Part shown: one piece after another, positions 1-64,000 of the stretch
Layout: every line of letters starts with the position of its first letter
How positions within the stretch are numbered: the stretch's first letter is position 1
Assembly (NCBI RefSeq): GCF_003044185.1
Contig: NZ_PYYB01000004.1
Coordinates: 186,001 to 250,000, forward strand
DNA: 64,000 nt
Source: Paraconexibacter algicola
GTDB taxonomy: Bacteria; Actinomycetota; Thermoleophilia; Solirubrobacterales; Solirubrobacteraceae
Direction: 5' to 3'
The notes under the pieces: generated by a model
The model's input: the letters and a program-made list of their open reading frames with translations, nothing else
What the model was told of the DNA's origin: nothing
Database searches by the model: none
Translations under genes and position numbers: made by a program

Positions 1-2136
1 CCGCTGACGGTCGAGGTCGAGGAGCGCCAGTACGCCGCGGGCAAGATCCCCGGCTCGTTCTTCAAGCGCGAGGGTCGCGCGGGCGAGAAGGCGATCCTCA
101 CCGCCCGCATGATCGACCGCCCGCTGCGCCCGCTCTTCCCCAAGGGCTGGCACCGGGAGACGCAGCTCGTCGCCGTGCCGATGAGCATCGACCACGAGCA
201 TCCCTACGACATCCTCGCGATGAACGGCGCGTCCGCCGCGCTGATGCTCTCGGACATCCCGATCCCGTTCCCGGTCGCCGCCGTGCGCATGGGCAAGATC
301 GACGGCAACTTCGTCATCAACCCGCCCGAGGCGTCCCTCGAGGACGACGGCGACTCGACGCTCGACCTCATCGTGTCGGGCTCCGAGGACGCCATCCTCA
401 TGGTCGAGGCGGGCGCCGACCAGATCCCCGAGGCCGAGATCCTCGACGCGCTCGACATCGCCCACGACGCGATCAAGAAGATCTGCGCGGCGCAGCGCGA
501 GCTGGCCGAGCAGTGCGGCAAGGAGAAGGTCGCCTTCGAGGCCAAGGGCGTCGACGAGGACCTCTACGCCAAGGTCAAGGCCGCGTACACCGACAAGCTC
601 GACGCCGCGACCTCCATCGTCGACAAGATGGAGCGCCAGGACGCGTCGAAGGCCGTCATCGAGGAGATCGTCGCGGAGTTCGGCGGCGACGAGTCCGCCG
701 ACGACCACGCCGAGCGCAAGGCCGCCGCGAAGGCCGCGGCCGCGAAGCTCGAGAAGTCGATCATCCGCGAGCGCATCGCCGTCCACAAGAAGCGCCCCGA
801 CGGTCGCGGCGAGAAGGAGATCCGCCAGATCACGATCGAGGCGGGCCCGCTGCCGCGCACCCACGGCTCGGCGCTGTTCACGCGCGGCCAGACGCAGGCG
901 ATGTCCGTCGTCGCGCTCGGCACGCTCAAGGAGGAGATGCGGCTCGACACGCTCGGCCTCCAGACCAACAAGTACTACTGGCACCACTACAACTTCCCGC
1001 CCTTCTCGGTCGGGGAGGCGGGCCGCATGGGCGGCCCCAAGCGCCGCGACATCGGCCACGGGGCGCTCGCCGAGCGCGCGCTCGCCGCGGTCGTGCCGTC
1101 GATCGAGGAGTTCCCGTACACGATCCGCGTCGTGTCCGACATCCTCGAGTCCAACGGCTCCTCGTCGATGGCGTCGGTCTGCGGCTCCTCGCTGTCGCTG
1201 ATGGACGCGGGCGTGCCGATCAAGGCGCCGGTCGCGGGCATCGCCATGGGCCTGATCAAGGAGGGCGACGACTACGTGGTCCTCACCGACATCGCCGGCG
1301 TCGAGGACCACCTCGGCGACATGGACTTCAAGGTCGCCGGCACCAAGGACGGCATCACCGCCCTGCAGATGGACATCAAGATCACGGGCGTGACCTTCGA
1401 CATCCTGCGTGACGCGCTCGCCCAGGCCAAGGAGGCCCGCGAGGACATCCTCGGCCAGATGGCCGCCGTGATCGAGGCGCCCCGCGAGGAGCTCTCGCAG
1501 TTCGCGCCGCGCATCGAGAAGATCAAGATCGACCAGGACAAGATCGGTCTGCTCATCGGCAAGGGCGGCGAGACGATCCGTGGCCTCTGCGACGAGTTCG
1601 ACTCGCAGATCACGGTCGAGGACGACGGCACCGTGCTGATCTACTCGGCCAACGGCGAGCTGGCCACCGCGCTCGTCGCGCGGATCCAGTCGATGACCAA
1701 GGAGGTCGAGATCGGCGACGAGTTCCCGACCGCGAAGGTCGTCAAGACGACGACGTTCGGCGCGTTCGTGGAGCTCGCCAAGGGCACCGACGGCCTGCTG
1801 CACATCAGCAACGTCTCCCCGGGCCAGCGCGTCGACACGGTCGAGGACGTCCTCAACAAGGGCGACGAGATCAGCGTCAAGGTCGTCGAGGTGGACCGCG
1901 AGCGCGGCCGCATCGGCCTGCGCCTCGCCGACGACCCGGAGATCGCCGGCAAGTCCAAGGAGGAGCTCGCCACGATCAAGGCCGAGCCCTCGCGCGGCGG
2001 CGGCGGTGGCGGGCGTGACCGCGGCGGCCGTGGCGGCCGTGACCGCGACCGCGGCGGCGACCGTGGCGGCGAGGGCCGGGGCTCCGGCCGCCCGCGCCAC
2101 CGCAGCCGCGGCGACAGCGACCCGGACCGCGGCTGA
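1..2136 (+). CDS. pnp: Polynucleotide phosphorylase, 5' partial
   Basis: PNPase is a phosphorolytic 3'-to-5' exoribonuclease that acts in cytoplasmic mRNA decay. The reading frame is open from base 1, so the true start lies upstream; 711 codons are present. The second RNase PH-like domain is plain, including a [19 protein letters not shown] stretch. A KH domain follows with the GXXG loop as IGKGGETI near codon 518, then an S1 domain at about codons 573-645 ([17 protein letters not shown]). The last 45 or so codons are an Arg/Gly/Asp-rich RGG-like tail that is absent from the short classical enzyme; similar basic tails occur in actinobacterial PNPases. It heads a forward run whose next gene, an M16 protease, starts 19 bases later. 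That pnp-protease pairing is common in bacteria. The assignment is secure. Confidence 0.97.
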
Positions 2137-2155
2137 GGCGGCGGACCCGGTCCCC

Positions 2156-3448
2156 GTGACCACGTTCGAGCACCGGCTCACCACGCTCGACTCCGGCGTG
2201 CGGATCGTGACCGAGGCCCTGCCCTCGGTCCGGTCCGCCGCCCTGGGGTTCTGGATCGGCACCGGCTCGTCGGGGGAGACCCACGACGAGGCGGGCCTGT
2301 CCCACCTCATCGAGCACATGCTGTTCCGCGGCAGCTCCCGCTACGAGTCGCTGGAGATCGACCAGATCTTCGACGGCTTCGGCGCGGAGCTGAACGCCGG
2401 GACGGGCAAGGAGACGACGTCCGTCTACACGCGGGTGCTCGACGAGCACTTCGGGACGGCGTTCGACGTCATGGCGGACATGGTCTGGCGCCCGCGCTTC
2501 GACGCGCAGGAGCTGGACGCCGAGCGCGAGATCGTGCTCGAGGAGATCGCCATGTACGAGGACGACCCGCAGGACAAGGTCTTCGACGTGCTCGGCGACG
2601 CCGTGTTCGGCGACCACCCGCTGGGCCGCGCGATCATCGGCCGGGCCGAGGTCGTCTCCGGCACGCCGGCGGAGGGCCTCGCGGCCTTCCACGCCGGCCG
2701 CTACACGCCCGGCAACGTCGTCGTGGCCGCCGCGGGTGCGGTCGACCACGACGCGATCGTCGAGCTCGTCCGCGCCGCCGAGGGCGGCGTGGCGGCGGGC
2801 GGGCCGGTGCCGTCCGCCCCGCCCGTGGGCGCGGCCGAGCAGCGGCTGCGCTTCCACGCCAAGGAGACCGAGCAGTACCACCTGTGTCTCGGCACGCACG
2901 GGATCGCCCGTGACGACGACCGCCGCTACGCGCTGCGGATCCTCGACACGATCCTCGGTGGCAGCTCGTCGTCGCGGCTGTTCGTCGAGGTCCGCGAGAA
3001 GCGCGGCCTCGCCTACTCGGTCTCGACGTTCTCCTCCGCGTACGCGCACGCCGGCCAGTTCGGCCTGTACGTCGGCACGCGGCCGGACAACGTCGAGAAG
3101 GCCCTGAAGGTCATCGGCGACGAGCTCTCGCGCGCGATCGAGGACCCGGCCACCGACGCCGAGCTGCAGCGCGCGAAGGAGAACGTGAAGGGCCGCATCG
3201 GCCTGTCGCTCGAGTCGACGACGGCCCGGATGAACCGGCTCGGCTCCGCGGTCCTGGCCGACATGCCGCTGCTGTCGCTCGACGAGATCATCGAGCGCCT
3301 CGACGCGGTCACCGTCGAGGACCTGCGTGCGCTCGCGGGCGAGCTCCTGGACCCGGCGCGGCTCAGCGCCGCCGGCGTCGGCGGCAGCGAGGAGACGTTC
3401 CGCGCCGGCCTCGCGCACGTCTCCCCGAGCCTGGCGGAGGCGGCGTGA
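2156..3448 (+). CDS. M16 family zinc metalloprotease
   Basis: This is a processing-peptidase-like (YmxG/PepR type) zinc protease of 430 residues. The inverted zinc motif HxxEH is present as H50-L-I-E53-H54, and a downstream ExxxxD-type acidic region (EIVLEEIAMYEDD) supplies the third ligand. The length fits a single-chain two-domain M16B enzyme. The C-terminal half has the family's R-G-L-A-Y-S-V motif (REKRGLAYSV). I chose GTG 2156 because homologues begin right at the TxFEHRLTTLDSGVRIVTE segment; the frame is open further upstream but overlaps pnp with low-complexity sequence. Its stop overlaps the dapB start as GTGA, so the two are probably translationally coupled. The natural substrate is unknown. 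Confidence 0.93.
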   Translation: MTTFEHRLTTLDSGVRIVTEALPSVRSAALGFWIGTGSSGETHDEAGLSHLIEHMLFRGSSRYESLEIDQIFDGFGAELNAGTGKETTSVYTRVLDEHFGTAFDVMADMVWRPRFDAQELDAEREIVLEEIAMYEDDPQDKVFDVLGDAVFGDHPLGRAIIGRAEVVSGTPAEGLAAFHAGRYTPGNVVVAAAGAVDHDAIVELVRAAEGGVAAGGPVPSAPPVGAAEQRLRFHAKETEQYHLCLGTHGIARDDDRRYALRILDTILGGSSSSRLFVEVREKRGLAYSVSTFSSAYAHAGQFGLYVGTRPDNVEKALKVIGDELSRAIEDPATDAELQRAKENVKGRIGLSLESTTARMNRLGSAVLADMPLLSLDEIIERLDAVTVEDLRALAGELLDPARLSAAGVGGSEETFRAGLAHVSPSLAEAA

Positions 3449-4143
3449 CCGCCGCGGCCGACCCGATCCGCGTCGGCGTCGCCGGCGCGGCGGGACGCAT
3501 GGGGGCGACCGTCGTCGCCGCCGTGCAGGGCGCGCCCGACATGGTGCTCGCCGGGCAGGCCGACCCGGCCCTCGGCGTGGCGCTCGAGGACATCCTCGGG
3601 GACGTCGACGTCGTCGTCGACTTCACCCAGCCGCACACCGCGACCGCCAACGCGCTCGCCTGCCTGCGGGCGGGCGTGCACGTCGTCATCGGGACCAGCG
3701 GCTTCGACCTGCAGCCGCTCGTCGACCACGGCCGCCAGGAGGCCGCCAACGGGGTGACGCCCAACGCGCTGTTCTGCCCGAACTTCGCGATCGGCGCCGT
3801 GCTGATGATGCAGTTCGCCGCCGAGGCCGCGAAGCACATGGTCAAGGCGGAGATCGTCGAGCTGCACCACGACAAGAAGCTCGACGCCCCGTCGGGCACG
3901 GCGGCGCGGACCGCCGGGATGATGGCCGAGGCGACCGGGGGCCAGGCGCCGCCGATCCACTCGGTGCGCCTGCCCGGTCTCGTCGCCCACCAGGAGGTCC
4001 TGTTCGGCGGCGTCGGCGAGACGCTGACGATCCGTCACGACTCGCTGGACCGCTCCTCGTTCATGCCGGGCGTGCTGCTCGCGGTCCGGAAGGTCGGCGG
4101 GCTGACGAGCTCCCCGGTCGTCGGCCTCGAGCACGTCCTGTGA
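3445..4143 (+). CDS. dapB: 4-hydroxy-tetrahydrodipicolinate reductase
   Basis: DapB reduces the DapA product with NAD(P)H to tetrahydrodipicolinate in the lysine/diaminopimelate pathway. The N-terminal Rossmann loop is GAAGRMG. The catalytic signature ELHHDKKLDAPSGTA lies at residues 139-153, with H141/H142 and K144/K145 as the expected acid/base and substrate-binding residues. The 232-residue length is slightly short but complete. The start GTG overlaps the protease stop by four bases, and the dapB stop overlaps the next gene in the same way. dapA is about 7 kb downstream and dapD, dapC, dapE and dapF are also in this window. Confidence 0.96.
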   Translation: MTAAADPIRVGVAGAAGRMGATVVAAVQGAPDMVLAGQADPALGVALEDILGDVDVVVDFTQPHTATANALACLRAGVHVVIGTSGFDLQPLVDHGRQEAANGVTPNALFCPNFAIGAVLMMQFAAEAAKHMVKAEIVELHHDKKLDAPSGTAARTAGMMAEATGGQAPPIHSVRLPGLVAHQEVLFGGVGETLTIRHDSLDRSSFMPGVLLAVRKVGGLTSSPVVGLEHVL

Positions 4144-4640
4144 CCGTCGCCCGCCCGCTCACCGTCGCCGACGCGCCGCACCTCGCGCGGATCCAGGTGC
4201 GTGCGTGGCACCACGCGTTCGGGGACGTCGTCCTGCCCGAGGAGACGCCGACGGTCGCCGACCAGACGGAGGCGTGGACGGTCGCGCTGACCGCCGACGT
4301 CGCCGGGTTCGCGGTGGACGTCGCCGACGTCGTCCGGGGCTTCGTCGCCTACGGCCTGGCGCGCGATCCGGACGCCCGCAACGACGGGCTGGGGGAGATC
4401 TACGCGCTGTTCGTCGACCCGACCGCCCAGGGCGCCGGGATCGGCGGGCTGCTGCTGCGCGAGGCGGTCGGCGCGCTGCGCTTCCGCGGCTTCGACGGCG
4501 CCGTGCTGTGGACGCTGGAGGCGGCGCTGGCCCGCGAGATGTACGAGCGCCACGGCTGGGTGCAGGACATCGAGGCGGTCCCGGACCACGGGGTCCTCGG
4601 CGTGCCGGAGGTCCGCTACCGGCTGGAGCCGCTGGCGTGA
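4140..4640 (+). CDS. GNAT family N-acetyltransferase
   Basis: The protein has 166 residues and the GNAT fold pattern: an N-terminal RPLTVADAPHLARIQVRAW helix, the central strand GEIYALFVDPTAQGAGIGGLLL with the acetyl-CoA pyrophosphate loop (Q-G-A-G-I-G), and the C-terminal W-x-L-E-x-x-A-R-x-x-Y-E-R-H-G-W segment typical of the family. It should transfer an acetyl group from acetyl-CoA to an unknown amine. It starts at a GTG that overlaps the dapB stop (GTGA), and its own stop overlaps the next gene's GTG. It therefore looks like part of the pnp-dapB transcript. The substrate cannot be inferred from the sequence. Confidence 0.88.
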   Translation: MTVARPLTVADAPHLARIQVRAWHHAFGDVVLPEETPTVADQTEAWTVALTADVAGFAVDVADVVRGFVAYGLARDPDARNDGLGEIYALFVDPTAQGAGIGGLLLREAVGALRFRGFDGAVLWTLEAALAREMYERHGWVQDIEAVPDHGVLGVPEVRYRLEPLA

Positions 4641-5059
4641 CCCCGGCGCTCCCGCGGCCGGGGGCGGGCACACCGCTCGTCGCGGTGACCGACCACGCCG
4701 CGGAGCGCTTCCGCCAGCGCGTCGGCAGCCGCACCGGCGCGGTCGACGTCAAGCCCGAGGTCGTCGCGCGCGTCGCCCGCGCCTGGGCGGCAGGACGGGT
4801 CCTGGACCGTGCGCCCGCGGGCGCGACCGGGGCACGTGGGTCGCACTACGTCCGCGATGCCCGCGACCGCGGCGTGCTCTACGTCTGTCGCGACGCGGAC
4901 GGCGAGCTGCTCGTCATCACGCTCTGGGAGGACCCGGACGCCGCCGGGCCCGGGGGCGGCCCGCGTGTGCCGCGCCGGTTCACCGACGCGCTGAAGGACA
5001 CCGATCACGTGGTCGTCGACCGTCGCCCCGAGGACCGCGGGCGGGGTCGTGGCCGCTGA
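4637..5059 (+). CDS. Hypothetical protein, DUF4258-like
   Basis: I do not recognise a firm family for this 140-residue protein. Near its start it carries TDHAAERFRQRVGSR, which resembles the H-A-x-x-R-x-x-x-R helix of DUF4258-type proteins, small alpha/beta proteins sometimes found near toxins. The middle has GSHYVRDARDRGVLYVCRDADGELLVITLWE, a beta-hairpin-like stretch consistent with that fold. The start GTG overlaps the GNAT stop, and the 3' end overlaps the next gene by 11 bases, so it is co-transcribed. A metabolic accessory role is as likely as any toxin role; no antitoxin partner is visible. Confidence 0.7.
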   Translation: MTPALPRPGAGTPLVAVTDHAAERFRQRVGSRTGAVDVKPEVVARVARAWAAGRVLDRAPAGATGARGSHYVRDARDRGVLYVCRDADGELLVITLWEDPDAAGPGGGPRVPRRFTDALKDTDHVVVDRRPEDRGRGRGR

Positions 5060-5471
5060 GCCGCAGGTGCGGCTCGGGGCGCTGGCCCCGGAGTCGCTCG
5101 CCCCGGCCGTGCTCGCGCTGGTCCGTGCCGGGGCGGCCCGCGAGCCCGTGCTCGCCCGTGACCTGAGCGCCACGGTCGTGCTGCGCTTCCTCGAGGGGTT
5201 CCCGGCGGTGCGCCTGGAGTTCACCGGCGCGTCGGTCACCGTCGGCGACCACGAGGTGCTCGGTGCTCCGCGGTCGGTCGACCTCACGGTCACGGGCCGC
5301 CTCCCGGACGTCCTGCTGCTCGTCTCCGTCCCGCAGGCCGCGGGGCTGCCGCTGCCGTCCGGTCCGCGGGGTCGCGCCGCCGTCGCGCGGCTCGCCGACG
5401 GGCGCATCGAGCTCGACGGACCGCTGCGTCTCGGCCGCCGGCTGCTGACGCTGCTGGCGATCCCGGCCTGA
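5049..5471 (+). CDS. Hypothetical protein, SCP2-like fold
   Basis: This 140-residue protein starts at GTG 5049 inside the previous gene. The pattern of short hydrophobic strands (TVVLRFLEGFPAVRLEF, then VDLTVTGRLPDVLLLV) and the late RIELDGPLRLGRRLLTLLAI segment recall the sterol carrier protein 2 / alkyl-sulfatase C-terminal fold, which binds lipids. This is a resemblance only. There is no signal peptide or membrane segment. It is the last gene of the forward run that began with pnp, and it converges with a reverse gene across a hairpin. Confidence 0.68.
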   Translation: MAAEPQVRLGALAPESLAPAVLALVRAGAAREPVLARDLSATVVLRFLEGFPAVRLEFTGASVTVGDHEVLGAPRSVDLTVTGRLPDVLLLVSVPQAAGLPLPSGPRGRAAVARLADGRIELDGPLRLGRRLLTLLAIPA

Positions 5472-5485
5472 CCGGTCGGGACCGG
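5472..5485. terminator. Convergent hairpin terminator
   Basis: CCGGTC and GACCGG form a perfect six-base stem around GG. It lies directly after the stop of the SCP2-like gene and four bases before the stop of the converging reverse gene, so it can serve both strands. No U-tract follows, as is usual for hairpin terminators in GC-rich actinobacteria. Confidence 0.5.
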
Positions 5486-5489
5486 CCCG

Positions 5490-5828
5490 TCAGCCGACCT
5501 CGACGCCCGCGACGATCGACCGCTGCCCGGGGGTGGAGCAGCCCCACGCGTTCGCGCCGCTCATCACCGCGGTGGGACGGCAGCGCCAGCGCACGCCCCG
5601 GTAGCTGACCGTGACCGAGCGGGAGAATGCCGTCGTGCTCGAGCGCCAGTAGCGGCCGAGGACGGCGCGGGCCGTGCGGCAGGAGACGGAGCCCTTCGTC
5701 ACCGAGACCGCGACGCGGGCGTCGGTGAACGGGCGCTTGACGGACCCGCAGGAGCGGTCCTGCGCGGCCGCGCCCGCCGGGGTGGCGAGGACCGCGGTCG
5801 CGACGGCGAGGAGCAGCAGGCGACGCAT
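5490..5828 (-). CDS. Small secreted cysteine-bearing protein
   Basis: The 112-residue product begins with a clear signal peptide (MRRLLLLAVATAVLATPAGA, then AAQ), so the mature protein of about 90 residues should be exported. The mature part has four cysteines, in SCGS, SCRT, RCRP and GCST contexts, enough for two disulfides. It has a run of short strands such as RSVTVSYRGVRWRC. I recognise no family. I chose the ATG at 5828 over an upstream in-frame start because the signal peptide begins there and a purine-rich AGGAGGGG stretch lies upstream. It sits alone between converging and co-directional neighbours. Confidence 0.75.
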   Translation of the reverse strand: MRRLLLLAVATAVLATPAGAAAQDRSCGSVKRPFTDARVAVSVTKGSVSCRTARAVLGRYWRSSTTAFSRSVTVSYRGVRWRCRPTAVMSGANAWGCSTPGQRSIVAGVEVG

Positions 5829-5874
5829 GCCGCCGTCGTGCCCCTCCTCGCCGCGCCGCAAACGCGCGGCCGGG

Positions 5875-6642
5875 TCAGGCGCGCAGCTTGTAGCCGGACC
5901 GGAACAGGCGGTAGTTCACGGTCACGAGCGCCGCGACCGCGAGCGTCAGCAGCCCGAGCGACAGGGCGATGTTCGCCTCCGAGTAGCCGATGAACCCGTA
6001 CCGGACGAGGTTGATCATGTAGTAGACCGGGTCGATGTGGGTGAGCGTCTGGAAGGGCTCGTCCAGCAGCGACGCGGAGTAGAACACCCCGCCGAGGAAG
6101 ATCAGCGGCGTCAGCACGAACGTCTGGGCGAACGACACGTCGTCGAACTGCTCGGCACGCACGCCGACCAGGACGCCGAGCTGCGCGAAGAACATCCCGA
6201 CCAGGAACAGCGACGGGATCAGCACGAGCGGGTGCTCGATCGGGATGCCGATGAGGATCGAGCTCGCCAGGAACGTCAGCGACGCGACGAGCATCCCGCG
6301 CAGGAAGCCCCCGAACGTGAACGCGAACAGGAGCTCCAGCGGGGAGGCGGGGGAGGAGAGCTGGTCGTCGATCGCGCCCTGCATCTTCTGCTGGAGGATC
6401 GACGACGAGTTGTTGGAGAAGGCGTTCATCGCCCAGGCCATCATGATCAGGCCGGGCACGATGAAGACGACGTAGTCGACGCCGTGCAGCTGGTCGATGC
6501 GCGACCCGAGCGCCGCACCGAACACGCTGATGTAGAGGAACGTCTCCAGCAGCGGGGCACCGAGCGTCTGGCGCTTGATCTTCATGAAGCGGTTGACCTC
6601 GCGCCGCAGCAGCGCGAAGAAGCGGATCTGCGCCGTGCTCAT
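5875..6642 (-). CDS. ABC-2 type transporter permease
   Basis: The 255-residue integral membrane protein has about six hydrophobic segments and the ABC2_membrane pattern: a cytoplasmic N-terminus with R-F-F-A-L-L-R-R-E, a first segment near LLETFLYISVFGAALG, and a late GGVFYSASLLDE loop followed by INLVRYGFIGY. It is the permease of an exporter. It starts at an ATG that overlaps the stop of the upstream ATPase gene (ATGA). The pair resembles DrrAB/NodIJ exporters for drugs, lipids or polysaccharide precursors. The cargo is not predictable. Confidence 0.93.
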   Translation of the reverse strand: MSTAQIRFFALLRREVNRFMKIKRQTLGAPLLETFLYISVFGAALGSRIDQLHGVDYVVFIVPGLIMMAWAMNAFSNNSSSILQQKMQGAIDDQLSSPASPLELLFAFTFGGFLRGMLVASLTFLASSILIGIPIEHPLVLIPSLFLVGMFFAQLGVLVGVRAEQFDDVSFAQTFVLTPLIFLGGVFYSASLLDEPFQTLTHIDPVYYMINLVRYGFIGYSEANIALSLGLLTLAVAALVTVNYRLFRSGYKLRA

Positions 6643-7421
6643 CGCAGCACCGCCTCGGCGCCCGCGCTGCGCGAGAGCTCCTGCCGGCCGACGAGCTTCA
6701 GGTACGCGTCCTCCAGCGAGCTGGTCTCGTACTGCCGCGCGAGCTCCTGGTGGGTGCCCTCGGCGACGATCTCCCCGCCGTTGATGAAGGCGATGCGGTT
6801 GCACAGCTGCTCCGCCTCCTCGAGGTAGTGGGTCGTCAGGAGGATCGTCGTGCCCTCGGCGTTGATCTTCTGGACGTAGTGCCAGAGCTCCAGGCGCAGC
6901 TCGATGTCGACGCCCGCGGTGGGCTCGTCGAGGATCAGCAGCCTCGGGCGGTGCATCAGCGCCCGCGCGAGCACGAGCCGGCGCTTCATGCCACCGGACA
7001 GCGTGCGGCTGCGGTCGTCCTTCTTCGCGGTGAGCGAGAACGCGTCGAGCAGCTCCTTCGTGCGCTCGCGACGGTCCTTCTTGCTCATCCCGAAGTAGCC
7101 GCCGTGGTAGTCGAGCGTCTCCTCGAGCGTCAGGAACCAGTCGATGTTCAGCTCCTGCGGGGAGAGGCCGACAGCAGCGCGCGCCTCGCGGTAGTCGTGG
7201 ACCGCATCGTGGCCGAAGACGCGGATGTCACCGGCGGTCGGGGTCGCGAGCCCGGTGGTGCAGTGGATGAGGGTGGACTTGCCGGCGCCGTTGGGACCCA
7301 GCAGCCCGAAGAACTCGCCGTCGGGGATCTCCAGGGAGACGCCCTTCAGCGCCTGGGTGCCGGTCTTGTACGTCTTGACCAGGTCGGTGATCCGCAGGGC
7401 GGGGGGAGGGGGAGCAGTCAT
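6639..7421 (-). CDS. ABC transporter ATP-binding protein
   Basis: This 260-residue nucleotide-binding subunit has Walker A GPNGAGKS, a Q-loop in SPQELN, the signature LSGGMKRRL, Walker B LLILDEP and an H-loop in LLTTHY. The LSGGMKRR variant and the TAGVDIELR D-loop are typical of DrrA/CcmA-type ATPases that pair with ABC-2 permeases. The adjacent downstream gene is that permease. Upstream, a TTGACC hexamer overlaps the recD2 stop region, followed after 19 bases by TACCGT, which ends ten bases before the start codon; this is a plausible promoter with almost no 5' leader. Confidence 0.95.
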   Translation of the reverse strand: MTAPPPPALRITDLVKTYKTGTQALKGVSLEIPDGEFFGLLGPNGAGKSTLIHCTTGLATPTAGDIRVFGHDAVHDYREARAAVGLSPQELNIDWFLTLEETLDYHGGYFGMSKKDRRERTKELLDAFSLTAKKDDRSRTLSGGMKRRLVLARALMHRPRLLILDEPTAGVDIELRLELWHYVQKINAEGTTILLTTHYLEEAEQLCNRIAFINGGEIVAEGTHQELARQYETSSLEDAYLKLVGRQELSRSAGAEAVLR

Positions 7422-7458
7422 TGCACGTACAACGGTACGCCCTCGAGTGCGCTTGAGG

Positions 7459-9594
7459 TCAAGCGGCGACGAGACCGGCGAGCCGCGTGTGCCGCGTCGT
7501 CGCGTCGCGCCGACCCGCCGCGATCTGCAGCGCCGACGGGTCGCCGACCAGGACGCACACCCGTTCGGCGCGGGTGATCGCCGTGTACAGCAGGTTGCGC
7601 GTGAGCATGATCGCGTGCCCGCGGAACAGCGGCACGACGACCGCCTTGGCCTGCGATCCCTGCGCCTTGTGGACGCTCGTGGCGTAGGCGAGCTTCAGCG
7701 TCCCGACCGACGCGACCGGCAGGCTCAGCGTGCGCCCGTCGTCACCGCGCATGATCACCAGCGAGCGCTCGGTGTCGTTGTCGACGAGCACCCCGAGCTC
7801 GCCGTTCATCAGCTCGTGCTCGTGGTCGTTTTTCGTCTGCAGCACGCGGTCGCCGATCCGCAGCGCCGTCCCCGGGATCGCCTTGCCGTGCGGGTTCAGG
7901 CGGCGGCGCAGCTCCTCGTTGAAGGCGTCGATCCCCAGCGGCCCCTTGTGCATGGGCGCGAGGATCTGCACGTCCCCGACCGGGTGCAGCTCGTAGTGGG
8001 ACGGCAGCCGGGTGGCGGCGAGATCGCAGATCTCCGCGAACGCGGCCGCCGCCTGCGGGCGCTGGATGAGGAAGAAGTCGCGCAGGTCGCCCTCGCCCGG
8101 CACGGTCGGCAGCGGCTCCCCGTGGTTCATGGCGTGCGCCGCCCGGACGATGAGCGAGCGGGCGGCCTGCCGGAAGATCGCGGTCAGCCGCGTGGTCGGG
8201 ACCACGCCGGAGTCGATGAGGTCCTCCAGGACGCGGCCGGGGCCGACCGGGGCGAGCTGGTCGACGTCGCCGACGAGCAGCACGTGGGTGGCGGGGCCGA
8301 CCGCGTCGAACAGCGCGCCCGCGAGCCGCACGTCGAGCATCGACGCCTCGTCGACGATGAGCACGTCGGCGCCCGGGATCGGATCCTCGTGGTCGCGCGT
8401 GAAGCCCTCGCCGGGCACGTACTCCAGCAACCGGTGGATCGTCGTCGCGTCGACGCCCGCGACCTCGGCGAGCCGGCGCGCCGCCTTGCCGGTGGGCGCG
8501 CACAGCCGGACCTTCGCGGCGCCCTCGCGCAGGACGTCGACGAGCGCGCGCATCGCGGAGCTCTTGCCGGTTCCCGGCCCGCCGGTGAGGATCGACAGCC
8601 GGTGCGCGAGCGCGAGCTCGACGGCACCCCACTGCTCGTCGGTCGGCGTGAACGGCCCGCCGGTCGGCCGGGCCGGCTCCTCGCGCAGCTCCAGGACGGG
8701 CTCGGCGGTGGCGAGCTCGTGGGCGTGCCGGGCGAGGCGCCGCTCGATCGCGGCGAGCCGCGCCTCGGCGACGCGGTCGTCCTCGTCGATCTCGATCAGG
8801 CCCTGCGCGGCGAGCACGTCGACGCGGGCGGCGGCGTCGACGTCCAGCAGCTCGGCGGCGCGCGCCAGGAGCGCGGCCCGCGGGAGGTAGCAGTGCCCGT
8901 CGAGCTCGGCGAGGTCGAGCGCGTGCAGCAGGCCCGCGTCCAGGCGCCCCTCGCTGTCGGCGGGCGTGCCGAGCGCGCGGGCGAGCGCGTCGGCGGTGCG
9001 GAAGCCGATCCCGTCCATCTGCGTGAGCGCGTACGGGTCGGCGCGCAGCTGCTCGATCGCGCCCGCGCCGAAGACCCGGTAGATCCGTGCCGCGACCGAC
9101 GCGGGGACGCCGTGCGTCTCGAGGAACAGGCGCACCGCGCGCAGGGCCCCCTGGTCCTCCCAGGAGGCGACGGCCTCGCGGACCTTCGCCCGGCCGATCC
9201 CGGGGACCTCCAGGAGCCGGGCGCGCGGGTCGGCGTCCACGACGGTGAGGACGTCGTCGCCGTGGCGCTCGTGCAGCCACAGCGCGCCCTTGGGGCCGAC
9301 GTGCTTGATCGCCCCGAGGTACGCGCGGATCGCCTGGCCGCTGACCGGCTCCTGCACGACGACCCGCCGGGCGTGGAACTGGCGGCCGTGCTTGGGGTGC
9401 TCGCGCCAGTCGCCGCCGAGCTCGACCGCCTCGCCCTCGTGGACGTGCCCGAGCGGCCCGGTGATCGTCGCCTGCTCCCCGTCCGGGGTGCGGCCGACGA
9501 CGACCGCGAAGTCGCCGTCGTCGGCGCGCCAGCGGACCGCGACGATCTCGGCGGTGATCGTGTCGGGGGAGGGCGGCGCGACGGGGTCCGGCAC
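7459..9594 (-). CDS. recD2: RecD2-type ATP-dependent DNA helicase
   Basis: This 711-residue SF1B 5'-to-3' helicase matches stand-alone RecD2. It has an N-terminal OB-like region (ITGPLGHVHEGEAVELGG), tandem helix-hairpin-helix-like segments (LEVPGIGRAK and QMDGIGFRTAD), Walker A GGPGTGKSS, Walker B VLIVDEASMLD, and a C-terminal SH3/UvrD_C_2 part ending in TSVHKAQGSQ and YTAITRAE. RecD2 is used outside RecBCD in replication-fork and repair work. No recB or recC is nearby. The reverse-strand gene is followed by the ABC exporter; its stop lies within the exporter's putative -35 box. Confidence 0.95.
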   Translation of the reverse strand: MPDPVAPPSPDTITAEIVAVRWRADDGDFAVVVGRTPDGEQATITGPLGHVHEGEAVELGGDWREHPKHGRQFHARRVVVQEPVSGQAIRAYLGAIKHVGPKGALWLHERHGDDVLTVVDADPRARLLEVPGIGRAKVREAVASWEDQGALRAVRLFLETHGVPASVAARIYRVFGAGAIEQLRADPYALTQMDGIGFRTADALARALGTPADSEGRLDAGLLHALDLAELDGHCYLPRAALLARAAELLDVDAAARVDVLAAQGLIEIDEDDRVAEARLAAIERRLARHAHELATAEPVLELREEPARPTGGPFTPTDEQWGAVELALAHRLSILTGGPGTGKSSAMRALVDVLREGAAKVRLCAPTGKAARRLAEVAGVDATTIHRLLEYVPGEGFTRDHEDPIPGADVLIVDEASMLDVRLAGALFDAVGPATHVLLVGDVDQLAPVGPGRVLEDLIDSGVVPTTRLTAIFRQAARSLIVRAAHAMNHGEPLPTVPGEGDLRDFFLIQRPQAAAAFAEICDLAATRLPSHYELHPVGDVQILAPMHKGPLGIDAFNEELRRRLNPHGKAIPGTALRIGDRVLQTKNDHEHELMNGELGVLVDNDTERSLVIMRGDDGRTLSLPVASVGTLKLAYATSVHKAQGSQAKAVVVPLFRGHAIMLTRNLLYTAITRAERVCVLVGDPSALQIAAGRRDATTRHTRLAGLVAA

Positions 9595-9624
9595 CCGTCG
9601 AGGGTAGCGGCGGTCCCGGCGGGC

Positions 9625-10245
9625 TCAGGCCCGCCAGACGAACATGCCGCTGCGGACCTCGCCGTCGAGGCCGAGCCGCTGCACCGCGGCCGCGACGCCC
9701 GGGAACGCGGGGTTCTCGTAGTCGTGGAACACGACGAGCGCCCCGGGGGCCAGCCGCGGGCGCCACGCCCGGACCTCCTGCACCGTCGGCTCCTCCTCGT
9801 GGCTGGAGTCGACGAACAGCAGCTCGACCCGGGCCGGGGCACGGGGATCGGCCGCCCCGTCGGCGCCCGCTGCCTGCACGAGCGTCAGCCGGGCGCGGGC
9901 GTGCGCGGGCAGGCAGCCCAGGTAGGCCGCGCGACCGTCCTGCTCGACGGGGTCGAACGACAGCACCCGCCGGGCGGGGTCGGCCGCCACCAGCGCCCCG
10001 GTCGTCCAGCCCGTGGCGGTCCCGAGCTCGACGACCTCTCGGCGGCCGTCGGCCAGCGCCAGCAGCGCGACGACGTCCTGCGCCGGGGTGCAGGACCGCA
10101 GGCTGAACCAGTCGCCGCGGCGCAACGCGCGCCCGTACACGCGCAGGAGGTAGAGCGCGGCCCGCGGCGGCGCGCCGCGGAGGGCCAGCGTGCGCCGCGC
10201 CAGCAGTCGCAGCTTGAGGGCGGGGGAGAGAGAGCGCTCGTCCAC
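9625..10245 (-). CDS. Class I SAM-dependent methyltransferase
   Basis: The 206-residue protein has the SAM-binding loop VELGTATGWTTGAL, an acidic strand end VLSFDPVEQD, and LLFVDSSHEEEPTVQEVRAWRPRLAPGA, which matches the Methyltransf_24 / class I O-methyltransferase pattern (VDxxHxxxxVxxDL). The N-terminal 60 residues are arginine- and leucine-rich. I chose GTG 10245 because it is the only in-frame start before the body of the domain that leaves room for the divergent gene at 10276. The substrate is unknown. Confidence 0.82.
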   Translation of the reverse strand: MDERSLSPALKLRLLARRTLALRGAPPRAALYLLRVYGRALRRGDWFSLRSCTPAQDVVALLALADGRREVVELGTATGWTTGALVAADPARRVLSFDPVEQDGRAAYLGCLPAHARARLTLVQAAGADGAADPRAPARVELLFVDSSHEEEPTVQEVRAWRPRLAPGALVVFHDYENPAFPGVAAAVQRLGLDGEVRSGMFVWRA

Positions 10246-10263
10246 GCGCGGCAGGATGACGGA

Positions 10264-10269
10264 TACGCT
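10264..10269 (+). promoter_or_regulatory. -10 box, leaderless-type (TACGCT)
   Basis: TACGCT fits TANNNT and ends six bases before the ATG at 10276. This distance puts the transcription start at or next to the A of the start codon. Confidence 0.5.
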
Positions 10270-10275
10270 GGCGCC

Positions 10276-10770
10276 ATGGGATTCCTCGACAAGGCCAAGG
10301 CGGTGGCCGAGCAGGCGCAGGCCAAGCTCGACGAGGCGCAGCGGGGCTTCAACGAGCAGCAGGCCGCGAAGGCGGCGGCCCCGTCCGACGCGCCCGCGTT
10401 CCGCTACGACCAGCACGGCCGCAAGGTGCCCGTGGAGCCGGCGGGCACGGAGGCCGGCGCGCCCGCCGCGACGCAGCCCGTCCCGACGCCGACGACGGAC
10501 GGATTCGAGCCCGCCGCGAGCACCGCTCCGCCGACGGCTGTCGCGCCATCGCCGGCCGCGGTCGCCCCGCCGCCCGCGGTCGCCCCGCCGCCCGCGGTCG
10601 CCCCGCCGCCCGCGGTCGCCCCGCCGCCCGCGGTCGCCCCGCCGCCGGCACCGCCCGCTCCGGCGGCCCCGGCGCACGCCTCCGGCGACCCGCTGGCGCA
10701 GGGACGCCCGGCCGTGCGCCCGCAGGACGTCCCGCCGGCCGTCACCGACGGCGACCCGCTCGGCCGCTAG
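10276..10770 (+). CDS. Proline/alanine-rich hypothetical protein
   Basis: The 164-residue product has an N-terminal amphipathic, glutamine-rich helix (MGFLDKAKAVAEQAQAKLDE), a short FRYDQHGRKVPV strand, then about 60 residues of low-complexity linker dominated by VAPPPA repeats, and a C-terminal RPAVRPQDVPPAVTDGDPLGR segment. There is no signal peptide or membrane segment. I recognise no family. It may be a scaffold or coiled-coil linker protein. It stands directly before dapA with 45 bases between them and has its own start-proximal -10 box. Confidence 0.72.
   Translation: MGFLDKAKAVAEQAQAKLDEAQRGFNEQQAAKAAAPSDAPAFRYDQHGRKVPVEPAGTEAGAPAATQPVPTPTTDGFEPAASTAPPTAVAPSPAAVAPPPAVAPPPAVAPPPAVAPPPAVAPPPAPPAPAAPAHASGDPLAQGRPAVRPQDVPPAVTDGDPLGR
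10561..10646 (+). repeat. 18-bp tandem repeat inside a coding sequence
   Basis: Four perfect 18-base copies (unit GTCGCCCCGCCGCCCGCG) run from 10561 to 10632, followed by a 14-base partial copy. Each unit encodes V-A-P-P-P-A. The multiple-of-six-codon unit keeps frame when copies are gained or lost. Confidence 0.9.
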
Positions 10771-10803
10771 ACGGCCGGGGGCCGGTTCCCCGGTCAGGGT
10801 TGC

Positions 10804-10809
10804 GATACT
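10804..10809 (+). promoter_or_regulatory. -10 box of dapA (GATACT)
   Basis: GATACT keeps the key A and final T of a -10 box and ends six bases before the dapA ATG, which predicts a leaderless dapA-rnj transcript. Confidence 0.5.
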
Positions 10810-10815
10810 GGGCGC

Positions 10816-11679
10816 ATGGCCGGGCTCGGATCCATCCTCACCGCGATCGTCACCCCCTTCGCCGCCGACGGCAGCGTCGACGAGGACGCCTTCGTCGCCC
10901 TCATGGGTCACCTGGCGGACAACGGCTCCGACGGGGTCGTCGTCGCCGGGACCACCGGCGAGGCCGCGACGCTGGACGACGAGGAGCATCTCGCGCTCAT
11001 CGGCCTCGCGGTCACCGAGCGGCCCCGGCCGGACTTCACGGTCGTCGGCGGCGTCGGCTCCAACGACACCCGGCACGCCATCCACCTCACCGAGCAGGCC
11101 TGCGCCCTCGGCGCGGACGCCCTGCTGAGCGTCAACCCGTACTACAACCGCCCCAATCGGGCCGGGATCGTCGCGCACTACCGCGAGGTCTCGCAGGCCG
11201 CCGACCGGCCGATCATCCTCTACAACATCCCGCAGCGCACGGGATCGGACATGCCCAACGACCTCCTCGCCGAGCTCGCGCAGCTCGACCACATCGAGGG
11301 CGTCAAGCAGGCCAACAACGACAACCTCGCGCTCGTCGACGGCCTCGAGCTGTACGCGGGCAACGACGACGTCCTCGCGCTCACCCTCGACCTCGGCGGC
11401 GCCGGCGGCATCCTCGTCGCCAGCCACGTCGTCGGACCCGAGATGCAGCGCATGGTCGCCGAGCCCGCCGAGCGCGCCGCCATCCACGCCTCGCTCGTCG
11501 AGGTCTTCGAGGCGCTCAGCGTGGCGCCCGCCGCGGTCTGCACCAAGGCCGCCCTCAACCTTCTCGGTCGCCCCGTCGGCGAGCCGCGCCTGCCCTACGT
11601 GGCCGCGAGCGCCGACGAGACCGCCACCATTCGCGCGATGCTCGAGCGTCGCAACCTCCTGGAGACCACATCCACATGA
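10816..11679 (+). CDS. dapA: 4-hydroxy-tetrahydrodipicolinate synthase
   Basis: DapA condenses pyruvate with aspartate semialdehyde, the first committed step to lysine and diaminopimelate. The 287-residue TIM-barrel protein has the GTTGE substrate motif (residues 45-50), the proton-relay tyrosine in NPYYNRP (Y109/Y110) and the Schiff-base lysine K164 in EGVKQAN. The last strand motifs (GAGGILVASHVVGPEM) are intact. Its stop overlaps the start of rnj (ATGA). The dapA-rnj order is widespread in actinobacteria. Confidence 0.97.
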   Translation: MAGLGSILTAIVTPFAADGSVDEDAFVALMGHLADNGSDGVVVAGTTGEAATLDDEEHLALIGLAVTERPRPDFTVVGGVGSNDTRHAIHLTEQACALGADALLSVNPYYNRPNRAGIVAHYREVSQAADRPIILYNIPQRTGSDMPNDLLAELAQLDHIEGVKQANNDNLALVDGLELYAGNDDVLALTLDLGGAGGILVASHVVGPEMQRMVAEPAERAAIHASLVEVFEALSVAPAAVCTKAALNLLGRPVGEPRLPYVAASADETATIRAMLERRNLLETTST

Positions 11680-13352
11680 GCAGCACCCCTGTCCTTCGCG
11701 TCCTCCCGCTCGGCGGCCTGGGCGAGATCGGCAAGAACATGACCGTCGTCGAGTACGACGACCACATCGTCGTCGTCGACGTCGGCCTGCGGTTCCCGAC
11801 CGCCGAGATGGTCGGCATCGACCTCGTCCTGCCGGACTTCAACTACCTCCGCGACCGCGTCGACGACATCGAGGCGATCGTCATCACCCACGGCCACGAG
11901 GACCACCTCGGCGCGCTCCCCTGGATGCTGCGCGAGCTCGGCGCCGACAACGCCCCGCCGATCTACGGCGGCCCGCTGACGATGGCGATGGCCCGCTCCA
12001 AGCTCGACGAGCACAAGCTCGGCAAGCTCGTGGAGTGCCACGACGTCAAGCCCGGGGAGGTCCTCGAGGTCGGCCCGTTCGACCTCGAGCTCGTGCACCT
12101 CACGCACTCGATCCCCGACATGCGCGCGGTCGCGCTGACCACCGACCTCGGCACCGTCCTCATCACCGGGGACTACAAGTTCGACCAGACCCCGGTCGAC
12201 GGCAAGCCCGCCGACGTGCAGCGGCTCGCCGAGCTGGGCAAGCGCGGCGTCCTGCTGCTGTGCGGCGACTCCACCAACGCCGACCGGCCGGGCTTCAGCC
12301 CGTCGGAGTCCGTCGCCGGCCCGCACCTCACCGAGGTCTTCTCGCGCTGCGACGGCCGGATCGTCGTCACCTGCTTCGCGTCGAACATCCACCGCGTCCA
12401 GCAGGTCGTCGACGCTGCCAAGGCCAACGGCCGCAAGGTCTGCCTCATCGGCCGGTCGATGAAGAAGAACATCAACATCGGGCGGTCGCTCGGGCACATC
12501 CACGTGCCCGAGGGGATGCTCGTGCAGCCGCGCGAGATCGACGACTTCCCGGACGAGAAGATCGTCATCGTCTCGACCGGGTCCCAGGGCGAGCCGCTGA
12601 GCGCGCTGCGCCGCATGGCCTACCGCGACCACCACCAGATCGAGCTGCACGACGGCGACACCGTCGTCTTCAGCGCCACCCCGATCCCCGGCAACGAGCG
12701 CGCCGTCAACGACACGGTCGACCGGCTCTACCAGATCGGCTGCAGCGTCGTGACGACCGCGGACGCCCCGATCCACGCCTCCGGCCACGGCTACCAGGAG
12801 GAGATCAAGCTGATGCTCAACCTGACGAAGCCGACCTACGTGATGCCGTTCCACGGCGACCACAAGCGGATCAAGCTCCACGGCGAGCTGGCCCAGGCGG
12901 TCGGCGTCCCCGCGGAGAACGTGTTCCGCGGCCGCAACGGCCTGCCGCTGGAGATCGACGAGCAGGGCGCGCGCTTCGGCGAGCCCGAGAAGAGCGGCGT
13001 CATCTTCGTCGACGGCGTCGACCTCGGCGAGCCCGCCGACGCCGCGCTGCGCGACCGCCGCATGCTGTCGGCCGACGGCATCTTCGTCGTCGTCGCCACG
13101 ATCAGCGAGCAGGACGGCACCTCGGTCGCCGACCCGGAGGTCATCTTCCGCGGCGTGCCGTTCAAGGACGAGGCCGACGAGCTCCTCGACGAGCTGCGCG
13201 ACGTCGTCGACGACTCGCTCGAGAAGGCCGCCAAGGACCAGGTGCGCGAGATCGACCTGCTCCAGCAGCAGCTCCACGACGACCTCGCGGCGTTCGTGTT
13301 CCGCAAGCTCCGCCGGCGGCCGATGGTGCTGCCGGTCGTCGTCGAGGTCTAG
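11676..13352 (+). CDS. rnj: Ribonuclease J
   Basis: RNase J is a metallo-beta-lactamase/beta-CASP nuclease with endonuclease and 5'-to-3' exonuclease activity in RNA processing. The 558-residue length is typical. The zinc motif HxHxDH is present at H72-G-H74-E-D76-H77. Later motifs include GDSTNADRPG, the beta-CASP STGSQGEPLSALRRMA block and PIHASGHGYQEE with YVMPFHGD. The C-terminal domain ends in FRKLRRRPMVLPVV. It is coupled to dapA by a four-base overlap. Together with pnp and rny in this window it supplies the main RNA-decay enzymes. Confidence 0.97.
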   Translation: MSSTPVLRVLPLGGLGEIGKNMTVVEYDDHIVVVDVGLRFPTAEMVGIDLVLPDFNYLRDRVDDIEAIVITHGHEDHLGALPWMLRELGADNAPPIYGGPLTMAMARSKLDEHKLGKLVECHDVKPGEVLEVGPFDLELVHLTHSIPDMRAVALTTDLGTVLITGDYKFDQTPVDGKPADVQRLAELGKRGVLLLCGDSTNADRPGFSPSESVAGPHLTEVFSRCDGRIVVTCFASNIHRVQQVVDAAKANGRKVCLIGRSMKKNINIGRSLGHIHVPEGMLVQPREIDDFPDEKIVIVSTGSQGEPLSALRRMAYRDHHQIELHDGDTVVFSATPIPGNERAVNDTVDRLYQIGCSVVTTADAPIHASGHGYQEEIKLMLNLTKPTYVMPFHGDHKRIKLHGELAQAVGVPAENVFRGRNGLPLEIDEQGARFGEPEKSGVIFVDGVDLGEPADAALRDRRMLSADGIFVVVATISEQDGTSVADPEVIFRGVPFKDEADELLDELRDVVDDSLEKAAKDQVREIDLLQQQLHDDLAAFVFRKLRRRPMVLPVVVEV

Positions 13353-14806
13353 CCCGCGGGCCGCACCGGGGGCCCGAGGAGCGAGGTCTCCCCGGGCTCC
13401 TCGTCCTGCTCGGGCGCCGCCGGATCGACCGGCAGCGCCGGGAGGGTCACGACGAACCGGGTGCCGTGCGGCTCCCGGTCCTCCAGGCGCACGCCGCCGC
13501 CGTGCGCCTCGGAGACCGCCCGGACGATCGCCAGCCCCAGGCCCGTCGACCCGCCGCGATCGCCCTCGCCCCGCACGAACCGCTCGAACAGCCGGCCCTG
13601 CACCGACGCGGGCACGCCCGGCCCGTCGTCCTGCACGACGAGCACGAGCCGCCCGGACGCGTCCCGCTCCACGATCGCGTCGATCCGCGTGCCGTCGGGC
13701 GTGTGCTTGACCGCGTTCTCCATGAGGTTGAGGACCAGGCGGTGCAGCTCGTCGCGGGCGCCCGACACCATCGCGCCCGCCGGGGCGTCGACGGCCAGCT
13801 CGTGCTCGCCGGCGACGGGCCCGAGCTCGGCCGCCGCCTCGACGACGACCTGGGAGAGGTCCAGCGGCACGTGCCGGACCTCCCGGCCCGCGTCGGCCCG
13901 GGCGAGGAGCAGCAGGTCGGCGACGAGCCGCCGCATCCGCTGCGAGGACCGCAGCGCCGACCGGGCCGCCTCGCCGCGCTCGCCGTCCAGCACCTCGGTG
14001 AGCAGCTCGAGGTTCGCCAGCACGCTGGTCAGCGGCGTGCGCAGCTCGTGCGAGGCGTCGGCGACGAACGCGCGCTGGCGCTGCAGCGTCTCCTCGGTCT
14101 CCGCGCGACTGGACTCGAGCGCCAGCAGCATCTCGTCGAGCGTGCGGGCGAGCTCGGCGACCTCGTCGGTGGCCTCCGGCACCTGCATGCGGCGGTTCGG
14201 GTCGCGGGTGCGCGCGATCTCCCGGGCGGTCTCGGTGAGCCGCCGGACGGGCCGCATCGCGTTCCCCGCGACGAGCAGGCCGGCCATCAGCGCGAACGCC
14301 GCGCCGCCCAGCACGCCCGTCAGGAGGAAGAACTTCACCCGGTCGATCGTCGCGTTGACCTCGGCGAGCTTGCGCGCGTACTGCACGAGGATGTAGCCGC
14401 CGCCCAGCAGCGGGAACGGGCGCGTCTCGACCCGGTAGCCGGCGACGTCGGTGCCCCCCTCGGGCTGCAGCCCGAAGTCCGGCGTGCGCCGCGGGAACGA
14501 CTTCACGCGCGTGCCGTCCTGCGTCAGCACGCGGATCACCGCGTTGTCGGCGCTCGCGTAGAACTGCAGGTTCGGGCGCGAGAAGCGGACCGTCCCGGTC
14601 CCGAGGTCGTAGGTCGCCTCGATGCTGTTGCGCAGCTGGTCGGCCGCGCGCTCGGTCTGGTCGTCGAAGTCCGCGCGGATCCGCGTCGTCGTCAGATGCC
14701 CGATCAGCACCGCGAACGACGTGAGGATCACGAGCGTGAGCACCGCGGAGCCGCCGGCCAGACGCCAGCGGATCGGGATCCGGTCGAGCCAGCCGAGCAC
14801 GGGCAC
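13349..14806 (-). CDS. Two-component sensor histidine kinase
   Basis: This 485-residue membrane kinase has two transmembrane helices (about residues 16-38 and 160-182) that bracket an extracytoplasmic sensor of some 120 residues. A HAMP segment follows, then the HisKA box ASHELRTPLTSVLANLE with phospho-acceptor H253, and HATPase_c motifs N (NLMENAVKHT), G1 (DDGPGV) and G2 (GSTGLGLAIV). The GTG start directly abuts the stop of the response regulator gene upstream, so the pair is an operon. Its stop codon shares the bases CTAG with the converging rnj stop. The stimulus is unknown; architecture resembles MprB/PhoR-type kinases. Confidence 0.95.
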   Translation of the reverse strand: MPVLGWLDRIPIRWRLAGGSAVLTLVILTSFAVLIGHLTTTRIRADFDDQTERAADQLRNSIEATYDLGTGTVRFSRPNLQFYASADNAVIRVLTQDGTRVKSFPRRTPDFGLQPEGGTDVAGYRVETRPFPLLGGGYILVQYARKLAEVNATIDRVKFFLLTGVLGGAAFALMAGLLVAGNAMRPVRRLTETAREIARTRDPNRRMQVPEATDEVAELARTLDEMLLALESSRAETEETLQRQRAFVADASHELRTPLTSVLANLELLTEVLDGERGEAARSALRSSQRMRRLVADLLLLARADAGREVRHVPLDLSQVVVEAAAELGPVAGEHELAVDAPAGAMVSGARDELHRLVLNLMENAVKHTPDGTRIDAIVERDASGRLVLVVQDDGPGVPASVQGRLFERFVRGEGDRGGSTGLGLAIVRAVSEAHGGGVRLEDREPHGTRFVVTLPALPVDPAAPEQDEEPGETSLLGPPVRPAG

Positions 14807-15493
14807 CTACGCGCGGAGCACGTACCCCGCGCCGCGGATCGTGTGCAGCAGCCGCGGCTCGCCGCCCGCCTCGAGCTTGCGCCGCAGGTTCGAGACGAAC
14901 ACCTCGATGGTGTTCGTCGTCGCGAACGGGTCGTAGCCCCAGACCTCCTCGAGCAGCCGCTGGCGCGGGACGACGATCCGCTCGTTGCGCATCAGGTACT
15001 CGAGCAGCTCGAACTCGCGCTGGGTCAGCTCGATCATGCGCTCGCCGCGGGCGACCTCGTGCGTGTCCGGGTTGAGCGTCAGGTCCCCGGCGACCAGGGA
15101 CGCGGAGCCACGCGGCGGGCGGCGGCGCAGCAGCGCCCGGATGCGCGCCAGCAGCTCCTGCCGCTCGAACGGCTTGACGAGGTAGTCGTCGGCGCCCGAG
15201 TCGAGGCCCTCGACGCGCGACTCGACCGCGTCCCGCGCGGTGAGGATCAGGATCGGCACGTCATCGGCGCCGCGCAGCCGCTTGGCGACCTCGATGCCGT
15301 CGAGCTTCGGCAGGCCGAGGTCGAGGATCACGACGTCCGGGACGTAGGCGCTCGCCGCGTCCAGGGCCGCCTCGCCGTCGGCCGCCGTGCGCACCTCGTA
15401 CCCCTCCATGCGCAGCGAGCGCTGGAGGACCTGGGCGATCTCCTCGTCGTCCTCGACGACGAGCACACGGGCCGGGCGGTCGGTCTCGGTCAC
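14807..15493 (-). CDS. OmpR/PhoB-family response regulator
   Basis: The 228-residue regulator has a receiver domain with acidic pocket VVEDDEE, phospho-acceptor D58 in VILDLGLP, the T-A-R-D switch region and K in DYLVKPFE. A winged-helix DNA-binding domain follows (LTQREFELLEYLMRNER, then EVFVSNLRRKLEAGGEPRLLHTIRGAGYVL). I chose GTG 15493: it follows a TACCAT -10 box by six bases, also reads GGGGAG just before it, and starts right before the receiver. It is transcribed with the kinase that follows. Confidence 0.95.
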   Translation of the reverse strand: MTETDRPARVLVVEDDEEIAQVLQRSLRMEGYEVRTAADGEAALDAASAYVPDVVILDLGLPKLDGIEVAKRLRGADDVPILILTARDAVESRVEGLDSGADDYLVKPFERQELLARIRALLRRRPPRGSASLVAGDLTLNPDTHEVARGERMIELTQREFELLEYLMRNERIVVPRQRLLEEVWGYDPFATTNTIEVFVSNLRRKLEAGGEPRLLHTIRGAGYVLRA

Positions 15494-15499
15494 CTCCCC

Positions 15500-15505
15500 A
15501 TGGTA
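15500..15505 (-). promoter_or_regulatory. -10 box of the response regulator (TACCAT)
   Basis: On the reverse strand TACCAT ends six bases before GTG 15493, matching the leaderless pattern seen elsewhere in the window. Confidence 0.45.
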
Positions 15506-15623
15506 GATGGCCGGTCCTCGGAAACCCCGCGCTTTACGAGGATTTAGGCGCTCGAGGCGCTCGCCGACGGCACGTCGCGGGCAGGGGACCCACCGCGCAC
15601 GTCGAACCCACGACGCACGACCC

Positions 15624-18347
15624 ATGGCCGCCACGAAGAATCCCAAGTCCCGCGCCGCGGGCGCGCGCACGTCCGCCGGCGCACGCTCCTCGGCGAAGTC
15701 CGGCGCCGCCGCGCGCCCGCGCGCCAAGAGCGGCGCGGCGAAGCCCCGCGCGCGTCGCGCGGGCGGCCGCGCGCCGCGCGCGCCGATGCTCGAGCAGCAC
15801 CACGTCGACCTGATCGGGCTCGCGCTCGTGGCCGCCGGGGTGTTCCTCGCCTTCCCGCTGTACCTGGAGTGGTACGGCGGCGCGGCGGGGGAGGCCGTCG
15901 TCGACGGGATCGAGCGGCTGGTCGGCCAGGTCTCCTACCTCGCGCCGGTCGCCGTCGCCGCCACCGGCATCGTGCTCGTGCTGCGCCCGGTGCTGCCGAG
16001 CGGCATGCGCCCGTTCAAGGCCGGGGCCGCCTGCCTGCTCCTGGCCACGACGCTGATGCTCGCGGCGGGCACGCTCGGGCTCGGCCCCGACGGCCCGAAC
16101 GGCGACGTCTGGAACGCCGCGATCTACAGCGAGCGCGGCGGCATCCTCGGATCCGTGCTGTTCTGGGGCGCCTCCAGCGCGTTCTCCTCGATCGGCGCGC
16201 ACATCATCGCGCTGTTCCTGCTGCTGGCCGGGATCCTGCTGCTCACGGGCGCCTCGGTCGCGGGCGTCGTGCAGGCCACCGCCAGCGGCGTCGCGGACAC
16301 GACCCGCGCGCTGCGCACCACCCCGGCCCCGGCGCCCGCGCGCGACCGGACCTCCACCGGGACGGGCGCCAGCCGGGGCGGCCGCGCCGGGACCGCGCGC
16401 ACGACCGCCGACCGCGACCGCACGGTCGCCCCGATCGTGCCCCCGGAGCCCGAGGACAGCGAGCCTGCCGTGCGCGACGACCGCACCGGCCAGCTCGACG
16501 GCGCGCTGCGCTACCCCGACCTGTGGGGCGACGAGGACGCCCCGATCCGCGTCGAGCCGACCGTGGTCGACGAGCGCCCGCCCGCGCCGCCGGTCGACCT
16601 CGACGCCGACGTGGAGCCCGAGCTGCTCGCCGAGCTCGACCCCGACCCCGAGCCCGAGCCCGCGCCGCCCGTGCCCGCCCCGCGCGCGCCCCGCGCGGCC
16701 GAGCCGGTCGTCGAGGAGGACGGGGACGAGGACGAGGACGTCGACGAGTTGCCCGTCGGCGAGCAGGCCGCGCTCGCGCTCGAGGACGGCCAGATCGAGT
16801 GGCACCGCCCGCGCGCGGCGATGCTCAAGCGCTCCAGCGCCCAGAGCCAGCGCCCCGACCACGCCGGCCAGGCGCAGACCGCTGAGGCGCTGATCGTCGC
16901 GCTGCAGCACCTCGGGATCGAGGCGAAGGTCGTCGGCACGGTCTCCGGCCCGCACATCACCCGCTACGAGCTGCGGCTCGCGCCCGGCGTGAAGATGAGC
17001 AAGGTCGCCAACCTCAAGGACGACCTCGCGTACGCGCTCGCCGCCACCGAGATCCGGATCCTGGCGCCGATCCCCGGCAAGACCGCGGTCGGCGTCGAGG
17101 TCCCCAACAAGCTCCGGCAGGTCGTCACGCTCGGTGACGTCTACGAGGACGCGCCCGACAGCTTCTCGCCGCTGACCGTGTGGCTCGGCAAGGACGTCTC
17201 CGGCAAGGCGATCCCCGCCGACCTGGCGAAGATGCCGCACCTGCTCGTGGCCGGCACCACCGGCGCGGGCAAGTCCGCCTGCGTCAACGGGATGCTCTCC
17301 TCGATCCTGCTGCGCGCGACCCCGGACGAGGTCCGGCTCGTGCTCGTCGACCCCAAGCAGGTCGAGCTCAACCACTACGAGTCGGTGCCGCACCTGCTGA
17401 CGCCGGTGATCACGTCGCCGCGCAAGGCGGCCAACGCGCTCCAGAACCTCGTCAAGGAGATGGAGTGGCGCTACGGGATCATGGCGATGGCCAAGACCCG
17501 CTCGCTGCCGGAGCTCAACAAGCACCGCCGTCACAACGGCGAGGCGCAGCTCCCGTACATCCTCTGCGTCATCGACGAGCTCGCCGACCTGATGATGGTC
17601 GCCCCGGGCGACGTCGAGGACTCGATCATCCGCATCGCGCAGAAGGCGCGCGCGGTCGGCATCCACCTGATCCTTGCGACGCAGAGCCCGCGCGTGGACG
17701 TCATCACCGGCATGATCAAGGCCAACGTGCCGTCGCGGATCGCGTTCGCGGTGTCCTCGCAGACCGACTCGCGCGTGATCCTCGACCAGAACGGCGCCGA
17801 GTCGCTGCTCGGGCAGGGCGACATGCTCTTCTCGCCGGTCGGCTCGAGCCGCCTGCAGCGCATCCAGGGCGCCTACATCGACGAGGCGCAGATCGAGAAG
17901 ATCACCGGCTGGTGGGCCCGGCAGGGCGAGCCCGAGATCCGCGAGGACCTGCTCGAGGAGGTCGAGGAGGAGCCCAAGGAGGACGCCGGCGGTGCCGACG
18001 ACGGGTTCGATCCCGACGAGGACCCGCTGCTCGGCGAGGCGATCCAGCTGGTCGTCGAGATGGGCACCGCGTCGACCTCGATGCTCCAGCGGCGCCTGCG
18101 GCTCGGCTACACGCGCGCGGGCCGGCTCATCGACATGCTCGAGCGGCGGGGGGTCATCAGCGGCTACGAGGGCTCCAAGCCCCGTCAGGTCCTCGTCACC
18201 GAGGGCGACCTGCCGCGCGTGCTCGCGGCGCTGGCCGAGCGCGGGGACGTCGCGGGGGCGCAGGAGACGCCCAGCGGACCGTCCCCGGCGGGCGGCGGAC
18301 CCGACGTGGCGGAGATCCCGGACGCCGGCGAGATGCTCGGGGACTGA
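15624..18347 (+). CDS. ftsK: DNA translocase FtsK/SpoIIIE
   Basis: FtsK pumps chromosome DNA through the division septum. The 907-residue protein has a basic N-terminal tail, four hydrophobic membrane segments (about residues 60-205), a Pro/Glu/Asp-rich linker, the alpha domain, and the motor with Walker A GTTGAGKSA near residues 544-552 and Walker B ILCVIDELADLMM. The C-terminal gamma winged helix that reads KOPS-like sites is present (EAIQLVVEMGTASTSMLQRRLRLGY). I chose the ATG at 15624; the frame is open upstream but is not conserved-looking. The rodZ-like gene follows after 22 bases. The 130-base region before it lies between divergent transcripts and I see no clear operator there. Confidence 0.96.
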   Translation: MAATKNPKSRAAGARTSAGARSSAKSGAAARPRAKSGAAKPRARRAGGRAPRAPMLEQHHVDLIGLALVAAGVFLAFPLYLEWYGGAAGEAVVDGIERLVGQVSYLAPVAVAATGIVLVLRPVLPSGMRPFKAGAACLLLATTLMLAAGTLGLGPDGPNGDVWNAAIYSERGGILGSVLFWGASSAFSSIGAHIIALFLLLAGILLLTGASVAGVVQATASGVADTTRALRTTPAPAPARDRTSTGTGASRGGRAGTARTTADRDRTVAPIVPPEPEDSEPAVRDDRTGQLDGALRYPDLWGDEDAPIRVEPTVVDERPPAPPVDLDADVEPELLAELDPDPEPEPAPPVPAPRAPRAAEPVVEEDGDEDEDVDELPVGEQAALALEDGQIEWHRPRAAMLKRSSAQSQRPDHAGQAQTAEALIVALQHLGIEAKVVGTVSGPHITRYELRLAPGVKMSKVANLKDDLAYALAATEIRILAPIPGKTAVGVEVPNKLRQVVTLGDVYEDAPDSFSPLTVWLGKDVSGKAIPADLAKMPHLLVAGTTGAGKSACVNGMLSSILLRATPDEVRLVLVDPKQVELNHYESVPHLLTPVITSPRKAANALQNLVKEMEWRYGIMAMAKTRSLPELNKHRRHNGEAQLPYILCVIDELADLMMVAPGDVEDSIIRIAQKARAVGIHLILATQSPRVDVITGMIKANVPSRIAFAVSSQTDSRVILDQNGAESLLGQGDMLFSPVGSSRLQRIQGAYIDEAQIEKITGWWARQGEPEIREDLLEEVEEEPKEDAGGADDGFDPDEDPLLGEAIQLVVEMGTASTSMLQRRLRLGYTRAGRLIDMLERRGVISGYEGSKPRQVLVTEGDLPRVLAALAERGDVAGAQETPSGPSPAGGGPDVAEIPDAGEMLGD

Positions 18348-18354
18348 GCACCGG

Positions 18355-18360
18355 TAGCCT
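18355..18360 (+). promoter_or_regulatory. -10 box of the rodZ-like gene (TAGCCT)
   Basis: TAGCCT ends nine bases before ATG 18370, within the short ftsK-rodZ gap, so the gene may also be expressed independently with almost no leader. Confidence 0.4.
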
Positions 18361-18369
18361 GCAGGGCCG

Positions 18370-19173
18370 ATGGCGGACATCGGGGCCACCCTGCGAGAGG
18401 CGCGCATGCGCGCCCGGATCGACATCTCGGAGATCGAGGCCGAGACGAAGATCCGGGCGAAGTACCTGCGCGCGCTCGAGAACGAGGAGTGGGACCTGCT
18501 GCCGGGGCCGACGTTCGTCAAGACGTTCCTGCGCACCTACGCGGACGTCCTGGGCCTCGACTCCAAGCTCCTGGTGGAGGAGTACAAGCTCCGCCACGAG
18601 CGCCCGAACCTCACCGAGCTGCGGCCGATCGGGGCGCCGCAGCCCGGCCGCCGGCGCCCGCGCCCGCAGCCGACCGGCGTGCCCCGCGGTTACGTCGTCG
18701 GCCTCGTCGTCGTGCTGCTGCTCGGCACGCTGTACCTGCTCGGCCGCGGCGGCGGGGACGACGAGCCCGCGGTCGCCACGACGACGCAGCAGCGCACGAC
18801 GACCGACGCGACGCGCCCCGCGGCCGACGCGACCCCCGCGCCCAGCGCGACCCCGGCGGCGACGGCGACCGCGACCCCGGCCGCGCGGACCGTCCGGCTG
18901 CGTGTGGTCCCGACCGGGCAGGTGTTCGTCTGCCTGACGGCCGCGGGCGGCCGCACGCTGATCGACGGGCAGATCCTCGACACCACGAGCCAGACCCGGA
19001 CGTTCCGCTCCTCGCGGTTCCGGATCACGCTCGGCAACGCGGCCGCGCGGCTGCGGATCGACGGAAAGGACCGGGACGTGGCCGACAACGCCGAGGGCAT
19101 CGGGTACGAGATCACGCCGGGCGGGAAGCGCCGCACGCTCTCGCCGGAGAACCGACCGGTCTGCGACGGCTGA
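18370..19173 (+). CDS. RodZ-like helix-turn-helix membrane protein
   Basis: The 267-residue protein has an N-terminal HTH_25 domain ([26 protein letters not shown], written here in part) with the family's [22 protein letters not shown] motif. A basic linker and one transmembrane helix (about residues 102-122) follow. Then come a Thr/Ala/Pro-rich spacer and a DUF4115-like beta domain ending in [18 protein letters not shown]. This is the RodZ architecture: the cytoplasmic HTH contacts the elongation machinery and the outer beta domain lies in the wall. In actinobacteria the gene commonly sits between ftsK and cinA/pgsA, as here. It overlaps cinA by one base (TGATG). Confidence 0.88.
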
Positions 19174-20459
19174 TGCCCCGCGCCGGCATCGTCGTCACCG
19201 GCACCGAGGTGCTGACCGGTCGCGTGGTCGACCGCAACGGCCCGTGGCTGGCCGAGCGCCTGCGCGACCTCGGGGTCGACCTCGCGCACATCGCGGTCGT
19301 CGGGGACCGCCCGGGGGACGTGGAGGCCGCCCTGCGGTTCTTCGCCGCCGAGGGCGTCGACGTCGTCTGCACGAGCGGCGGGCTCGGTCCCACCGAGGAC
19401 GACCTCACCGCCCAGGTCGTCGGGGACTTCCAGGGCCGGCCGCTGGAGCATCAGCCCGCGCTCGAGGAGCGCGTCTGGGCGGTGGTCAGCGGCCTGCTCT
19501 CCCGCTGGCCGGGCCTCGACCAGGACGCGCTGCGCCAGTCCGCGCGCAAGCAGGCGATGGTGCCGCGCGGCGCAAACGTCCTCGACCCGGTCGGGACCGC
19601 GCCCGGGCTGGTCGTCCCGCCCCCGGACGGGGCCGCCGGCCCGACCGTCGTCGTGCTGCCGGGCCCGCCGCGCGAGCTGCAGCCGATGTGGCGCGACGCC
19701 GAGGCCAACCCGCTGTTCCGGGCGGCGATCGCGGGCGCGACGGTCTACGAGCAGCGGATGCTGCGCCTGTTCGGCATCCCGGAGTCGGAGATCGCCGAGA
19801 CGATGCGGCAGGCGCGCGACGCGGGCGTCGACCTCGACGCGCTGGAGATCACGACGTGCCTGCGCCGCGGCGAGGTCGAGATCGTGACGCGCTACGAGCC
19901 GCAGGCCGCGGCGACGTATGCGGCGTTCGACGCGGCGGTCCGGGAACGGCACGCCGACACCCTGTTCTCCGACGACGGGACCTCGGTCGACCAGCAGGTC
20001 GCCGAGCTGCTGCGGTCCTCGGGTCGCACGATCGCGACCGCGGAGTCGTGCACCGGCGGGCTGCTGCTCGGCCGGCTGACGGAGCTCGCGGGTTCGTCGG
20101 ACTACGTGCTCGGCGGGATCGTGGCGTACGCCAACGCGGTGAAGTCCGCGGTCGCCGGGGTGGACCCGGCGCTGATCGAGCGTGTCGGGGCGGTCTCGCA
20201 GGAGGTCGCCGAGGCGCTGGCCGACGGGGCGCGGAGCGTCACCGGCGCGGACGTCGGGGTCGGGATCACCGGGGTGGCCGGGCCGGGCGGCGGGACCGAG
20301 GAGAAGCCGGTGGGCCTGGTGTGGCTGTCGGTCGCCGTCGGCGACGCGCAGCGGCTGACGCGCAGCATCACGATCCCCGGCTCGCGCGCGGACGTCCGCG
20401 ATCGCGCGACGACCGTGGGCCTGCATCTCGTGCGTCGCGCCCTCCTCGGCGAGTCCTGA
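19173..20459 (+). CDS. cinA: CinA family protein (competence/damage-inducible)
   Basis: The 428-residue protein joins an N-terminal MoCF/COG1058 domain ([32 protein letters not shown]) with a C-terminal nicotinamide-nucleotide amidase domain ([28 protein letters not shown]). Family members hydrolyse ADP-ribose and deamidate NMN in pyridine nucleotide recycling. The cinA-recA order is conserved in many Gram-positive bacteria. Here recA has its own LexA-regulated promoter in the 154-base gap, so co-transcription is at most partial. Confidence 0.95.
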
Positions 20460-20510
20460 CGCGCCAGCTTTCTGCGCGCCCGTGTCCGCAGGATCGGCAC
20501 GGAATCGATG

Positions 20511-20524
20511 CGAACACGTGTTTC
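20511..20524 (+). promoter_or_regulatory. LexA (SOS) box before recA
   Basis: CGAACACGTGTTTC matches the Gram-positive/actinobacterial SOS consensus CGAACRNRYGTTYC at every position. It overlaps the presumed -35 box of recA, so LexA binding would block transcription until DNA damage. Confidence 0.85.
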
Positions 20525-20549
20525 CATGACACGTCCCGGTCCCTAGCCT
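20521..20549 (+). promoter_or_regulatory. recA promoter
   Basis: TTTCCA (20521-20526) and TAGCCT (20544-20549) are separated by 17 bases, a fair -35/-10 pair. The transcript would have a leader of about 57 bases and an AGAGG ribosome binding site at 20598-20603 before ATG 20614. This is one of the few genes here with a conventional leader. Confidence 0.6.
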
Positions 20550-20613
20550 CAGTTCCGTCCGAACCGAGGCCCATAGTCCCTCGGGCCCTACTGCGACGAG
20601 AGGTTTCACCGAG

Positions 20614-21726
<1,113 letters not shown>

Positions 21727-21745
21727 TCCCGGGGCACCCGCGCAC

Positions 21746-22258
21746 GTGACCCCCGAGCAGGAGCAGACCGCCGCTCGCGTGCTGGACCCGGCCGCCCGGT
21801 TCCAGCACGCGATCGACCTCGCGTACCGGTACCTCGGGTACCGGGACCGCACGGTGGTGGAGCTGCGCCGCCACCTCGAGTCCAAGCGGGTCGAGCCGCG
21901 CACGATCGACGAGGTCGTCGCGGAGCTGCAGGTCCAGGGCTACGTCGACGACGCGCGGTTCGCGGTCCGGTTCGCCGAGGACCGTCGCACGCTCGACGCG
22001 TGGGGCGCCGACCGGATCGAGCGCAAGCTCCTGCAGGCCGGCGTCTCGCCGGAGCACATCGCCGCGGCGCTCGCCGCGCAGGACGGGGAGGAGGAGCTCG
22101 ACGCCGCCGTCGCGCTCCTGCGCCGCCGCTACCGCGACGCCCCCGAGACCGACCGCGAGCGCGAACGCGCGCTCGGCATGCTCGTCCGCAAGGGCTACGC
22201 GCTCGAGCTCGCGTACGACGCCGTGCGCGCCTTCGAGCGCGACCGACTCGTCGACTGA
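21746..22258 (+). CDS. recX: Regulatory protein RecX
   Basis: RecX binds RecA filaments and limits their activity. The 170-residue protein has the three tandem three-helix repeats of the family: YRYLGYRDRTVVELRRHLESK, then QGYVDDARFAVRFAEDRR with the conserved Y-V/I-D/N-D-x-x-F-A motif, then a C-terminal repeat ending LVRKGYALELAYDAVRAFE. I chose GTG 21746 because the preceding in-frame sequence lies in recA. Its position directly after recA supports the call. Confidence 0.93.
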   Translation: MTPEQEQTAARVLDPAARFQHAIDLAYRYLGYRDRTVVELRRHLESKRVEPRTIDEVVAELQVQGYVDDARFAVRFAEDRRTLDAWGADRIERKLLQAGVSPEHIAAALAAQDGEEELDAAVALLRRRYRDAPETDRERERALGMLVRKGYALELAYDAVRAFERDRLVD

Positions 22259-22428
22259 CGCCGGGCCTGCGGGCGACCGCACAGCCGAGCGGGCGGGGTC
22301 GCACGCCGGCGGGCCAGGTTCGCGCGGTCGCGGGCGCGGCGGCGCCCGGCGGGTCGTGCGCCGCAATCAGGGCGGGGCGGGGCGGGGGCGCCATGAACGC
22401 GCGGCTTGCGCGGCGGCGAGGTCCTCGA

Positions 22429-22467
22429 GTGGACGGCTGATCCTTCCCGGAAGCATGAGGCGTCCAC
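22429..22467. repeat. Imperfect 39-bp palindrome, copy A
   Basis: The outer arms are GTGGACG and CGTCCAC. Sixteen of 19 symmetric positions pair around a central C, with single mismatches at the 8th, 11th and 14th positions, that is every third base. The core reads CTTCC-C-GGAAG. Confidence 0.7.
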
Positions 22468-22539
22468 GGGCGCGGGGCGTGGCCGCGGCCAGCCCGCCGG
22501 ATCCATGCCGCGGACGGCCACCATTGCCCGCGGTGGCGA

Positions 22540-22578
22540 GTGGGCCGCTGATCCTCCCCGGAGGAATGAGGCGTCCAC
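22540..22578. repeat. Imperfect 39-bp palindrome, copy B
   Basis: Same length and same ends (GTGG...GTCCAC) as copy A. The core is changed on both arms to TCCTCC-CC-GGAGGA, keeping the inner stem through paired T-to-C and A-to-G changes. It lies 111 bases downstream of copy A. Confidence 0.7.
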
Positions 22579-22765
22579 GACGCGGGCGCGGGGCCACGGC
22601 CGGTCGCGTACGTCGAGCCGGGCCCGGCCCGGCAGGGTGCGTCGGGCGGCGACCGGGCCCGTCCCGAGCCGCGTCGGGTGCGTGCGCGGGCGCCCGGGCC
22701 CGGTCGCAGGCGGCATGCACGCGCGCGCCCGGGCCCGCGCCCCACCGCGCCCGCCGGGCCGCGTC

Positions 22766-22804
22766 GTGGACCGCTCATCCTTCCCGGAAGGACCAGGTCG
22801 GAGA
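22766..22804. repeat. Degenerate 39-bp palindrome, copy C
   Basis: The left half (GTGGACCGCTCATCCTTCC) matches copies A and B and the inner stem is perfect (TCCTTCC-C-GGAAGGA), but the right outer arm has diverged. It begins 226 bases after copy B. Confidence 0.6.
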
Positions 22805-22854
22805 CGACACGCGCGTCCGGGCGACGGTTCGTCCAGCGGCGGGAGGCCGGGCGG

Positions 22855-22860
22855 TAGCAT
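22855..22860 (+). promoter_or_regulatory. Possible -10 box of rny (TAGCAT)
   Basis: TAGCAT fits TANNNT but has no convincing -35. If used, the rny mRNA would carry a leader of about 200 bases, unlike most genes here. Confidence 0.3.
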
Positions 22861-23070
22861 CGGCGGTGCGACGTGCCGGACCGCCGGCGACCCGCCTGAC
22901 CCACGCACCACCGCAGCACCCGACACCCGCAGGACCAGACACCCGAACCAGCCAGCGGCACCGCCGCCCGACCCCACCGACTCGCCCGGGCCCGAGGCCC
23001 GCCCGTCGCCTGAACGCCACACCGGAGACCGGCCCGCGACGTTCCCGCGAGGTCGGGGGGAGGAACGGAC

Positions 23071-24588
23071 ATGGAACTCGTCATCGGCGCGATCGTCCTC
23101 GCGGCGGGCATCGTGGTCGGCGCATTCGTCGTCGGACGCGGACGCGGGCGCCCCGCCGCCACCGGCACGGAGCCAGCCGCGTCCAGCGCCGCCGTACAGG
23201 ACACGCTCGTGCGCCGGCTCGACGAGCTCGACGCCCGCGAACGCGCGCTGCGCGAGCGCGAGGCCACCCTCGACACCCGGGAGCGCGACGTGGAGAACCA
23301 GCTCGCCGCCGGACGCCGCGAGCTCGAGAACACGCTCGACACGCGCCAGCGCGAGCTCGAGAACGCGCTCGCCGCCCGCCGCCGCGAGCTCGACGACACG
23401 GTCGCCGCCCGCCAGCGCGACCTCGACGAGCTCGTCGCCCAGCGCGTCGCGGCCCTCGAGCGCCTGTCCGGGCTCACCGCCGGCCAGGCGCGGCAGGCGC
23501 TGCTCAAGGAGGTCGAGGACCAGGCCCGCCACGACCGCGCCCGCCTGCTGCGCCAGATCGAGGACGAGACCAAGCACGAGGCCGAGCGCCGCGTCCGCTC
23601 GATCCTCTCGGTCGCGATGCAGCGCCTCGCCGCCTCGCACGCCGCCGAGACGACCGTGTCGGTCGTGCAGCTCCCCGGCGACGAGATGAAGGGCCGCATC
23701 ATCGGCCGCGAAGGCCGCAACATCCGCGCCCTGGAGAACCTCACCGGCGTCGACTTCATCATCGACGACACGCCCGGGGCGGTCGTGCTGAGCGCCTTCG
23801 ACGGCGTCCGGCGCGAGGTCGCGCGCCTCACCCTGGAGAAGCTCCTGCAGGACGGCCGGATCCACCCGGCGCGCATCGAGGAGACCTACTACCAGGCCAA
23901 GTCCGAGCTCGAGTCCCACATGCAGGAGGCGGGGGAGACCGCGGTCCTCGAAGCCGGCGTGCAGGGCCTCGACGTCGAGCTGACCCGCACGCTCGGCCGC
24001 CTGAAGTTCCGCACCAGCTACGGGCAGAACGTCCTCGCGCACTCCGTCGAGTGCGCGCAGCTCGCCGCGCTCATGGCCGACGAGCTCGGCGCCAGCGCCA
24101 AGACCGCCCGACGCGCCGCGCTGCTGCACGACATCGGCAAGGCCGTCAGCCACGAGATCGAGGGCCCGCACGCGCTCGTCGGCGGCGACCTCGCCCGCCG
24201 GCACGGGGAGCCCGAGGCCGTCGCGCACGCAATGGAGGCCCACCACAACGAGGTCGAGCCCCAGACCGTCGAGGCCGTCATCGTCCAGGCCGCCGACGCC
24301 CTCTCCGGCGCCCGTCCCGGCGCGCGCGGCGAATCGCTGGACCAGTACGTCAAGCGCCTGCGCGAGCTCGAGCAGCTCGCCGCCCGCCACGACGGCGTCG
24401 ACAAGGTCTACGCGATGCAGGCCGGCCGCGAGGTCCGCGTGATCGTCGCCCCCGGCGCCATCACCGACCTCGACGCCACCGACCTCGCCCGCACCATCGC
24501 CCGCGAGATCGAGCAGGAGCTCGAGTACCCGGGCCAGATCAAGGTCACGGTGATCCGCGAGTCGCGCGCGGTCGACTACGCCCGCTGA
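23071..24588 (+). CDS. rny: Ribonuclease Y
   Basis: RNase Y is a membrane-tethered endoribonuclease that starts mRNA decay. The 505-residue protein has one N-terminal transmembrane helix (residues 2-23), a long Arg/Glu/Leu-rich coiled coil (about 45-150, with several near-identical RELEN heptad blocks), a KH domain with GRIIGREGRNIRALE near residue 207, and an HD domain whose metal pair is H353-D354 in LLHDIGKA. A strong GGGGGGAGG ribosome binding site precedes the ATG. The combination with pnp and rnj is expected in actinobacteria. Confidence 0.96.
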   Translation: MELVIGAIVLAAGIVVGAFVVGRGRGRPAATGTEPAASSAAVQDTLVRRLDELDARERALREREATLDTRERDVENQLAAGRRELENTLDTRQRELENALAARRRELDDTVAARQRDLDELVAQRVAALERLSGLTAGQARQALLKEVEDQARHDRARLLRQIEDETKHEAERRVRSILSVAMQRLAASHAAETTVSVVQLPGDEMKGRIIGREGRNIRALENLTGVDFIIDDTPGAVVLSAFDGVRREVARLTLEKLLQDGRIHPARIEETYYQAKSELESHMQEAGETAVLEAGVQGLDVELTRTLGRLKFRTSYGQNVLAHSVECAQLAALMADELGASAKTARRAALLHDIGKAVSHEIEGPHALVGGDLARRHGEPEAVAHAMEAHHNEVEPQTVEAVIVQAADALSGARPGARGESLDQYVKRLRELEQLAARHDGVDKVYAMQAGREVRVIVAPGAITDLDATDLARTIAREIEQELEYPGQIKVTVIRESRAVDYAR

Positions 24589-24596
24589 CCCCTCGC

Positions 24597-24602
24597 TACC
24601 CT
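24597..24602 (+). promoter_or_regulatory. -10 box of miaB (TACCCT)
   Basis: TACCCT ends six bases before GTG 24609 in the 20-base rny-miaB gap, again predicting a leaderless start. Confidence 0.5.
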
Positions 24603-24608
24603 GGGCGG

Positions 24609-25937
24609 GTGCAGAAGCGGTACCACGTGACCACCTTCGGGTGCCAGATGAACGAGCACGACTCCGAGCGGATGAAGGGCATGCTCGAGACGCTCGGGTA
24701 CGCGGAGGTCCCTGAGCCCGACCAGGCCGACCTGATCCTGTTCAACACCTGCTCGATCCGCGAGTCCGCCGACTCGCGCTTCATCGCGCACCTCGGGCAC
24801 GCCAAGCGCCACAAGCGCAACAACCCCGACGTCCTCATCGGCGTCGGCGGCTGCTGGGCGCAGTCCGTCAAGGACGAGGTCTTCCAGCGCTTCCCGTTCG
24901 TCGACGTGGCGTTCGGTCCCGGCCAGATCCACAAGCTCGCCGAGTTCCTCACCAGCGACTCGCTCACCGCCCAGGGCTTCTTCGAGTTCGAGGACTTCCC
25001 CGCGCAGCTGCCGACCAAGCGCGCCCGCGACCTCCACGCGTGGCTGCAGATCAGCGTCGGCTGCAACATGAAGTGCTCGTACTGCATCGTGCCGAGCACC
25101 CGCGGCCGCGAGTCCTCCCGGCCCTTCGACGGGCTCGTGGAGGAGGTCACGCGCCTCGCCGCCGACGGCGTGCGCGAGGTCACGCTGCTCGGGCAGAACG
25201 TCAACGCCTACGGTCGCGACCTGCGGCCGCAGCGGCGCACGTTCGCGGAGCTCCTGCACGCCGTCGACGCCGTCGACGGGATCGAGCGCATCCGCTACAC
25301 CAGCCCGCACCCGCAGGACATGAAGGAGGACGTGGTGCTCGCCCACCGCGACCTCGCCGGTGTCTGCCCGCACATGCACCTGCCGCTGCAGTCGGGCTCC
25401 AGCCGGATCCTCAAGGCGATGCGGCGCACCTACTCGCGCGAGCGCTACCTCGACCGCGTCGCGCTGATCCGCGAGCACGTCCCCGACACGTCGCTGACCA
25501 CCGACATCATCGTCGGCTTCCCGGGGGAGACCGAGGAGGACTTCCAGCAGACGCTCGAGGTCTGCGAGGAGGTCGGCTACGACAGCGCGTTCACGTTCGT
25601 GTTCTCGCCGCGGCGCGGGACCGAGGCGGCCGAGATGACCGAGGGCCTCGTTCCGCACCCGGTGAAGATCGAGCGGATGGAACGGCTCGTCGAGGTCGTG
25701 CAGCGTCGCGCCACCGAACGCGCGCAGCGGTTCGTCGGCCGGACCCTCGACGTGCTCGTGGAGGGCCCGTCGCGCAACGACCCCACGAAGCTCCGCGGCC
25801 GCTCCCCGCACAACAAGGTCGTGAACTTCACCGGGGTGGCCACGCCCGGCGACATCGTGCCCGTGCACATCACCGCGGCGACCAGCCAGACGCTCGCGGG
25901 CGAGGCCTCGCTGCTCGCGACCGCCTCGGCGCGCTGA
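24609..25937 (+). CDS. miaB: tRNA-2-methylthio-N6-dimethylallyladenosine synthase
   Basis: MiaB is a radical SAM methylthiotransferase that converts i6A37 to ms2i6A37 in tRNA. The 442-residue protein has the N-terminal UPF0004 domain with its three cluster cysteines (FGCQMN, NTCSIRE, GGCWAQ), the radical SAM motif C152-N-M-K-C156-S-Y-C159, and a C-terminal TRAM domain (FVGRTLDVLVEG...). I chose GTG 24609 since the protein family begins immediately with K-R-Y-x-V-x-T-F-G-C. Its partner miaA, which makes i6A37, lies 2.3 kb downstream. Confidence 0.97.
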   Translation: MQKRYHVTTFGCQMNEHDSERMKGMLETLGYAEVPEPDQADLILFNTCSIRESADSRFIAHLGHAKRHKRNNPDVLIGVGGCWAQSVKDEVFQRFPFVDVAFGPGQIHKLAEFLTSDSLTAQGFFEFEDFPAQLPTKRARDLHAWLQISVGCNMKCSYCIVPSTRGRESSRPFDGLVEEVTRLAADGVREVTLLGQNVNAYGRDLRPQRRTFAELLHAVDAVDGIERIRYTSPHPQDMKEDVVLAHRDLAGVCPHMHLPLQSGSSRILKAMRRTYSRERYLDRVALIREHVPDTSLTTDIIVGFPGETEEDFQQTLEVCEEVGYDSAFTFVFSPRRGTEAAEMTEGLVPHPVKIERMERLVEVVQRRATERAQRFVGRTLDVLVEGPSRNDPTKLRGRSPHNKVVNFTGVATPGDIVPVHITAATSQTLAGEASLLATASAR

Positions 25938-25939
25938 GC

Positions 25940-26845
25940 ATGGCCGAGCTGCTGCTCGCCAGCTGCGCCGAGTTCCCGCGCCTGGACCCCGACAGCACGC
26001 CGCTGCTGCCGCTGCTGCACGATCGCGGCGTCGCCTGCCGCGTCGCGGCCTGGGACGACCCGCAGGTCGACTGGGCGGACGCCGACGCGGTCCTCGTCCG
26101 CTCGACCTGGGACTACGTCGACCGCCGCGACGCGTTCGTCGCCTGGGCGGACCGCCTCGAGGACGCCGGGGTGCGGCTGTGGCCCGGCGCCGACCTCGTC
26201 ACGTGGAACACCGAGAAGTCCTACCTGCGCGGCCTCGAGGCCGGCGGGATCCGCACGCTCCCGACCGTCTGGGCGGGCCCGCAGGACGACCCCGTCGCGG
26301 CCGTCGCCGCGGTGCGCGACCGCGGCTGGGACGACGTCGTCGCCAAGCCCGTCGTCGGGGCGGGCGCATCGGGCCTGCGCCGCTTCACCGGGGTGCGCGA
26401 CAGCCAGAGCGAGACGCTCGCGCTCATCGAGCACGTCCGGGAGCTCGCCCGCAGCACCGGAGGCGCGATGCTGCAGCCGTACCTGCCCGCGGTCGCCGGG
26501 GCGGGGGAGACGTCCGTCTTCTTCTGCGAGGGCGCCCTGACCCACGCGGTGCGCAAGACCGCGGCCGAGGGCGACTTCCGCGTCCAGGTCGAGCACGGCG
26601 GCACCGCGACCCGGGTCGAGCCGGGCCGCGACGAGCTCGACCTCGCGACGCTCGCCGTCGCCGCCGTCGCCGCACGCGAGGGCACCGCACCGCTGATCGC
26701 GCGCGTCGACCTCGTCCCCGACCTCGACGGCCGCCCGGGCGTCATCGAGGTCGAGCTGATCGAGCCGTGCCTGTTCCTCGGCGTGGCGCCCGACGCGGCC
26801 GCGACGATCGCCGACGCGATCGCGCGCCGCCTCGGCGTGCGCTGA
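25940..26845 (+). CDS. ATP-grasp protein, DcsG/RimK-like
   Basis: The 301-residue protein begins with LLLASCAEFPRLDPDSTPLL and has VAAWDDPQVDWADADAVLVRSTWDY. This matches the pattern of ATP-grasp enzymes related to DcsG (D-cycloserine synthetase) and glutathione-synthetase-like ligases. The ATP-grasp core shows VVAKPVVGAGASGL (lysine and glycine-rich loop) and the metal-binding end GVIEVELIEPCLF. Such enzymes activate a carboxylate with ATP and join it to an amine. The substrate is unknown. It starts two bases after miaB and is probably co-transcribed; it converges with ssb. Confidence 0.85.
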   Translation: MAELLLASCAEFPRLDPDSTPLLPLLHDRGVACRVAAWDDPQVDWADADAVLVRSTWDYVDRRDAFVAWADRLEDAGVRLWPGADLVTWNTEKSYLRGLEAGGIRTLPTVWAGPQDDPVAAVAAVRDRGWDDVVAKPVVGAGASGLRRFTGVRDSQSETLALIEHVRELARSTGGAMLQPYLPAVAGAGETSVFFCEGALTHAVRKTAAEGDFRVQVEHGGTATRVEPGRDELDLATLAVAAVAAREGTAPLIARVDLVPDLDGRPGVIEVELIEPCLFLGVAPDAAATIADAIARRLGVR

Positions 26846-26862
26846 CGGCCGCGCCCGCGCAC

Positions 26863-27306
26863 TCAGGCCGCCGCGACCTGCGGCGCCGCGGTCCCCGCCT
26901 CCTCGCCCGGAGCCGGCGGGGCGGGCTCCGGCGCGACGAGCGCCGCGGGCGGGGCGGGCCGCGCGGGCGCCGACAGCACCCGGACGTCGTCGGCGACGAT
27001 CTCGGTCCGCGGGAAGATCCGCCCGTCGACCCCGTCGGTCCCGGCGATCCACTCCAGCCGTCCCTCGACGAGCACGGGCGCGCCCTCCTGCAGCTCCGCC
27101 ACGCAGCGCTGCGCGAGCGCGCCCCAGACGAGCACGTCGAACTCGTTGCGCCGCCCGACCCAGATCGGCTCCTCCTCCGGGTCCTTCGGCTTGACCTTCT
27201 GGACCGTCATCACGAGCAGGCGCAGGCGGCAGCGACCGTCCAGCGGCCGCGGGTCGGCGAGCAGCTCGCCCTCGAGCAGCACGCGGTTGATGTTCTTCGT
27301 GGCCAT
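26863..27306 (-). CDS. ssb: Single-stranded DNA-binding protein, tailless
   Basis: The 147-residue protein has an OB fold typical of SSB: NRVLLEGELLADP, a middle NEFDVLVWGALAQRCVAELQEGAPVLVEGRLEW and a final DDVRVLS strand. The tail is Pro/Ala-rich and ends QVAAA, without the acidic D-D-x-I-P-F tip that recruits repair proteins. It stands alone rather than with rpsF/rpsR, so it may be a secondary SSB, perhaps for recombination or DNA uptake, rather than the replication SSB. A GGAGGT ribosome binding site lies four bases before the ATG, and a hairpin lies just upstream. Confidence 0.88.
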   Translation of the reverse strand: MATKNINRVLLEGELLADPRPLDGRCRLRLLVMTVQKVKPKDPEEEPIWVGRRNEFDVLVWGALAQRCVAELQEGAPVLVEGRLEWIAGTDGVDGRIFPRTEIVADDVRVLSAPARPAPPAALVAPEPAPPAPGEEAGTAAPQVAAA

Positions 27307-27319
27307 GGGACCTCCGTCG

Positions 27320-27338
27320 GTGGTGGGTGTCCCACCAC
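27320..27338. promoter_or_regulatory. Hairpin in the ssb leader region
   Basis: GTGGTGGG and CCCACCAC form a perfect eight-base stem with loop TGT, between the SDR stop and the ssb start on the reverse strand. It could end the SDR transcript or fold in the ssb leader next to its ribosome binding site; the sequence cannot separate these. Confidence 0.5.
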
Positions 27339-27370
27339 TAGGTCCCGGGAGCGGGGATTCGCCCCCCGGG

Positions 27371-28162
27371 TCAGCGCTTGTCGACCTGCCCGGCGGTCAT
27401 CTCGCCCGCGATCTTCGACGCGCCCGCCAGCTCGCTGACGCGCGCCGCGGTCGCCGGGGCGATCCCCGCGACGAGCGTCCCGACGCGCATCCCCAGCGGG
27501 GCGACGTCGATCTCGCCGCGGTTGCGGACGATCGCGGTGACGACCGCGTCGGCGACCTCCTCCGGGCTGGACGTGCCGACGCCCCGCGGCAGCTCGACGC
27601 CCGCGTCGACGAACATGCCCGCGTCGCGGATGAACCCGGGGAAGACCACGGAGACCCCGATGTTCTTCGCGGCCATCTCGTGCCGCAGCCCCTGCCCGAA
27701 GCCACGCAGGCCGAACTTCGTCGCGTTGTACATCGACGAGTACGGGGAGCCGGTCTTGCCCGCGAGCGAGGAGATGAACACGAAGTGCCCGCCGCCGCGC
27801 GCCGCCAGCCGCTCCGTGTAGTGGCGGGTCATGAGGATCGGCACGCGGAGGTTCACGTCGAGCACGCGGTCGATCTCCTGCGGCGAGAACGAGGTGATCT
27901 CCCCGGTCCCCGGCAGCCCCGCGTTGGCGACGACGACGTCGACGTCCCCGGCCTCCTCCACGAGGCGCTCGGCGGCCGCGGGATCGGCGAGGTCGGCCGC
28001 GATCGCCCGCCCCCCGATCTCCTGCGCGAGCGGCTCGAGCACGTCGGTGCGGCGGCCCGTCAGCACGAGCGTGCCGCCCTCCCGGTGGAGGCGGCGCGCG
28101 ATCGCATGGCCGATGCCGCCGGTCGCGCCGGTCAGCAGGACGGTCTTCCCGTGGAGGTTCAC
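27371..28162 (-). CDS. Short-chain dehydrogenase/reductase
   Basis: The 263-residue SDR has the classical cofactor loop TGATGGIGHA, the structural NAG motif in VVANAGLPG, the catalytic serine in FISSLAGK and the catalytic Y-N-A-T-K pentad. A residue pattern after strand 2 (LTGRR) suggests NADP(H). The C-terminal tail is extended relative to minimal SDRs. It is divergent from miaA; a CAGAAT sequence (28170-28175) ends seven bases before its GTG start. The substrate is unknown. Confidence 0.92.
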   Translation of the reverse strand: MNLHGKTVLLTGATGGIGHAIARRLHREGGTLVLTGRRTDVLEPLAQEIGGRAIAADLADPAAAERLVEEAGDVDVVVANAGLPGTGEITSFSPQEIDRVLDVNLRVPILMTRHYTERLAARGGGHFVFISSLAGKTGSPYSSMYNATKFGLRGFGQGLRHEMAAKNIGVSVVFPGFIRDAGMFVDAGVELPRGVGTSSPEEVADAVVTAIVRNRGEIDVAPLGMRVGTLVAGIAPATAARVSELAGASKIAGEMTAGQVDKR

Positions 28163-28184
28163 GGCGCCGATTCTGCCACGGCGG

Positions 28185-28190
28185 AATACT
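28185..28190 (+). promoter_or_regulatory. -10 box of miaA (AATACT)
   Basis: AATACT keeps the A and T key positions and ends seven bases before GTG 28198. Confidence 0.4.
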
Positions 28191-28197
28191 GCGTCCC

Positions 28198-29091
28198 GTG
28201 TCCCGGGAGCTGCTGGCGATCTTCGGTCCCACCGGGGTGGGGAAGACCGGGCTCGCGCTCGCGCTCGCCCGTCGCCTGCGGGACCGCGGCGAGCGGCCCG
28301 TCGCCGTCTCCGCCGACGCCCTGCAGCTGTACGCGGGCCTGCCGATCCTCACCGGGGCCGCCGACGCCGCCGAGCAGCAGCAGCTGGAGCACCGGCTCGT
28401 CGGCGTGCTCCCGGTCACCGAGACCTGCAGCGCTGCCCGCTACGCGCGACTCGCGCACGCCGAGATCGACGCGATCCTCGCCGACGGCGGCACCCCGATC
28501 GTCGTGGGCGGCACCGGCCTGTACCTGCGCGCCGCGCTCGCCGACCTCGACCTCGCGCCCGCCCCGCCGCCCGGCCTGCGCGAGCGGCTGCTGGACCGCG
28601 TCGCCCGTGAGGGTCTCCCCGCACTGCACGCCGAGCTGACCCGCGTGGCGCCCGAGCGCGCCGCGGCCGTGGACCCGCGGGACACCACGCGCGTCGTGCG
28701 GAGCCTCGAGCTGCACGCGATGGGCGCGCTGCCGCAGCGCACCGGGGAGAGCGAGCTCTGGACCGCGCGCACGCGGCACCCGACACGGCTCGTGGCGCTC
28801 GTGATGGAGCGCGAGGCGCTCTACGCGCAGATCGACGCGCGCGTCGACGCGATGGTCGCCGCCGGGGCCGCGCGGGAGGTCCGGGACGCCGACGCGGCCG
28901 GGGCGTCCGCCACCGCGCGCCGCGCGATCGGCTTCGACGCGCTGCTCGACGGGGACGTGGACCGGATGAAGGCCCAGACCCGCCGCTACGCCAAGCGCCA
29001 GCTCACCTGGCTGCGCAAGCTGCCCGGCACCGAGGTCGTCGACGTGACCGGCCGCGCCGCCGCGGACGTGGCCGCGCAGCTGCTCCCGTAG
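28198..29091 (+). CDS. miaA: tRNA dimethylallyltransferase
   Basis: MiaA transfers a dimethylallyl group to A37 of tRNAs that read UNN codons, producing the substrate of MiaB. The 297-residue protein has the P-loop GPTGVGKT (residues 10-17), the SADALQLYAGLPILTG motif (a variant of the usual DSxQVYrgldIGTaK), and GGTGLYLRA. The C-terminal RRYAKRQLTWLRK motif is intact. Variation in the DSMQ-like box is conservative. dapF begins ten bases after its stop. Confidence 0.95.
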   Translation: MSRELLAIFGPTGVGKTGLALALARRLRDRGERPVAVSADALQLYAGLPILTGAADAAEQQQLEHRLVGVLPVTETCSAARYARLAHAEIDAILADGGTPIVVGGTGLYLRAALADLDLAPAPPPGLRERLLDRVAREGLPALHAELTRVAPERAAAVDPRDTTRVVRSLELHAMGALPQRTGESELWTARTRHPTRLVALVMEREALYAQIDARVDAMVAAGAAREVRDADAAGASATARRAIGFDALLDGDVDRMKAQTRRYAKRQLTWLRKLPGTEVVDVTGRAAADVAAQLLP

Positions 29092-29094
29092 GGT
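29089..29094 (+). promoter_or_regulatory. -10 box of dapF (TAGGGT)
   Basis: TAGGGT contains the miaA stop codon TAG and ends six bases before the dapF ATG, so the gene could be both read through from miaA and started independently. Confidence 0.45.
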
Positions 29095-29100
29095 CCGGGC

Positions 29101-29937
29101 ATGCGCTTCGAGAAGTGGCAGGCCCTCGGCAACGACTACCTCATCGTCGAGGCGACCGACCTGCCGTGGCCGCTCACGCCGGAGCGCGTGCGGCGCCTGT
29201 GCGACCGGCACGTCGGGCTCGGCTCGGACGGCATCCTCGAGCTCTCCGCGCCGGACGAGCCCGGGTTCGTCGCCCGGCTGCGGATCTTCAACCCCGACGG
29301 CTCGGAGGCCGAGCTCTCCGGCAACGGGGCGCGCGAGGCGATCATGTACCTGCGCCGCCGCGGGTGGACGACCGCCGACCGGTTCTCGATCCAGACCGTC
29401 GCCGGCGAGATCCGCCCGACGATCACCGGCGAGACGACGTGCACGGTCGACATGGGCCGCGCGCACCTCACCTCCAAGGACTACCCGGACGGCCCTGCCG
29501 ACGGCAGCGGCGAGGTGGCGGGCTTCGCCTTCCAGCACGTGTCGATCGGCAACCCGCAGTGCGCGATCCGCGTCGGGTCGGTCGCCGAGCTCGAGGCGCT
29601 CGACCTCCCCGCGATCGGTCCCGGGATCCAGCACGCGCCGATCTTCCCCAACCGCACGAACGTCTCGTGGTTCTGCGAGCTCGAGCCGGGCGTGATCCGG
29701 GCGCGGATCTACGAGCGCGGCGTCGGCGAGACGATGTCCTCGGGCACCGGGGCCAGCGGCGCCGCGGTCGCCTACGTGCTCCAGGGCGGCGACGAGGAGG
29801 TCACCGTGCACCTCGACGGCGGCGAGCTCACGGTCACCGTCTCCGAGGCGCTGCACGTCGACCTCGCCGGCTGGGCCGTCCCCGTCTACACCGGGGAGCT
29901 GAGCGGCGACCTGCTCGCCGAGCTCGCCGCGGGCTGA
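29101..29937 (+). CDS. dapF: Diaminopimelate epimerase homologue lacking both catalytic cysteines
   Basis: The 278-residue protein aligns along its length with DapF, which interconverts LL- and meso-diaminopimelate by a two-cysteine, PLP-free mechanism. Recognisable blocks are F-x-K-x-x-x-L-G-N-D, NPDGSEAELSGNGAR, VSIGNPQCAI and RIYERGVGET-SSGTGA. In known enzymes the catalytic cysteines follow GNGxR and precede GTG. Here these positions are Glu79 (GNGARE) and Ser214 (MSSGTGA); I checked the codons (GAG at 29335 and TCG at 29740). Remaining substrate-binding residues look intact. The gene lies among other dap genes. It may use other acid/base residues, act on another substrate, or be inactive, so the name is a family name only. 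Confidence 0.85.
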   Translation: MRFEKWQALGNDYLIVEATDLPWPLTPERVRRLCDRHVGLGSDGILELSAPDEPGFVARLRIFNPDGSEAELSGNGAREAIMYLRRRGWTTADRFSIQTVAGEIRPTITGETTCTVDMGRAHLTSKDYPDGPADGSGEVAGFAFQHVSIGNPQCAIRVGSVAELEALDLPAIGPGIQHAPIFPNRTNVSWFCELEPGVIRARIYERGVGETMSSGTGASGAAVAYVLQGGDEEVTVHLDGGELTVTVSEALHVDLAGWAVPVYTGELSGDLLAELAAG

Positions 29938-29943
29938 GCGGCC

Positions 29944-29959
29944 GACCGCCCGCGCGGTC
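29944..29959. terminator. Convergent hairpin terminator
   Basis: GACCGC and GCGGTC form a six-base stem around CCGC between dapF and the converging membrane-protein gene, touching the stop of the latter. There is no U-tract. Confidence 0.5.
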
Positions 29960-30929
29960 AGACGACCTCGAGCCGTCCGCCACCCTCGGGGAACATCAGC
30001 GGCACCTCCGGGCGCGCACCGCGGATCGCGGCGAGGACCTCGCCGGGCTCGGCGTCGACGAGGTGCAGCGGGAAGCTCATGGCGTTCTTCGAGCGTCGCA
30101 GCATCCGGTGCAGGACGGGGTCGGCCACCCGCGCGCGGTCGACGAGGACCTCGAGACGATGGTGGAAATGGACCCGGTGGACCAGCACGCTCTCGACCGC
30201 GTCCCACGGCACCGTCGGCCACGCCCCGACCGTGAGCCCGCGGGGATCGATCGCGATCGCCACGGGGCTGCGCAGCTGCGGCACCAGCTTCCACACGATG
30301 AAGGCCCCGAGCGCCGCCAGTGGCACGCCGAAGACGCTGCCGCCGAAGTTCGCGACGGGCACGAGCGCCACCCCGAGCGCGGTCAGCAGCAGGAAGCCGA
30401 CGAGCTGGTGGATCTGGCGGTCGCGGCGCCACGCGAAGCTGCTCGTCGACGCGGCCCCGAGGCGGAGCTCGTGGACGATCTCCTGGCCGAGCTCGCGCTC
30501 CTCGACGTCGGTGCGGGCGGCCGCCCGGCGCGCGACCACCCGATCGGCGACCGACCACATCACCAGGCCACCCGCCAGCGGCACGAGATCCTGGGCGCCG
30601 TCGGACCCGAGACGCAGCCCGAGCAGCGCCTGGTTGACCGCGATGACCCACGTCGCCAGGCCGAGCACCGGCACGGTGCGGATGGCGACGAGGCGCCGGT
30701 ATCCGACACGGCCCTCGAGCCCGACCGCGTCCACCGCAGGACGCCCGCGCTGCCACCGGTCCAGCAGCAGCCCGAGCGCCACCACGCCGAGCGTCACGCC
30801 GCCACTGCCCTCCGCGCTCGCGCCCGCCGCGTCGGCCAGGAGCCCCGCGGCGGTCGCCAGCAGCCCGATCCCGACGCAGACGACCACGTCGAGCGCGGTT
30901 CCGGAGCGGTTGTCGGCGGATCGCATCAC
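29958..30929 (-). CDS. Multi-pass membrane protein with PH-like C-terminus
   Basis: The 323-residue protein has about six hydrophobic segments in two groups: four in the first 125 residues and two near residues 175-220. After these, a C-terminal region (VAIAIDPRGLTVGAWPTVPWDAVESVLVH, in part) resembles the bacterial PH-like fold often found behind membrane segments. I recognise no named family. GTG 30929 is followed directly by an ATG at 30926, and either could be the start. It lies alone, divergent from dapD. Confidence 0.75.
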   Translation of the reverse strand: MMRSADNRSGTALDVVVCVGIGLLATAAGLLADAAGASAEGSGGVTLGVVALGLLLDRWQRGRPAVDAVGLEGRVGYRRLVAIRTVPVLGLATWVIAVNQALLGLRLGSDGAQDLVPLAGGLVMWSVADRVVARRAAARTDVEERELGQEIVHELRLGAASTSSFAWRRDRQIHQLVGFLLLTALGVALVPVANFGGSVFGVPLAALGAFIVWKLVPQLRSPVAIAIDPRGLTVGAWPTVPWDAVESVLVHRVHFHHRLEVLVDRARVADPVLHRMLRRSKNAMSFPLHLVDAEPGEVLAAIRGARPEVPLMFPEGGGRLEVV

Positions 30930-30976
30930 GGCCGGGTGTTCCCCGCGCGGGACCCTCGTACGCCTGCGCGCTGAGC

Positions 30977-30982
30977 TAGCCT
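30977..30982 (+). promoter_or_regulatory. -10 box of dapD (TAGCCT)
   Basis: TAGCCT ends nine bases before ATG 30992; the predicted transcript has at most a few bases of leader. Confidence 0.45.
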
Positions 30983-30991
30983 GCCGGGTCG

Positions 30992-32005
30992 ATGAGCACT
31001 GACACGCAGCAGAGCGCCTGGGGCGTCGGCCTCGCGACCCTGACGACCGACGGGCGCGTCCTGGACACCCTCTTCACGCGCTTCCACCTCGACGCCGGGT
31101 CCGCCGACGCGCAGGCCGCGATCACGACCGCCAAGCACGAGGGCACCGGCACCAAGCCGCTGAACTTCGCGCAGGCGACGACGCTCGGTGGCGGCGGCCT
31201 GGCGGGCAGCATGGGGGAGGACGCGATCCGCGGCGTACGGGTCGTCCCGGTCCTCACCGTGCTCCCGGACCTCGCCGCCGCACCCGCCGACGCCTACGAC
31301 GCGTACCTGCGGCTGCACCTGCTCTCCGGCCGCCTCGTCGTCCCGCACGGCCTCAGCCTCGACGGCCAGTTCGGGCTGCTGACGAACGTCGCGTGGACGA
31401 CGCTCGGCCCGGTCGATCCGGCCGAGGTCGGCGCGGCGCGCCTGCGCGCCCGCGCGATGGGCGCCACCCTCACGGTCACGAGCATCGACAAGTTCCCGCG
31501 CATGACCGACTACGTGGTGCCGTCCGGCGTGCGGATCGCGGACGCCGACCGCGTGCGGCTCGGCGCGCACCTGGCCGAGGGCACGACCGTCATGCACGAG
31601 GGCTTCGTGAACTTCAACGCCGGGACGCTCGGCTCCTCGATGGTGGAGGGGCGCATCAGCGCCGGGGTCGTCGTCGGCGACGGCTCGGACATCGGCGGCG
31701 GCGCCTCGATCATGGGCACGCTGTCGGGCGGCGGCTCGACCGTCATCTCGATCGGGCAGCGCTGCCTGCTGGGCGCCAACTCGGGGCTGGGGATCAGCCT
31801 CGGCGACGAGTGCGTCGTGGAGGCGGGCACCTACGTGACCGGTGGCGCGCGCGTCACGACCCCGGACGGCGAGGTCGTCAAGGCGAAGGACCTCAGCGGC
31901 CGCGACGGCCTGCTGTTCCGTCGCAACAGCGAGTCGGGCGCGCTCGAGGTGCTGCCGCGCAGCGGCTCCTGGGGCGGCCTCAACGAGGCCCTGCACGCGA
32001 ACTAG
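30992..32005 (+). CDS. dapD: Tetrahydrodipicolinate N-succinyltransferase
   Basis: DapD transfers succinyl from succinyl-CoA to tetrahydrodipicolinate, the entry to the succinylase branch. The 337-residue length and the N-terminal segment ([20 protein letters not shown]) match the actinobacterial DapD type, longer than the enterobacterial one. The central and C-terminal part is a left-handed beta helix with hexapeptide repeats ([39 protein letters not shown]). The gene faces dapC, and the two stop codons share the bases CTAG. Confidence 0.95.
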
Positions 32006-33183
32006 ACGGGTCGGCCGCCGCGGCGCAGCAGGCGCTCGGCGGCCTCCGTGCACCGCTCGAGCGTGGGGACGAGCGCCACGCGCACGTACCCCTCGCCGGC
32101 GGGCCCGAAGTACGCGCCCGGCGTGACGACCAGGCCCGTCTCGTCCAGCAGCTCGGTCGCGAAGTCCTCCGAGCCCGTGACCCCCTGCGGCAGGGCCAGC
32201 CAGCGGAAGAACGTCGCCGGGCCGCCCGCGTCGCGCAGCCCGACGGCCTCGAGGCCCGGGGCGAGCACCGCGAGCTTGGCGCGGTACAGCGCGCGCACCG
32301 CGACGACGTGCTCCTCGTCGCCCCACGCGGCGACCGCCGCGCGCTGGACGAACTCCTGCGGCGCGACGCCGACGTTCGGCCGGTAGCGGCGCAGCGCCGC
32401 GATCAGGCGGGCGTCCCCGGCCGCGAACCCGGACCGGTAGCCCGGCATCGAGGACCGCTTGGAGAGCGTGTTGCAGACCAGCACGTTCTCGAGCGAGTCG
32501 AGCTGCAGGGCGCTGGCGGGCGGATCGCCGGTGAACCACAGCTCGCTGTACGCCTCGTCGCTGGCGAGCACGAAGCCGTGCTCGCGCGCGAGCGCCGCGG
32601 CGCGCTCGTAGAAGGCGAGCGGCGCGACGGCGGCGGTCGGGTTGTTCGGGTAGTTCAGCCACAGGATCGCGAGCCGTGACAGCTGCTCGGCGGTCAGCGC
32701 GTCCAGGTCGGGGAGGAAGTCACGCTCCGCGGTCAGCGGCAGCTCGAGGACCTCGCAGCCCGCGAACGCCGCCCCGCGCTCGGCGACCGGGTAGCCCGGG
32801 GAGGTCATCGCGACGAGGTCGCGGCCACCGCCCGCGCAGACCTCCGCGAGCGAGAAGACGAGCTCCTTGGAGCCGAGCGTCGGGACGATCTCGGTACCCG
32901 GGTCGACCGTGGCGCCGTAGCGCCGGTCGATCCACGCGGCGATCGCGTCGCGCAGCTCCGGCAGGCCGACGGCCAGCGGGTAGCCCGCGACGGGGTGGGC
33001 GCGGACCGCGTCGCAGAGCGCCTCGCGCAGGAACGCCGGGGTCTCCTCCCGCGGCTCGCCGACCCCGAGGTCGATGACGTCGACGCCCCGCGCGACCGCG
33101 GCGGCGCGCGCCTCGCCCAGGCGGACGAACGGATAGGTGCCCAGGCCCGTGAGGACCGGGTTCAGCGGCAGCGACGCGCTCAC
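32002..33183 (-). CDS. dapC: Succinyldiaminopimelate transaminase
   Basis: This is a fold-type I PLP aminotransferase of 393 residues. It carries the family's [23 protein letters not shown] and [10 protein letters not shown] motifs, the PLP lysine K242 in [13 protein letters not shown], and the arginine near the C-terminus (YVRVALVPT). Its place between dapD and dapE, with a GTGA overlap to dapE, supports the succinyl-aminoketopimelate transaminase role (DapC) over other aminotransferase functions. Reverse strand, second gene after dapE. Confidence 0.93.
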
Positions 33184-34292
33184 GGCCCGAACAGGAGCGC
33201 GTCGAGCGTCCGGTAGCAGCGCACGAGCGCCGCGACGGTCACGAGCTCGTCGCGGCGGTGCGCGTAGGACGGGTCACCGGGCCCGAAGTTCACGGCGTCC
33301 AGGCCGTGCAGCGCGAACTCCGCCACCGGGGTCCACGCCTGCTTGGGGTGGATCTCCAGGCCGCCGACCGCCACCAGGCGCTCGAGCAGCGGGTTGGCGT
33401 CCACCGCCACCACGGGCGCGGACGGGGCGTTGGAGAGGATCTCGAGCGTCTCGTCCTCGCCGCTGCACCAGGAGCGCAGCAGCGCGTCCGCGTCGGCGGC
33501 GCTGCGCCCGGGCGCGTAGCGCATGTTCACGTGCGCGTCGACGCGATCAGGGATGACGTTGTCGGCGATGCCGCCGGCGATCCGGACGACCGAGGCGACC
33601 TCGGTGAAGACGAGGCCGCCGAAGTCGTGGCGGATCGGGTCGACCGCGTCGAGGCGCACGATCCCGCGGGCCGCGCGCGTCATCGCGCTGTCGGCCTGCC
33701 AGGGCCGGGCGGAGTGGCCGCTGCGCCCGTGGAAGGTCCAGGTGGCGTTGACGTTGCCCAGGCAGCCGGCGTGGATCTGGTTGTCCGTCGGCTCCATCAT
33801 CAGCACGAGGTCCGCCTCGGCGAGGCCCGGCTCGCGCTCCAGCAGCGGCGTCAGCGCGCTCTCGCTGACGGGGAGCTCCTCGCGACCGAAGAACAGCAGC
33901 CGCACCCGGGCGCGCGCGGCCGCGGCGCGCGCCGGGTCGGCGGCGAGGTCGCGGCCGAGCTCGATCATCACCGCGAGCGCGCCGAGCATGTCGCTCGCGC
34001 CGAGCCCGTGGACGGCGGTGGCGTCGCGCCGGCCGGGCCGGTTGTCCTGCGCGGGAACGGTGTCGAGATGCCCGCCGAGCAGCAGCAGCGGCCCGTCCGC
34101 CGGGCCGGGCGGCTCGCCGATCACGCAGGTGTCCTGCGCGTCGCGGGCCGGGACGTCGCCCTCCTGGAGGACCGCGAGGACGTGGGCGGCGAGCGCGGCC
34201 TCGTCCCGGGACTCCGAGGGGATGTCGATGAGCTCGAGCAGCCGGGCGGCGAGGCGCTCGCCGAGCTCGGCGTCGGACGAACCGTGGAGCAC
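33180..34292 (-). CDS. dapE: Succinyl-diaminopimelate desuccinylase
   Basis: DapE is an M20 dinuclear zinc hydrolase that frees LL-diaminopimelate. The 370-residue protein has the metal motifs GGHLDTVPAQDN, HGLGASDMLGALAV, FFGREEL and MMEPTDNQIHAG, plus a dimerisation lid (FHGRSGHSARPWQADSA). The last metal-ligand region NFGPGDPSYAHRRDE is intact. It starts at a GTG six bases after a TAGAGT -10 box in a 25-base divergent promoter. With dapC downstream it completes the succinylase branch. Confidence 0.95.
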   Translation of the reverse strand: MLHGSSDAELGERLAARLLELIDIPSESRDEAALAAHVLAVLQEGDVPARDAQDTCVIGEPPGPADGPLLLLGGHLDTVPAQDNRPGRRDATAVHGLGASDMLGALAVMIELGRDLAADPARAAAARARVRLLFFGREELPVSESALTPLLEREPGLAEADLVLMMEPTDNQIHAGCLGNVNATWTFHGRSGHSARPWQADSAMTRAARGIVRLDAVDPIRHDFGGLVFTEVASVVRIAGGIADNVIPDRVDAHVNMRYAPGRSAADADALLRSWCSGEDETLEILSNAPSAPVVAVDANPLLERLVAVGGLEIHPKQAWTPVAEFALHGLDAVNFGPGDPSYAHRRDELVTVAALVRCYRTLDALLFGP

Positions 34293-34298
34293 GACGCC

Positions 34299-34308
34299 AC
34301 TCTATCGT
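34299..34308. promoter_or_regulatory. Bidirectional -10 element, dapE / DUF429 gene
   Basis: ACTCTATCGT reads as A-N3-TA-N3-T. The forward -10 TATCGT (34303-34308) ends nine bases before ATG 34318, and the reverse -10 TAGAGT (34299-34304) ends six bases before GTG 34292. The two boxes share the central TA. The whole divergent gap is only 25 bases, so both transcripts should be leaderless or nearly so. Confidence 0.55.
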
Positions 34309-34317
34309 TGGGGGTCG

Positions 34318-35115
34318 ATGCGGTACTGCGGGATCGACGTGTCCGCCAAGCCCGGCAACCAGCAGCTCGTCACCCTGCACGAGCGGCGCGCCACCGACCG
34401 GACCGTCGAGCTCGTCACGACGTTCTACGCCCCGGGGGACGTCGACGCGGTCGTCCGCACCGTGCTGGGCTTCGGCCGCGGCGAGGTCGTCGTGGCGATC
34501 GACGCGCCCGTCGGGCCGCGCCTGGACCTGCTCGCCGCCGGCGAGCCGCTGCGCGAGCAGCTCGCCCTACCGACCGGTCGGTACGAGCGCTCCCGCGTCT
34601 GCGACGCGCTCCTGTTCCAGCGCAAGCTGCCGCTGTACCCGGTGCCCGCCGTCGGCCAGGCGCTCGCGCAGTGGGAGACGTGGATGACGCAGGGATTCGC
34701 CCTGTTCGACGCGCTCACCGACCTCGGGATCTACCGGCCGCCCGCGCACGGACGGGTGATGGCGCCCGTCGGCGACGGCGCCGTGCAGCACGGCCGCGTG
34801 GTCGAGACCTACCCCGACGCGGTGTTCTGCGCCCTGCTCGGGCACCGCCCGTCGCCCAAGCGCACGCCCTGGGGGCTGCAGCAGCGCATCGCGGCGCTGA
34901 AGCTCCGCGGCGTCGTCGACGCCGACGGCGGCCTGTGGCACCGCACGCTGGACGAGCTCGACGCCTGCGCGGCCGCGTACGCGGCGTACACGCTGGCGAC
35001 CGGTGCGGGCTCGTGGGTCGGGGACCCGCGGGAGGGCGTGATCCTGCTGCCGGTCCCGGAGCTCGCCGACAGCTACGAGAAGCTGCCGCCGCCCGAGCGC
35101 GCCGCGCTCGCCTGA
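34318..35115 (+). CDS. DUF429 family protein
   Basis: The 265-residue protein starts with MRYCGIDVSAKPGNQQL and has a central VVVAIDAPVG followed by a C-terminal LDELDACAAAYAAY. This is the DUF429 pattern, a predicted RNase H-like (possibly nuclease) fold with conserved acidic residues at the ends of strands 1 and 4 and in the last helix. No function has been firmly assigned to the family. It is divergent from dapE across a 25-base bidirectional promoter. Confidence 0.85.
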   Translation: MRYCGIDVSAKPGNQQLVTLHERRATDRTVELVTTFYAPGDVDAVVRTVLGFGRGEVVVAIDAPVGPRLDLLAAGEPLREQLALPTGRYERSRVCDALLFQRKLPLYPVPAVGQALAQWETWMTQGFALFDALTDLGIYRPPAHGRVMAPVGDGAVQHGRVVETYPDAVFCALLGHRPSPKRTPWGLQQRIAALKLRGVVDADGGLWHRTLDELDACAAAYAAYTLATGAGSWVGDPREGVILLPVPELADSYEKLPPPERAALA

Positions 35116-35128
35116 GCGTGAGCGTGCC

Positions 35129-35512
35129 TCACCGCTCGACGACGACCGTCGTCGCCTTCACCACGGCGGACGCGGTCACGCCGGGCTCGAGGCCCAGGTC
35201 GTCCGCCGCCTCCCGCGACATCAGCGACACGATCCGGTAGGGGCCGCACGCCAGGTCCACCTGGGCCATCACGCCGTCGCGCTGCACGGAGATGACGACC
35301 CCGGTGAGGCGGTTGCGGGCGCTGGTGCGTCCCGCGGCGCCGGAGCGCTCCTTCAGCAGCCGGGCGAGCTCGGCGGAGGGGAGGACCCGCCGCCCGCCTG
35401 GGCCTCGCTCGAAGCGGACGCGACCCGCCTTCTCCCAGCGGCGCAGCGTGTCGATGCTGACCCCCAACGCCGTGGCGGCGGTGCCGATCGGGACGTGCTC
35501 GTCGAGGCTCAT
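35129..35512 (-). CDS. MerR-type HTH and TOBE domain regulator
   Basis: The 127-residue protein joins an N-terminal excisionase/MerR-like HTH (IGTAATALGVSIDTLRRWEKAGRV) to a C-terminal TOBE (Mop) domain (ARNRLTGVVISVQRDGVMAQVDL), the fold that binds molybdate or tungstate. It is the last gene of the mod operon, overlapping modC by four bases, and is probably the molybdate-responsive regulator in place of classical ModE. Alternatively it could be a molybdate-storage molbindin with a vestigial HTH, but the HTH looks complete. Confidence 0.9.
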   Translation of the reverse strand: MSLDEHVPIGTAATALGVSIDTLRRWEKAGRVRFERGPGGRRVLPSAELARLLKERSGAAGRTSARNRLTGVVISVQRDGVMAQVDLACGPYRIVSLMSREAADDLGLEPGVTASAVVKATTVVVER

Positions 35513-36177
35513 CGCTGGGACCTTCCGGTGGGGACGTGGGGCAGGAGGCGACCGTTCTCGAGGACGCGGACCTCGGCGCCGAGCGCGGCGGCGTCCCGAT
35601 GGTCGTGCGTGACCACGATGGTCGGGACCGCCGCGAGCTCGAGCGCGCGCAGCACGGCGGTGTGCGCATCGTCGCGGCTGCGGTCGTCCAGGCCGGTGAA
35701 CGGCTCGTCCAGCAGCAGCGCCGGGGGCGCGGCCGCCAGGGCCCGCGCGAGCGCGACCCGGCGCCGCTCGCCGCCGCTCATCGCGGCGGGGCGCACGTCG
35801 GCGAGCGCCGCGACCCCGAGCTGCGCGAGCAGCTCGCGGGCGGCTTCGCGCCGCGCGCCGCGCCGGACCTCGCGCAGGCCGTAGGCGACGTTGCGCCAGG
35901 CGCTGAGATGCGGGAAGAGCGCGTCCTCCTGGTGCAGCAGTGCGCACCGCCGTGCATCCGGTGGGCGTGCGGTGCCCCGCTCGCTGTCCAGCCAGACGTC
36001 GTCGCCGCAGCGCACCCGCCCGCTGTCGGGACGGGCGAGCCCGGCGATCACGCGCAGCACGGTCGTCTTGCCGGCACCGGAGCGGCCGACGAGCGCCAGC
36101 GGCTGCTCAGCGGTCGCGTCGAGCTGCACGTCGAGCTCGTGCGTGCGCAGCGCCATCCGCAGCTCAACCCGCAGCAC
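35509..36177 (-). CDS. modC: Molybdate ABC transporter ATP-binding protein
   Basis: The 222-residue ATPase has Walker A GRSGAGKTT, signature MSGGERRRV, Walker B ALLLDEPF and an H-loop in VTHDH. It is short and lacks the C-terminal TOBE domain of classical ModC; the TOBE function is supplied by the separate gene downstream. The GTG start at 36177 overlaps the modB 3' end by 14 bases; an alternative ATG at 36156 would remove the first family-like residues (MLRVELR). Confidence 0.92.
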   Translation of the reverse strand: MLRVELRMALRTHELDVQLDATAEQPLALVGRSGAGKTTVLRVIAGLARPDSGRVRCGDDVWLDSERGTARPPDARRCALLHQEDALFPHLSAWRNVAYGLREVRRGARREAARELLAQLGVAALADVRPAAMSGGERRRVALARALAAAPPALLLDEPFTGLDDRSRDDAHTAVLRALELAAVPTIVVTHDHRDAAALGAEVRVLENGRLLPHVPTGRSQR

Positions 36178-36979
36178 GGCGGACCTCCGTCCCGGCCGGC
36201 GTGAGGAGCTTCGTCGCCAGGAGGATCGCGGCGCTCGCCGCGACCAGGACCGCGGAGAGCGCGAGCGCCCCGGTGAAGTCGGTGGCGAAGCGCTCGTAGA
36301 TCGCCAGCGACGTCGTCTGCGTCTCTCCGCGGAACGAGCCCGCGAACATCAAGGTCGCCCCGAACTCACCGAGCGCCCGCCCCCAGGCGAGCGCGGCGCC
36401 TGCGGCCAACCCGCCCCGGGCGACCGGGATCCCGACCGCGAGGAAGGTCCGCGCCTCTCCCGCCCCCAACGTCCGCGAGGCCTCGAGCAGGCGTGGCTCG
36501 ACGGCTTCGAAGGCGACGATCGCCTGGCGCACGTAGAACGGGCTCGCGACGAAGGTCAGTGCGACGACGACGCCGGCCTTCTGCAGGACGAGCTCGATGC
36601 CGGCGTCGCCGAGCGGGCCGCCGACGATGCCGCTCGGGCCCAGCGAGGCGAGCAGCGCCACGCCTGCGACGGCGGGTGGCACCACGAGTGGGAGCTCGAC
36701 GACGGTCAGCAGCGCCGAGCGCCCGCGGAACCGACGCGTGGCGAGCATCCACGCGGCCGGTGTCCCGACGAGGAGGATCAGGGTGAGCGCGATCACGGAC
36801 GTCTCCAGCGAGAGCCAGAGGGCGTCGCGGGCGGCGGGGTCGTCGAGCGCGCCGACGAGGTCGGCGGGAGGGACGTCGACGAAGATCGCCACGAGCGGGA
36901 GGCCGAGGAACGCGAGCAGCAGCGCCAGGGCGGCGCCTGCGACGAGCGCGAAGCCGGGGCCGCGTCGCAGGACGCTCAC
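36164..36979 (-). CDS. modB: Molybdate ABC transporter permease
   Basis: The 271-residue inner-membrane permease has about six helices and the EAA-type loop LLEASRTLGAGEARTFLAVGIPVARGG. The C-terminal WGRALGEFGATLMFAG is the ModB/CysTW hallmark. It overlaps modA upstream by four bases (GTGA). With ModA and ModC it imports molybdate. Confidence 0.94.
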   Translation of the reverse strand: MSVLRRGPGFALVAGAALALLLAFLGLPLVAIFVDVPPADLVGALDDPAARDALWLSLETSVIALTLILLVGTPAAWMLATRRFRGRSALLTVVELPLVVPPAVAGVALLASLGPSGIVGGPLGDAGIELVLQKAGVVVALTFVASPFYVRQAIVAFEAVEPRLLEASRTLGAGEARTFLAVGIPVARGGLAAGAALAWGRALGEFGATLMFAGSFRGETQTTSLAIYERFATDFTGALALSAVLVAASAAILLATKLLTPAGTEVRRAAG

Positions 36980-37743
36980 GTCGGGGGCAGGAAGCCGGAG
37001 CGGCGCAGCGCGGCGGCGCCGCGACCGGTCAGCAGCCCGTCCACGAAGCGCTGTGCGGCAGCGCGATCCCGGGCCTCGCGCACGACCGCCACCTCGTACA
37101 CGACGTCGGGCTGGAGCGACGCCGGAAGCGTGATCGCGCGCAGCCGGCCGCCGGCCGCGCGCACGTCCGTGGCGTAGACGAACCCGGCGTCGACCGCGCC
37201 CTCGGCGATCTTCCCAACCACACCGCCCACGTCGGGCTCCTCGCTGCGGACCGCGGCGAGGACCGCGCGCTCGGTGGCGTCCGGGAGCCGGCCCAGGACG
37301 GTGCGCGTGTAGTCGCCGACGGGCACGTCTGCCGCCCCGATCGCGAGCGAGCGCCCGCGGGCGGTCAGGTCGTCGATCCCCCGGATCCCTCGCTCGTCCG
37401 CGGCGACCGCCAGCACGAGCCGGTTGCGCGCGAACGCCACGGGGCGCTCGACGAGTCCCTCGGCGAACAGCGCCCGGGGAAGCTTGGCGTTGGCAGCCGC
37501 GAACACGTCGGGCCGGACGCCGGAGCGGATCTGCCCGGCGAGCTGGTCCGATCCGGCGAAGCTCAGGCGGGCGTCGACGTCGTCGAGGCCGTCGGCGTAG
37601 TCGGTGAAGGCGGTCTTCAGCGACGTGGCGGCCGAGACCCGGATCTCGGGCGTGCCGTCGCCGTCGGCTCCGCAGCCGGCCACGGCCAAGGCCACGGCGG
37701 TGACCATCGCGACAACCAAGCCGGTTCTGCGTAGGCGATGCAT
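36976..37743 (-). CDS. modA: Molybdate-binding lipoprotein
   Basis: The 255-residue periplasmic-type binding protein begins with a lipoprotein signal (ALAVAGC as lipobox), so it is anchored outside the membrane. The mature part has VSAATSLKTAFTDYA and LSFAGSDQLAGQIRSGVRPDVFAAAN, typical of ModA, and PDVVYEVAVV near the end. It is first in modA-modB-modC-regulator. A TAGGAT box (37754-37759) lies ten bases upstream of the ATG. Confidence 0.94.
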   Translation of the reverse strand: MHRLRRTGLVVAMVTAVALAVAGCGADGDGTPEIRVSAATSLKTAFTDYADGLDDVDARLSFAGSDQLAGQIRSGVRPDVFAAANAKLPRALFAEGLVERPVAFARNRLVLAVAADERGIRGIDDLTARGRSLAIGAADVPVGDYTRTVLGRLPDATERAVLAAVRSEEPDVGGVVGKIAEGAVDAGFVYATDVRAAGGRLRAITLPASLQPDVVYEVAVVREARDRAAAQRFVDGLLTGRGAAALRRSGFLPPT

Positions 37744-37753
37744 AGGTGGACCG

Positions 37754-37759
37754 ATCCTA
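37754..37759 (-). promoter_or_regulatory. -10 box of modA (TAGGAT)
   Basis: On the reverse strand TAGGAT ends ten bases before ATG 37743. A GACCCT sequence on the forward strand (37784-37789) ends eight bases before hflX and may serve that gene. Confidence 0.4.
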
Positions 37760-37797
37760 TCCCGCAGCGCCCGCGCGGTGTGCGACCCTTGGTGGAG

Positions 37798-39117
37798 ATG
37801 GAACGCAGTCGCCACGGCCGGACGCAGCAGACCCAGAAGGCGGGGGGTGGGGCGGTCGCGGGCCAGCGGGCCAAGCAGCGCGCCTACTGCATCGCCGCGC
37901 TCGAGTCCGGGGACGACCTCTCCGAGCTGCGCGAGCTGCTGCGCACCGCCGGGGTCGCGGTCGTCGGGCAGACCGTCCAGCACCGCGAGGCGCCGCACCC
38001 CAACACCTATCTCGGGCCCGGCAAGCTCGAGGAGGTCAAGGCGCTCGCCAAGGCCGCGGACGCGAACGTGATCGTCTGCGACGACGAGCTCACCGCGCGG
38101 CAGGAGCGCAACCTCGAGGAGGCGATCGGCATCCCGATCGTCGACCGCACCGCGACGATCCTCGACATCTTCGCCTCGCACGCGAACTCGGCGGAGGGCA
38201 AGCTCCAGGTCGAGCTCGCGCAGCTGCAGTACAACATGGCGCGCATGCGGGGTCTCTGGACCCATCTGGAGCGCCTCGGCGGCGTGTCCAGCGGCGGGTT
38301 CGCGACCCGTGGCCCGGGCGAGTCCCAGATCGAGACCGACCGTCGGCTCGCCCGCACGCGCATGGCGGCGCTCAAGCGCCGGCTCGAGGAGGTCAAGGGC
38401 TCGCGTGCGACGATGCGCGCCGAGCGCGACCGCGCGCACCTGCCGCAGGTCGCCCTGGCCGGCTACACCAACGCGGGCAAGTCGACGCTGCTGAACCGGC
38501 TGACCGGGGCGGAGGTCGGCGTCCGCGACCGCCTCTTCCACACCCTCGACCCGACGACCCGCACGACGAAGCTCGGCGGTCGCCCGTACCTCTTCACCGA
38601 CACCGTCGGGTTCATCCGCAAGCTGCCCCACCAGCTCGTCCAGGCGTTCGGCGCGACGCTCGAGGAGACCGTGCTGGCCGACCTGATCCTCCACGTCGTC
38701 GACGGGTCCGTCGAGGAGGAGGAGATGCTCGTCATGCTCGGGGCGGTCGAGGACGTGCTCGAGGAGATCGGGGCCGGGGAGCGCCCGCGCCTGCTCGTGC
38801 TGAACAAGGCGGACGCGATGAGCCCCGAGCGGCGCACGGAGCTCGCGCACACCCACCCGGACGCGGTGCTCGTCAGCGCCCGGACCGGCGAGGGCATCGA
38901 GGCGCTGACCGAGCGCGTCGCCGAGGAGTTCGAGCGCCGCCTGCGCGACGTCGAGCTGCTGCTGCCCTACAGCGAGGGCGCGCGCCTGGCGGAGCTGCAC
39001 GAGATCGCCGGGGACCTCGAGCGCGAGGACACCGCCGAGGGCGTGCGCGTCCACGTCCGTCTGCCGGTGACGGTCGCCGAGCGCTACGGCCGCTGGGCCG
39101 TGGCGCCGTCCGCATGA
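37798..39117 (+). CDS. hflX: GTPase HflX
   Basis: HflX is a ribosome-splitting GTPase active under stress. The 439-residue protein has an N-terminal HflX domain (NTYLGPGKLEEV; VDRTATILDIFASHANSAEGKLQVELAQL, in part; GPGESQIETDRR) followed by a G domain with G1 GYTNAGKST (residues 222-230), G3 DTVGFI and G4 NKAD. The C-terminal extension is moderate. I chose ATG 37798; a more distal in-frame ATG at 37738 overlaps the modA start. It overlaps dut by four bases (ATGA). Confidence 0.96.
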   Translation: MERSRHGRTQQTQKAGGGAVAGQRAKQRAYCIAALESGDDLSELRELLRTAGVAVVGQTVQHREAPHPNTYLGPGKLEEVKALAKAADANVIVCDDELTARQERNLEEAIGIPIVDRTATILDIFASHANSAEGKLQVELAQLQYNMARMRGLWTHLERLGGVSSGGFATRGPGESQIETDRRLARTRMAALKRRLEEVKGSRATMRAERDRAHLPQVALAGYTNAGKSTLLNRLTGAEVGVRDRLFHTLDPTTRTTKLGGRPYLFTDTVGFIRKLPHQLVQAFGATLEETVLADLILHVVDGSVEEEEMLVMLGAVEDVLEEIGAGERPRLLVLNKADAMSPERRTELAHTHPDAVLVSARTGEGIEALTERVAEEFERRLRDVELLLPYSEGARLAELHEIAGDLEREDTAEGVRVHVRLPVTVAERYGRWAVAPSA

Positions 39118-39557
39118 GCGACGGCGAGCTGCGGGTCCGCCGGCTCGACCCGCGCGCGCAGCTGCCCTCGCGCGCCCACGACGGGGACGCCGGCTACGAC
39201 CTGCGGGCGCTCGACGCCGGCACGCTCGCGCCCGGCGAGCGGATGCTCGTGCGGACCGGGATCGCGATCGCGCTGCCTCGCGGCCACGCGGGGCTCGTGC
39301 TGCCGCGCAGCGGAACCGCGGTACGCCACGGGATCGCCCTGGTGAACGCGCCCGGCCTCGTCGACGAGGGCTACCGCGGCGAGCTGCAGGTGCTGCTGCT
39401 GAACACCGACCGCGTCGCCGCCTGGTCGTGGGAGGCGGGGGACCGGATCGCGCAGCTCGTCGTCACGCGTCCGGCCCTGCCGGAGGTCGTCGAGACCACG
39501 GAGCTCGACGACACCGCCCGCGGGGCGGGCGGGTTCGGCTCAAGCGGCCTGCGCTGA
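39114..39557 (+). CDS. dut: dUTP diphosphatase
   Basis: Dut hydrolyses dUTP to dUMP and keeps uracil out of DNA. The 147-residue trimeric-type protein has all five motifs: GDAGYDLRA (1), LPRSGTA (2), GLVDEGYRGEL (3, with the usual Asp and Tyr), GDRIAQLVV (4) and the Gly-rich RGAGGFGSSG (5), whose arginine/phenylalanine close over the substrate. It is translationally coupled to hflX and converges with the sortase-fusion gene. Confidence 0.95.
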   Translation: MSDGELRVRRLDPRAQLPSRAHDGDAGYDLRALDAGTLAPGERMLVRTGIAIALPRGHAGLVLPRSGTAVRHGIALVNAPGLVDEGYRGELQVLLLNTDRVAAWSWEAGDRIAQLVVTRPALPEVVETTELDDTARGAGGFGSSGLR

Positions 39558-39570
39558 GGCGGGCGAACCG

Positions 39571-42333
39571 CTACGCGGCGGGGACCGCCGTGACGATCAC
39601 GTTGTCGCGGTAGTGGCCGCTCTGCTGGTCGAACGGGCCGCCGCAGGTGACGAGCACGAGCCGCTTGGGACCGCCGCGGGTGAAGATGCCGGTCGGCAGC
39701 GCCTCCTTGCGGACGGTCCGCACACCGGTGACGCGGTAGGTCCGCTCGCGGCGGTCCTCGGTGCGGACCACGATGCGGGTGCCGCGCCGCGCGCTACGCA
39801 GCGGGTAGAAGGCGCCCGCCCCGCGCTTGGCGCTGTCCACGTGCCCGGCGATGAGGGTCGTGCCGGTCGCGTCACCGGGGGTCGCCCCGTCCCGCCACCA
39901 GCCGACCTTCGAGATGTCCTTCGGCACCGCGAGCGCGCCGCTGCCGGTGTCGATCGTCACCGGGCGCACCGCGGTGTCGACGCCGAGCGTGCGGATCGTG
40001 ATGTGCGTGGGCTTGGGGAGGCTCTGCGCCGCCTTCCCGGTGACGAGGCGACCGGAGCTCGCGACGCGCGGGTCCCCGCGGCCGGTGAGGATCAGCGGTG
40101 CGACGAGCGAGGTCTCGGCCTCCTCGCCGCAGCGGCCCTGCTCGGCGCTCATCAGCGGCGACGACGCGATCTTCTCGCGGTAGCTGTAGAAGCCGGCCTT
40201 CGTCACCTTCACCTTCTCGGAGGTGAACGACCCGTCACCGGGGACGTCGACGGTCCCCTTCCAGAACGGGGTGCCCTCGCAGCTGATCTCGCCGCGGGTC
40301 TCGAACGGCCCGAACAGCTCGAGCGTGATCTTCGCGGGCGTCTGGCCGAGCCCGGTGACCTTCAGCGTGTCGAAGATCGACGCGCCCGGCTTGACGACCG
40401 CGTTCGAGACGGTGGTCACGACCTCGGGCTTGGCCTTCGTGAGCGTCGTCTCGGCCGCCTCGCCGCAGGCGGTCAGGACGCCCTCGTAGGCCTCGGAGGC
40501 GACGATCGACTCGCGGTAGGTGTAGAGCCCGGCCCGCGGCAGCGTGACCGGGGCGGTCGTGTAGGTGCCGTCACCGGCGGCGGCGAACTGGCTCGTGTGG
40601 ATCGGCGTGCCCGTGCACGTCATGTCCTCGCGCCGCTCGTACGGGCCCCAGAGCTCGACGTTGACGGTCGCGGCGAGCGCGCCGAGGCCGGTGATGACGA
40701 CCTGGTCGGTGACCTGCGCGCCGGGCGCGGTCTCCTGCGCGCTGATCTGCGTGCGGATCGCGGGCCGGCCGCGCACGATCGTCGTCTCGGACACCTCGGC
40801 GCACGGGTGGTCGGCGGCGCGGGTGAACTCGGTGGCCGGGATCGTCTCGCGGTAGGTGTAGTAGCCGGGCTGGGTGAGCGTCACCGGGTCGGTGACGTAC
40901 TCGCCGTCGGCGGCGGCCGGGAAGCTGCCCGTCCACACCGCGGGGCCGTCGCAGGTGATCTTGTCGCGGGACGGGAAGGGCCCGTAGAGCGCCGCGTTGA
41001 CCGTGACGGCCTCACCGGCGAGGCCCTCGACGACGACCGTGTCGGTCACCGCCGCGCCGGGGTCGACGGCGGGCGCGGAGACCTGCGTGCGGACCCGCGG
41101 CTGGGTCTCGACCTTCACGGACTCCTCGGGCAGCGCGCACGGGGTCGTGAGCCCCTGCACGTCGGGCGTCGAGGGCACGGTCAGCTGGTAGCCGTACCAG
41201 CCCGGTCGGGTCAGCGTGGTGGGCGGGGTGGTGGAGTCCCCGTTGCCGGCCTCGTAGGTGTGCGTGGCGACGGGCGGGCCGTCGCAGCTGATCTCCGACT
41301 GCCTGCGGGCCGGGCCGTAGAGGCGCACCTCGACCTGCTGGCGCCACGAGGCGGGCGCGCCGGAGATCTTCACGGTGTCACGGCTCTGCTCGCCGACGAG
41401 CATCGTCGTCGGGGCGGCAGCCGTCGTGACCGCGACCTTCGCGGGGGCGACGCGCGCGGTGACCACGTCCGCCACGGTCGCGGACCGGGCGGCGATGAGC
41501 CGCTGGCCGCTGCGCTGCGCGGCACCGCGCGTGGGCACGTAGAGCGCGGGGGTGGGGGCGGCGAGCTCCTCGGTGGTCGCGCGGATCTCGAGCTCGTCGG
41601 TCGCCTTGGCCGGCGTGAATGCGACGCGGACGTCGCCGCGGCTGCCGGTGTCGACCGTGGCGGGCAGGCCGTCGACGCCACGGGTGGCGAGCCGGACGGT
41701 GACGCCCGGGACCGGGACCCCGGTGCCGGAGAGCACGCGGACGCGGAGCTTCGTGGCCTTGCCGACGGTCAGGCCGCCGGTGGGGAGCTCCGCCTTGACC
41801 GTGTACGGGCCGGCGTAGCGGCGTGCGTCGCGCGCGATCCGCTGCACCTGCCGCTCGACGGCGGGGCCGGCCGCGGCCGGCGAGGCCTCGCCGGGAGCGC
41901 CGTCGCCCATCTGCGCGTGGACGTAGAGCATGACCGCCGCCTGGTCGACGACGCTCTGCGTGCGCCCGTAGGCCCAGGTGGCGTACGCGAGGCGGCGCAG
42001 CGTCCCGCCGGTGACCGCGTCGCCCTCCCGGTTCTTCAGCCCGGCGGTCGAGCGCTTCTCGTAGCCGAACGCGGCCGACGGGTACCAGAACCGCAGGTCG
42101 ATGCACCAGGTCGCGCCCTTGACGCCCGGGATGGCGCCGCGGTAGTCGCCGAACCACCGCAGGCCGTAGCGGTAGGTGTCGTACTTGCCGACCCCGAGCG
42201 TGTCGCAGACGTTGCGTCCGGCGCGGGAGCAGGGGTCGTTCTGGTTGGGCGGCTCGGCCGCGCTGACCGTGGCCGGAACCGTGGCCAGGATCGCGCCGAG
42301 GAGCGCCAGGAGGGGGAGCAGGCGTCCGTGCAT
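39571..42333 (-). CDS. Surface protein with thioester-like domain, Ig-like repeats and sortase domain
   Basis: The 920-residue protein begins with a signal peptide (MHGRLLPLLALLGAILATVPA). Residues 30-165 resemble a Cys-Gln thioester (TQXA) domain: a Cys in GATWCIDLRFWYP and a Gln in SVVDQAAVMLYVHAQ. A linker domain follows. Residues from about 300 to 750 hold four repeats of about 112 residues, each with a (L/E)xGP(F/Y) strand, a (S/T)CxG Cys, GY/LYTYRE and a second Cys before an ETxxx strand. The C-terminal 150 residues are a class F-like sortase with H831 (AGHVDS), C897 (VTCGGPFD) and R909 (YRDNVIV). No LPXTG or C-terminal membrane anchor is visible. I chose ATG 42333 because the signal peptide starts there; an earlier ATG at 42369 would make the operator-like repeats coding. 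Confidence 0.85.
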   Translation of the reverse strand: MHGRLLPLLALLGAILATVPATVSAAEPPNQNDPCSRAGRNVCDTLGVGKYDTYRYGLRWFGDYRGAIPGVKGATWCIDLRFWYPSAAFGYEKRSTAGLKNREGDAVTGGTLRRLAYATWAYGRTQSVVDQAAVMLYVHAQMGDGAPGEASPAAAGPAVERQVQRIARDARRYAGPYTVKAELPTGGLTVGKATKLRVRVLSGTGVPVPGVTVRLATRGVDGLPATVDTGSRGDVRVAFTPAKATDELEIRATTEELAAPTPALYVPTRGAAQRSGQRLIAARSATVADVVTARVAPAKVAVTTAAAPTTMLVGEQSRDTVKISGAPASWRQQVEVRLYGPARRQSEISCDGPPVATHTYEAGNGDSTTPPTTLTRPGWYGYQLTVPSTPDVQGLTTPCALPEESVKVETQPRVRTQVSAPAVDPGAAVTDTVVVEGLAGEAVTVNAALYGPFPSRDKITCDGPAVWTGSFPAAADGEYVTDPVTLTQPGYYTYRETIPATEFTRAADHPCAEVSETTIVRGRPAIRTQISAQETAPGAQVTDQVVITGLGALAATVNVELWGPYERREDMTCTGTPIHTSQFAAAGDGTYTTAPVTLPRAGLYTYRESIVASEAYEGVLTACGEAAETTLTKAKPEVVTTVSNAVVKPGASIFDTLKVTGLGQTPAKITLELFGPFETRGEISCEGTPFWKGTVDVPGDGSFTSEKVKVTKAGFYSYREKIASSPLMSAEQGRCGEEAETSLVAPLILTGRGDPRVASSGRLVTGKAAQSLPKPTHITIRTLGVDTAVRPVTIDTGSGALAVPKDISKVGWWRDGATPGDATGTTLIAGHVDSAKRGAGAFYPLRSARRGTRIVVRTEDRRERTYRVTGVRTVRKEALPTGIFTRGGPKRLVLVTCGGPFDQQSGHYRDNVIVTAVPAA

Positions 42334-42344
42334 CACGCCGGGGG

Positions 42345-42361
42345 TTGTACACCCTTGTACA
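42345..42361. promoter_or_regulatory. Paired TTGTACA operator-like sites
   Basis: Two copies of TTGTACA (42345-42351 and 42355-42361) are spaced ten bases apart, one helical turn, just upstream of the sortase-fusion start. Each contains the palindrome TGTACA. The regulator is unknown. Confidence 0.45.
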
Positions 42362-42402
42362 GACGGCACGCCGCGCCGGGCGAAAACCCCTGCTCAGACG
42401 GC

Positions 42403-42430
42403 GGTGCCTACGTCGGGTGACGTAGGCACC
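42403..42430 (-). terminator. Hairpin terminator after the osmoprotectant operon
   Basis: GGTGCCTACGTC and GACGTAGGCACC form a perfect 12-base stem around GGGT. It begins 11 bases after the stop of the last gene of the operon. No U-tract follows. Confidence 0.7.
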
Positions 42431-42440
42431 ACCGCGACGG

Positions 42441-43442
42441 CTACTGCAGGTAGCCGGCCTCGGTCAGGTACGCCTTGGCGACCGCCTCGGGCTTCTCCTT
42501 GTCGAGGTCCACGCGGGAGTTGAGCTCCTGCATGACCTCGGCGGTCAGGCCCTCCTGGACCTGCGTGATGACCTTCTCGAAGTCCGGCCCGGCGGCCTCC
42601 AGCGTCTCGTCCCGGACCACGAACGTCACGTTGTAGGGCGGGAAGAGGTTCTTGTCGTCCTCGAGCACGAGGAGGTCCTGCGCGGCGATCTGGCCGTCGG
42701 TCGTGAAGAGGATCGACGCGTCCGCCTGGCCCTTGGTGAGCACCTCGTGGCGCAGCGCGAGGTCGACCGGCAGGTACTTCTTGAACTTCGCTCCGTAGGT
42801 GCGCTCGAGCCCCAGGAGGCAGTCGGTGCGCTGGCGGCACTCGGGCGAGCCCGACATCGTCAGCTCCCCGCTCTTGGCGGCCAGCTGGCTGATCGTGGTG
42901 ATGCCGAGCTCCTCGGCGCGCTTCTTCGTCATCCCGACCTCGTTGGCGTCGGTGAAGGGCGTCGGCGCCAGCGCGGTCAGGCCGTCCTCGGCGAAGCCCT
43001 TCTTCGTCTCCTCGTAGGCGGCCTGCTCGTCCTTGGGGATGTCGTCGGTCTTGACGTCGAAGAACGACGTGAGCGCCGTGCCGGTGTACTCGGGGTACGC
43101 GTCGACCTCGCCGCTCTTGACCGACTTGAACGCGATCTGCTCGGAGCCGAGGTTCAGCTCCTTCTTGACCTTGTAGCCCGCGGCCTGGAGCGCCTGCGCG
43201 TAGATCTCGCCGAGGATGAACTGCTCGGTGAAGTTCTTCGAGCCGACCGTGATCTCGGGCGTCGAGGCGTTCGCCGGGTTGGAGACGATCGCCTTCGCGG
43301 CGGTCGCGCTCTCGGTCGAGGTGGTCCCGCTGGAGGCGGGGGTGGAGCCGTCGTCCTCGTCGTCGCCGCACGCCGAGAACGCCAGGACGGCGACGAGGGC
43401 GAGCAGCGCCGCGAGGAGGCGACGCGTGGTGGACGTGTTCAT
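42441..43442 (-). CDS. Glycine betaine/choline-type binding lipoprotein
   Basis: The 333-residue lipoprotein (lipobox AFSAC) is the substrate-binding component of an osmoprotectant importer, of the OpuCC/ProX/OsmX type. It has ITVGSKNFTEQFILGEIYAQALQAAGY, in part the family's opening signature, and DAYPEYTGTAL, LAPTPFTDANEVGMTKK and LVLEDDKNLFPPYNV blocks that line the quaternary-amine pocket. It is the fourth gene of the operon ATPase-permease-permease-binding protein, each overlapping the next by four bases. The likely substrates are glycine betaine, carnitine or choline. Confidence 0.94.
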   Translation of the reverse strand: MNTSTTRRLLAALLALVAVLAFSACGDDEDDGSTPASSGTTSTESATAAKAIVSNPANASTPEITVGSKNFTEQFILGEIYAQALQAAGYKVKKELNLGSEQIAFKSVKSGEVDAYPEYTGTALTSFFDVKTDDIPKDEQAAYEETKKGFAEDGLTALAPTPFTDANEVGMTKKRAEELGITTISQLAAKSGELTMSGSPECRQRTDCLLGLERTYGAKFKKYLPVDLALRHEVLTKGQADASILFTTDGQIAAQDLLVLEDDKNLFPPYNVTFVVRDETLEAAGPDFEKVITQVQEGLTAEVMQELNSRVDLDKEKPEAVAKAYLTEAGYLQ

Positions 43443-44176
43443 GGGGTGACCGACACCTTCCTGCTGCTGGATGGACGGACCTGCGGCGCGCGGCGATCCG
43501 GACTGCGGATGCCGCGCGGGGTGACGCGACGCTGGAGCATCGCGAAGAGGAGCTCGGCGAGGACGGCGAGGACGGCGACCACGATGGCCGCGCCGAGCCG
43601 GCCGGCGTCGCCGTAGACCGAGGCGTTGATGATCGGGTCGCCGAGCGTCACGACGCCGGCCAGCGGCGCGATCGTGGCGGTCGCGACGACGTTGATCGCC
43701 GAGTTGCGGATGCCGCCGAACATCGTCGGGACGGCGAGGGGCAGCTCGACGCGACGCAGCACCTGCAGCTCGGTGAGGCCCATGCCGCGCGCGGCGTCGA
43801 CGACGTCGGGCGAGACCTGCCGCACGCCGACGTAGGTGTTGCCGAGGATCGGCGGGATCGCGAGCAGCACGAGCGCGAGCGTGACGTTCGTGAAGCCGAC
43901 GCCGACGTAGGCGACGAAGAACGCGATCAGCGCGAGGCTCGGGACCGCGCGGCCCGCGTTGGCGATGAACTGCGCGAGGAACGCGCCGCGCCCCGTGTGC
44001 CCGATGACGAGGCCGAGCGGGACCGCGACGAGCACCGCCAGCAGCATCGAGACGGCGCTGAGCTCGAGGTGCTTGCCGAGGAGGTCCAGCAGCTGGCTGC
44101 CGCCGATCTCCACGCCGCCGGTCTGGGACTCGCGGCTGCGGAAGATGAACTCGATCGCGTCGGCGAAGTCGTTCAT
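43439..44176 (-). CDS. Osmoprotectant ABC transporter permease (second)
   Basis: The 245-residue permease has an OpuCB/OpuCD-like pattern: HLELSAVSMLLAVLVAVPLGL, then SLALIAFFVAYVGVG and the EAA loop AARGMGLTELQVLRRVELPLAVPTMFGGIR. About five to six membrane helices are visible. The C-terminal tail is basic. It overlaps both neighbours by four bases. Two distinct permeases form the heterodimer of the channel. Confidence 0.93.
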   Translation of the reverse strand: MNDFADAIEFIFRSRESQTGGVEIGGSQLLDLLGKHLELSAVSMLLAVLVAVPLGLVIGHTGRGAFLAQFIANAGRAVPSLALIAFFVAYVGVGFTNVTLALVLLAIPPILGNTYVGVRQVSPDVVDAARGMGLTELQVLRRVELPLAVPTMFGGIRNSAINVVATATIAPLAGVVTLGDPIINASVYGDAGRLGAAIVVAVLAVLAELLFAMLQRRVTPRGIRSPDRRAPQVRPSSSRKVSVTP

Positions 44177-44880
44177 GCGGGCACCGCCCGCCGCCAGCGG
44201 GTGAGCAGCCGCTCGATCCCGACGAAGAGCGCGTCGAACAGCGCCGCGAGCAGCAGGCACAGGCCGCCCGCCACGACGATGTTGCTCTTGAACGTGAGGT
44301 CGGCGTAGATCGCGCCGCCCAGGCCGCCGGCGCCGGCGAAGAAGGCGAGCGCGGCGAGGCCCACCGAGGTCGTGGCGGCGACGCGCAGCCCGGCGACGAT
44401 CTCCGGGACGGCGAGCGGCAGCTCGACCTTCCACAGCACCTGCCGGTCGGTCATCCCCATCCCGGCGGCGGCGTCGCGCGCCTCGTCGGGCACGTTGTCG
44501 AGCCCGAGCATGATGTTGCGGAAGATGATCAGCAGCGTGAACGCGGTGAGCGCGATCACGGCGGTGGTGATGCCGCGTCCCGTGACCGGGAGCAGCACGA
44601 GGAAGAACGCGAGGCTGGGGATCGTGTAGAGCACCCCGGTCACCGCGGTGATCGGTGCGACGAGCGCGCGGCGGCGGTGCGCCAGCAGCGCGAGCCCGAA
44701 CGCGATCGCGAAGCCGAACAGCACGGCGAGCGCCACGAGCAGGGCGTGCCGCACCGCCGGGTCGACGTAGCTGTCCCAGTTGTCGGCGATCCAGTCCGGG
44801 CAGAAGCCGTTGCGGGACTCGCACGTGCCCTGCGAGCGGTCGCGCAGCTGGACCTGCGCGAGCGGGATCGCGAGGGTCAC
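44173..44880 (-). CDS. Osmoprotectant ABC transporter permease (first)
   Basis: The 235-residue permease carries the EAA loop AAAGMGMTDRQVLWKVELPLAVPEIVAGLR and IPSLAFFLVLLPVTGRG. Its N-terminus has a short extracytoplasmic stretch with two cysteines (GTCESRNGFCPDW) before the first helix, which could form a disulfide. It starts at GTG 44880, overlapping the ATPase stop (GTGA). Confidence 0.93.
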   Translation of the reverse strand: MTLAIPLAQVQLRDRSQGTCESRNGFCPDWIADNWDSYVDPAVRHALLVALAVLFGFAIAFGLALLAHRRRALVAPITAVTGVLYTIPSLAFFLVLLPVTGRGITTAVIALTAFTLLIIFRNIMLGLDNVPDEARDAAAGMGMTDRQVLWKVELPLAVPEIVAGLRVAATTSVGLAALAFFAGAGGLGGAIYADLTFKSNIVVAGGLCLLLAALFDALFVGIERLLTRWRRAVPA

Positions 44881-46028
44881 TCGGCGAGCTCCGCCGGGCT
44901 GGGGACGGTCGCCGGGGATCCGGCGGCGAGCGCGTGGGAGATGACCTCGACGCTGAGCACGCCGGTGACGCCGCCCTGCGCGTCGACGACGGGGCCGTAC
45001 TGCGTCTCGTGGGCCAGCAGGTCCGACAGGGCGTCGCGCAGGACGTCGTCCATGTCGAGCACCGGGGTGGCGCGCGAGCGCGGCTCGGCCGCGACGGTGT
45101 CGCCCGCGAGCGCGGCGTCGCGCAGCCAGCCGAGCGGGCGGCCGTCCTCGTCGACGAGCAGCGGGTAGGGGAGGTCGGAGTCCTCGATCAGCGCGCGCGC
45201 CTCGGCGACCGGCTGCCCGACGCGCACGATCGGGGCGCGCCACAGGTCGATGTCGCGGACGCGCTGGAGGGCGAGGCGCTTGAGCGCGCGGTCGGCGCCG
45301 ACGAAGTCCTCGACGAACGGGCTGGCGGGCGCCATCAGCAGGTCGGCGGGCGTGGCGAACTGGGCGAGATGCCCGCCCTTCTGCAGGACGGCGACGCGAT
45401 CGCCCATCTTGATCGCCTCGTCGATGTCGTGGGTCACGAACACGATCGTCTTGCCGATCTCGCCCTGCAGCCGCAGGAACTCGTTCTGCAGCCGCTCGCG
45501 GTTGATCGGGTCGATCGCGCCGAACGGCTCGTCCATGAGCATCAGCGGCGGGTCGGCCGCGAGCGCGCGCGCGACGCCGACCCGCTGGCGCTGGCCGCCG
45601 GAGAGCTGCGCGGGGTAGCGGTCGCGCATCTCCGCGGGGTCGAGCCCGATGAGCTCGAGCAGCTCCTCGACGCGGGCCGCGATGCGCGCGCGGTCCCAGC
45701 CCAGGAGCTTCGGGACGGTCGCGATGTTCTCGCCGACCGTCTGGTGCGGGAACAGGCCGATCTGCTGGATCGCGTACCCGATCTCGCGGCGCAGCTGGGC
45801 GGGCTCGCGGTCGAGGATCGAGCGGCCGTCGAGGAGGATGTCGCCGCCGGTCGGCTCGATCATCCGGTTGACGAGCCGCATCGCGGTCGTCTTGCCGCAG
45901 CCGGACGGGCCCACGAGCACGCAGATCTCGCCCGCGGGCACCTCGAGGCTGAGGTCCTCGATCGCCGCCTCGGCCGCCCCGGGGTAGCGCTTGCTGACGT
46001 TGCGGAGTTCGAGGGTCGCGGCAGGCAC
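44877..46028 (-). CDS. Osmoprotectant ABC transporter ATPase with CBS domains
   Basis: The 383-residue OpuCA/ProV-like ATPase has Walker A GPSGCGKTT, signature LSGGQRQRV, Walker B LMLMDEPFGAID and a C-terminal tandem CBS pair (from about residue 255), which senses ionic strength in OpuA/OpuC transporters. I chose GTG 46028; it lies seven bases after a TAGGGT -10 box and right at the conserved start. An upstream in-frame GTG at 46046 would overlap that box. Confidence 0.94.
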   Translation of the reverse strand: MPAATLELRNVSKRYPGAAEAAIEDLSLEVPAGEICVLVGPSGCGKTTAMRLVNRMIEPTGGDILLDGRSILDREPAQLRREIGYAIQQIGLFPHQTVGENIATVPKLLGWDRARIAARVEELLELIGLDPAEMRDRYPAQLSGGQRQRVGVARALAADPPLMLMDEPFGAIDPINRERLQNEFLRLQGEIGKTIVFVTHDIDEAIKMGDRVAVLQKGGHLAQFATPADLLMAPASPFVEDFVGADRALKRLALQRVRDIDLWRAPIVRVGQPVAEARALIEDSDLPYPLLVDEDGRPLGWLRDAALAGDTVAAEPRSRATPVLDMDDVLRDALSDLLAHETQYGPVVDAQGGVTGVLSVEVISHALAAGSPATVPSPAELAE

Positions 46029-46035
46029 GAATCCA

Positions 46036-46041
46036 ACCCTA
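46036..46041 (-). promoter_or_regulatory. -10 box of the osmoprotectant operon (TAGGGT)
   Basis: On the reverse strand TAGGGT ends seven bases before GTG 46028, predicting a leaderless operon transcript. Confidence 0.5.
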
Positions 46042-46079
46042 CCCACCGGTCCGGTGGTGATTCCTGCGCGAGACGTCGC

Positions 46080-46829
46080 TTAGACGCCCGCGGCGCGGCG
46101 CGCGGAGGCGTGCGCGGCGTCCTCGAGCGTGTCGTCGAGGGCCGCCAGCGGCTCCTCGATGCCCAGGGCGCGGGCGACGAGCCAGTCGGCGAACCACACG
46201 TTCTTGGGCAGGAGCGGACCGTGCAGGTAGGTGCCGACGACCGCGTGCCCGTGGAGGATCCCCTCGTGCCCGCTCGTGCCGGTGTTGCCGTGACCCTTGA
46301 GGACGCGGCCGAGCGGGGTGGCCGCCGGCCCGAGGTGCGTGCGGCCCCCGTGGTTCTCGAACCCGGCGAGCACGCGGCGGCCGCCGATCCCGCCGGCGGG
46401 GGGCAGGTCGACCTCGATCGCGACGTTCCCGATGAGCCGCTCGCCGTCGTGGCGGACGGTGTGCAGGTCGACGAGCCCGACGCCGGGGATCTCCTCCTCG
46501 CCGAGCTCGTAGGAGCGCCCGAGCAGCTGGTAGCCGCCGCAGACCGCAAGGATCGCGCCGCCGCGCGCGGCGTGGGCGTGGACCGCGTCGCGCTTGTGCG
46601 TGGCGAGGTCCTCGGCGACGAGCTGCTGGTCGCGGTCCTGCCCGCCGCCCAGGTAGAGGAGGTCGTGGCCGTCGGGGTCGATCTCGTCGCCGTGCCCGGC
46701 GCCGGTGAGCGTGAAGCCGATCCCCCGCCAGGCGCAGCGCTGCTGCAGCAGCAGCAGGTTGCCGCGGTCGGCGTAGATGTTCATGAGGTCGGGGAAGAGC
46801 GCGCAGACGCGCAGGGTCCGGTCAGCCAC
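46080..46829 (-). CDS. gatD: Lipid II isoglutaminyl synthase, glutaminase subunit
   Basis: GatD releases ammonia from glutamine for MurT, which amidates the D-Glu of lipid II. The 249-residue class I (CobB/CobQ-like) amidotransferase has the nucleophile C97 in ILAVCGGYQLLG and the catalytic His203 in GTYLHGPLLPKN. The N-terminal motif LFPDLMNIYADRGNLLLL is typical of GatD. It is the last gene of a five-gene reverse operon and overlaps the methyltransferase gene by eight bases; murT lies one gene further up. Confidence 0.95.
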   Translation of the reverse strand: MADRTLRVCALFPDLMNIYADRGNLLLLQQRCAWRGIGFTLTGAGHGDEIDPDGHDLLYLGGGQDRDQQLVAEDLATHKRDAVHAHAARGGAILAVCGGYQLLGRSYELGEEEIPGVGLVDLHTVRHDGERLIGNVAIEVDLPPAGGIGGRRVLAGFENHGGRTHLGPAATPLGRVLKGHGNTGTSGHEGILHGHAVVGTYLHGPLLPKNVWFADWLVARALGIEEPLAALDDTLEDAAHASARRAAGV

Positions 46830-47565
46830 GGAGCACCACCACGGTGGAGCCGACGTACTCGTCGGTCTGGGGGATCGCGCGGTGCGGCAGCGGCTCGTAG
46901 CCGTGCTCGCGGGCCTCGGCGGCCAGCTCGTCGGGCGTGACGCGGTGCAGCACGACGGTGTTCGCGACGACGGCGCGGCGGCCGGCCCCGTCGACGGTCT
47001 CGCGGATGCGGTCGATCGCGAGGCGGTCGCCGAGGTCGCGCACGCGGACCGGCCGGCTGGCGTAGACGACGCCGCCGAGCTCGCGCATGTCCGGCAGCGG
47101 CGGCTCGGTGTGCTCCTCGTCGTAGGCGTCCATGGCGTCGGCGAGCGCGATCGCGACCGTGCCGCCAGGGGCGAGCACGGCGCGCGTGCTGGCGAGGAAC
47201 CCGGCGCGCGCGGCCCGGCCGGGCAGCAGCTGCAGCGTCTGCATCGGCACCAGCACGAGGTGGAACGGCGGGCGGTCGGGCAGCGCGTAGGCGCTCGCGT
47301 CCGCCGCGACCGTCGGGATGCCGCCGCGGCGCTCGCGCAGGGCGGCGAGGAGCACCGGGTCGAGGTCCAGGGCGGTGACGTCGACGCCGTGGCGGGCGAG
47401 GTCGACGCTCACGCGGCCGGTGCCCGCCCCGACGTCCAGCACCGGGCCGCGGGCGGCGCTCGCCAGCTCGCGCCACAGCGGCAGGTCGATGTCGTAGCCG
47501 CCGCACTCCAGGTCGTGCCAGAGCACGACGAGCGCGTCGCCGGTGAGCGGGGTGGCGGCGGTCAT
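46822..47565 (-). CDS. Class I SAM methyltransferase between murT and gatD
   Basis: The 247-residue protein has the SAM loop PVLDVGAGTGRVSVDLARHG, the second acidic motif VTALDLDPVLLAAL, and VVANTVVLHRVTPDEL near the C-terminus, all in a Methyltransf_25/11 pattern. It overlaps murT (four bases) and gatD (eight bases). In most actinobacteria murT and gatD are adjacent, so the insertion is notable. The substrate is unknown; a small metabolite or lipid role is possible. Confidence 0.88.
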   Translation of the reverse strand: MTAATPLTGDALVVLWHDLECGGYDIDLPLWRELASAARGPVLDVGAGTGRVSVDLARHGVDVTALDLDPVLLAALRERRGGIPTVAADASAYALPDRPPFHLVLVPMQTLQLLPGRAARAGFLASTRAVLAPGGTVAIALADAMDAYDEEHTEPPLPDMRELGGVVYASRPVRVRDLGDRLAIDRIRETVDGAGRRAVVANTVVLHRVTPDELAAEAREHGYEPLPHRAIPQTDEYVGSTVVVLRG

Positions 47566-48938
47566 CCGAAGCTGCTCCCGGCGACGCCGCGGCGCACGAG
47601 CTCCTCGCGCAGCGCGAGCATCGCCGTGTAGGTGGGGAGGGCGAAGAGGCGGCCCTCGCCGCCGTCCAGGGCCGCGTCGAGGCCGGCGGCGAGCCCGTCG
47701 ACGACCGTGATGCGATCCGTCGGGACCCCGGCGTACTTCAGCCGCAGCGCCATCTCGGGTGCGCGAGTGCCCGAGCAGGTGGCGCGCCGCACGCGCGGGG
47801 CGAGGACCTCGAAGTCGGCGTCCCAGATCCAGCTGACGTCGCGGCCGTCGGCGGTGTTGTCGTTGAGCACGGCGAAGAGGTCGTGCTCGCCGTCCTCGAG
47901 CGCGAGCGTGTGGAGGACCTCGTTGGCGCCCGCGGGGTTCTTCACGAGCATGAGCGTGGTCTCGCGGCCCGCGATCGTGACGGTCTCGGCGCGGCCGAAC
48001 GCGGCGCCGACGGCCTCCAGCCCGGCGACGACGTCGGCGAGCGGCGCGCCCAGCGCGCCGGCGAGCGCGGCGGCGGCGAGCGCGTTGTAGACGTTGTAGA
48101 GGCCGGGGAGCGGCAGCGCGACGGACGCCTCGCCCTCGGGGGTGACGAGCCGGAAGCTCGCGCCGCGCACGCCGCGCAGCACGACGTCGTGCGCGGTGAC
48201 GGTGGGCGCCGGCCGGGCGGCCCCGCAGCGCTCGCAGCGGTAGTGGCCGAGGTGTCCGAGGAAGACGACGTCGTAGACGTACGCGGCGCCGCAGGTGCGG
48301 CAGTGGGTGGAGTCCGAGGCGTGCTGCAGCGTGTCGCGGGCCACCGCGGTGTCCTGCACGCCGAAGTACGTGACGCCGTCGGCGCGGGGCCGCCCGAGGT
48401 CGGCGACGAGCGGGTCGTCGGCGTTGAGGACGAGCGTCGTGTCGGGGACGGTGGTGACGAGCGTCGCCCAGCGGTCGGCGATGGTGTCGAGCTCGCCGTA
48501 GCGGTCGAGCTGGTCGCGGAACAGGTTGGCGAGCAGCAGCGCGCGCGGGCGCAGCTGCGGGACGACCCGGTCGAGCCAGAACTCGTCGACCTCGAACAGG
48601 CCGGTGTCGCCGTCGAGGCCGCCGCGGGTGGCCGCGCCCATGAGGGTCGCCGCGATGCCCCCGGCCATGTTCGCCCCGGCGCGGTTGTGGACGAGCCGGG
48701 CGCCGCCGTGCTCGAGGATCGACGCGACCATCGCGGCCGTGGTGGTCTTGCCGTTGGTGGCGGAGATGACGGCGCTGCCGTGCGGCAGGCGGGCGGCGAG
48801 ACGGCCGATCGCGTCGGGCTGCAGCCGCATCAGGACCTTGCCCGGCAGGCTCGTGCCGCCGCCCCGGCCGGCGCGGCGCGACACGGCCCCGGCGGCGCGG
48901 GCCACCGCGATCTTCGCGTCGAGTGCGCGGCCGGCCAT
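47562..48938 (-). CDS. murT: Lipid II isoglutaminyl synthase, ligase subunit
   Basis: MurT is a Mur-ligase-like enzyme that amidates the alpha-carboxylate of lipid II D-Glu with ammonia from GatD. The 458-residue protein has the P-loop ISATNGKTTTAA, the central ligase motifs FEVDEFWL and NLFRDQLDRYGELDT, and the zinc ribbon CRTC...CERC that is special to MurT. The C-terminal DUF1727 domain is present (FAVLNDNTADGRDVSWIWDADFE, in part). It overlaps the lipid kinase gene upstream by one base. Confidence 0.96.
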   Translation of the reverse strand: MAGRALDAKIAVARAAGAVSRRAGRGGGTSLPGKVLMRLQPDAIGRLAARLPHGSAVISATNGKTTTAAMVASILEHGGARLVHNRAGANMAGGIAATLMGAATRGGLDGDTGLFEVDEFWLDRVVPQLRPRALLLANLFRDQLDRYGELDTIADRWATLVTTVPDTTLVLNADDPLVADLGRPRADGVTYFGVQDTAVARDTLQHASDSTHCRTCGAAYVYDVVFLGHLGHYRCERCGAARPAPTVTAHDVVLRGVRGASFRLVTPEGEASVALPLPGLYNVYNALAAAALAGALGAPLADVVAGLEAVGAAFGRAETVTIAGRETTLMLVKNPAGANEVLHTLALEDGEHDLFAVLNDNTADGRDVSWIWDADFEVLAPRVRRATCSGTRAPEMALRLKYAGVPTDRITVVDGLAAGLDAALDGGEGRLFALPTYTAMLALREELVRRGVAGSSFG

Positions 48939-49834
48939 CAGCGCGGACTCTCGGGCAGGAGGACCTTCAGCGCGGCGGGGACGGCGCGCACGACCACGGG
49001 CAGCTCGCCGATCGGGTCGCCGTCGGCGTAGACGGTGAAGGGCCGGTCGGCGCTGATCCGGATCTCGCGGCCGCGGACGACGTCGACGCTCGGCTCGTCG
49101 ACGTGGGTGCCCTTGAAGACCTTCGGCAGCGAGGCGGCGAAGCGGCGCTTGGGGATGTCCGCGGTGGTGACGACGTCGAGCAGGCCGTCGCGCAGGCTCG
49201 CCCCGGGCGCGAGGAACATCCCGCCACCGTAGGCGCTGGCGTTCGCGGCGGCGACGCTCCAGCCGCTGAACGTGCGGGTGGCACCGTCGACCTCGATCGT
49301 GAAGCGGGCGGGCTTCCAGGCGGCGAGGGCGCGCAGGGCGCCGTACACGTAGACGAGGTTGCCGAGCCGTGCCGGGGCCTCGTTGGCGATGCGGTTGGCG
49401 TCGGAGTCGAACCCCAGCGAGGCGATGCCGATGAACGTGCGGCCGTCGACGTCGCCGACGTCGAGGTCGCGCTCGACGCCGTGGGCGAGGACGTCGCAGG
49501 CGGCGACCGGGTCCTGCGGGATGCCGCTGGAGCGGCAGAAGTCGTTGCCGCGGCCGCCGGGGACGACGCCGAGCACCGCGCCGTCGACGCCGCGCAGCGC
49601 CCCGGCGAGCGCGCCGACGAGCCCGTCGCCGCTGAGCGCGACCGCGACCTCGCCGGCCTGCGCGGCCGCACGGGCGAGCTCGGCGCCGTGCTCGAGGCTG
49701 CGCGTCGGCTCGCTGCGGAAGGGCACGCCGAGTTCGCGCAGCCGCGCCTCAACACGGGGCAGCGCCTTGAGTGCGCGGCCGCCTCCGGAGGACGGGTTGA
49801 CGATGAGCGCGACGCGGCGGTCCACGGACGGCAT
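48938..49834 (-). CDS. Diacylglycerol kinase family lipid kinase
   Basis: The 298-residue YegS/DagK-like kinase has LIVNPSSGGGRA, the ATP-site motif as SGDGLVGALAG (a variant of GGDGTxxEV) and VVPGGRGNDFCRSSGIP. It phosphorylates a lipid or a lipid head group. The variant catalytic loop keeps the key SGDG but lacks the usual Thr-Glu pair. It lies in the HAD-kinase-murT-methyltransferase-gatD operon. Confidence 0.9.
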   Translation of the reverse strand: MPSVDRRVALIVNPSSGGGRALKALPRVEARLRELGVPFRSEPTRSLEHGAELARAAAQAGEVAVALSGDGLVGALAGALRGVDGAVLGVVPGGRGNDFCRSSGIPQDPVAACDVLAHGVERDLDVGDVDGRTFIGIASLGFDSDANRIANEAPARLGNLVYVYGALRALAAWKPARFTIEVDGATRTFSGWSVAAANASAYGGGMFLAPGASLRDGLLDVVTTADIPKRRFAASLPKVFKGTHVDEPSVDVVRGREIRISADRPFTVYADGDPIGELPVVVRAVPAALKVLLPESPR

Positions 49835-49843
49835 CTTGGCGGA

Positions 49844-50605
49844 TCAGCCGCCGAGCACGAGGTCCGCGAGCGTCGCGGCGACCGCGACGGGCGGCGGGTC
49901 GGCGGCGGCCGCCTGCGCGGCGGTCGTGACGCCGGAGAGCACGATCGCCCCGTCGATCCCGGCCGCGCGCGCGCCGTCGAGGTCGCTGTCGAGGCGGTCC
50001 CCGACCATCAGCGCGCGCCCGGGGCCGAGCCGGTCCAGGGCGGTGCGGAAGATGCCGGGGTCGGGCTTGCCGACCATCTCGGCCGTGACCTCGGCCGCGT
50101 ACTCGAGGAACGCGGCGACCGCCCCGGTGCCGGGCCACGGGCCGTCGGGGGTGGGGAAGGTGCGGTCGCGGCCGCCGCTGAGCAGGTCGGCGCCCTCGAG
50201 CAGCGCCTGCGTGGCGCCCTTGAGCTCCTCGAAGGCGAGGTCCTTCGTGCCGGTGGCGACGACGACGTCGGCGACCGCCGCCTCCTCGGTGCCGTTGACG
50301 ATCCGCGCGCCCGCGTCCTGGACGTGGCGCCAGATGGCGGGCGGGCCGATGACGTAGGCGGTCCGCCATTGCGGCCGGTCGGCGACGAGGAACTGCACGG
50401 CGGTCCCGACGGTGACGATCTCCTCGACCGACGCGCGGATCCCGGAGCGCCACAGCGAGCGCACGAGGTCCTCCGGCGTGTGCTCGGTCGCGTTGGTGAC
50501 GAACGCGATCCGCTTGCCGGCGGCGCGGAGGGCGTCGATCGCCTCGGGGGCGCGCGGGGTCGGCTCGCGGCCGATCCGCACGCAGCCGTCGAGATCGAGC
50601 AGCAC
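49844..50605 (-). CDS. HAD-IIA family phosphatase (NagD-like)
   Basis: The 253-residue HAD hydrolase has motif I LLDLDGCVRIG, motif II FVTNATEHTP, the IIA cap, and motif III GKPDPGIFRTALDRLG plus LMVGDRLDSDLDGA. Homologues usually have about ten residues before the DxD. Here the only classical in-frame starts are GTG 50605 (directly before the DxD) and an ATG at 50695 that would overlap the divergent cyclophilin gene. A GTG at 50640, placed eight bases after a TACCGT -10 box, is out of frame by one base. See the separate finding. It heads the murT/gatD operon. Confidence 0.85.
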   Translation of the reverse strand: MLLDLDGCVRIGREPTPRAPEAIDALRAAGKRIAFVTNATEHTPEDLVRSLWRSGIRASVEEIVTVGTAVQFLVADRPQWRTAYVIGPPAIWRHVQDAGARIVNGTEEAAVADVVVATGTKDLAFEELKGATQALLEGADLLSGGRDRTFPTPDGPWPGTGAVAAFLEYAAEVTAEMVGKPDPGIFRTALDRLGPGRALMVGDRLDSDLDGARAAGIDGAIVLSGVTTAAQAAAADPPPVAVAATLADLVLGG

Positions 50606-50648
50606 GTGGTCGTAGCCGCGCAGGAGGGGGAGAGGCTCACGGTCGGGG

Positions 50649-50658
50649 ACGGTATCCT
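50649..50658. promoter_or_regulatory. Bidirectional -10 element, HAD / cyclophilin genes
   Basis: ACGGTATCCT has the form A-N3-TA-N3-T. Forward TATCCT (50653-50658) ends eight bases before GTG 50667; reverse TACCGT (50649-50654) ends eight bases before GTG 50640. The two -10 boxes share the TA. Confidence 0.5.
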
Positions 50659-50666
50659 CGGCGGCC

Positions 50667-51395
50667 GTGCGCCGACTCCTGATCGCCCTGCTCATCGTGC
50701 CGACCCTGGCCCTCGCGGCCTGCGGGGACGACGGCACCGTCGAGGAGGGCGACGCGGGCACGACCAGCACGGCGGCGCAGACGACGGCGACCGCGGACGC
50801 CACCGCGACGCCGGAGGCGGAGGCCGCCTCGGCGCTGCCCGAGGGCTGCACCGACGTCGACGCGCCGCAGCCCAAGGGCGAGCAGTCGCTCGACGCGCCG
50901 AAGGACCGGCTCGACGCCGGGAAGACGTACACGGTGACGTTCACGACGAACTGCGGCGCGTTCGACGTGCGGCTCGACGTGCGCGGCGCGCCGAAGACGA
51001 GCGCCTCGATCGCCGCGCTGGTGAAGGACGGCTTCTACGACGGCCTGACCTTCCACCGGATCGTGCCGGGCTTCGTCATCCAGGGCGGCGATCCGCTCGG
51101 CGACGGCCAGGGCGGCCCGGGCTACAGCGTCGTGGAGGCGCCGAAGTCCTCGGCGCGGTACACGAAGGGCGTGGTGGCGATGGCCAAGACGCAGATCGAG
51201 GACCCGGGCACGTCGGGCAGCCAGTTCTTCGTGGTCAGCGGTGACGACGCCGGGCTGCCGCCGGACTACGCGGTGCTCGGCAAGGTCACCAAGGGCCTGG
51301 GCGTCGTGACGCGGATCGAGAGCGTCCCGGTCGGTCCGGGCGACGTGCCGCTGGCGCCGGTCGTGATCTCGAAGGCGACCCTGAAGGTCTCCTAG
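50667..51395 (+). CDS. Cyclophilin-type peptidyl-prolyl isomerase lipoprotein
   Basis: The 242-residue protein has a lipoprotein signal (TLALAAC), a Thr/Ala-rich spacer, and a cyclophilin domain with FYDGLTFHRIVPGFVIQGGDP and GTSGSQFFVV, both family hallmarks. It should be anchored on the outer side of the membrane and assist folding of exported proteins by prolyl isomerisation. It starts at GTG 50667 with a -10 box eight bases before it. Confidence 0.94.
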   Translation: MRRLLIALLIVPTLALAACGDDGTVEEGDAGTTSTAAQTTATADATATPEAEAASALPEGCTDVDAPQPKGEQSLDAPKDRLDAGKTYTVTFTTNCGAFDVRLDVRGAPKTSASIAALVKDGFYDGLTFHRIVPGFVIQGGDPLGDGQGGPGYSVVEAPKSSARYTKGVVAMAKTQIEDPGTSGSQFFVVSGDDAGLPPDYAVLGKVTKGLGVVTRIESVPVGPGDVPLAPVVISKATLKVS

Positions 51396-51413
51396 CCGCC
51401 CTCCGCGGGCGGC
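51395..51413. terminator. Convergent hairpin terminator
   Basis: GCCGCCC and GGGCGGC form a seven-base stem with loop TCCGC. It starts at the last base of the cyclophilin stop codon and precedes the converging SRAP gene by 16 bases. Confidence 0.55.
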
Positions 51414-51428
51414 GCTGCGCGACGGGCC

Positions 51429-52151
51429 TCAGAAGAGGCTGTCGGCGGGCTGCTGCGGCGGCGGGTCCAGGCAGTCCGGTGCGTCGTGCCGGGCGTCGTT
51501 GACGGCGAAGCCGACCGGGCGCGCCGCCGTCTGCGGCGCCGGGAGCGGGGCGAGCAGCTCGTGCAGCACCGGCGCCGGGGTGCCGTGGTCCAGCCAGGTG
51601 CGCTCGGCCTCCCGGGAGGGCAGGATCACGGGCATGCGGTCGTGGATGTCGGCGATCCGCGGATTGGCGGTGGTGGTGATGATCGTGCAGCTGCGCAGCG
51701 GCTCGAGCTCGGGATCGGCGCCCGCGGGACGCCAGGTCGCCCACAGGCCGGCGAACGCGAACGGCTCGCCGTCGGCGCGGGTGATGTGGAACGGCTGCTT
51801 GCGGGACCCGGCGTCGGAGGGGTCGGGTGGCCGCCACTCGTAGAACCCGTCGGCGAGGATCAGGCAGCGTCGCTGCGCGAAGCCGTCGCGGAAGGCGGGC
51901 TTGTCGGCGACGCTCTCGGCCCGCGCGTTGATCATCCGGGCGCCGATCTTCGGGTCCTTGGCCCAGAACGGGACGAGCCCCCAGCGCAGCACGGAGCTGC
52001 GCGGGGTGCCCTCGCGGTCGGTGGTCACGGCGACGACGTCGTCGGTCGGCGCCACGTTGAAGCGCCGACGGATCTCGATGTCGCTCGCGACCGCGAAGCG
52101 CTCCCACAGGAGCGCCGGGTTGGTCGCGGCGAGCGTGTAGCGCCCGCACAC
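51429..52151 (-). CDS. SOS response-associated peptidase (SRAP/YedK)
   Basis: The protein shields abasic sites in single-stranded DNA by a thiazolidine link from its N-terminal cysteine. The 240-residue sequence begins M-C2-G-R-Y, so Cys2 is exposed after Met removal. The other active-site residues are present: N in FNVAP, E in NARAES and H in IHDRMPVIL. It starts at a GTG. It is followed by its own transcript end at the convergent hairpin. Confidence 0.95.
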   Translation of the reverse strand: MCGRYTLAATNPALLWERFAVASDIEIRRRFNVAPTDDVVAVTTDREGTPRSSVLRWGLVPFWAKDPKIGARMINARAESVADKPAFRDGFAQRRCLILADGFYEWRPPDPSDAGSRKQPFHITRADGEPFAFAGLWATWRPAGADPELEPLRSCTIITTTANPRIADIHDRMPVILPSREAERTWLDHGTPAPVLHELLAPLPAPQTAARPVGFAVNDARHDAPDCLDPPPQQPADSLF

Positions 52152-52164
52152 GGTCGGCGGGGCG

Positions 52165-52773
52165 CTACCCGTTGCCGGCGGCCCGGGCCGCCAGCGCCTT
52201 CTTCTGCCGCTTGCGGCCGAAGAACGTCAGCCCGCCGAGGATCAGGGCGATGATCACGAGGCCGAGGAAGAACGCCCCGGCGGTCGAGATGCCGCCGAAC
52301 GCGAGGCCGACGAGCTTGGCGAGCAGGAAGCCGATCGTCAGCAGCACGACGACGAGCAGGATCAGCAGGAAGATCCCGCGGATCCGGGCGCTGCGCGGGG
52401 CGCCGGGGGGCGGGGCGAGCAGGCCGGCGATGCGCAGCAGGAAGAGCTGGCGGCTGGACGGCGCCTGCTGGCCGAGCTTCTCCATCGCGGCCTTGAGGTC
52501 GTCGGGGCGGCGCTCGGCCATCGCGATCGACGCGTCGGCCATCCGGCGCAGCTGCATGCGCTCCTGGGGGCGCGCGGCGGCGACGGCCTTGCGGAAGTAC
52601 TCGCGGGCGGCGACCGGGTCGTAGCGCTCGGCGGCGCGGGCGCCGAGGATCGCGAGCGCGGCGGAGCGGTACTTCTGCTCGCGCAGCAGCTCGTCGTCCG
52701 TCTTGGACTCGAGCGCCTGCATCTGGGCGATGGGGCTCTTCTGCTCCATGCGGACCTGTCGCTGCTTGGCCAT
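52165..52773 (-). CDS. Helical membrane protein of unknown function
   Basis: The 202-residue protein has an N-terminal helical region with repeated alanine/arginine heptads (about residues 20-110), which looks TPR-like in its spacing (YDPVAAREYFRKAVAAA). Two membrane helices lie near residues 134-155 and 163-185, and a basic tail follows. I recognise no named family. I chose ATG 52773, which follows a TAGATT box by seven bases. It ends 13 bases before the SRAP start and is probably co-transcribed with it. Confidence 0.72.
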   Translation of the reverse strand: MAKQRQVRMEQKSPIAQMQALESKTDDELLREQKYRSAALAILGARAAERYDPVAAREYFRKAVAAARPQERMQLRRMADASIAMAERRPDDLKAAMEKLGQQAPSSRQLFLLRIAGLLAPPPGAPRSARIRGIFLLILLVVVLLTIGFLLAKLVGLAFGGISTAGAFFLGLVIIALILGGLTFFGRKRQKKALAARAAGNG

Positions 52774-52780
52774 GGACCGC

Positions 52781-52790
52781 AATCTACACT
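52781..52790. promoter_or_regulatory. Bidirectional -10 element between two membrane-protein genes
   Basis: AATCTACACT is A-N3-TA-N3-T. Forward TACACT (52785-52790) ends nine bases before ATG 52800; reverse TAGATT (52781-52786) ends seven bases before ATG 52773. The boxes share the TA, as in the dapE and cyclophilin pairs. The whole gap is 26 bases. Confidence 0.55.
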
Positions 52791-52799
52791 TGCGCGCCC

Positions 52800-53204
52800 A
52801 TGACGCTCCCGCGCTCCGTCCTCGCCCTGCTCGCCGCGCTGCTGACGCTGGCGGTGGCCGTCCCGGCCGCGTCCGGGCAGTCCAACCCGTTCACGCCGCC
52901 GGCGCCGCTGGTGGCGCCCGAGGAGGTGACGCCCGTGCCCGCCCCGGTCCCGGAGGACGACGACGGGCTCGAGACGTGGCAGCAGGCGCTGATCTTCCTG
53001 GGCGGCTTCGCGCTCCTGGCGGGGATCGCGGTGGCGATCGTGGTCGACGCGCGGCGTCGTCGTCCGGTCACCGAGGAGGAGCTGCGGCCGAGCCGGGCGG
53101 CGCAGGGGGATGCCGAGCACCGGCGCGCGGAGCACCGCAAGCGCAAGGGCAAGCAGAAGACGCAGCGCGCGGCACGGAAGAAGAACCGGCCGAAGCGGAA
53201 GTAG
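52800..53204 (+). CDS. Small membrane protein with basic tail
   Basis: The 134-residue protein has a signal-like N-terminus (LALLAALLTLAVAVPAASG), a proline-rich outer segment of about 30 residues, one transmembrane helix (ALIFLGGFALLAGIAVAIVV) and a very basic cytoplasmic tail of Lys/Arg/Gln. I recognise no family. The basic tail might bind nucleic acid or acidic lipids; this is speculation. Confidence 0.7.
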   Translation: MTLPRSVLALLAALLTLAVAVPAASGQSNPFTPPAPLVAPEEVTPVPAPVPEDDDGLETWQQALIFLGGFALLAGIAVAIVVDARRRRPVTEEELRPSRAAQGDAEHRRAEHRKRKGKQKTQRAARKKNRPKRK

Positions 53205-53212
53205 GTGCGCAG

Positions 53213-53248
53213 TCAACGGTTGAAGTCCTCAACTGTTTCTGCCATGAT
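53213..53248 (+). promoter_or_regulatory. Promoter with overlapping inverted repeats
   Basis: TTGAAG (53220-53225) and CATGAT (53243-53248) form a -35/-10 pair with 17-base spacing. Two inverted repeats lie on the -35: TCAAC-G-GTTGA (53213-53223) and TTGA-AGTCC-TCAA (53220-53232). The layout suggests a repressor, perhaps MarR-like, controlling the ABC exporter that follows. Confidence 0.5.
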
Positions 53249-53259
53249 GCGGGGCCACG

Positions 53260-55098
53260 ATGCCCCGACCCTTCCCCGAGCCCAAAGGTCCCCCCGCCGT
53301 CGATCGATACGGGGCGCCCGTGCGGCCGGATCGCGGGGAGCTGCGCCGGATCGCCGCGCTGTTCCGCCCGTACCGCGCGCGGCTGGCCACGGTCCTCGGG
53401 CTGATCACCGTCTCCGCGGGCCTGGGGATGGTCTCGCCGTTCCTGCTGCGCGAGATCCTCGACCAGGCGATCCCCGAGGCGGACACGACGCTGCTCACCT
53501 GGCTCGTGGTCGGCATGGTCGTCATCGCGATCGTCACCGGGGCGCTGGGCGTCGCGCAGACCTGGCTGTCCAACGTCGTCGGCCAGCGGGTCATGCACGA
53601 CCTCCGCGCCGCGGTCTACCGGCACCTGCAGCGGCTGTCGCTGGCGTTCTTCACCCGGACCCGCACCGGCGAGGTGCAGTCGCGCATCGCCAACGACATC
53701 GGCGGCGTGCAGAACGTCGTAACGAACACGGCGACCTCGCTGGTGTCGAACGTGACCACGGTGCTCGCGGTCACCGTCGCGATGATCCTGCTCGACTGGC
53801 GCCTGGCCGCGTTCAGCTTCGTGCTCCTGCCGTTCTTCGTCTGGCTGACCCGCCGCGTCGGCCAGGAGCGCAAGCGGATCACCGCGGTGCGCCAGGGCCG
53901 GATGGCGGACATGAGCTCGCTCGTGGAGGAGTCGCTGAGCGTCAGCGGCATCCTGCTCGGCAAGACGATGGGCCGCGGCCCCGAGCTGGCGCAGCGCTTC
54001 GAGCGCGAGTCCGCCGAGCTCGCCGACCTCGAGGTCCGCGCCCGGATGGCTGGCCGCTGGCGCATGGCCAGCGTGCAGATGAGCTTCGCGATCATGCCGG
54101 CGCTCGTCTACTGGTTCGCCGGGCAGTCGCTGGCGTCCGGCTCGGCGACGATCTCGATCGGCACGCTCGTCGCGTTCACGCAGTTGCAGACGCGGCTGTT
54201 CTTTCCGATCCAGTCGCTGCTGTCCGTCGCCGTGGACGTCCAGAGCTCCCTGGCCCTCTTCCACCGCATCTTCGAGTACCTCGACCTGCGGGTCGACATC
54301 GAGGAGGCCGACGAGCCGGTCGACCTCGGGGCCGACGGGCGGCGCGTCACCGGCCACGTCACGTTCGAAGACGTGCGGTTCGCCTACGACGAGGACGCCG
54401 CACCCACGATCGACGGCGTCAGCATCGACGTGCCGGCAGGCACGACGCTCGCGATCGTGGGGGAGACCGGCTCCGGCAAGACGACGCTCGGCTACCTGGT
54501 GGCGCGGCTCTACGACGCCGAGGCCGGGCGCGTGACGATCGACGGCGTCGACGTGCGCGACCTGAGCTTCGCGTCGCTGGCCCGCACGGTCGGGATCGTC
54601 TCGCAGGAGACGTACCTGTTCCACGCGTCGATCGCCGACAACCTCCGCTTCGCGAACCCGGACGCCACCGACGAGGACCTGCGCGAGGCCGCGGCCGCCG
54701 CGCGGATCCTCGAGCTGATCGACTCGCTGCCCGACGGCTTCGACACCGTCGTGGGCGAGCGCGGCTACCGGTTCTCCGGGGGCGAGAAGCAGCGCATCGC
54801 GATCGCCCGCACGATCCTGCGCAACCCGCCCGTGCTCGTGCTCGACGAGGCCACCAGCGCGCTGGACAGCCAGACCGAGCGGCTCGTGCAGGAGGCGCTC
54901 GACCGGCTGGCCGAGGGTCGCACGACCATCGCGATCGCGCATAGGCTCTCGACCGTGCGCGACGCCGACCAGATCGCCGTGCTCGACCGGGGACGCCTGG
55001 CCGAGCTCGGGACCCACGAGGAGCTGCTCGCCACGGGCGGCCGCTACGCCGCGCTCGCCGCCCGTGCCGGGACGGCCGACGGCGCGGTGGTCGCGTGA
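53260..55098 (+). CDS. ABC exporter, half-transporter (MsbA/BmrA-like)
   Basis: The 612-residue half-transporter has six transmembrane helices in the first 330 residues and a cytoplasmic ATPase with Walker A GETGSGKTT, signature FSGGEKQRI (a common variant of LSGGQ), Walker B VLVLDEATSALD and an H-loop in IAHRLST. It likely forms a homodimer that exports a lipid or drug. Its promoter carries inverted repeats, so expression may be inducible. The VOC gene overlaps its end (GTGA). Confidence 0.95.
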   Translation: MPRPFPEPKGPPAVDRYGAPVRPDRGELRRIAALFRPYRARLATVLGLITVSAGLGMVSPFLLREILDQAIPEADTTLLTWLVVGMVVIAIVTGALGVAQTWLSNVVGQRVMHDLRAAVYRHLQRLSLAFFTRTRTGEVQSRIANDIGGVQNVVTNTATSLVSNVTTVLAVTVAMILLDWRLAAFSFVLLPFFVWLTRRVGQERKRITAVRQGRMADMSSLVEESLSVSGILLGKTMGRGPELAQRFERESAELADLEVRARMAGRWRMASVQMSFAIMPALVYWFAGQSLASGSATISIGTLVAFTQLQTRLFFPIQSLLSVAVDVQSSLALFHRIFEYLDLRVDIEEADEPVDLGADGRRVTGHVTFEDVRFAYDEDAAPTIDGVSIDVPAGTTLAIVGETGSGKTTLGYLVARLYDAEAGRVTIDGVDVRDLSFASLARTVGIVSQETYLFHASIADNLRFANPDATDEDLREAAAAARILELIDSLPDGFDTVVGERGYRFSGGEKQRIAIARTILRNPPVLVLDEATSALDSQTERLVQEALDRLAEGRTTIAIAHRLSTVRDADQIAVLDRGRLAELGTHEELLATGGRYAALAARAGTADGAVVA

Positions 55099-55721
55099 TC
55101 GGCCTGCGCGCGCTGCGCGTCGCCGGCACCACCGCCCCCTGGACCGCGCTCGGGTTCTCCGTCCGCCCCGAGCCGCTCGTGCCGGGACTCGACATCGGGA
55201 CGACCTCGCTGGACCTCGAGCCCGCGGCCGCGGGCATCATCGGCTGGACGCTCGTCGGGGAGGGCCCGGCGCAGCTCGACGGGCTCCGCACGACCTGGAT
55301 CGACGATCCCGGCCCGCTGCGCGCCACGCTGCACCCCAACGGCGCGACCCGCCTGGACCACGTCGTCGTCATGACCCCCTCGCTGCAGCGCACCACCGGC
55401 GCGCTCGGCGACGCGGGGCTCGAGCTGCGCCGCACGCGCGACGCCGGCACGCCGGACCGGCCGCTGCAGCAGGGCTTCTACCGGCTCGGGGAGGTCATCC
55501 TCGAGGTCGTCGGCGACGTGCCGCCCGAGGGGCCCGCGCGGTTCTGGGGCCTGGTCGCCGTGGTGCCCGACGTGGACGCCCTCGCGGGACAGCTCGGCCC
55601 GCGGCTGGTCGGCACGCCGAAGGACGCCGTGCAGCCCGGGCGGCGCATCCTGACGGTGCGCCGGGAGGCCGGCCTGCCGGTGCCGTTCGCCTTCCTCACG
55701 CCCGACCCGCGGCGCGGCTGA
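55095..55721 (+). CDS. Glyoxalase/VOC-like protein
   Basis: The 208-residue protein has two halves of similar pattern, the second with LDHVVVMTPSLQRTTGALGDAGLELRRTR (in part), VILEVVGDV and FWGLVAVVPDVDALAGQLG. This matches the vicinal-oxygen-chelate (glyoxalase-like) fold with its H-x-x and E metal pattern (His in LDHVVV, Glu in VILEVV). The reaction is unknown. It is coupled to the exporter gene by a four-base overlap and may modify or bind the exported compound. Confidence 0.82.
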   Translation: MIGLRALRVAGTTAPWTALGFSVRPEPLVPGLDIGTTSLDLEPAAAGIIGWTLVGEGPAQLDGLRTTWIDDPGPLRATLHPNGATRLDHVVVMTPSLQRTTGALGDAGLELRRTRDAGTPDRPLQQGFYRLGEVILEVVGDVPPEGPARFWGLVAVVPDVDALAGQLGPRLVGTPKDAVQPGRRILTVRREAGLPVPFAFLTPDPRRG

Positions 55722-55838
55722 CCGGCGCGTCGCAGGGCCGTGTGCGGTCCCTGCCGGTGCAAGAGATCCTGCAAAACGGGCGATTCGCCGCTGCTAGGTT
55801 CGCCGCGGCGCCGGGCTTGCCGCGGCGCCGACCGCCGC

Positions 55839-56780
55839 ATGATCCCCGCCGCCGCCAGCCATCGGTCCGCCCGTCGCGGACACGCCCTCGCCCTGCTGCT
55901 CGCCGTCCTCGCCGCGTCCGCGGTGGGGTCGCCGGCCGTGCAGGCCAAGCCCCTGGAGAAGGGGGACCGCGGGGATCGGGTGGAGAAGCTGCAGCAGATG
56001 CTCGGGCTGCCTGCCGACGGCGTCTTCGGACCCGGCACCCTGCGGGCGGTCAAGCGCTTCCAGCGCCGTCACCGCATCACCGCCGACGGGATCGTCGGCG
56101 CGGGCACGTGGCGGATGCTGCGCCGCGCCCGTGACGCCCGTCGCTCCCGCAGCCGCGCCCGGGCCCGCGCGAGCGCCGGCGCCGGACAGGGCGTGTCGCG
56201 CAGCCGCAGCCGGGCCACGCGGATCCTGCAGCGGCGCCTGGGCATCACCGCCGACGGGGTCTTCGGGCCCGGGACCGAGCGGGCGGTCAAGCGGTTCCAG
56301 CGCCGGCGCGGGCTGACCGCGGACGGGGTCGTCGGTCCGGGCACCTGGCACGCGCTCGGCGTCCGGGGGCGTCCGGTCCTCAAGCGCAGCCGCCGCGGCC
56401 GCGCGGCGGGCCGTCCCGGGGTGCCGGTCGCCGTCCTGCGCGCGATCGCGGCCGCGAACCGCATCGCCCGCTACCCGTACCGCTACGGCGGCGGGCACCG
56501 CAGCTTCACCGACAGCGCCTACGACTGCTCGGGCTCGGTCTCCTACGTGCTGCGCGGCGCGGGCCGCCTGCGGGCGCCGCTGGACTCGAGCGCGCTGATG
56601 TCCTACGGCTCGCCCGGGCCGGGGCGCTACATCACGATCTACGCGAACCCGGGACACACGTTCATGGTGATCCGCGGCCGCCGCTACGACACGACCGGGC
56701 GCTGGCAGACCGGGTCGCGCTGGCAGCCGGAGATGCGTCCCACGGGCGGCTACGTCGTCCGACACCCCCCGGGCCTGTAG
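55839..56780 (+). CDS. Peptidoglycan-binding protein with NlpC/P60-like domain
   Basis: The 313-residue exported protein has a signal sequence ([22 protein letters not shown]) and two PG_binding_1 domains. Each has the family motif [18 protein letters not shown] and (G)xxADGxVGxGTW. The C-terminal domain has C230 in [12 protein letters not shown] and H273 in NPGHTFMVI, the Cys-His pair of NlpC/P60 endopeptidases. It likely cleaves peptide stems of peptidoglycan. I chose ATG 55839, which starts the signal peptide. The 117-base upstream gap has GC-rich direct repeats and no riboswitch consensus I can recognise. Confidence 0.88.
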
Positions 56781-56799
56781 CCGATGGCCGCGGCGAAGC

Positions 56800-56813
56800 G
56801 CCCTGTGCAGGGC
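56800..56813 (+). terminator. Hairpin terminator after the peptidoglycan hydrolase
   Basis: GCCCT and AGGGC form a stem around GTGC, followed by ATTTCGTCGCGATTTC, the nearest to a U-rich tail in the window. It lies 20 bases after the stop. Confidence 0.55.
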
Positions 56814-56895
56814 ATTTCGTCGCGATTTCGGCCGTGAACCAGTACGTTTGTCCCGGTCCCCGGGGGTTGGGGGCGACTCACACGAAGGGGCAACC

Positions 56896-57582
56896 ATGAA
56901 GGACGCAACGGGCGGTAGGGCGCTCGACGGCGCGATCAGCGTCGTGGTGACGGACGACCACAAAGTGGTGCGTGAGGGGCTGCGCAGCTTCCTCGGCGCG
57001 GTCGGGGGATTCGACGTCGTCGGCGAGGCGTCGGACGGGGACGAGGCGGTGTCGCTGGTCGACGCGCTCGCCGCGGCCGGCAACGCGCCGCACGTGGTTC
57101 TGATGGACCTGCTGATGAGCCCGGGGGACGGGATCACCGCGACGCGGGCGATCAAGGAGCGTCACCGGGACATCGACGTGATCGCGATGACGTCGTTCGT
57201 CGACGAGTCGAAGGTCGTGGAGGCGCTCGACGCGGGCGCCACCGGGTACCTGCTGAAGGACGCGGAGGCCGACGAGGTCGCGGAGGCGATCCGGGCGGCG
57301 CGGCGCGGCGAGATCCACATCGATCCGGCGATGGCGAAGGTCCTGATGGGCAAGCTCCGCGAGCCGGAGGCGCCGAAGCCGCTGGACCAGCTCACCGACC
57401 GAGAGCGCGAGGTCCTCGCGCTCGTCGCGCGGGGCTTCGCGAACAAGCAGATCGCTGCGGACCTGGACATCAGCGAGCGGACGGCGCGCACGCACGTGAG
57501 CAACATCCTCGCGAAGCTCGACCTGCACTCGCGCACGCAGGCGGCGCTGTTCGCGGTGCGGGCCGGGTTGGTCGAGGTCTAG
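56896..57582 (+). CDS. NarL/FixJ-family response regulator
   Basis: The 228-residue regulator has a receiver with VTDDHKVVREGL, phospho-acceptor D71 in VLMDLLMSPGDG and K in YLLKDA, then a LuxR-type HTH (LTDREREVLALVARGFANKQIAADLDISERTARTHVSNILAKL, in parts). I chose ATG 56896 because an AAGGGG ribosome binding site lies eight bases before it. A TACGTT box lies at 56843-56848. The cognate kinase gene starts five bases after its stop. Confidence 0.95.
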   Translation: MKDATGGRALDGAISVVVTDDHKVVREGLRSFLGAVGGFDVVGEASDGDEAVSLVDALAAAGNAPHVVLMDLLMSPGDGITATRAIKERHRDIDVIAMTSFVDESKVVEALDAGATGYLLKDAEADEVAEAIRAARRGEIHIDPAMAKVLMGKLREPEAPKPLDQLTDREREVLALVARGFANKQIAADLDISERTARTHVSNILAKLDLHSRTQAALFAVRAGLVEV

Positions 57583-57586
57583 GCGC

Positions 57587-59143
57587 TTGGCCGGCGCGAC
57601 ACCTGAAGCTCCCGGTGTCGCGCGGTCCGGGACCACCGCGGGCCGGCGGGCGGCGATCGACCGCGTCGAGGCGCTCGGCTTCAGCCTGACCGCGCTGCAC
57701 GCGGCGCTGCTGGTCGTCGGTAGCGCCGTGCCGGGCTGGGGCTGGGTGCTGGTGGCGGCGCTGGTCGCCGTCACGGCGCCGTCGCTGGCGGGGGCGTGGA
57801 TCGTCGACTGGCCGCTGCGCGTCGTGCTGCTGCTGGCGTGCTCGACGCTCGTCGTGCTGGCGGGCGACGAGGACGCGCAGGCGGCATGGACGTGGATGAC
57901 GCTCGCGGTCGCGGTACCCGCGTTCCACGGCCGCCCGCCGCTGGCGAGCCTCTACGTGGCGCTGATCACGGCGACGACCACGACGGTCCTGGCGGCGGCG
58001 TCCGCGCCGTGGTCCGTGGCCGCGCCCGCCGCGGCCGCGGTCCTGCTCGTCGGGGCGCTGGCGACCGGTCTGGCCGACGGCCTGCGCGCCGCGGAGGGGG
58101 CGTCCGCGGTCCTGCAGTCGCGTGAGCGCCGGTTCGGTGCGCTGCTGCGCGACGCGGCCGAGGTGATCGTGCTGGTGGGCCCGGACCGCGAGGTGCAGTT
58201 CGTCAGCCCGGCGCTCGGCCGGGTGCTCGGCCACGCGGACACGACGGGCATGGGGGACGACTGGCTGGGGCTCGTGCATCCCGACGACCGTGCGACGGTG
58301 CTGCAGCTCGCCCGGCGCGTCCGGGCGATGCCGGGCACGCCGGTGAGCGCGGAGCTGCGCGCGCGGCACGCCGACGGCCGGCACGTCTGGATCCACCTGC
58401 GGGTCGTCGACCTGACCGCGAACCCGGACGTGGGCGGGATCGTCCTCTCGTTCCACGACATCAGCGACCAGAAGGACGCCGCCAGCGAGGAGCGGCTGCG
58501 GATCTCCCGCGACCTGCACGACTCGGTCTCGCAGGCGCTGTTCTCGATGACGCTGCAGTCCCGTGCCGCGCAGCTGCAACTGGAGCGCGCCGGGCTCGAC
58601 CCGCAGTCCCCTGCGCGCCGGACGGTGACCGACGTCGCGGATCTCGCGCGCGGCGCCCTGGCCGAGATCCGGGCGTTGATCTTCGAGCTGCGCCCGCGCG
58701 CCCTGGTGGAGGAGGGGTTCGTCAGCGCGGTGCGCAAGCACGCCGCCGCGGTGGGCTCCCGCCATCGCGTGGCGGTGGTCGTCGAGGCGCCCGCCGAGCG
58801 GATCCCGGTGGGGGAGGCGGTGGAGGAGCACCTCTTCCGCGTCATCCAGGAGGCGGTGGGCAACGCGGCCCGTCATGCGCACGCGGAGCGGATCACGGTC
58901 GACATCGCGACGGCGGGCGAGCCGCCGTGGGTCACGGTGACGGTGCAGGACGACGGGCGCGGGTTCGACCCAGCCGCCCGCTTCGACGGGCACTTCGGGC
59001 TGGAGACGATGCGCGAGCGGGTCGCCGTGCTGGGCGGTCAGCTGCGGATCGACAGCGCGCCAGGTGCGGGCACGACGGTCGCGGTGGCGATCCCGGCGGA
59101 GACGGGCGGCGCGCTCGTCACCCCGGCCCGCGGCAGCGCCTGA
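57587..59143 (+). CDS. NarX/LiaS-type sensor histidine kinase with PAS domain
   Basis: The 518-residue kinase starts at TTG 57587. It has about five to six membrane helices (residues 30-160), a PAS domain (about 175-290, with VQFVSPALGRVLG), the HisKA_3 box RISRDLHDSVSQALF with H311, and a HATPase domain with NAARHAHA and DDGRGF. This three-gene style (kinase after NarL-like regulator) forms a two-component system. The ligand is unknown; the membrane-helix cluster rather than an outer domain suggests sensing within the membrane, as in LiaS. Confidence 0.94.
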   Translation: MAGATPEAPGVARSGTTAGRRAAIDRVEALGFSLTALHAALLVVGSAVPGWGWVLVAALVAVTAPSLAGAWIVDWPLRVVLLLACSTLVVLAGDEDAQAAWTWMTLAVAVPAFHGRPPLASLYVALITATTTTVLAAASAPWSVAAPAAAAVLLVGALATGLADGLRAAEGASAVLQSRERRFGALLRDAAEVIVLVGPDREVQFVSPALGRVLGHADTTGMGDDWLGLVHPDDRATVLQLARRVRAMPGTPVSAELRARHADGRHVWIHLRVVDLTANPDVGGIVLSFHDISDQKDAASEERLRISRDLHDSVSQALFSMTLQSRAAQLQLERAGLDPQSPARRTVTDVADLARGALAEIRALIFELRPRALVEEGFVSAVRKHAAAVGSRHRVAVVVEAPAERIPVGEAVEEHLFRVIQEAVGNAARHAHAERITVDIATAGEPPWVTVTVQDDGRGFDPAARFDGHFGLETMRERVAVLGGQLRIDSAPGAGTTVAVAIPAETGGALVTPARGSA

Positions 59144-59144
59144 G

Positions 59145-59160
59145 CGGCGCCGCGGCGCCG
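59145..59160. terminator. Perfect palindrome between convergent genes
   Basis: CGGCGCCGCGGCGCCG is a perfect 16-base palindrome two bases after the kinase stop codon; the converging small gene ends at 59166. It likely ends transcription of both. Confidence 0.5.
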
Positions 59161-59165
59161 TGGGA

Positions 59166-59573
59166 TCAGGCGTCCAGGACGCCGCGCGCGACGGCGAACG
59201 CGGCCCCGGAGAGCTCGAGCTCGGGGTGGTCGAGCGCCCACTGCAGCGCCTGGCGGGCGACGTCGCGCGGGTCGCGCGCGCTCCAGAACGCGGGCGGACC
59301 GCCGGCCGGGTCGGGCTCGCGCACCCCGCCGAGCCGGACGACCTCGCCGAGCAGCGCCATCGCCTCCTGCTCCTCGTCCAGGCGTCGCGCCATGAGCTCC
59401 TCGACGTTGAGGGCGGACACGCGCACGCCCTCCGGGCCGAGGTCCTCGACGAGCACGAGCGGCAGGTGCACGGGCGCGAGCCCGATCAGGTCCCGGCTGG
59501 CGGCGACCGCGTCGGTGCGTCCGCCGAGACGGTTGAGCAGCGCGACGAGCGCGGTGGTCGAGGCGACGCTCAC
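59166..59573 (-). CDS. Hypothetical protein
   Basis: I recognise no family. The 135-residue protein is mostly alpha-helical by composition: VSVASTTALVALLNRLGGRTDAV..., a strand HLPLVLVEDLG, then LNVEELMARRLDEEQEAMALLGEV and a C-terminal alanine-rich helix. GTG 59573 overlaps the stop of a possible upstream small ORF (GTGA). An alternative in-frame ATG at 59597 would add eight residues (MPHARERP) and lie inside that small ORF. Confidence 0.65.
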   Translation of the reverse strand: MSVASTTALVALLNRLGGRTDAVAASRDLIGLAPVHLPLVLVEDLGPEGVRVSALNVEELMARRLDEEQEAMALLGEVVRLGGVREPDPAGGPPAFWSARDPRDVARQALQWALDHPELELSGAAFAVARGVLDA

Positions 59574-59650
59574 CGGTCGCTCCCGGGCGTGCGGCATCCC
59601 GCACCGGGACGGGTCGCATCGGGCATGGACGGGACGGGCGCGGCGCTCAC
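59570..59650 (-). CDS. Possible leaderless 26-codon upstream ORF
   Basis: GTG 59650 lies seven bases after a TAGACT -10 box and opens a 26-codon frame that ends in a TGA overlapping the GTG of the next gene. The peptide (VSAAPVPSMPDATRPGAGCR, then TPGSDR) has no known motif. It could be a leader peptide, or an accident of frame. Confidence 0.3.
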   Translation of the reverse strand: MSAAPVPSMPDATRPGAGCRTPGSDR

Positions 59651-59657
59651 CGCACCG

Positions 59658-59663
59658 AGTCTA
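59658..59663 (-). promoter_or_regulatory. -10 box (TAGACT) before the small ORF
   Basis: On the reverse strand TAGACT ends seven bases before GTG 59650. It is the only TANNNT box in this intergenic region. Confidence 0.35.
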
Positions 59664-59731
59664 GGCGCAGCGGGCCGCCCCTCGGGGCTCCCGGGCGCCC
59701 CGGCGCGCCTGGCGCACCGGGGCCGTGGGAC

Positions 59732-62356
59732 TCAGGTCCGCCGGCGGGGGGCCTTGGCCGAGCGCGCGGGCTTGACGGTCACGCGACCGCTCGCGGCCCG
59801 CCGGCCGGCGAGGCTCGCCGTGACCGTGACGGGCAGCTTGTGGAAGCGGCCCAGCAGCTGCCGCGAGCGCTTGCTGAGCTTCAGCGTCACCACGGTGCTG
59901 CGGCCGGGCTGCAGCGTCCGGGTCGCGCGGGCGACGGTGACCGTGACGGTGCGGACCTTCGGGCGGGCGCGCAGACCGATCACCGTGTCGCCGCGGCGAC
60001 GCTCACGCGTGGTGGCCTTCAGCGCCACCTTGCAGGTCCGTCCCGCTGCCGCGCTGCACCGCAGGGTCACGCGGACGGTCTTCGGGGTGGTGGAGAGCCG
60101 CACGAGTCCGAGCCGGGTCGGGACGACCACGGGCGCAGGCGTGGGCGTGGGCCCGCCGTCGTTGGCGGGCGGCCCCACCGGGGTGACGGGCGTGGGCGTG
60201 AGCGTCGTGAAGGTCCGGACCGGTCCGCGGAAGGTGTCGGCGGGGTCGGACCCGGAGGCGGGCCGCTCGATCCGGACCTGCGCGTAGTGGACGGTCCCGG
60301 GCGCGAGGCCGGTCAGCGTCGCGAAGAGGGCGGGCGAGACGACCGACCCGGCTGCGACCGTGGCGGACTCACCGACCGGGGAGAGCGCATCCGGGCTGGT
60401 GCCGACGTAGAGCCGGGCGGTCCCGGCGCGTTCGTCGGTGGCGCTGCCGGTGAGCGTCGCGCCGGAGGTCGTGACGGCCGTCGCGGCGACGTCGGCGTCC
60501 TGCAGCCGTTCGACGGCGCCGAGATCGCAGGCAGTGCCCTGCGGGCGCATGGCGCCGCGTCGGTCGAGGCCTCCGCAGGCCGGGTCCGTCTCCGGCACCA
60601 CGTCGAGGGCGGGGCTCCCCGGCGCGGGGCGCAGCAGCGGCACCGGGTCGGCGGTCGCCGGGATCAGGGGATCGGTGGAGATCGGCGCCCCGCACGACGC
60701 CGGGAAGCTCAGGCTCGGACCGTCGAGGCCGACGGGGACGGGGCCATCGCAGTTCGCGGCGCCGTTGGAGGAGGCGAGGACCGCGCGGAGCGTGGCGCTG
60801 CCGCCGGCGGGAACGTGGATGCCGGAGCCGACGGTCGTGGAGCCGGGCCGGTGGTTGTACGCCACGGTCGTGCCGTCGAGCGTCAGGGTGCCGGCCGCGT
60901 ACGCGCCGTCGCCCAGGCCGGCGGGCCGCGCGGGAACCTGGCCGGCCGCCGGGACGACGTCGACCCCGCGGTTCTCGGTGATGGTGCTGTCGCTGACCGC
61001 CATCGTGCCGCCGGGCTGCGGCGCCAGGCCGCCGCCGTGCCCCGCCGGACCGTCGTCGCCGCGCGCGCCGCCGGCGCCGGCGGCGCCGCCCTGCTGGGTG
61101 GAGTTGCGGGTGATGTCGGTCCGGGCGACGGTCGTGGTCGTGCCGCCCGCGGTGGCGATGCCGCCACCCATCCCGCCCGCGCCGCCGTTGCCGCCGTCGA
61201 TCGTCGCGGTCGTGTCGGCGGTCGAGCCGGCGCCCCCTGCGCCGGCACGGTTGGTCGCGATCGTGCTGTCGGTCACGGTGGTCGTCCCGGTTCCCGCCGC
61301 GTCGTAGAGCCCACCGCCGGAGCCGCCGGCACCCCCGTCACGGGTGTTGGTGTCCATCTGGCAGCGACCGCCGGAGCCGCCGCCGCCCGCGGTGTTGCCG
61401 CGCAGGATGGAGGTCTCGATCGTGGTCATGGCGCCGGGCGCGGCGAAGATCCCACCGCCGTCCCCGCCCGCCCCACCGGTCCCCGACGAGAGATCCGAGG
61501 CCTGGCTGCCACCGCCACGTCCGGCCTGGTTGCCCTCGATCGTCGTGCCGTTGCGGGTGACGAGGGTCCCGAGGTTGGCGACGCCACCGCCGTCCCCGCC
61601 CTCGCCGCTCAGACCTCCCGTCCCGGCAATGTCGCGCAGGCCGCTGGCGCCGTCGCCGGCGTTGTTGCCGCTGACGATGGCCGCGTCGAGGGTGAGCGAT
61701 CCGGTGTTGTAGATGCCGCCGCCGTCACCACCGCGGCCGCCGAGCGAGCCGCCGGTCGGACCGTAGACGGGGTCACCGGGCGCGGACGCCAGCCGGTAGC
61801 CGTCGCCACCGGTGCCGGCGCGACCGCCTTCGACGCGCGTGTCGGCGAGCGTGAGCGTCCCCGCGTTGCGGATCACGCCGCCGTTGCCGCCGGCCTGCCC
61901 GGTGGGCGCCTGGGCGGTGCCGGCGGCGCCGCGGGGCAGGACGCCGTTGACGAGCCGCAGGGACTCCACGCGGACCGTGCCGCCCTGGACGTCGAGCACG
62001 CGACCGCCGCCGTTGGCGTCGATCGTCGTGGTGCCGGCCGCTGCGCCGCGGATCGTCACCTCGCCGGCGGTGACGACGAGGTCGCTGGTGCCGCCGCCGG
62101 TCGCGGCCGCGAGAGCGTAGGTGCCGGCCGAGACGACGACGGTGTTCGCGCCGGGGGTGGCGCCCGGGCAGTCGGCCGCGGCGGACGCGGGGGCCTGCGC
62201 TGCGGCGATCGCCTCGCGCAGCGAGCAGCCCGCGGTGGCCGGATCGTCGTCGGCGTGGTCGACGGTGATGGTGCCGGCGAGGGCGCTGGAGGGCGCGAGG
62301 GCGCCCGCGAGCAGGCAGGCGGCGAGAAGCGCCCGGGGGCGCGGGGTCTGGACCAT
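59732..62356 (-). CDS. Secreted CSLREA right-handed beta-helix protein
   Basis: The 874-residue exported protein has a signal peptide (ALLAACLLAGALAPSSALA), then the CSLREA motif (GCSLREAIAAAQ, residues 44-55). Residues 60-520 form a long series of short beta-helix turns rich in Gly (GGDGGGIYNTG, GGSGGGLYDAAG and similar), each with T-L-T-L-D-type strands. A fibronectin-like region follows (VRTFTTLTPTPVTPVG) and a C-terminal basic domain of short strands (RTCKVALKATTRERRRG). It is probably a surface adhesin or wall-associated fibre. The same strand pattern is seen in polymorphic outer-membrane-like proteins. A GAACAT box lies six bases before its ATG. Confidence 0.85.
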   Translation of the reverse strand: MVQTPRPRALLAACLLAGALAPSSALAGTITVDHADDDPATAGCSLREAIAAAQAPASAAADCPGATPGANTVVVSAGTYALAAATGGGTSDLVVTAGEVTIRGAAAGTTTIDANGGGRVLDVQGGTVRVESLRLVNGVLPRGAAGTAQAPTGQAGGNGGVIRNAGTLTLADTRVEGGRAGTGGDGYRLASAPGDPVYGPTGGSLGGRGGDGGGIYNTGSLTLDAAIVSGNNAGDGASGLRDIAGTGGLSGEGGDGGGVANLGTLVTRNGTTIEGNQAGRGGGSQASDLSSGTGGAGGDGGGIFAAPGAMTTIETSILRGNTAGGGGSGGRCQMDTNTRDGGAGGSGGGLYDAAGTGTTTVTDSTIATNRAGAGGAGSTADTTATIDGGNGGAGGMGGGIATAGGTTTTVARTDITRNSTQQGGAAGAGGARGDDGPAGHGGGLAPQPGGTMAVSDSTITENRGVDVVPAAGQVPARPAGLGDGAYAAGTLTLDGTTVAYNHRPGSTTVGSGIHVPAGGSATLRAVLASSNGAANCDGPVPVGLDGPSLSFPASCGAPISTDPLIPATADPVPLLRPAPGSPALDVVPETDPACGGLDRRGAMRPQGTACDLGAVERLQDADVAATAVTTSGATLTGSATDERAGTARLYVGTSPDALSPVGESATVAAGSVVSPALFATLTGLAPGTVHYAQVRIERPASGSDPADTFRGPVRTFTTLTPTPVTPVGPPANDGGPTPTPAPVVVPTRLGLVRLSTTPKTVRVTLRCSAAAGRTCKVALKATTRERRRGDTVIGLRARPKVRTVTVTVARATRTLQPGRSTVVTLKLSKRSRQLLGRFHKLPVTVTASLAGRRAASGRVTVKPARSAKAPRRRT

Positions 62357-62362
62357 GGCCGG

Positions 62363-62368
62363 ATGTTC
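62363..62368 (-). promoter_or_regulatory. -10-like box (GAACAT) of the beta-helix gene
   Basis: On the reverse strand GAACAT ends six bases before ATG 62356; it keeps the key A and T only. Confidence 0.3.
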
Positions 62369-62436
62369 TACTGCGAAGTGCGACGGCGCGTCGCGTGACC
62401 GAAGTCAGACGCGGGCCGCCCGCGGCGCGTGCCCGT

Positions 62437-63924
62437 CTACGCGGGCACGGCGGCGGAGTCGGCCGCGGGCGGCATCTGCGGGGCGGGGGGCCGACGCAGG
62501 AAGACGGCGACGGCGATCGCCAGGACGGTGAGGCCGACGCCGTAGGTCAGCGCGCGCTGGATGCCCTCCGACAGCGCGTCGGGGTTGGCGGTCCCGGCGT
62601 CGGAGACGGCGGTCGCCCGGCGGGTCATCACGGTGATGAAGATCGCGGTGCCCGCGGCACCGGCGACCTGCTGCATGGTGCTGACGATCGCGCTGCCGTG
62701 CGAGTAGAGCTGCGGCGGGACGGCGCCGAGCGCGGTGGTCAGCAGGGGGGTGAACATCATCGCCAGGCCGGCGCTGAGCACGACGTGGGCGAGCACGACG
62801 ACGGCGAGCGAGGAGCCCTCGTCCAGGGTGGTCATGATCAGCAGCGAGGCGCTGACGACGACGGCGGCGGGGATGACGAGCGGCCGCGGGCCGACACGGT
62901 CGTACAGGCGTCCGACGACGGGGGAGAGGAGGCCCATGACCAGGCCGCCGGGCAGGAGCAGCAGGCCGGTCGTGAGCGTGGAGACCTCCTGCACGTCCTG
63001 GAGGTACATCGGCAGCAAGATGATGGCGCCGAACAGCGCCATCATGCTCACGGCCATCAGCGCGGTCGCGACCGAGAAGATCGGGTTGGTGAAGCAGCGG
63101 ATGTCCAGCAGCGCCCGCTCGCGCAGCGCCAGCTGCCGCATCCCGAAGCCGAGCAGGCCGACGACGCCGACGGTGATCGGGATCCACGGGGCCAGCAGCG
63201 TCTCGCCCTGCGCCTGCTCGCCGATGCTCGAGAGCCCGTAGACGATCCCGCTGAAGCCCAGTGCGGACAGGCCGACCGACACGGCGTCGATGCGCATGAC
63301 GCGCGGCTCGGTGACGTTCTCCACCCAGCGCGCGCCGAGGGCGAGCGACAGGAGCGAGATGGGCAGGACGATCCAGAACATCCAGCGCCAGTCCAGGCCG
63401 CTGAGGACGAGGCCGGAGATCGTCGGGCCGATCGCGGGGGCGACGGAGATGACGATCGAGACCGTGCCCATCATCGCGCCGCGCCGGGCCTCCGGCACGA
63501 GGTTGAGGATCGTGGTCATCAGCAGCGGCATCATCAGCGCGGTGCCGATCGCCTGGATGATCCGTCCGACCAGCAGGACGACGAATCCGGGGGCGAGGGC
63601 GGCGACCAGGGTGCCGGTGCTGAAGGCGATCATCGAGCCGAGGAACACCGTGCGCACGTGGAACCGCTGCAGGAGGAAGCCGGTGACCGGGATGACGACG
63701 GCCATGGTCAGGAGGAACGCGGTCGTCAGCCACTGCGCCGTGGTGGCGGGGATGTCGAGGTCGTCCATGAGCCGCGGGAGCGCGACGCTCATGATCGTCT
63801 CGTTGAGGATCACGACGAACGTCGAGGCGACGAGCAGCGCGATGAGGCGCTTGTGCCCGGCGGGCAGCTCGGGGGCGTCGGTGGGGGCTGTGGCGGCGGA
63901 GGGACTCATAACGCTGCGCGCCAT
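62437..63924 (-). CDS. MFS exporter of the DHA2 (EmrB/QacA) family
   Basis: The protein has about 14 membrane helices and 495 residues. Motif A is partial, while motif C (APAIGPTISG), and the DHA2-like TM4-TM5 sequence GRIIQAIGTALMMPLL are clear. It exports drugs by proton antiport. I chose ATG 63924; another ATG at 63909 (M-S-P-S) and a TTG at 63942 are alternatives. The TTG would put the operator-like palindrome inside the coding region. The divergent gene is only just inside the window and is probably its regulator. Confidence 0.92.
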   Translation of the reverse strand: MARSVMSPSAATAPTDAPELPAGHKRLIALLVASTFVVILNETIMSVALPRLMDDLDIPATTAQWLTTAFLLTMAVVIPVTGFLLQRFHVRTVFLGSMIAFSTGTLVAALAPGFVVLLVGRIIQAIGTALMMPLLMTTILNLVPEARRGAMMGTVSIVISVAPAIGPTISGLVLSGLDWRWMFWIVLPISLLSLALGARWVENVTEPRVMRIDAVSVGLSALGFSGIVYGLSSIGEQAQGETLLAPWIPITVGVVGLLGFGMRQLALRERALLDIRCFTNPIFSVATALMAVSMMALFGAIILLPMYLQDVQEVSTLTTGLLLLPGGLVMGLLSPVVGRLYDRVGPRPLVIPAAVVVSASLLIMTTLDEGSSLAVVVLAHVVLSAGLAMMFTPLLTTALGAVPPQLYSHGSAIVSTMQQVAGAAGTAIFITVMTRRATAVSDAGTANPDALSEGIQRALTYGVGLTVLAIAVAVFLRRPPAPQMPPAADSAAVPA

Positions 63925-63926
63925 GA

Positions 63927-63941
63927 TGGCACACTGTGCCA
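63927..63941. promoter_or_regulatory. 15-bp perfect palindrome, probable repressor operator
   Basis: TGGCACA-C-TGTGCCA is an inverted repeat with seven-base arms just upstream of the MFS start. Its size and place fit a TetR- or MarR-type operator for the exporter and the divergent gene. Confidence 0.6.
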
Positions 63942-63959
63942 AGTAGGCAGGGGCTGCGG

Positions 63960-63965
63960 TACGAT
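63960..63965 (+). promoter_or_regulatory. -10 box of the divergent gene (TACGAT)
   Basis: TACGAT ends seven bases before ATG 63973. Confidence 0.45.
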
Positions 63966-63972
63966 CCCCGGG

Positions 63973-64000
63973 ATGGCCGCCGTCGACTCCCTCGACCTCC
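63973..64000 (+). CDS. Start of a divergent gene, probably the exporter's regulator (3' partial)
   Basis: Only nine codons are present (MAAVDSLDL). The gene reads away from the MFS exporter, with the 15-base operator-like palindrome between them, which is the usual layout of a TetR or MarR repressor gene and its target. The protein family cannot be told from this fragment. Confidence 0.5.

What the first reader, a model, noticed from the sequence alone, without database searches (positions are those of the whole stretch)
29101..29937. DapF homologue without either catalytic cysteine
Seen: in the GNGxR motif the next residue is Glu79 (codon GAG, 29335), and the residue before GTGA is Ser214 (codon TCG, 29740). 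Known: DapF racemises LL-diaminopimelate by a two-cysteine, PLP-free mechanism with Cys after GNGxR and Cys before GTG. The protein is otherwise full-length and lies among dapA, dapB, dapC, dapD and dapE. Inference: either the enzyme uses Glu/Ser or another pair, or it acts as a different racemase, or the cell uses LL-diaminopimelate directly and this gene has another job.
Basis: partly seen in the sequence, partly recalled or inferred. Interest (0 to 1): 0.7.

Follow-up and report, generated by a model that had tools for sequence, protein, structure and literature searches.

The report
DapF with serines replacing catalytic cysteines
A whole order of soil bacteria, whose cell walls need meso-diaminopimelate, carries as its only DapF enzyme a version in which both cysteines thought to be essential for the reaction are serines, so either serine can do this chemistry or an unknown enzyme does.

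Summary
The gene at 29101-29937 is an intact DapF (TIGR00652) lacking both catalytic cysteines. The pair is Ser73/Ser214, and a family-wide His is Gln153. This is no sequencing error: every DapF I fetched from the order Solirubrobacterales (132 loci, 109 distinct sequences) is Ser/Ser/Gln, apart from one likely contaminant. It is the window genome's only DapF. Own genome: LysA present, Ddh absent, one alanine-racemase-type protein. In the order, Ddh occurs in 3 of 232 genomes and LysA in 61 of 61 tested. Published cell walls of the order contain meso-DAP. All DAP-binding residues reported for Anabaena DapF are kept, and the gene follows miaA beside lysine genes, as in Cys/Cys relatives. Ser/Ser also appears, apparently independently, as the only DapF in another Thermoleophilia family and in Aquificota and Methylomirabilota; one genus is partly Ser/Cys. 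The best explanation is an active DAP epimerase using a serine pair. The main rival is an unidentified epimerase elsewhere, with this protein doing another job. No activity was measured. New variant of a known kind.

The parts
29101..29937 (+). dapF-type gene, 278 aa, Ser73/Ser214 in place of the catalytic Cys pair
29317..29319 (+). codon TCC, Ser73: column of first catalytic Cys (Cys73 H. influenzae, Cys75 Anabaena)
29557..29559 (+). codon CAG, Gln153: His of GNPHC in the Cys/Cys rows
29740..29742 (+). codon TCG, Ser214: column of second catalytic Cys (Cys217 H. influenzae, Cys224 Anabaena)
28198..29091 (+). miaA, directly upstream; same neighbour in Cys/Cys Thermoleophilia
30992..32005 (+). 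dapD (TIGR03535, over cut-off)
32002..33183 (-). dapC-type aminotransferase (best TIGR03537, below its cut-off)
33180..34292 (-). dapE (TIGR01900, over cut-off)
10816..11679 (+). dapA (TIGR00674, over cut-off)
3445..4143 (+). dapB (TIGR00036, over cut-off)

Best explanation
The protein is the cell's diaminopimelate epimerase and turns LL-DAP into meso-DAP with a serine pair instead of the cysteine pair. Ser73 and Ser214 lie at the N-termini of helices 74-86 and 215-227, one on each face of the substrate alpha carbon, where the thiolate and thiol sit in ordinary DapF. LL-DAP is gripped as usual: proximal carboxylate by backbone NH of Gly74, Asn75, Gly215 and Thr216, proximal ammonium by Asn11, distal end by Asn64, Asn151, Asn187, Glu205 and Arg206. 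The closed, dry pocket and helix dipoles let one serine, as alkoxide, take the alpha proton while the other returns one to the opposite face, presumably more slowly than a Cys pair. Shown: sequence, conservation, sole copy, pathway context, predicted fold. Inferred: activity, substrate, and that the serines are the bases. How serine is activated is unknown.
For: Only one DapF in the window's genome; in the order 220 of 232 genomes have a match, nearly all exactly one. Own genome: LysA at G000:C2, no Ddh, one alanine-racemase-fold protein. Order: LysA in 61 of 61 genomes searched, Ddh in 3 of 232. Complete dapA-B-D-C-E set in the window. Cell walls of Solirubrobacterales contain meso-DAP (PMC3035278; PMC10722151). 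The residues that bind DAP in Anabaena DapF (PMC12039745) are all conserved at over 97% in 138 rows. Both serines are invariant although written with TCN and AGY codons (Ser73 128/4, Ser214 109/23), and many of these lie one base from Cys. dN/dS median 0.18, no long stem. Gene order miaA-dapF-lysine gene is shared with Cys/Cys relatives. Ser/Ser is also the only DapF found in families f7 and f11 of the class and in Aquificota and Methylomirabilota genomes, mostly with LysA and without a Ddh over cut-off. The Ser/Cys 4-hydroxyproline epimerase B9JQV3 of the same fold is active (PMC4113996). AlphaFold2 model: mean pLDDT 96.8, serines at helix N-termini; best PDB matches are DapF and O-ureidoserine racemase.
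Against: Cys to Ser changes in related Cys/Cys racemases leave under 0.1% activity (PddB, and Mt-DapF as cited there, PMC8225329) or greatly reduce it (HisR, PMC11602996). Chemical models favour Cys over Ser as base (PMC8142540). The family-wide His is also lost (Gln153) in the order. The Ser/Cys precedent keeps one Cys; I found no characterised Ser/Ser epimerase. E. coli without dapF still makes meso-DAP (PMC4227774), so an unrecognised epimerase activity exists in nature. No activity data.
Confidence: 0.6

Rival explanations
1. Another, unidentified enzyme makes meso-DAP in these bacteria, and the Ser/Ser protein has kept the fold and DAP pocket for a non-catalytic job such as sensing DAP or binding a partner protein.
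For: E. coli dapF null mutants still make meso-DAP while accumulating LL-DAP (PMC4227774); catalytically dead E. coli DapF still activates RppH; Cys to Ser mutants of relatives are nearly dead; dN/dS is somewhat higher than in the Cys/Cys pairs compared (0.18 against 0.09; different pairs).
Against: Ddh is in only 3 of 232 genomes of the order and no excess of alanine-racemase-fold proteins is seen. In the aligned set both replacements are always Ser, never Ala, Gly or Thr, on separate branches. All DAP ligands are retained.
Confidence: 0.2
2. The protein acts on DAP or a close analogue by a different reaction, such as one-sided alpha-proton exchange or an elimination, as Ser/Thr members of the related proline racemase family do.
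For: In the same fold, a Ser/Thr protein is a trans-3-hydroxyproline dehydratase (PMC4113996), and Cys-to-Ser glutamate racemase mutants keep elimination with chlorinated substrates (PMC8142540).
Against: It would leave meso-DAP without a known source; DAP has no beta leaving group; ligands for both ends of DAP are kept; it is the positional orthologue of dapF.
Confidence: 0.1
3. Epimerisation is not needed: the cell puts LL-DAP into its wall, and LysA accepts LL-DAP or lysine is taken up.
For: Would explain loss of the catalytic pair with retention of a relic; no tool result supports it directly.
Against: Meso-DAP is reported as the diagnostic wall amino acid of the order; LysA is in all 61 genomes searched; the gene is under purifying selection and in nearly every genome.
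Confidence: 0.05

Closest known systems
Diaminopimelate epimerase DapF (TIGR00652 / PF01678; PDB 9MRO, 1GQZ, 4IJZ)
   Same: Whole sequence (about 30-36% identity), fold (VIA-align Z 35.8 over 264 residues, 2.0 A, to 9MRO), DAP ligands, gene context with miaA and lysine genes.
   Different: Both catalytic Cys are Ser and the GNPHC His is Gln.
4R-hydroxyproline 2-epimerase with Ser/Cys pair (B9JQV3, PMC4113996)
   Same: Same fold; a serine serves as one of the two acid/base residues of an active epimerase.
   Different: Keeps a Cys on the other face; substrate hydroxyproline; distant sequence.
[quoted passage not shown]
   Same: Same fold; no Cys at either catalytic position.
   Different: Dehydrates, does not epimerise; Thr on the second face; other substrate pocket.
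H. influenzae DapF C73S and C217S mutants (PDB 2Q9H, 2Q9J)
   Same: Single Cys to Ser changes at the same two columns.
   Different: Engineered, one at a time; such changes are made to hinder catalysis and help crystallise the open form (PMC12039745). Here both are natural and fixed in a clade.

Membership tests
DapF sequence family (TIGR00652) | Full-length match above the curated cut-off | tested here: met
   190.8 bits against 114.65, residues 1-267
DapF sequence family (TIGR00652) | DapF fold | tested here: met
   AlphaFold2 pLDDT 96.8; DapF chains at Z 28-36
DapF sequence family (TIGR00652) | Residues contacting both ends of DAP (N11, N64, G74, N75, N151, N187, E205, R206, G215, T216) | tested here: met
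   Ligand list, conservation
DapF sequence family (TIGR00652) | Orthologous gene position | tested here: met
   miaA-dapF-lysine gene order shared by Ser/Ser and Cys/Cys Thermoleophilia
Classical two-cysteine, PLP-independent DapF enzyme | First catalytic Cys, before GNG | tested here: not met
   Ser73, and Ser in all 132 order loci
Classical two-cysteine, PLP-independent DapF enzyme | Second catalytic Cys, before GTG | tested here: not met
   Ser214, and Ser in all 132 order loci
Classical two-cysteine, PLP-independent DapF enzyme | Conserved His of GNPHC | tested here: not met
   Gln153
Classical two-cysteine, PLP-independent DapF enzyme | LL-DAP to meso-DAP epimerase activity | not testable with these tools
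   Needs purified protein or a knockout
meso-DAP dehydrogenase bypass (Ddh) | TIGR01921 protein in the genome | tested here: not met
   Absent from own genome; 3 of 232 in the order

The most novel reading that the evidence does not exclude
Cofactor-free amino-acid epimerisation by a natural serine/serine acid-base pair, evolved more than once from the cysteine pair (Solirubrobacterales with a sister family, another Thermoleophilia family, and an Aquificota/Methylomirabilota/cyanobacterial lineage) and serving as the only source of meso-DAP in most of those cells.
Probability: 0.5. Interest if true: 0.85.

Novelty: new variant of a known kind. Interest (0 to 1): 0.68.

Why it matters
DapF is a textbook two-base enzyme whose thiolate/thiol pair is held to be essential and which is pursued as an antibacterial target. 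Natural Ser/Ser forms that appear to be the only DAP epimerase of whole clades would show that the thiol is not required, would give a natural serine-pair system for studying how enzymes remove an alpha proton of very high pKa without a cofactor, and would probably be insensitive to thiol oxidation and to thiol-directed inhibitors. If they are inactive, then an unknown DAP epimerase exists in these bacteria, which would bear on a known gap (E. coli without dapF still makes meso-DAP). The NCBIfam and Pfam models call these proteins DapF although both catalytic residues are missing.

Tried and rejected
Sequencing error: rejected, as the state is shared by 132 other loci. Glu79 as replacement base: rejected, as it is off the catalytic column and Gln in 14 of 138 rows. 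Second canonical DapF in the genome: none in protein and Pfam searches at E up to 10. Genome G116 has a Cys/Cys DapF-type gene on a 4-kb contig (L085/L270) that falls outside the clade on a long branch; I take it as a likely contaminant, not proved. Ddh bypass: absent from own genome. Extra alanine-racemase-fold enzyme: own genome has one. One origin of all Ser/Ser forms: not favoured by the tree (none of 200 bootstrap trees put the Ser/Ser/His rows on one side of a branch), but an AU test of one clade for all Ser/Ser rows gives p 0.075, so one origin is not formally rejected. An autocatalytic A/S-S-G cofactor (MIO-like) at Ser214: considered only because of the motif; nothing supports it, and the preceding residue varies. 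Paper searches found no report of a cysteine-free DapF; subscription papers are mostly not covered.

Full report
OBSERVATION. The ORF 29101-29937 (+) encodes 278 aa and is a full-length DapF by Pfam PF01678 (142 bits) and TIGR00652 (190.8 bits, cut-off 114.65). Alignment to solved DapFs shows that the catalytic cysteines lie before GNG and before G(T/S)G. The window has Ser73 (TCC, 29317) and Ser214 (TCG, 29740) there. A third change, His to Gln153 in GNPHC, was not noticed.

DISTRIBUTION. A scan of genome contigs with the protein gave about 65 loci at 56-78% identity, titled mostly Solirubrobacterales or Thermoleophilia-type bacteria, including Conexibacter arvalis and Solirubrobacter taibaiensis; all have Ser at the first position, and all that reach the second position have Ser there too. 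With loci taken from whole genomes the aligned set is, own genome and repeats left out: Ser/Ser/Gln 132 loci (109 distinct sequences), so far as placed all in the window's order; Cys/Cys/His 87; Ser/Ser/His 25; Ser/Cys/His 5. Ser/Ser/His occurs in families f7 and f11 of the same class, in a subset of Aquificota, in Methylomirabilota, and as a second copy beside a Cys/Cys DapF in a cyanobacterium. Ser/Cys occurs in five genomes of one genus, g64, which also holds a Cys/Cys member. Within the searches made, the Aquificota, Methylomirabilota, f7, f11 and g64 genomes examined have a single DapF match.

TREE. In a tree of 69 rows made without the trait columns, the order's Ser/Ser/Gln proteins form one clade (100/99) and group with two f11 Ser/Ser/His and two f10 Cys/Cys proteins (98/96). 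In the first tree f11 is their sister (88), f7 is joined to a Cys/Cys f5 protein (87), and the Aquificota/Methylomirabilota/cyanobacterial group stands alone (100). The simplest count is five changes among the four states, i.e. about three gains of Ser/Ser and one of Ser/Cys. The AU test does not formally reject one origin (p 0.075).

IS IT THE ONLY EPIMERASE? The window's genome (95.6% complete) has one DapF, one LysA, no Ddh and one alanine-racemase-fold protein. The window holds dapB, dapA, dapF, dapD, dapC and dapE, so LL-DAP is the expected pathway product. In the order, 220 of 232 genomes have DapF (111 of 112 good ones), almost always one match; about ten have two, of which only G116 was examined. 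LysA is in 61 of 61 genomes tested and Ddh in 3 of 232. Published wall analyses report meso-DAP for the order (PMC3035278) and for Solirubrobacter deserti (PMC10722151). In the other Ser/Ser or Ser/Cys genomes, none of 29 has Ddh over its cut-off, and 15 of 17 have a LysA match; f7 and f11 mostly have LysA. Racemases of other folds were not searched for.

CONSTRAINT. The DAP contacts listed for Anabaena DapF (PMC12039745) map to N11, N64, G74, N75, N151, N187, E205, R206, G215 and T216, all kept in the window and conserved at over 97% in the order. Both serines are invariant; codons are TCN/AGY 128/4 at Ser73 and 109/23 at Ser214, so serine has been kept across codon families although cysteine is one base from many of these codons. 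dN/dS among close pairs is about 0.18, against 0.09 in the Cys/Cys pairs compared; those pairs come from other clades. Gene order miaA-dapF-aminotransferase or dapD is the same in Ser/Ser loci and in most Cys/Cys Thermoleophilia among L070-L077; the downstream aminotransferase of L031 is of the LL-DAP aminotransferase type.

STRUCTURE. AlphaFold2 gives mean pLDDT 96.8 with helices 74-86 and 215-227 directly after Ser73 and Ser214, the same placing as the catalytic Cys at helix N-termini. PDB matches: O-ureidoserine racemase Z 36.0 (1.8 A, 266 residues) and Anabaena DapF Z 35.8 (2.0 A, 264 residues), tied, then other DapFs.

MECHANISM. I favour a working epimerase with a serine acid-base pair. 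The precedent is a Ser/Cys 4-hydroxyproline epimerase of the same fold (PMC4113996). Against it stand the very low activity of engineered Cys to Ser racemases, chemical arguments, and the loss of His. The natural proteins have had time to adapt: several positions are changed and fixed in the order (A8, A58, Q153, S189, I203, G220). Whether these matter is unknown. The rival of a hidden epimerase is real, since E. coli dapF mutants still make meso-DAP (PMC4227774). Sequence alone cannot separate the two; either outcome would be new.

Noticed in passing
L147, L150, L151, L153, L156 (genus g64, family f9): Single-copy DapF with a Ser/Cys pair, in a genus that also has a Cys/Cys member (L141): a natural half-way state.
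   Followed up: partly
L074, L079, L080, L081, L082 and Aquificota loci such as L190, L220, L223-L229: A separate Ser/Ser DapF lineage (EKSGNGxRI ... ASG[TS]S) in Methylomirabilota and Aquificota as the only copy, and in a cyanobacterium beside a Cys/Cys copy.
   Followed up: partly
L115, L116 (genus g26, family f2): Three genomes of the order (G001, G004, G012) carry a meso-DAP dehydrogenase and also a DapF; the one whose DapF I fetched (G012, L268) is Ser/Ser/Gln.
   Followed up: no
L085 / L270 (genome G116, contig 79, 4 kb): A Cys/Cys DapF-type gene in a genome of the order, long branch outside the clade; likely a contaminant contig.
   Followed up: partly
29958-30929 (-): 323-aa ORF between dapF and dapD with no Pfam or NCBIfam match; its N-terminal part looks hydrophobic.
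   Followed up: no
46080-46829 and 47562-48938 (-): GatD-like amidotransferase and MurT ligase, resembling the pair that amidates lipid II glutamate, with a methyltransferase-like ORF (46822-47565) between them.
   Followed up: no

Follow-up and report, generated by a model that had tools for sequence, protein, structure and literature searches.

Surface proteins of the kind described here are normally attached to the cell wall by sortases, and the class F members of that enzyme family are typically anchored at their N terminus. Among adhesins, the closest described systems are the class II TIE proteins BaTIE, SaTIE and EfmTIE86 (6fwv, 6fx6 and 6fwy; PMC6194298), which are secreted and begin with a Cys-Gln domain into which a beta-sandwich is inserted, followed by an Ig-like stalk. 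Among enzymes, they are the class F sortases (NF033748; C. diphtheriae SrtF, 5uus; A. missouriensis SrtF1-4, PMC13251363). According to the accessible part of the 2026 Actinoplanes paper (PMC13251363), SrtF1-4 are stand-alone enzymes of 184-273 aa, and class F sortases have no known physiological role.

A single gene in the window (i.e., the whole 64,000-nucleotide stretch of Paraconexibacter algicola DNA analysed here) shows features of both systems. Its product is laid out like the TIE adhesins, yet no Pfam TED match is obtained for its tip, the Trp of TQXX(Phi)W is missing, its stalk is composed of Cys-paired repeats rather than isopeptide domains, and it carries a sortase domain of its own where the TIE adhesins carry an LPXTG anchor. 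With the class F sortases, as far as the accessible part of their description goes, it shares a profile match, the conserved His and Cys and a YRDN-type end, but the enzyme sits as a domain at the C terminus of an adhesin and scores under the curated cut-off.

The gene (39571..42333, on the minus strand, as are all features below) was delimited as an ORF from ATG and analysed with Pfam and NCBIfam profiles and homologs. It encodes 920 aa, in the order signal peptide, thioester-like tip, four Ig-like repeats, LPXTG-like motif and class F-type sortase. The one-chain architecture proposed in an initial annotation, made from the sequence alone, is thus borne out, with exact ORF bounds and its parts found. 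That annotation also suggested looking for the same fusion in relatives, and full-length homologs with 56-59% identity keep the parts in identical order, which indicates that the fusion is not a chance event. Full-length homologs were also found in Patulibacter, Conexibacter arvalis, Solirubrobacter and Svornostia. In a sample of 399 genomes of the bacterial class, the tip is present in 24, and an in-frame sortase is found in 21/21 tip genes that have no contig end inside the gene. The view that a thioester-type tip, an Ig stalk and a sortase whose His and Cys are conserved form an architecture kept across a bacterial class is supported. Tip and sortase are constant among homologs, the stalk has four, three or one repeat, and the adhesins carrying the fused sortase span about 570-925 aa. 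No conserved operon partner was found around the homologs, and the window's neighbouring genes do not recur. A mobile origin was considered and rejected, with no phage match and only partial plasmid matches.

Residue counts refer to 25 distinct sequences with the sortase, and to 26 for tip residues. Before counting, L157-L162, L164 and L168 were dropped as repeats of named loci, L118 and L119 were likewise left out, L165 (G658), whose frame ends with its contig, does not enter, and L046 and L049 (contig ends) are counted only at positions where residues exist.

The tip (residues 26-290, 41464..42258) was characterised from an AF2 model (pLDDT 85.9, pTM 0.85) and its structure matches, and resembles the thioester domains of class II (slipknot type). 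A structural match to thioester folds had been set beforehand as the result on which the thioester assignment would stand or fall, and a moderate one was obtained: model residues 18/19 to 273-276 align with the three class II structures, i.e., 6fwv (Z 10.8, 213 residues, rmsd 4.5 A), 6fx6 (Z 9.8, 212 residues, rmsd 4.4 A) and 6fwy (Z 9.7, 214 residues, rmsd 6.0 A). Among the matches listed (VIA-align), these three known class II domains are the only ones that cover the whole domain, and nearly all others cover the sandwich part only, the class II Z values being tied with sandwich-only rows. In the model, the elements follow the class II order (Cys strand, three helices, sandwich, Gln strand), with the inserted Big_1/macroglobulin-like beta-sandwich at residues 178-260 (41554..41802) identified by model strands and weak Pfam Big_1/MG4 matches. 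When Foldseek was applied to the tip alone, no thioester domain appeared among the best 50 matches listed; with the full-length model, the matches were filled by Ig-chain proteins and none was informative. With E values up to 10 allowed, none of the 21 rows matches the Pfam TED profile (PF08341). Given that the same scan detects PF08341 in the Streptomyces-type L054 (8.7e-18), the tip is filed as TED-like and not as a PF08341 member. Against TEDs of Streptomyces, hhalign gives a weak alignment (probability 24, P 8.5e-4 versus 0.16-0.3 in five controls), which sets Q277 against the second Gln of SQTQIL rather than the invariant first.

The bond-forming Cys and Gln are the sole universally conserved residues of the class II TED definition (PMC6194298). 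In the tip, C77 (42103..42105, in [F/W]C[I/V]D) and Q277 (41503..41505, in QRL) are both invariant (26/26). At the place of the [YFL]C(Phi)(zeta) motif, the sequence is WCID in four A2 rows, the window's included, and FCID or FCVD in most homologs. The initial annotation had placed a Cys and a Gln as in thioester adhesins, which would fit C77 and Q277; if Q131 (41941..41943) was the Gln meant, however, it was probably the wrong one. Q131 lies in a model helix (residues 128-142), is Q in 22/26 and N, T, A or S in 4/26, and was rejected as the thioester Gln. Since C77 and Q277 never vary and Q131 does, conservation points to C77-Q277 as the likely thioester pair. All Cys of the mature chain fall in reference columns in 21/21 rows, which leaves C77 and the sortase C897 as the sole Cys outside C35/C43 and the repeat pairs.

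The stalk was delimited from the model and from repeat comparison. It consists of Ig-like repeats 1 (residues 294-407, Cys 350/399, 41113..41454; absent in three-repeat homologs), 2 (residues 408-520, Cys 461/511, 40774..41112), 3 (residues 521-633, Cys 573/623, 40435..40773) and 4 (residues 634-745, Cys 685/735, 40099..40434). The four Cys-paired repeats of about 112 residues noticed at the outset are confirmed, with two Cys each and a mutual identity of 28-47%. Proteins with such repeats were searched by tblastn, L120-L123 included.

The class F-type sortase domain (residues 775-918, 39580..40011) was identified by Pfam, NCBIfam and structure matches. The Pfam Sortase match covers residues 778-918 (5e-19), and the NCBIfam class F model (NF033748) is the best-scoring family, at 2.5e-33, although its 114.9 bits stay below the curated cut-off (166). 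L018, a stand-alone class F-type enzyme of the order, is also under this cut-off (164.6). The class F model gives the best E-value in 19/21 rows, and the remaining two lack the domain. Against solved sortases, the model of the domain reaches Z 13.3-16.4, and its mean identity to the window's protein is 58%, i.e., it is conserved at least as much as the rest. Of the complete sortase triad initially proposed, H831 (39841..39843) and C897 (39643..39645) are invariant (25/25), whereas R909 (39607..39609, in YRDN), the candidate catalytic Arg, is less fixed (R in 21/25). V, E, K and L replace it in the other four, and N911 is invariant. When the sequence is aligned with S. aureus SrtA, N911 and not R909 comes to lie opposite the Arg close to the SrtA domain's end, which we take to be the catalytic one. 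A sequence comparison started from L018 did not reach C. diphtheriae SrtF (5uus), and the pattern-based alignment of stand-alone sortases took in two only.

Directly before the sortase lies a conserved LPXTG-like motif, P746-L-I-L-T-G-R752 (40078..40098), which is a candidate internal sorting signal. The consensus is [L/A/G]-I-x-[T/G]-G, PLILTG being residues 746-751, and the P position of LPXTG is taken by I. Conservation is high at I/V (25/25), T (22/25, with G in 3/25), G (25/25) and R (21/25). By contrast, the linker that follows (residues 753-774, 40012..40077) is variable, with low pLDDT and low identity, and residues 752-774 have a mean identity to the window's protein of 19%. A distant fusion, L139, retains GISTGRGD, with the Pro missing. 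The initial annotation stated that the chain has neither an LPXTG signal nor a C-terminal membrane helix. This is correct for the canonical arrangement of LPXTG, hydrophobic helix and basic tail at the C terminus, as the chain ends with the sortase, but it passes over the conserved PLILTG between the last repeat and the enzyme. VPTRG (residues 266-270) was also considered as an internal signal and was rejected, being lost in a wider homolog set.

The architecture, its conservation, the fold match and the motif are read from sequence or model, and the sortase most likely processes the motif of its own chain. The main reading, to which we assign a probability of roughly 0.4, is that of a secreted adhesin that carries its sortase as a fused domain, with a thioester tip and with the enzyme acting on [L/A/G]-I-x-T-G directly upstream of itself. 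The Sec signal peptide (residues 1-25, 42259..42333, probable cleavage VSA/AEPP) would be removed and the protein exported. A C77-Q277 thioester presumably forms in the tip and would couple covalently to a target amine, as in class I thioester adhesins, with the disulfide-braced repeats serving as the stalk. The sortase would then recognise the upstream motif, in cis or on a neighbouring copy, and probably cut between T750 and G751. The stalk would be held as an acyl-enzyme on C897 before being passed to an amine, possibly one in the cell wall or on a partner protein. In such a scheme, the fused enzyme would take over the part that falls to the membrane helix and basic tail in a normal sorting signal. 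Given that a look-alike of a cutting signal sits between tip and sortase, the protein may fasten itself. The suggestion in the initial annotation that the enzyme may anchor itself thus gains some support, from the internal I-x-T-G motif and from a split two-gene relative described below. The fuller proposal of a natural self-sorting adhesin, whose sortase cuts the motif of its own or a sister chain and thereby attaches the thioester-tipped stalk to the wall or builds it into a polymer, is put forward more tentatively.

Several features would fit other readings. The sortase could act in trans, attaching other proteins while tip and stalk only position it on the target or wall, with PLILTG as a leftover. 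Each repeat starts with P-x-[VI]-x-T, to which the P-x-[IV]-x-T half of the motif is similar, so the motif may be a repeat remnant; in addition, known class F sortases are separate enzymes, to the extent that the accessible sources describe them, and LPXTG/LAXTG-like tails are present in some genomes with the fusion (L094, L096 and L100, with L078 as the case in the genome of the window). When this genome was checked for LPXTG-like proteins, as the initial annotation advised, PF00746 gave no match over its cut-off and TIGR01167 gave weak ones; among the loci that a pattern script read, most are not C-terminal signals. However, no conserved gene neighbour could serve as a substrate, and the motif has features that repeat starts lack (G751, a hydrophobic or small residue at 747, and R752): G751 is invariant, whereas T is never followed by G in the three aligned repeat starts. 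In a split relative on a Pimelobacter plasmid, moreover, it is the stalk protein that has a class F sortase next to it: a homologous stalk gene, whose product ends in PDIPTG plus 20 residues (BLASTP 8e-42 to P0001), is followed 11 bases on by the gene of a class F sortase. The main reading is weakened by the departures of the motif from LPXTG, by the replacements of R909 and by the finding that, of six class F sortase genes examined together with their annotation (H1, H3, H5, H7, H9 and H10), only two have a neighbour that ends in I-P-[T/S]-G. On balance, action in trans is considered rather unlikely.

The tip might also form no thioester and be an ordinary binding module of slipknot fold, with C77 paired to C35 or C43; such a disulfide is conceivable because the tip holds three conserved Cys (35, 43 and 77), and the missing Pfam TED match and the lost TQXX(Phi)W Trp (M135 in 21/21 rows, with the Gln of that motif kept in 22/26) point the same way. 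The TQXX(Phi)W residues are dispensable for the thioester bond (PMC6194298). We regard this reading as improbable, since the invariant Gln lies 200 residues past C77, a distance in line with the 204 and 171 of solved class II domains, and C35 and C43, eight residues apart, could pair together. An uncleaved signal anchor would yield a long-armed class F enzyme, its tip at the membrane and its sortase far out on the stalk. The typical N-terminal anchoring of class F enzymes would suit this, as would the hydrophobic N-terminal stretch of L018, but the tip would be buried at the membrane, and small residues occupy -3/-1 in 21/21 aligned homologs, followed by a conserved start of A-E-P-P type, a pattern like that of signal peptidase sites and in keeping with the initial call of a signal peptide; retention is decidedly improbable. 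Least probable is a sortase domain that has ceased to be a transpeptidase and serves as hydrolase or wall-binding module, which the replacements of R909 would allow, as it conflicts with the invariance of H831 and C897 in a domain as conserved as the rest or more.

The actinobacterial L141 and L142 have related Cys-paired repeats with a sorting motif directly after the last one (QLPFTG in L141 and PLPFTG in L142), and APLPFTG, helix and RRRR in L142 have APLILTG as their counterpart in the window. Unlike it, both have a canonical LPXTG, a helix and a basic tail, with no fused enzyme and no tip of the window's kind seen. Given that the sortase is joined to what appears to be the substrate it acts on, and that a candidate recognition motif is at hand, class F specificity becomes directly testable. 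If the reading is correct, no membrane helix is needed for a sorting signal to function, and one gene can bond covalently at both ends without a separate sortase, a separate substrate or a membrane-spanning sorting signal, which would offer protein engineering a one-gene, two-ended covalent linker. According to the accessible part of their description, engineered sortase-LPETG fusions (BISOP; PMC2901362) self-cleave and likewise hold enzyme and recognition site in one chain. They are man-made, with the enzyme N-terminal to the site, whereas the window's protein is natural, has its enzyme C-terminal to a degenerate site, and would be the natural counterpart of such fusions.

The minus-strand open reading frame at 42333-39571 encodes a 920-aa product in which a sortase domain occupies residues 778-918 (Pfam, 5e-19), and the Pfam scan also gave weak Big_1/MG4 traces at residues 193-256. 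The best NCBIfam family for this protein is the class F sortase (2.5e-33, with 114.9 bits under a cut-off of 166). The initial annotation had suggested looking in relatives for the same fusion of an N-terminal, thioester-domain-like tip (residues 26-290) to a sortase, and it recurs there: all 21 uncut tip frames run on into sortase. Searching 201 genomes of the order at the protein level yielded full-length homologs with 56-59% identity, and one scan of named genomes yielded 20 loci, including Patulibacter medicamentivorans, P. minatonensis, Conexibacter arvalis, Solirubrobacter soli, S. taibaiensis and Svornostia abyssi. At E <= 1e-5 the tip-only profile hit 15 of 232 genomes in the order, in two cases weakly and just in the sandwich part; at E <= 1e-10 it hit 24 of 399 in the class, and three of these 24 (G156, G003 and G658) have frames cut by contig ends. 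The distribution is patchy, given that none of the seven other same-genus genomes in the order-level profile search has the tip. The stalk length varies between homologs while tip and sortase stay: most have four Ig-like repeats, three are present in five homologs (including the incomplete L046), and L050 has a single one.

No conserved gene neighbours were found around the homologs when their neighbourhoods were compared with that in the window, where osmoprotectant-type ABC transporter-like genes (42441-46046, minus strand, judged by eye) stop 107 bases short of the fusion gene, in the same orientation. Within the order, related Cys-paired Ig-like repeats also occur in three large secreted proteins (L016, L022 and L120), with no tip or sortase seen. 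Locus L043 (CAMCUD010000010.1), titled a Bifidobacterium breve MAG, gives the same match as genome G127, a window-family member beside Svornostia-type genomes, and its organism name looks wrong.

The sortase domain matches solved structures from sortase classes A, C, E and F alike, at Z 13.3-16.4; hence the fold does not tell its class. H831 and C897 are invariant (25/25), as is N911 in the 25 sequences with sortase, while R909 is Arg in 21 of 25. In a sequence alignment with S. aureus SrtA, GHYRDN lies gapless against GVWEKR, which places the SrtA Arg opposite N911, two residues from R909. The replacements of this Arg are V, E, K and L, and the plasmid enzymes read YTHN or YENN. At the sortase ends of loci L038, L050, L138 and L139 and proteins P0003 and P0006, the Arg of YRDN is replaced and the Asn kept. 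Judged from sequence, such variation questions the identity of the third catalytic group.

Between the last repeat and the linker, the 25 sequences share the motif P746-[L/A/G]-[I/V]-x-[T/G]-G-[R/G]. Residue 746 is P in 24 of 25, followed by L (16), A (7) or G (2) at 747, I (24) or V (1) at 748, T (22) or G (3) at 750, G in all 25 at 751, and R (21) or G (4) at 752; residue 749 (L, N, P, Q, A, S or I) is variable, like the X of LPXTG. The linker that follows has a mean identity of 19%. Half of the motif may instead have been inherited from the repeats, whose starts share P-x-[VI]-x-T. However, G never follows the T in three aligned repeat starts, and the distant fusion L139 keeps GISTGRGD having lost the Pro. 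Furthermore, where the window protein has ..VAPLILTGRGD, related repeats of two other actinobacterial genomes lead into a canonical signal: ..SAPLPFTG-helix-RRRR in L142 and ..DQLPFTG-helix-RRRR in L141.

A split version is found on Pimelobacter simplex plasmid pB-N39, where an 863-aa stalk protein (gene at 3602-6193) has 28% identity to the fusion protein over residues 94-744 (BLASTP 8e-42). It ends in SLVKKPRRPDIPTG plus 20 further residues with no evident helix, and a class F sortase gene (6205-6855, NCBIfam 5.4e-12) begins 11 bases after it. In Tsukamurella, a class F sortase gene is touched by the gene of a SpaA-type protein with the end SIPSGRTV. Such a tail occurs in these two of six annotated class F neighbourhoods (H1, H3, H5, H7, H9 and H10), drawn from the matches listed in 10 of 14 plasmid records; the count leaves out H4 and H8, which have no annotation at the match, and the second Pimelobacter and Paenarthrobacter records (H2 and H6). 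The Paenarthrobacter neighbourhood has no evident adjoining surface gene. Three Streptomycetaceae plasmid class F-type sortase genes (L170, L172 and L173) lie next to DUF4331 proteins whose C-terminal part has a helix-like stretch and RRRR but no clear pentapeptide; these proteins are possible class F substrates, as are the unassigned neighbours in Actinoplanes.

Two PF04203 matches occur in the window's own genome (4.7 Mb, 6 contigs): the fusion gene and L001, for which class E is the best NCBIfam family. Another protein of this genome (L078, G000:C2:110851-110925, minus strand) ends in ..RLADTGIDARLFLALGVALLLAGIGLRLRTIPERF, probably a LAXTG-type signal, which would be appropriate for L001 as a class E-type enzyme.

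According to PMC6194298, the Cys of a class II thioester domain sits on strand C and its Gln on strand Q, with three helices and then an inserted seven-stranded sandwich between them; many members of the class have a Gln/Trp helix motif, TQXX(Phi)W, that is dispensable for the bond. A fit to this layout (C77, the helix Gln, a sandwich between, and the Gln of SGQRLV) was noted before the fold search, and the AlphaFold2 tip model (21 sequences, pLDDT 85.9, pTM 0.85) has its elements in class II order. Among the best 50 VIA-align matches listed, only three extend from model residues 18/19 to 273-276, and these are the three class II domains with solved structures: 6fwv (Z 10.8, 213 residues, rmsd 4.5 A), 6fx6 (Z 9.8, 212 residues, 4.4 A) and 6fwy (Z 9.7, 214 residues, 6.0 A). 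Nearly all the others cover the sandwich part alone, at similar Z. The thioester-like domain of the initial annotation gains three whole-domain matches, which give it moderate structural support, since the rmsd is high, no thioester domain is among the best 50 Foldseek matches, the Pfam thioester family (TED, PF08341) does not match the tip, and the Trp of the helix motif is absent.

Both C77 and Q277 are invariant in 26 of 26 distinct sequences. Q131, the helix residue, was rejected as the thioester Gln, since four of the 26 have N, T, A or S there. The 200-residue C77-Q277 spacing compares with 204 in EfmTIE86 (C88-Q292) and 171 in SaTIE (C296-Q467), as given in PMC6194298. Profile comparison of the tip with Streptomyces-type TEDs was weak (probability 24%, P 8.5e-4, against 0.16-0.3 in five control comparisons; 15.5% and P 0.0017 with a longer set). 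It puts Q277 on the second Gln of SQTQIL, whereas in the Streptomyces-type set it is the first Gln that never varies; hence this register is not fixed by sequence. The mature-chain Cys of all 21 rows of the homolog alignment fall in the 12 columns holding Cys in the window protein, with 12, 10 and 6 per complete chain for four, three and one repeat. If C35/C43 and the repeat pairs are disulfide-bonded, the only free Cys would be C77, in the predicted thioester, and C897, in the sortase; other pairing among C35, C43 and C77 could also occur.

The proposed mechanism is that of a secreted adhesin whose own sortase would process the motif in its own chain, the fused enzyme replacing a membrane-held sorting signal. 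The linkers between motif and sortase, 14-29 residues in length, may be long enough for the motif to reach the active site in cis, and engineered sortase-LPETG fusions self-cleave, according to PMC2901362. From titles and abstract starts in full-text literature covering few subscription journals, no description of a natural adhesin-sortase fusion was recognised. PMC4450167 reports covalent binding by the thioester adhesin SfbI and places TEDs almost always at the N-terminus of proteins with a C-terminal LPXTG, an arrangement from which the window's tip-sortase family departs.
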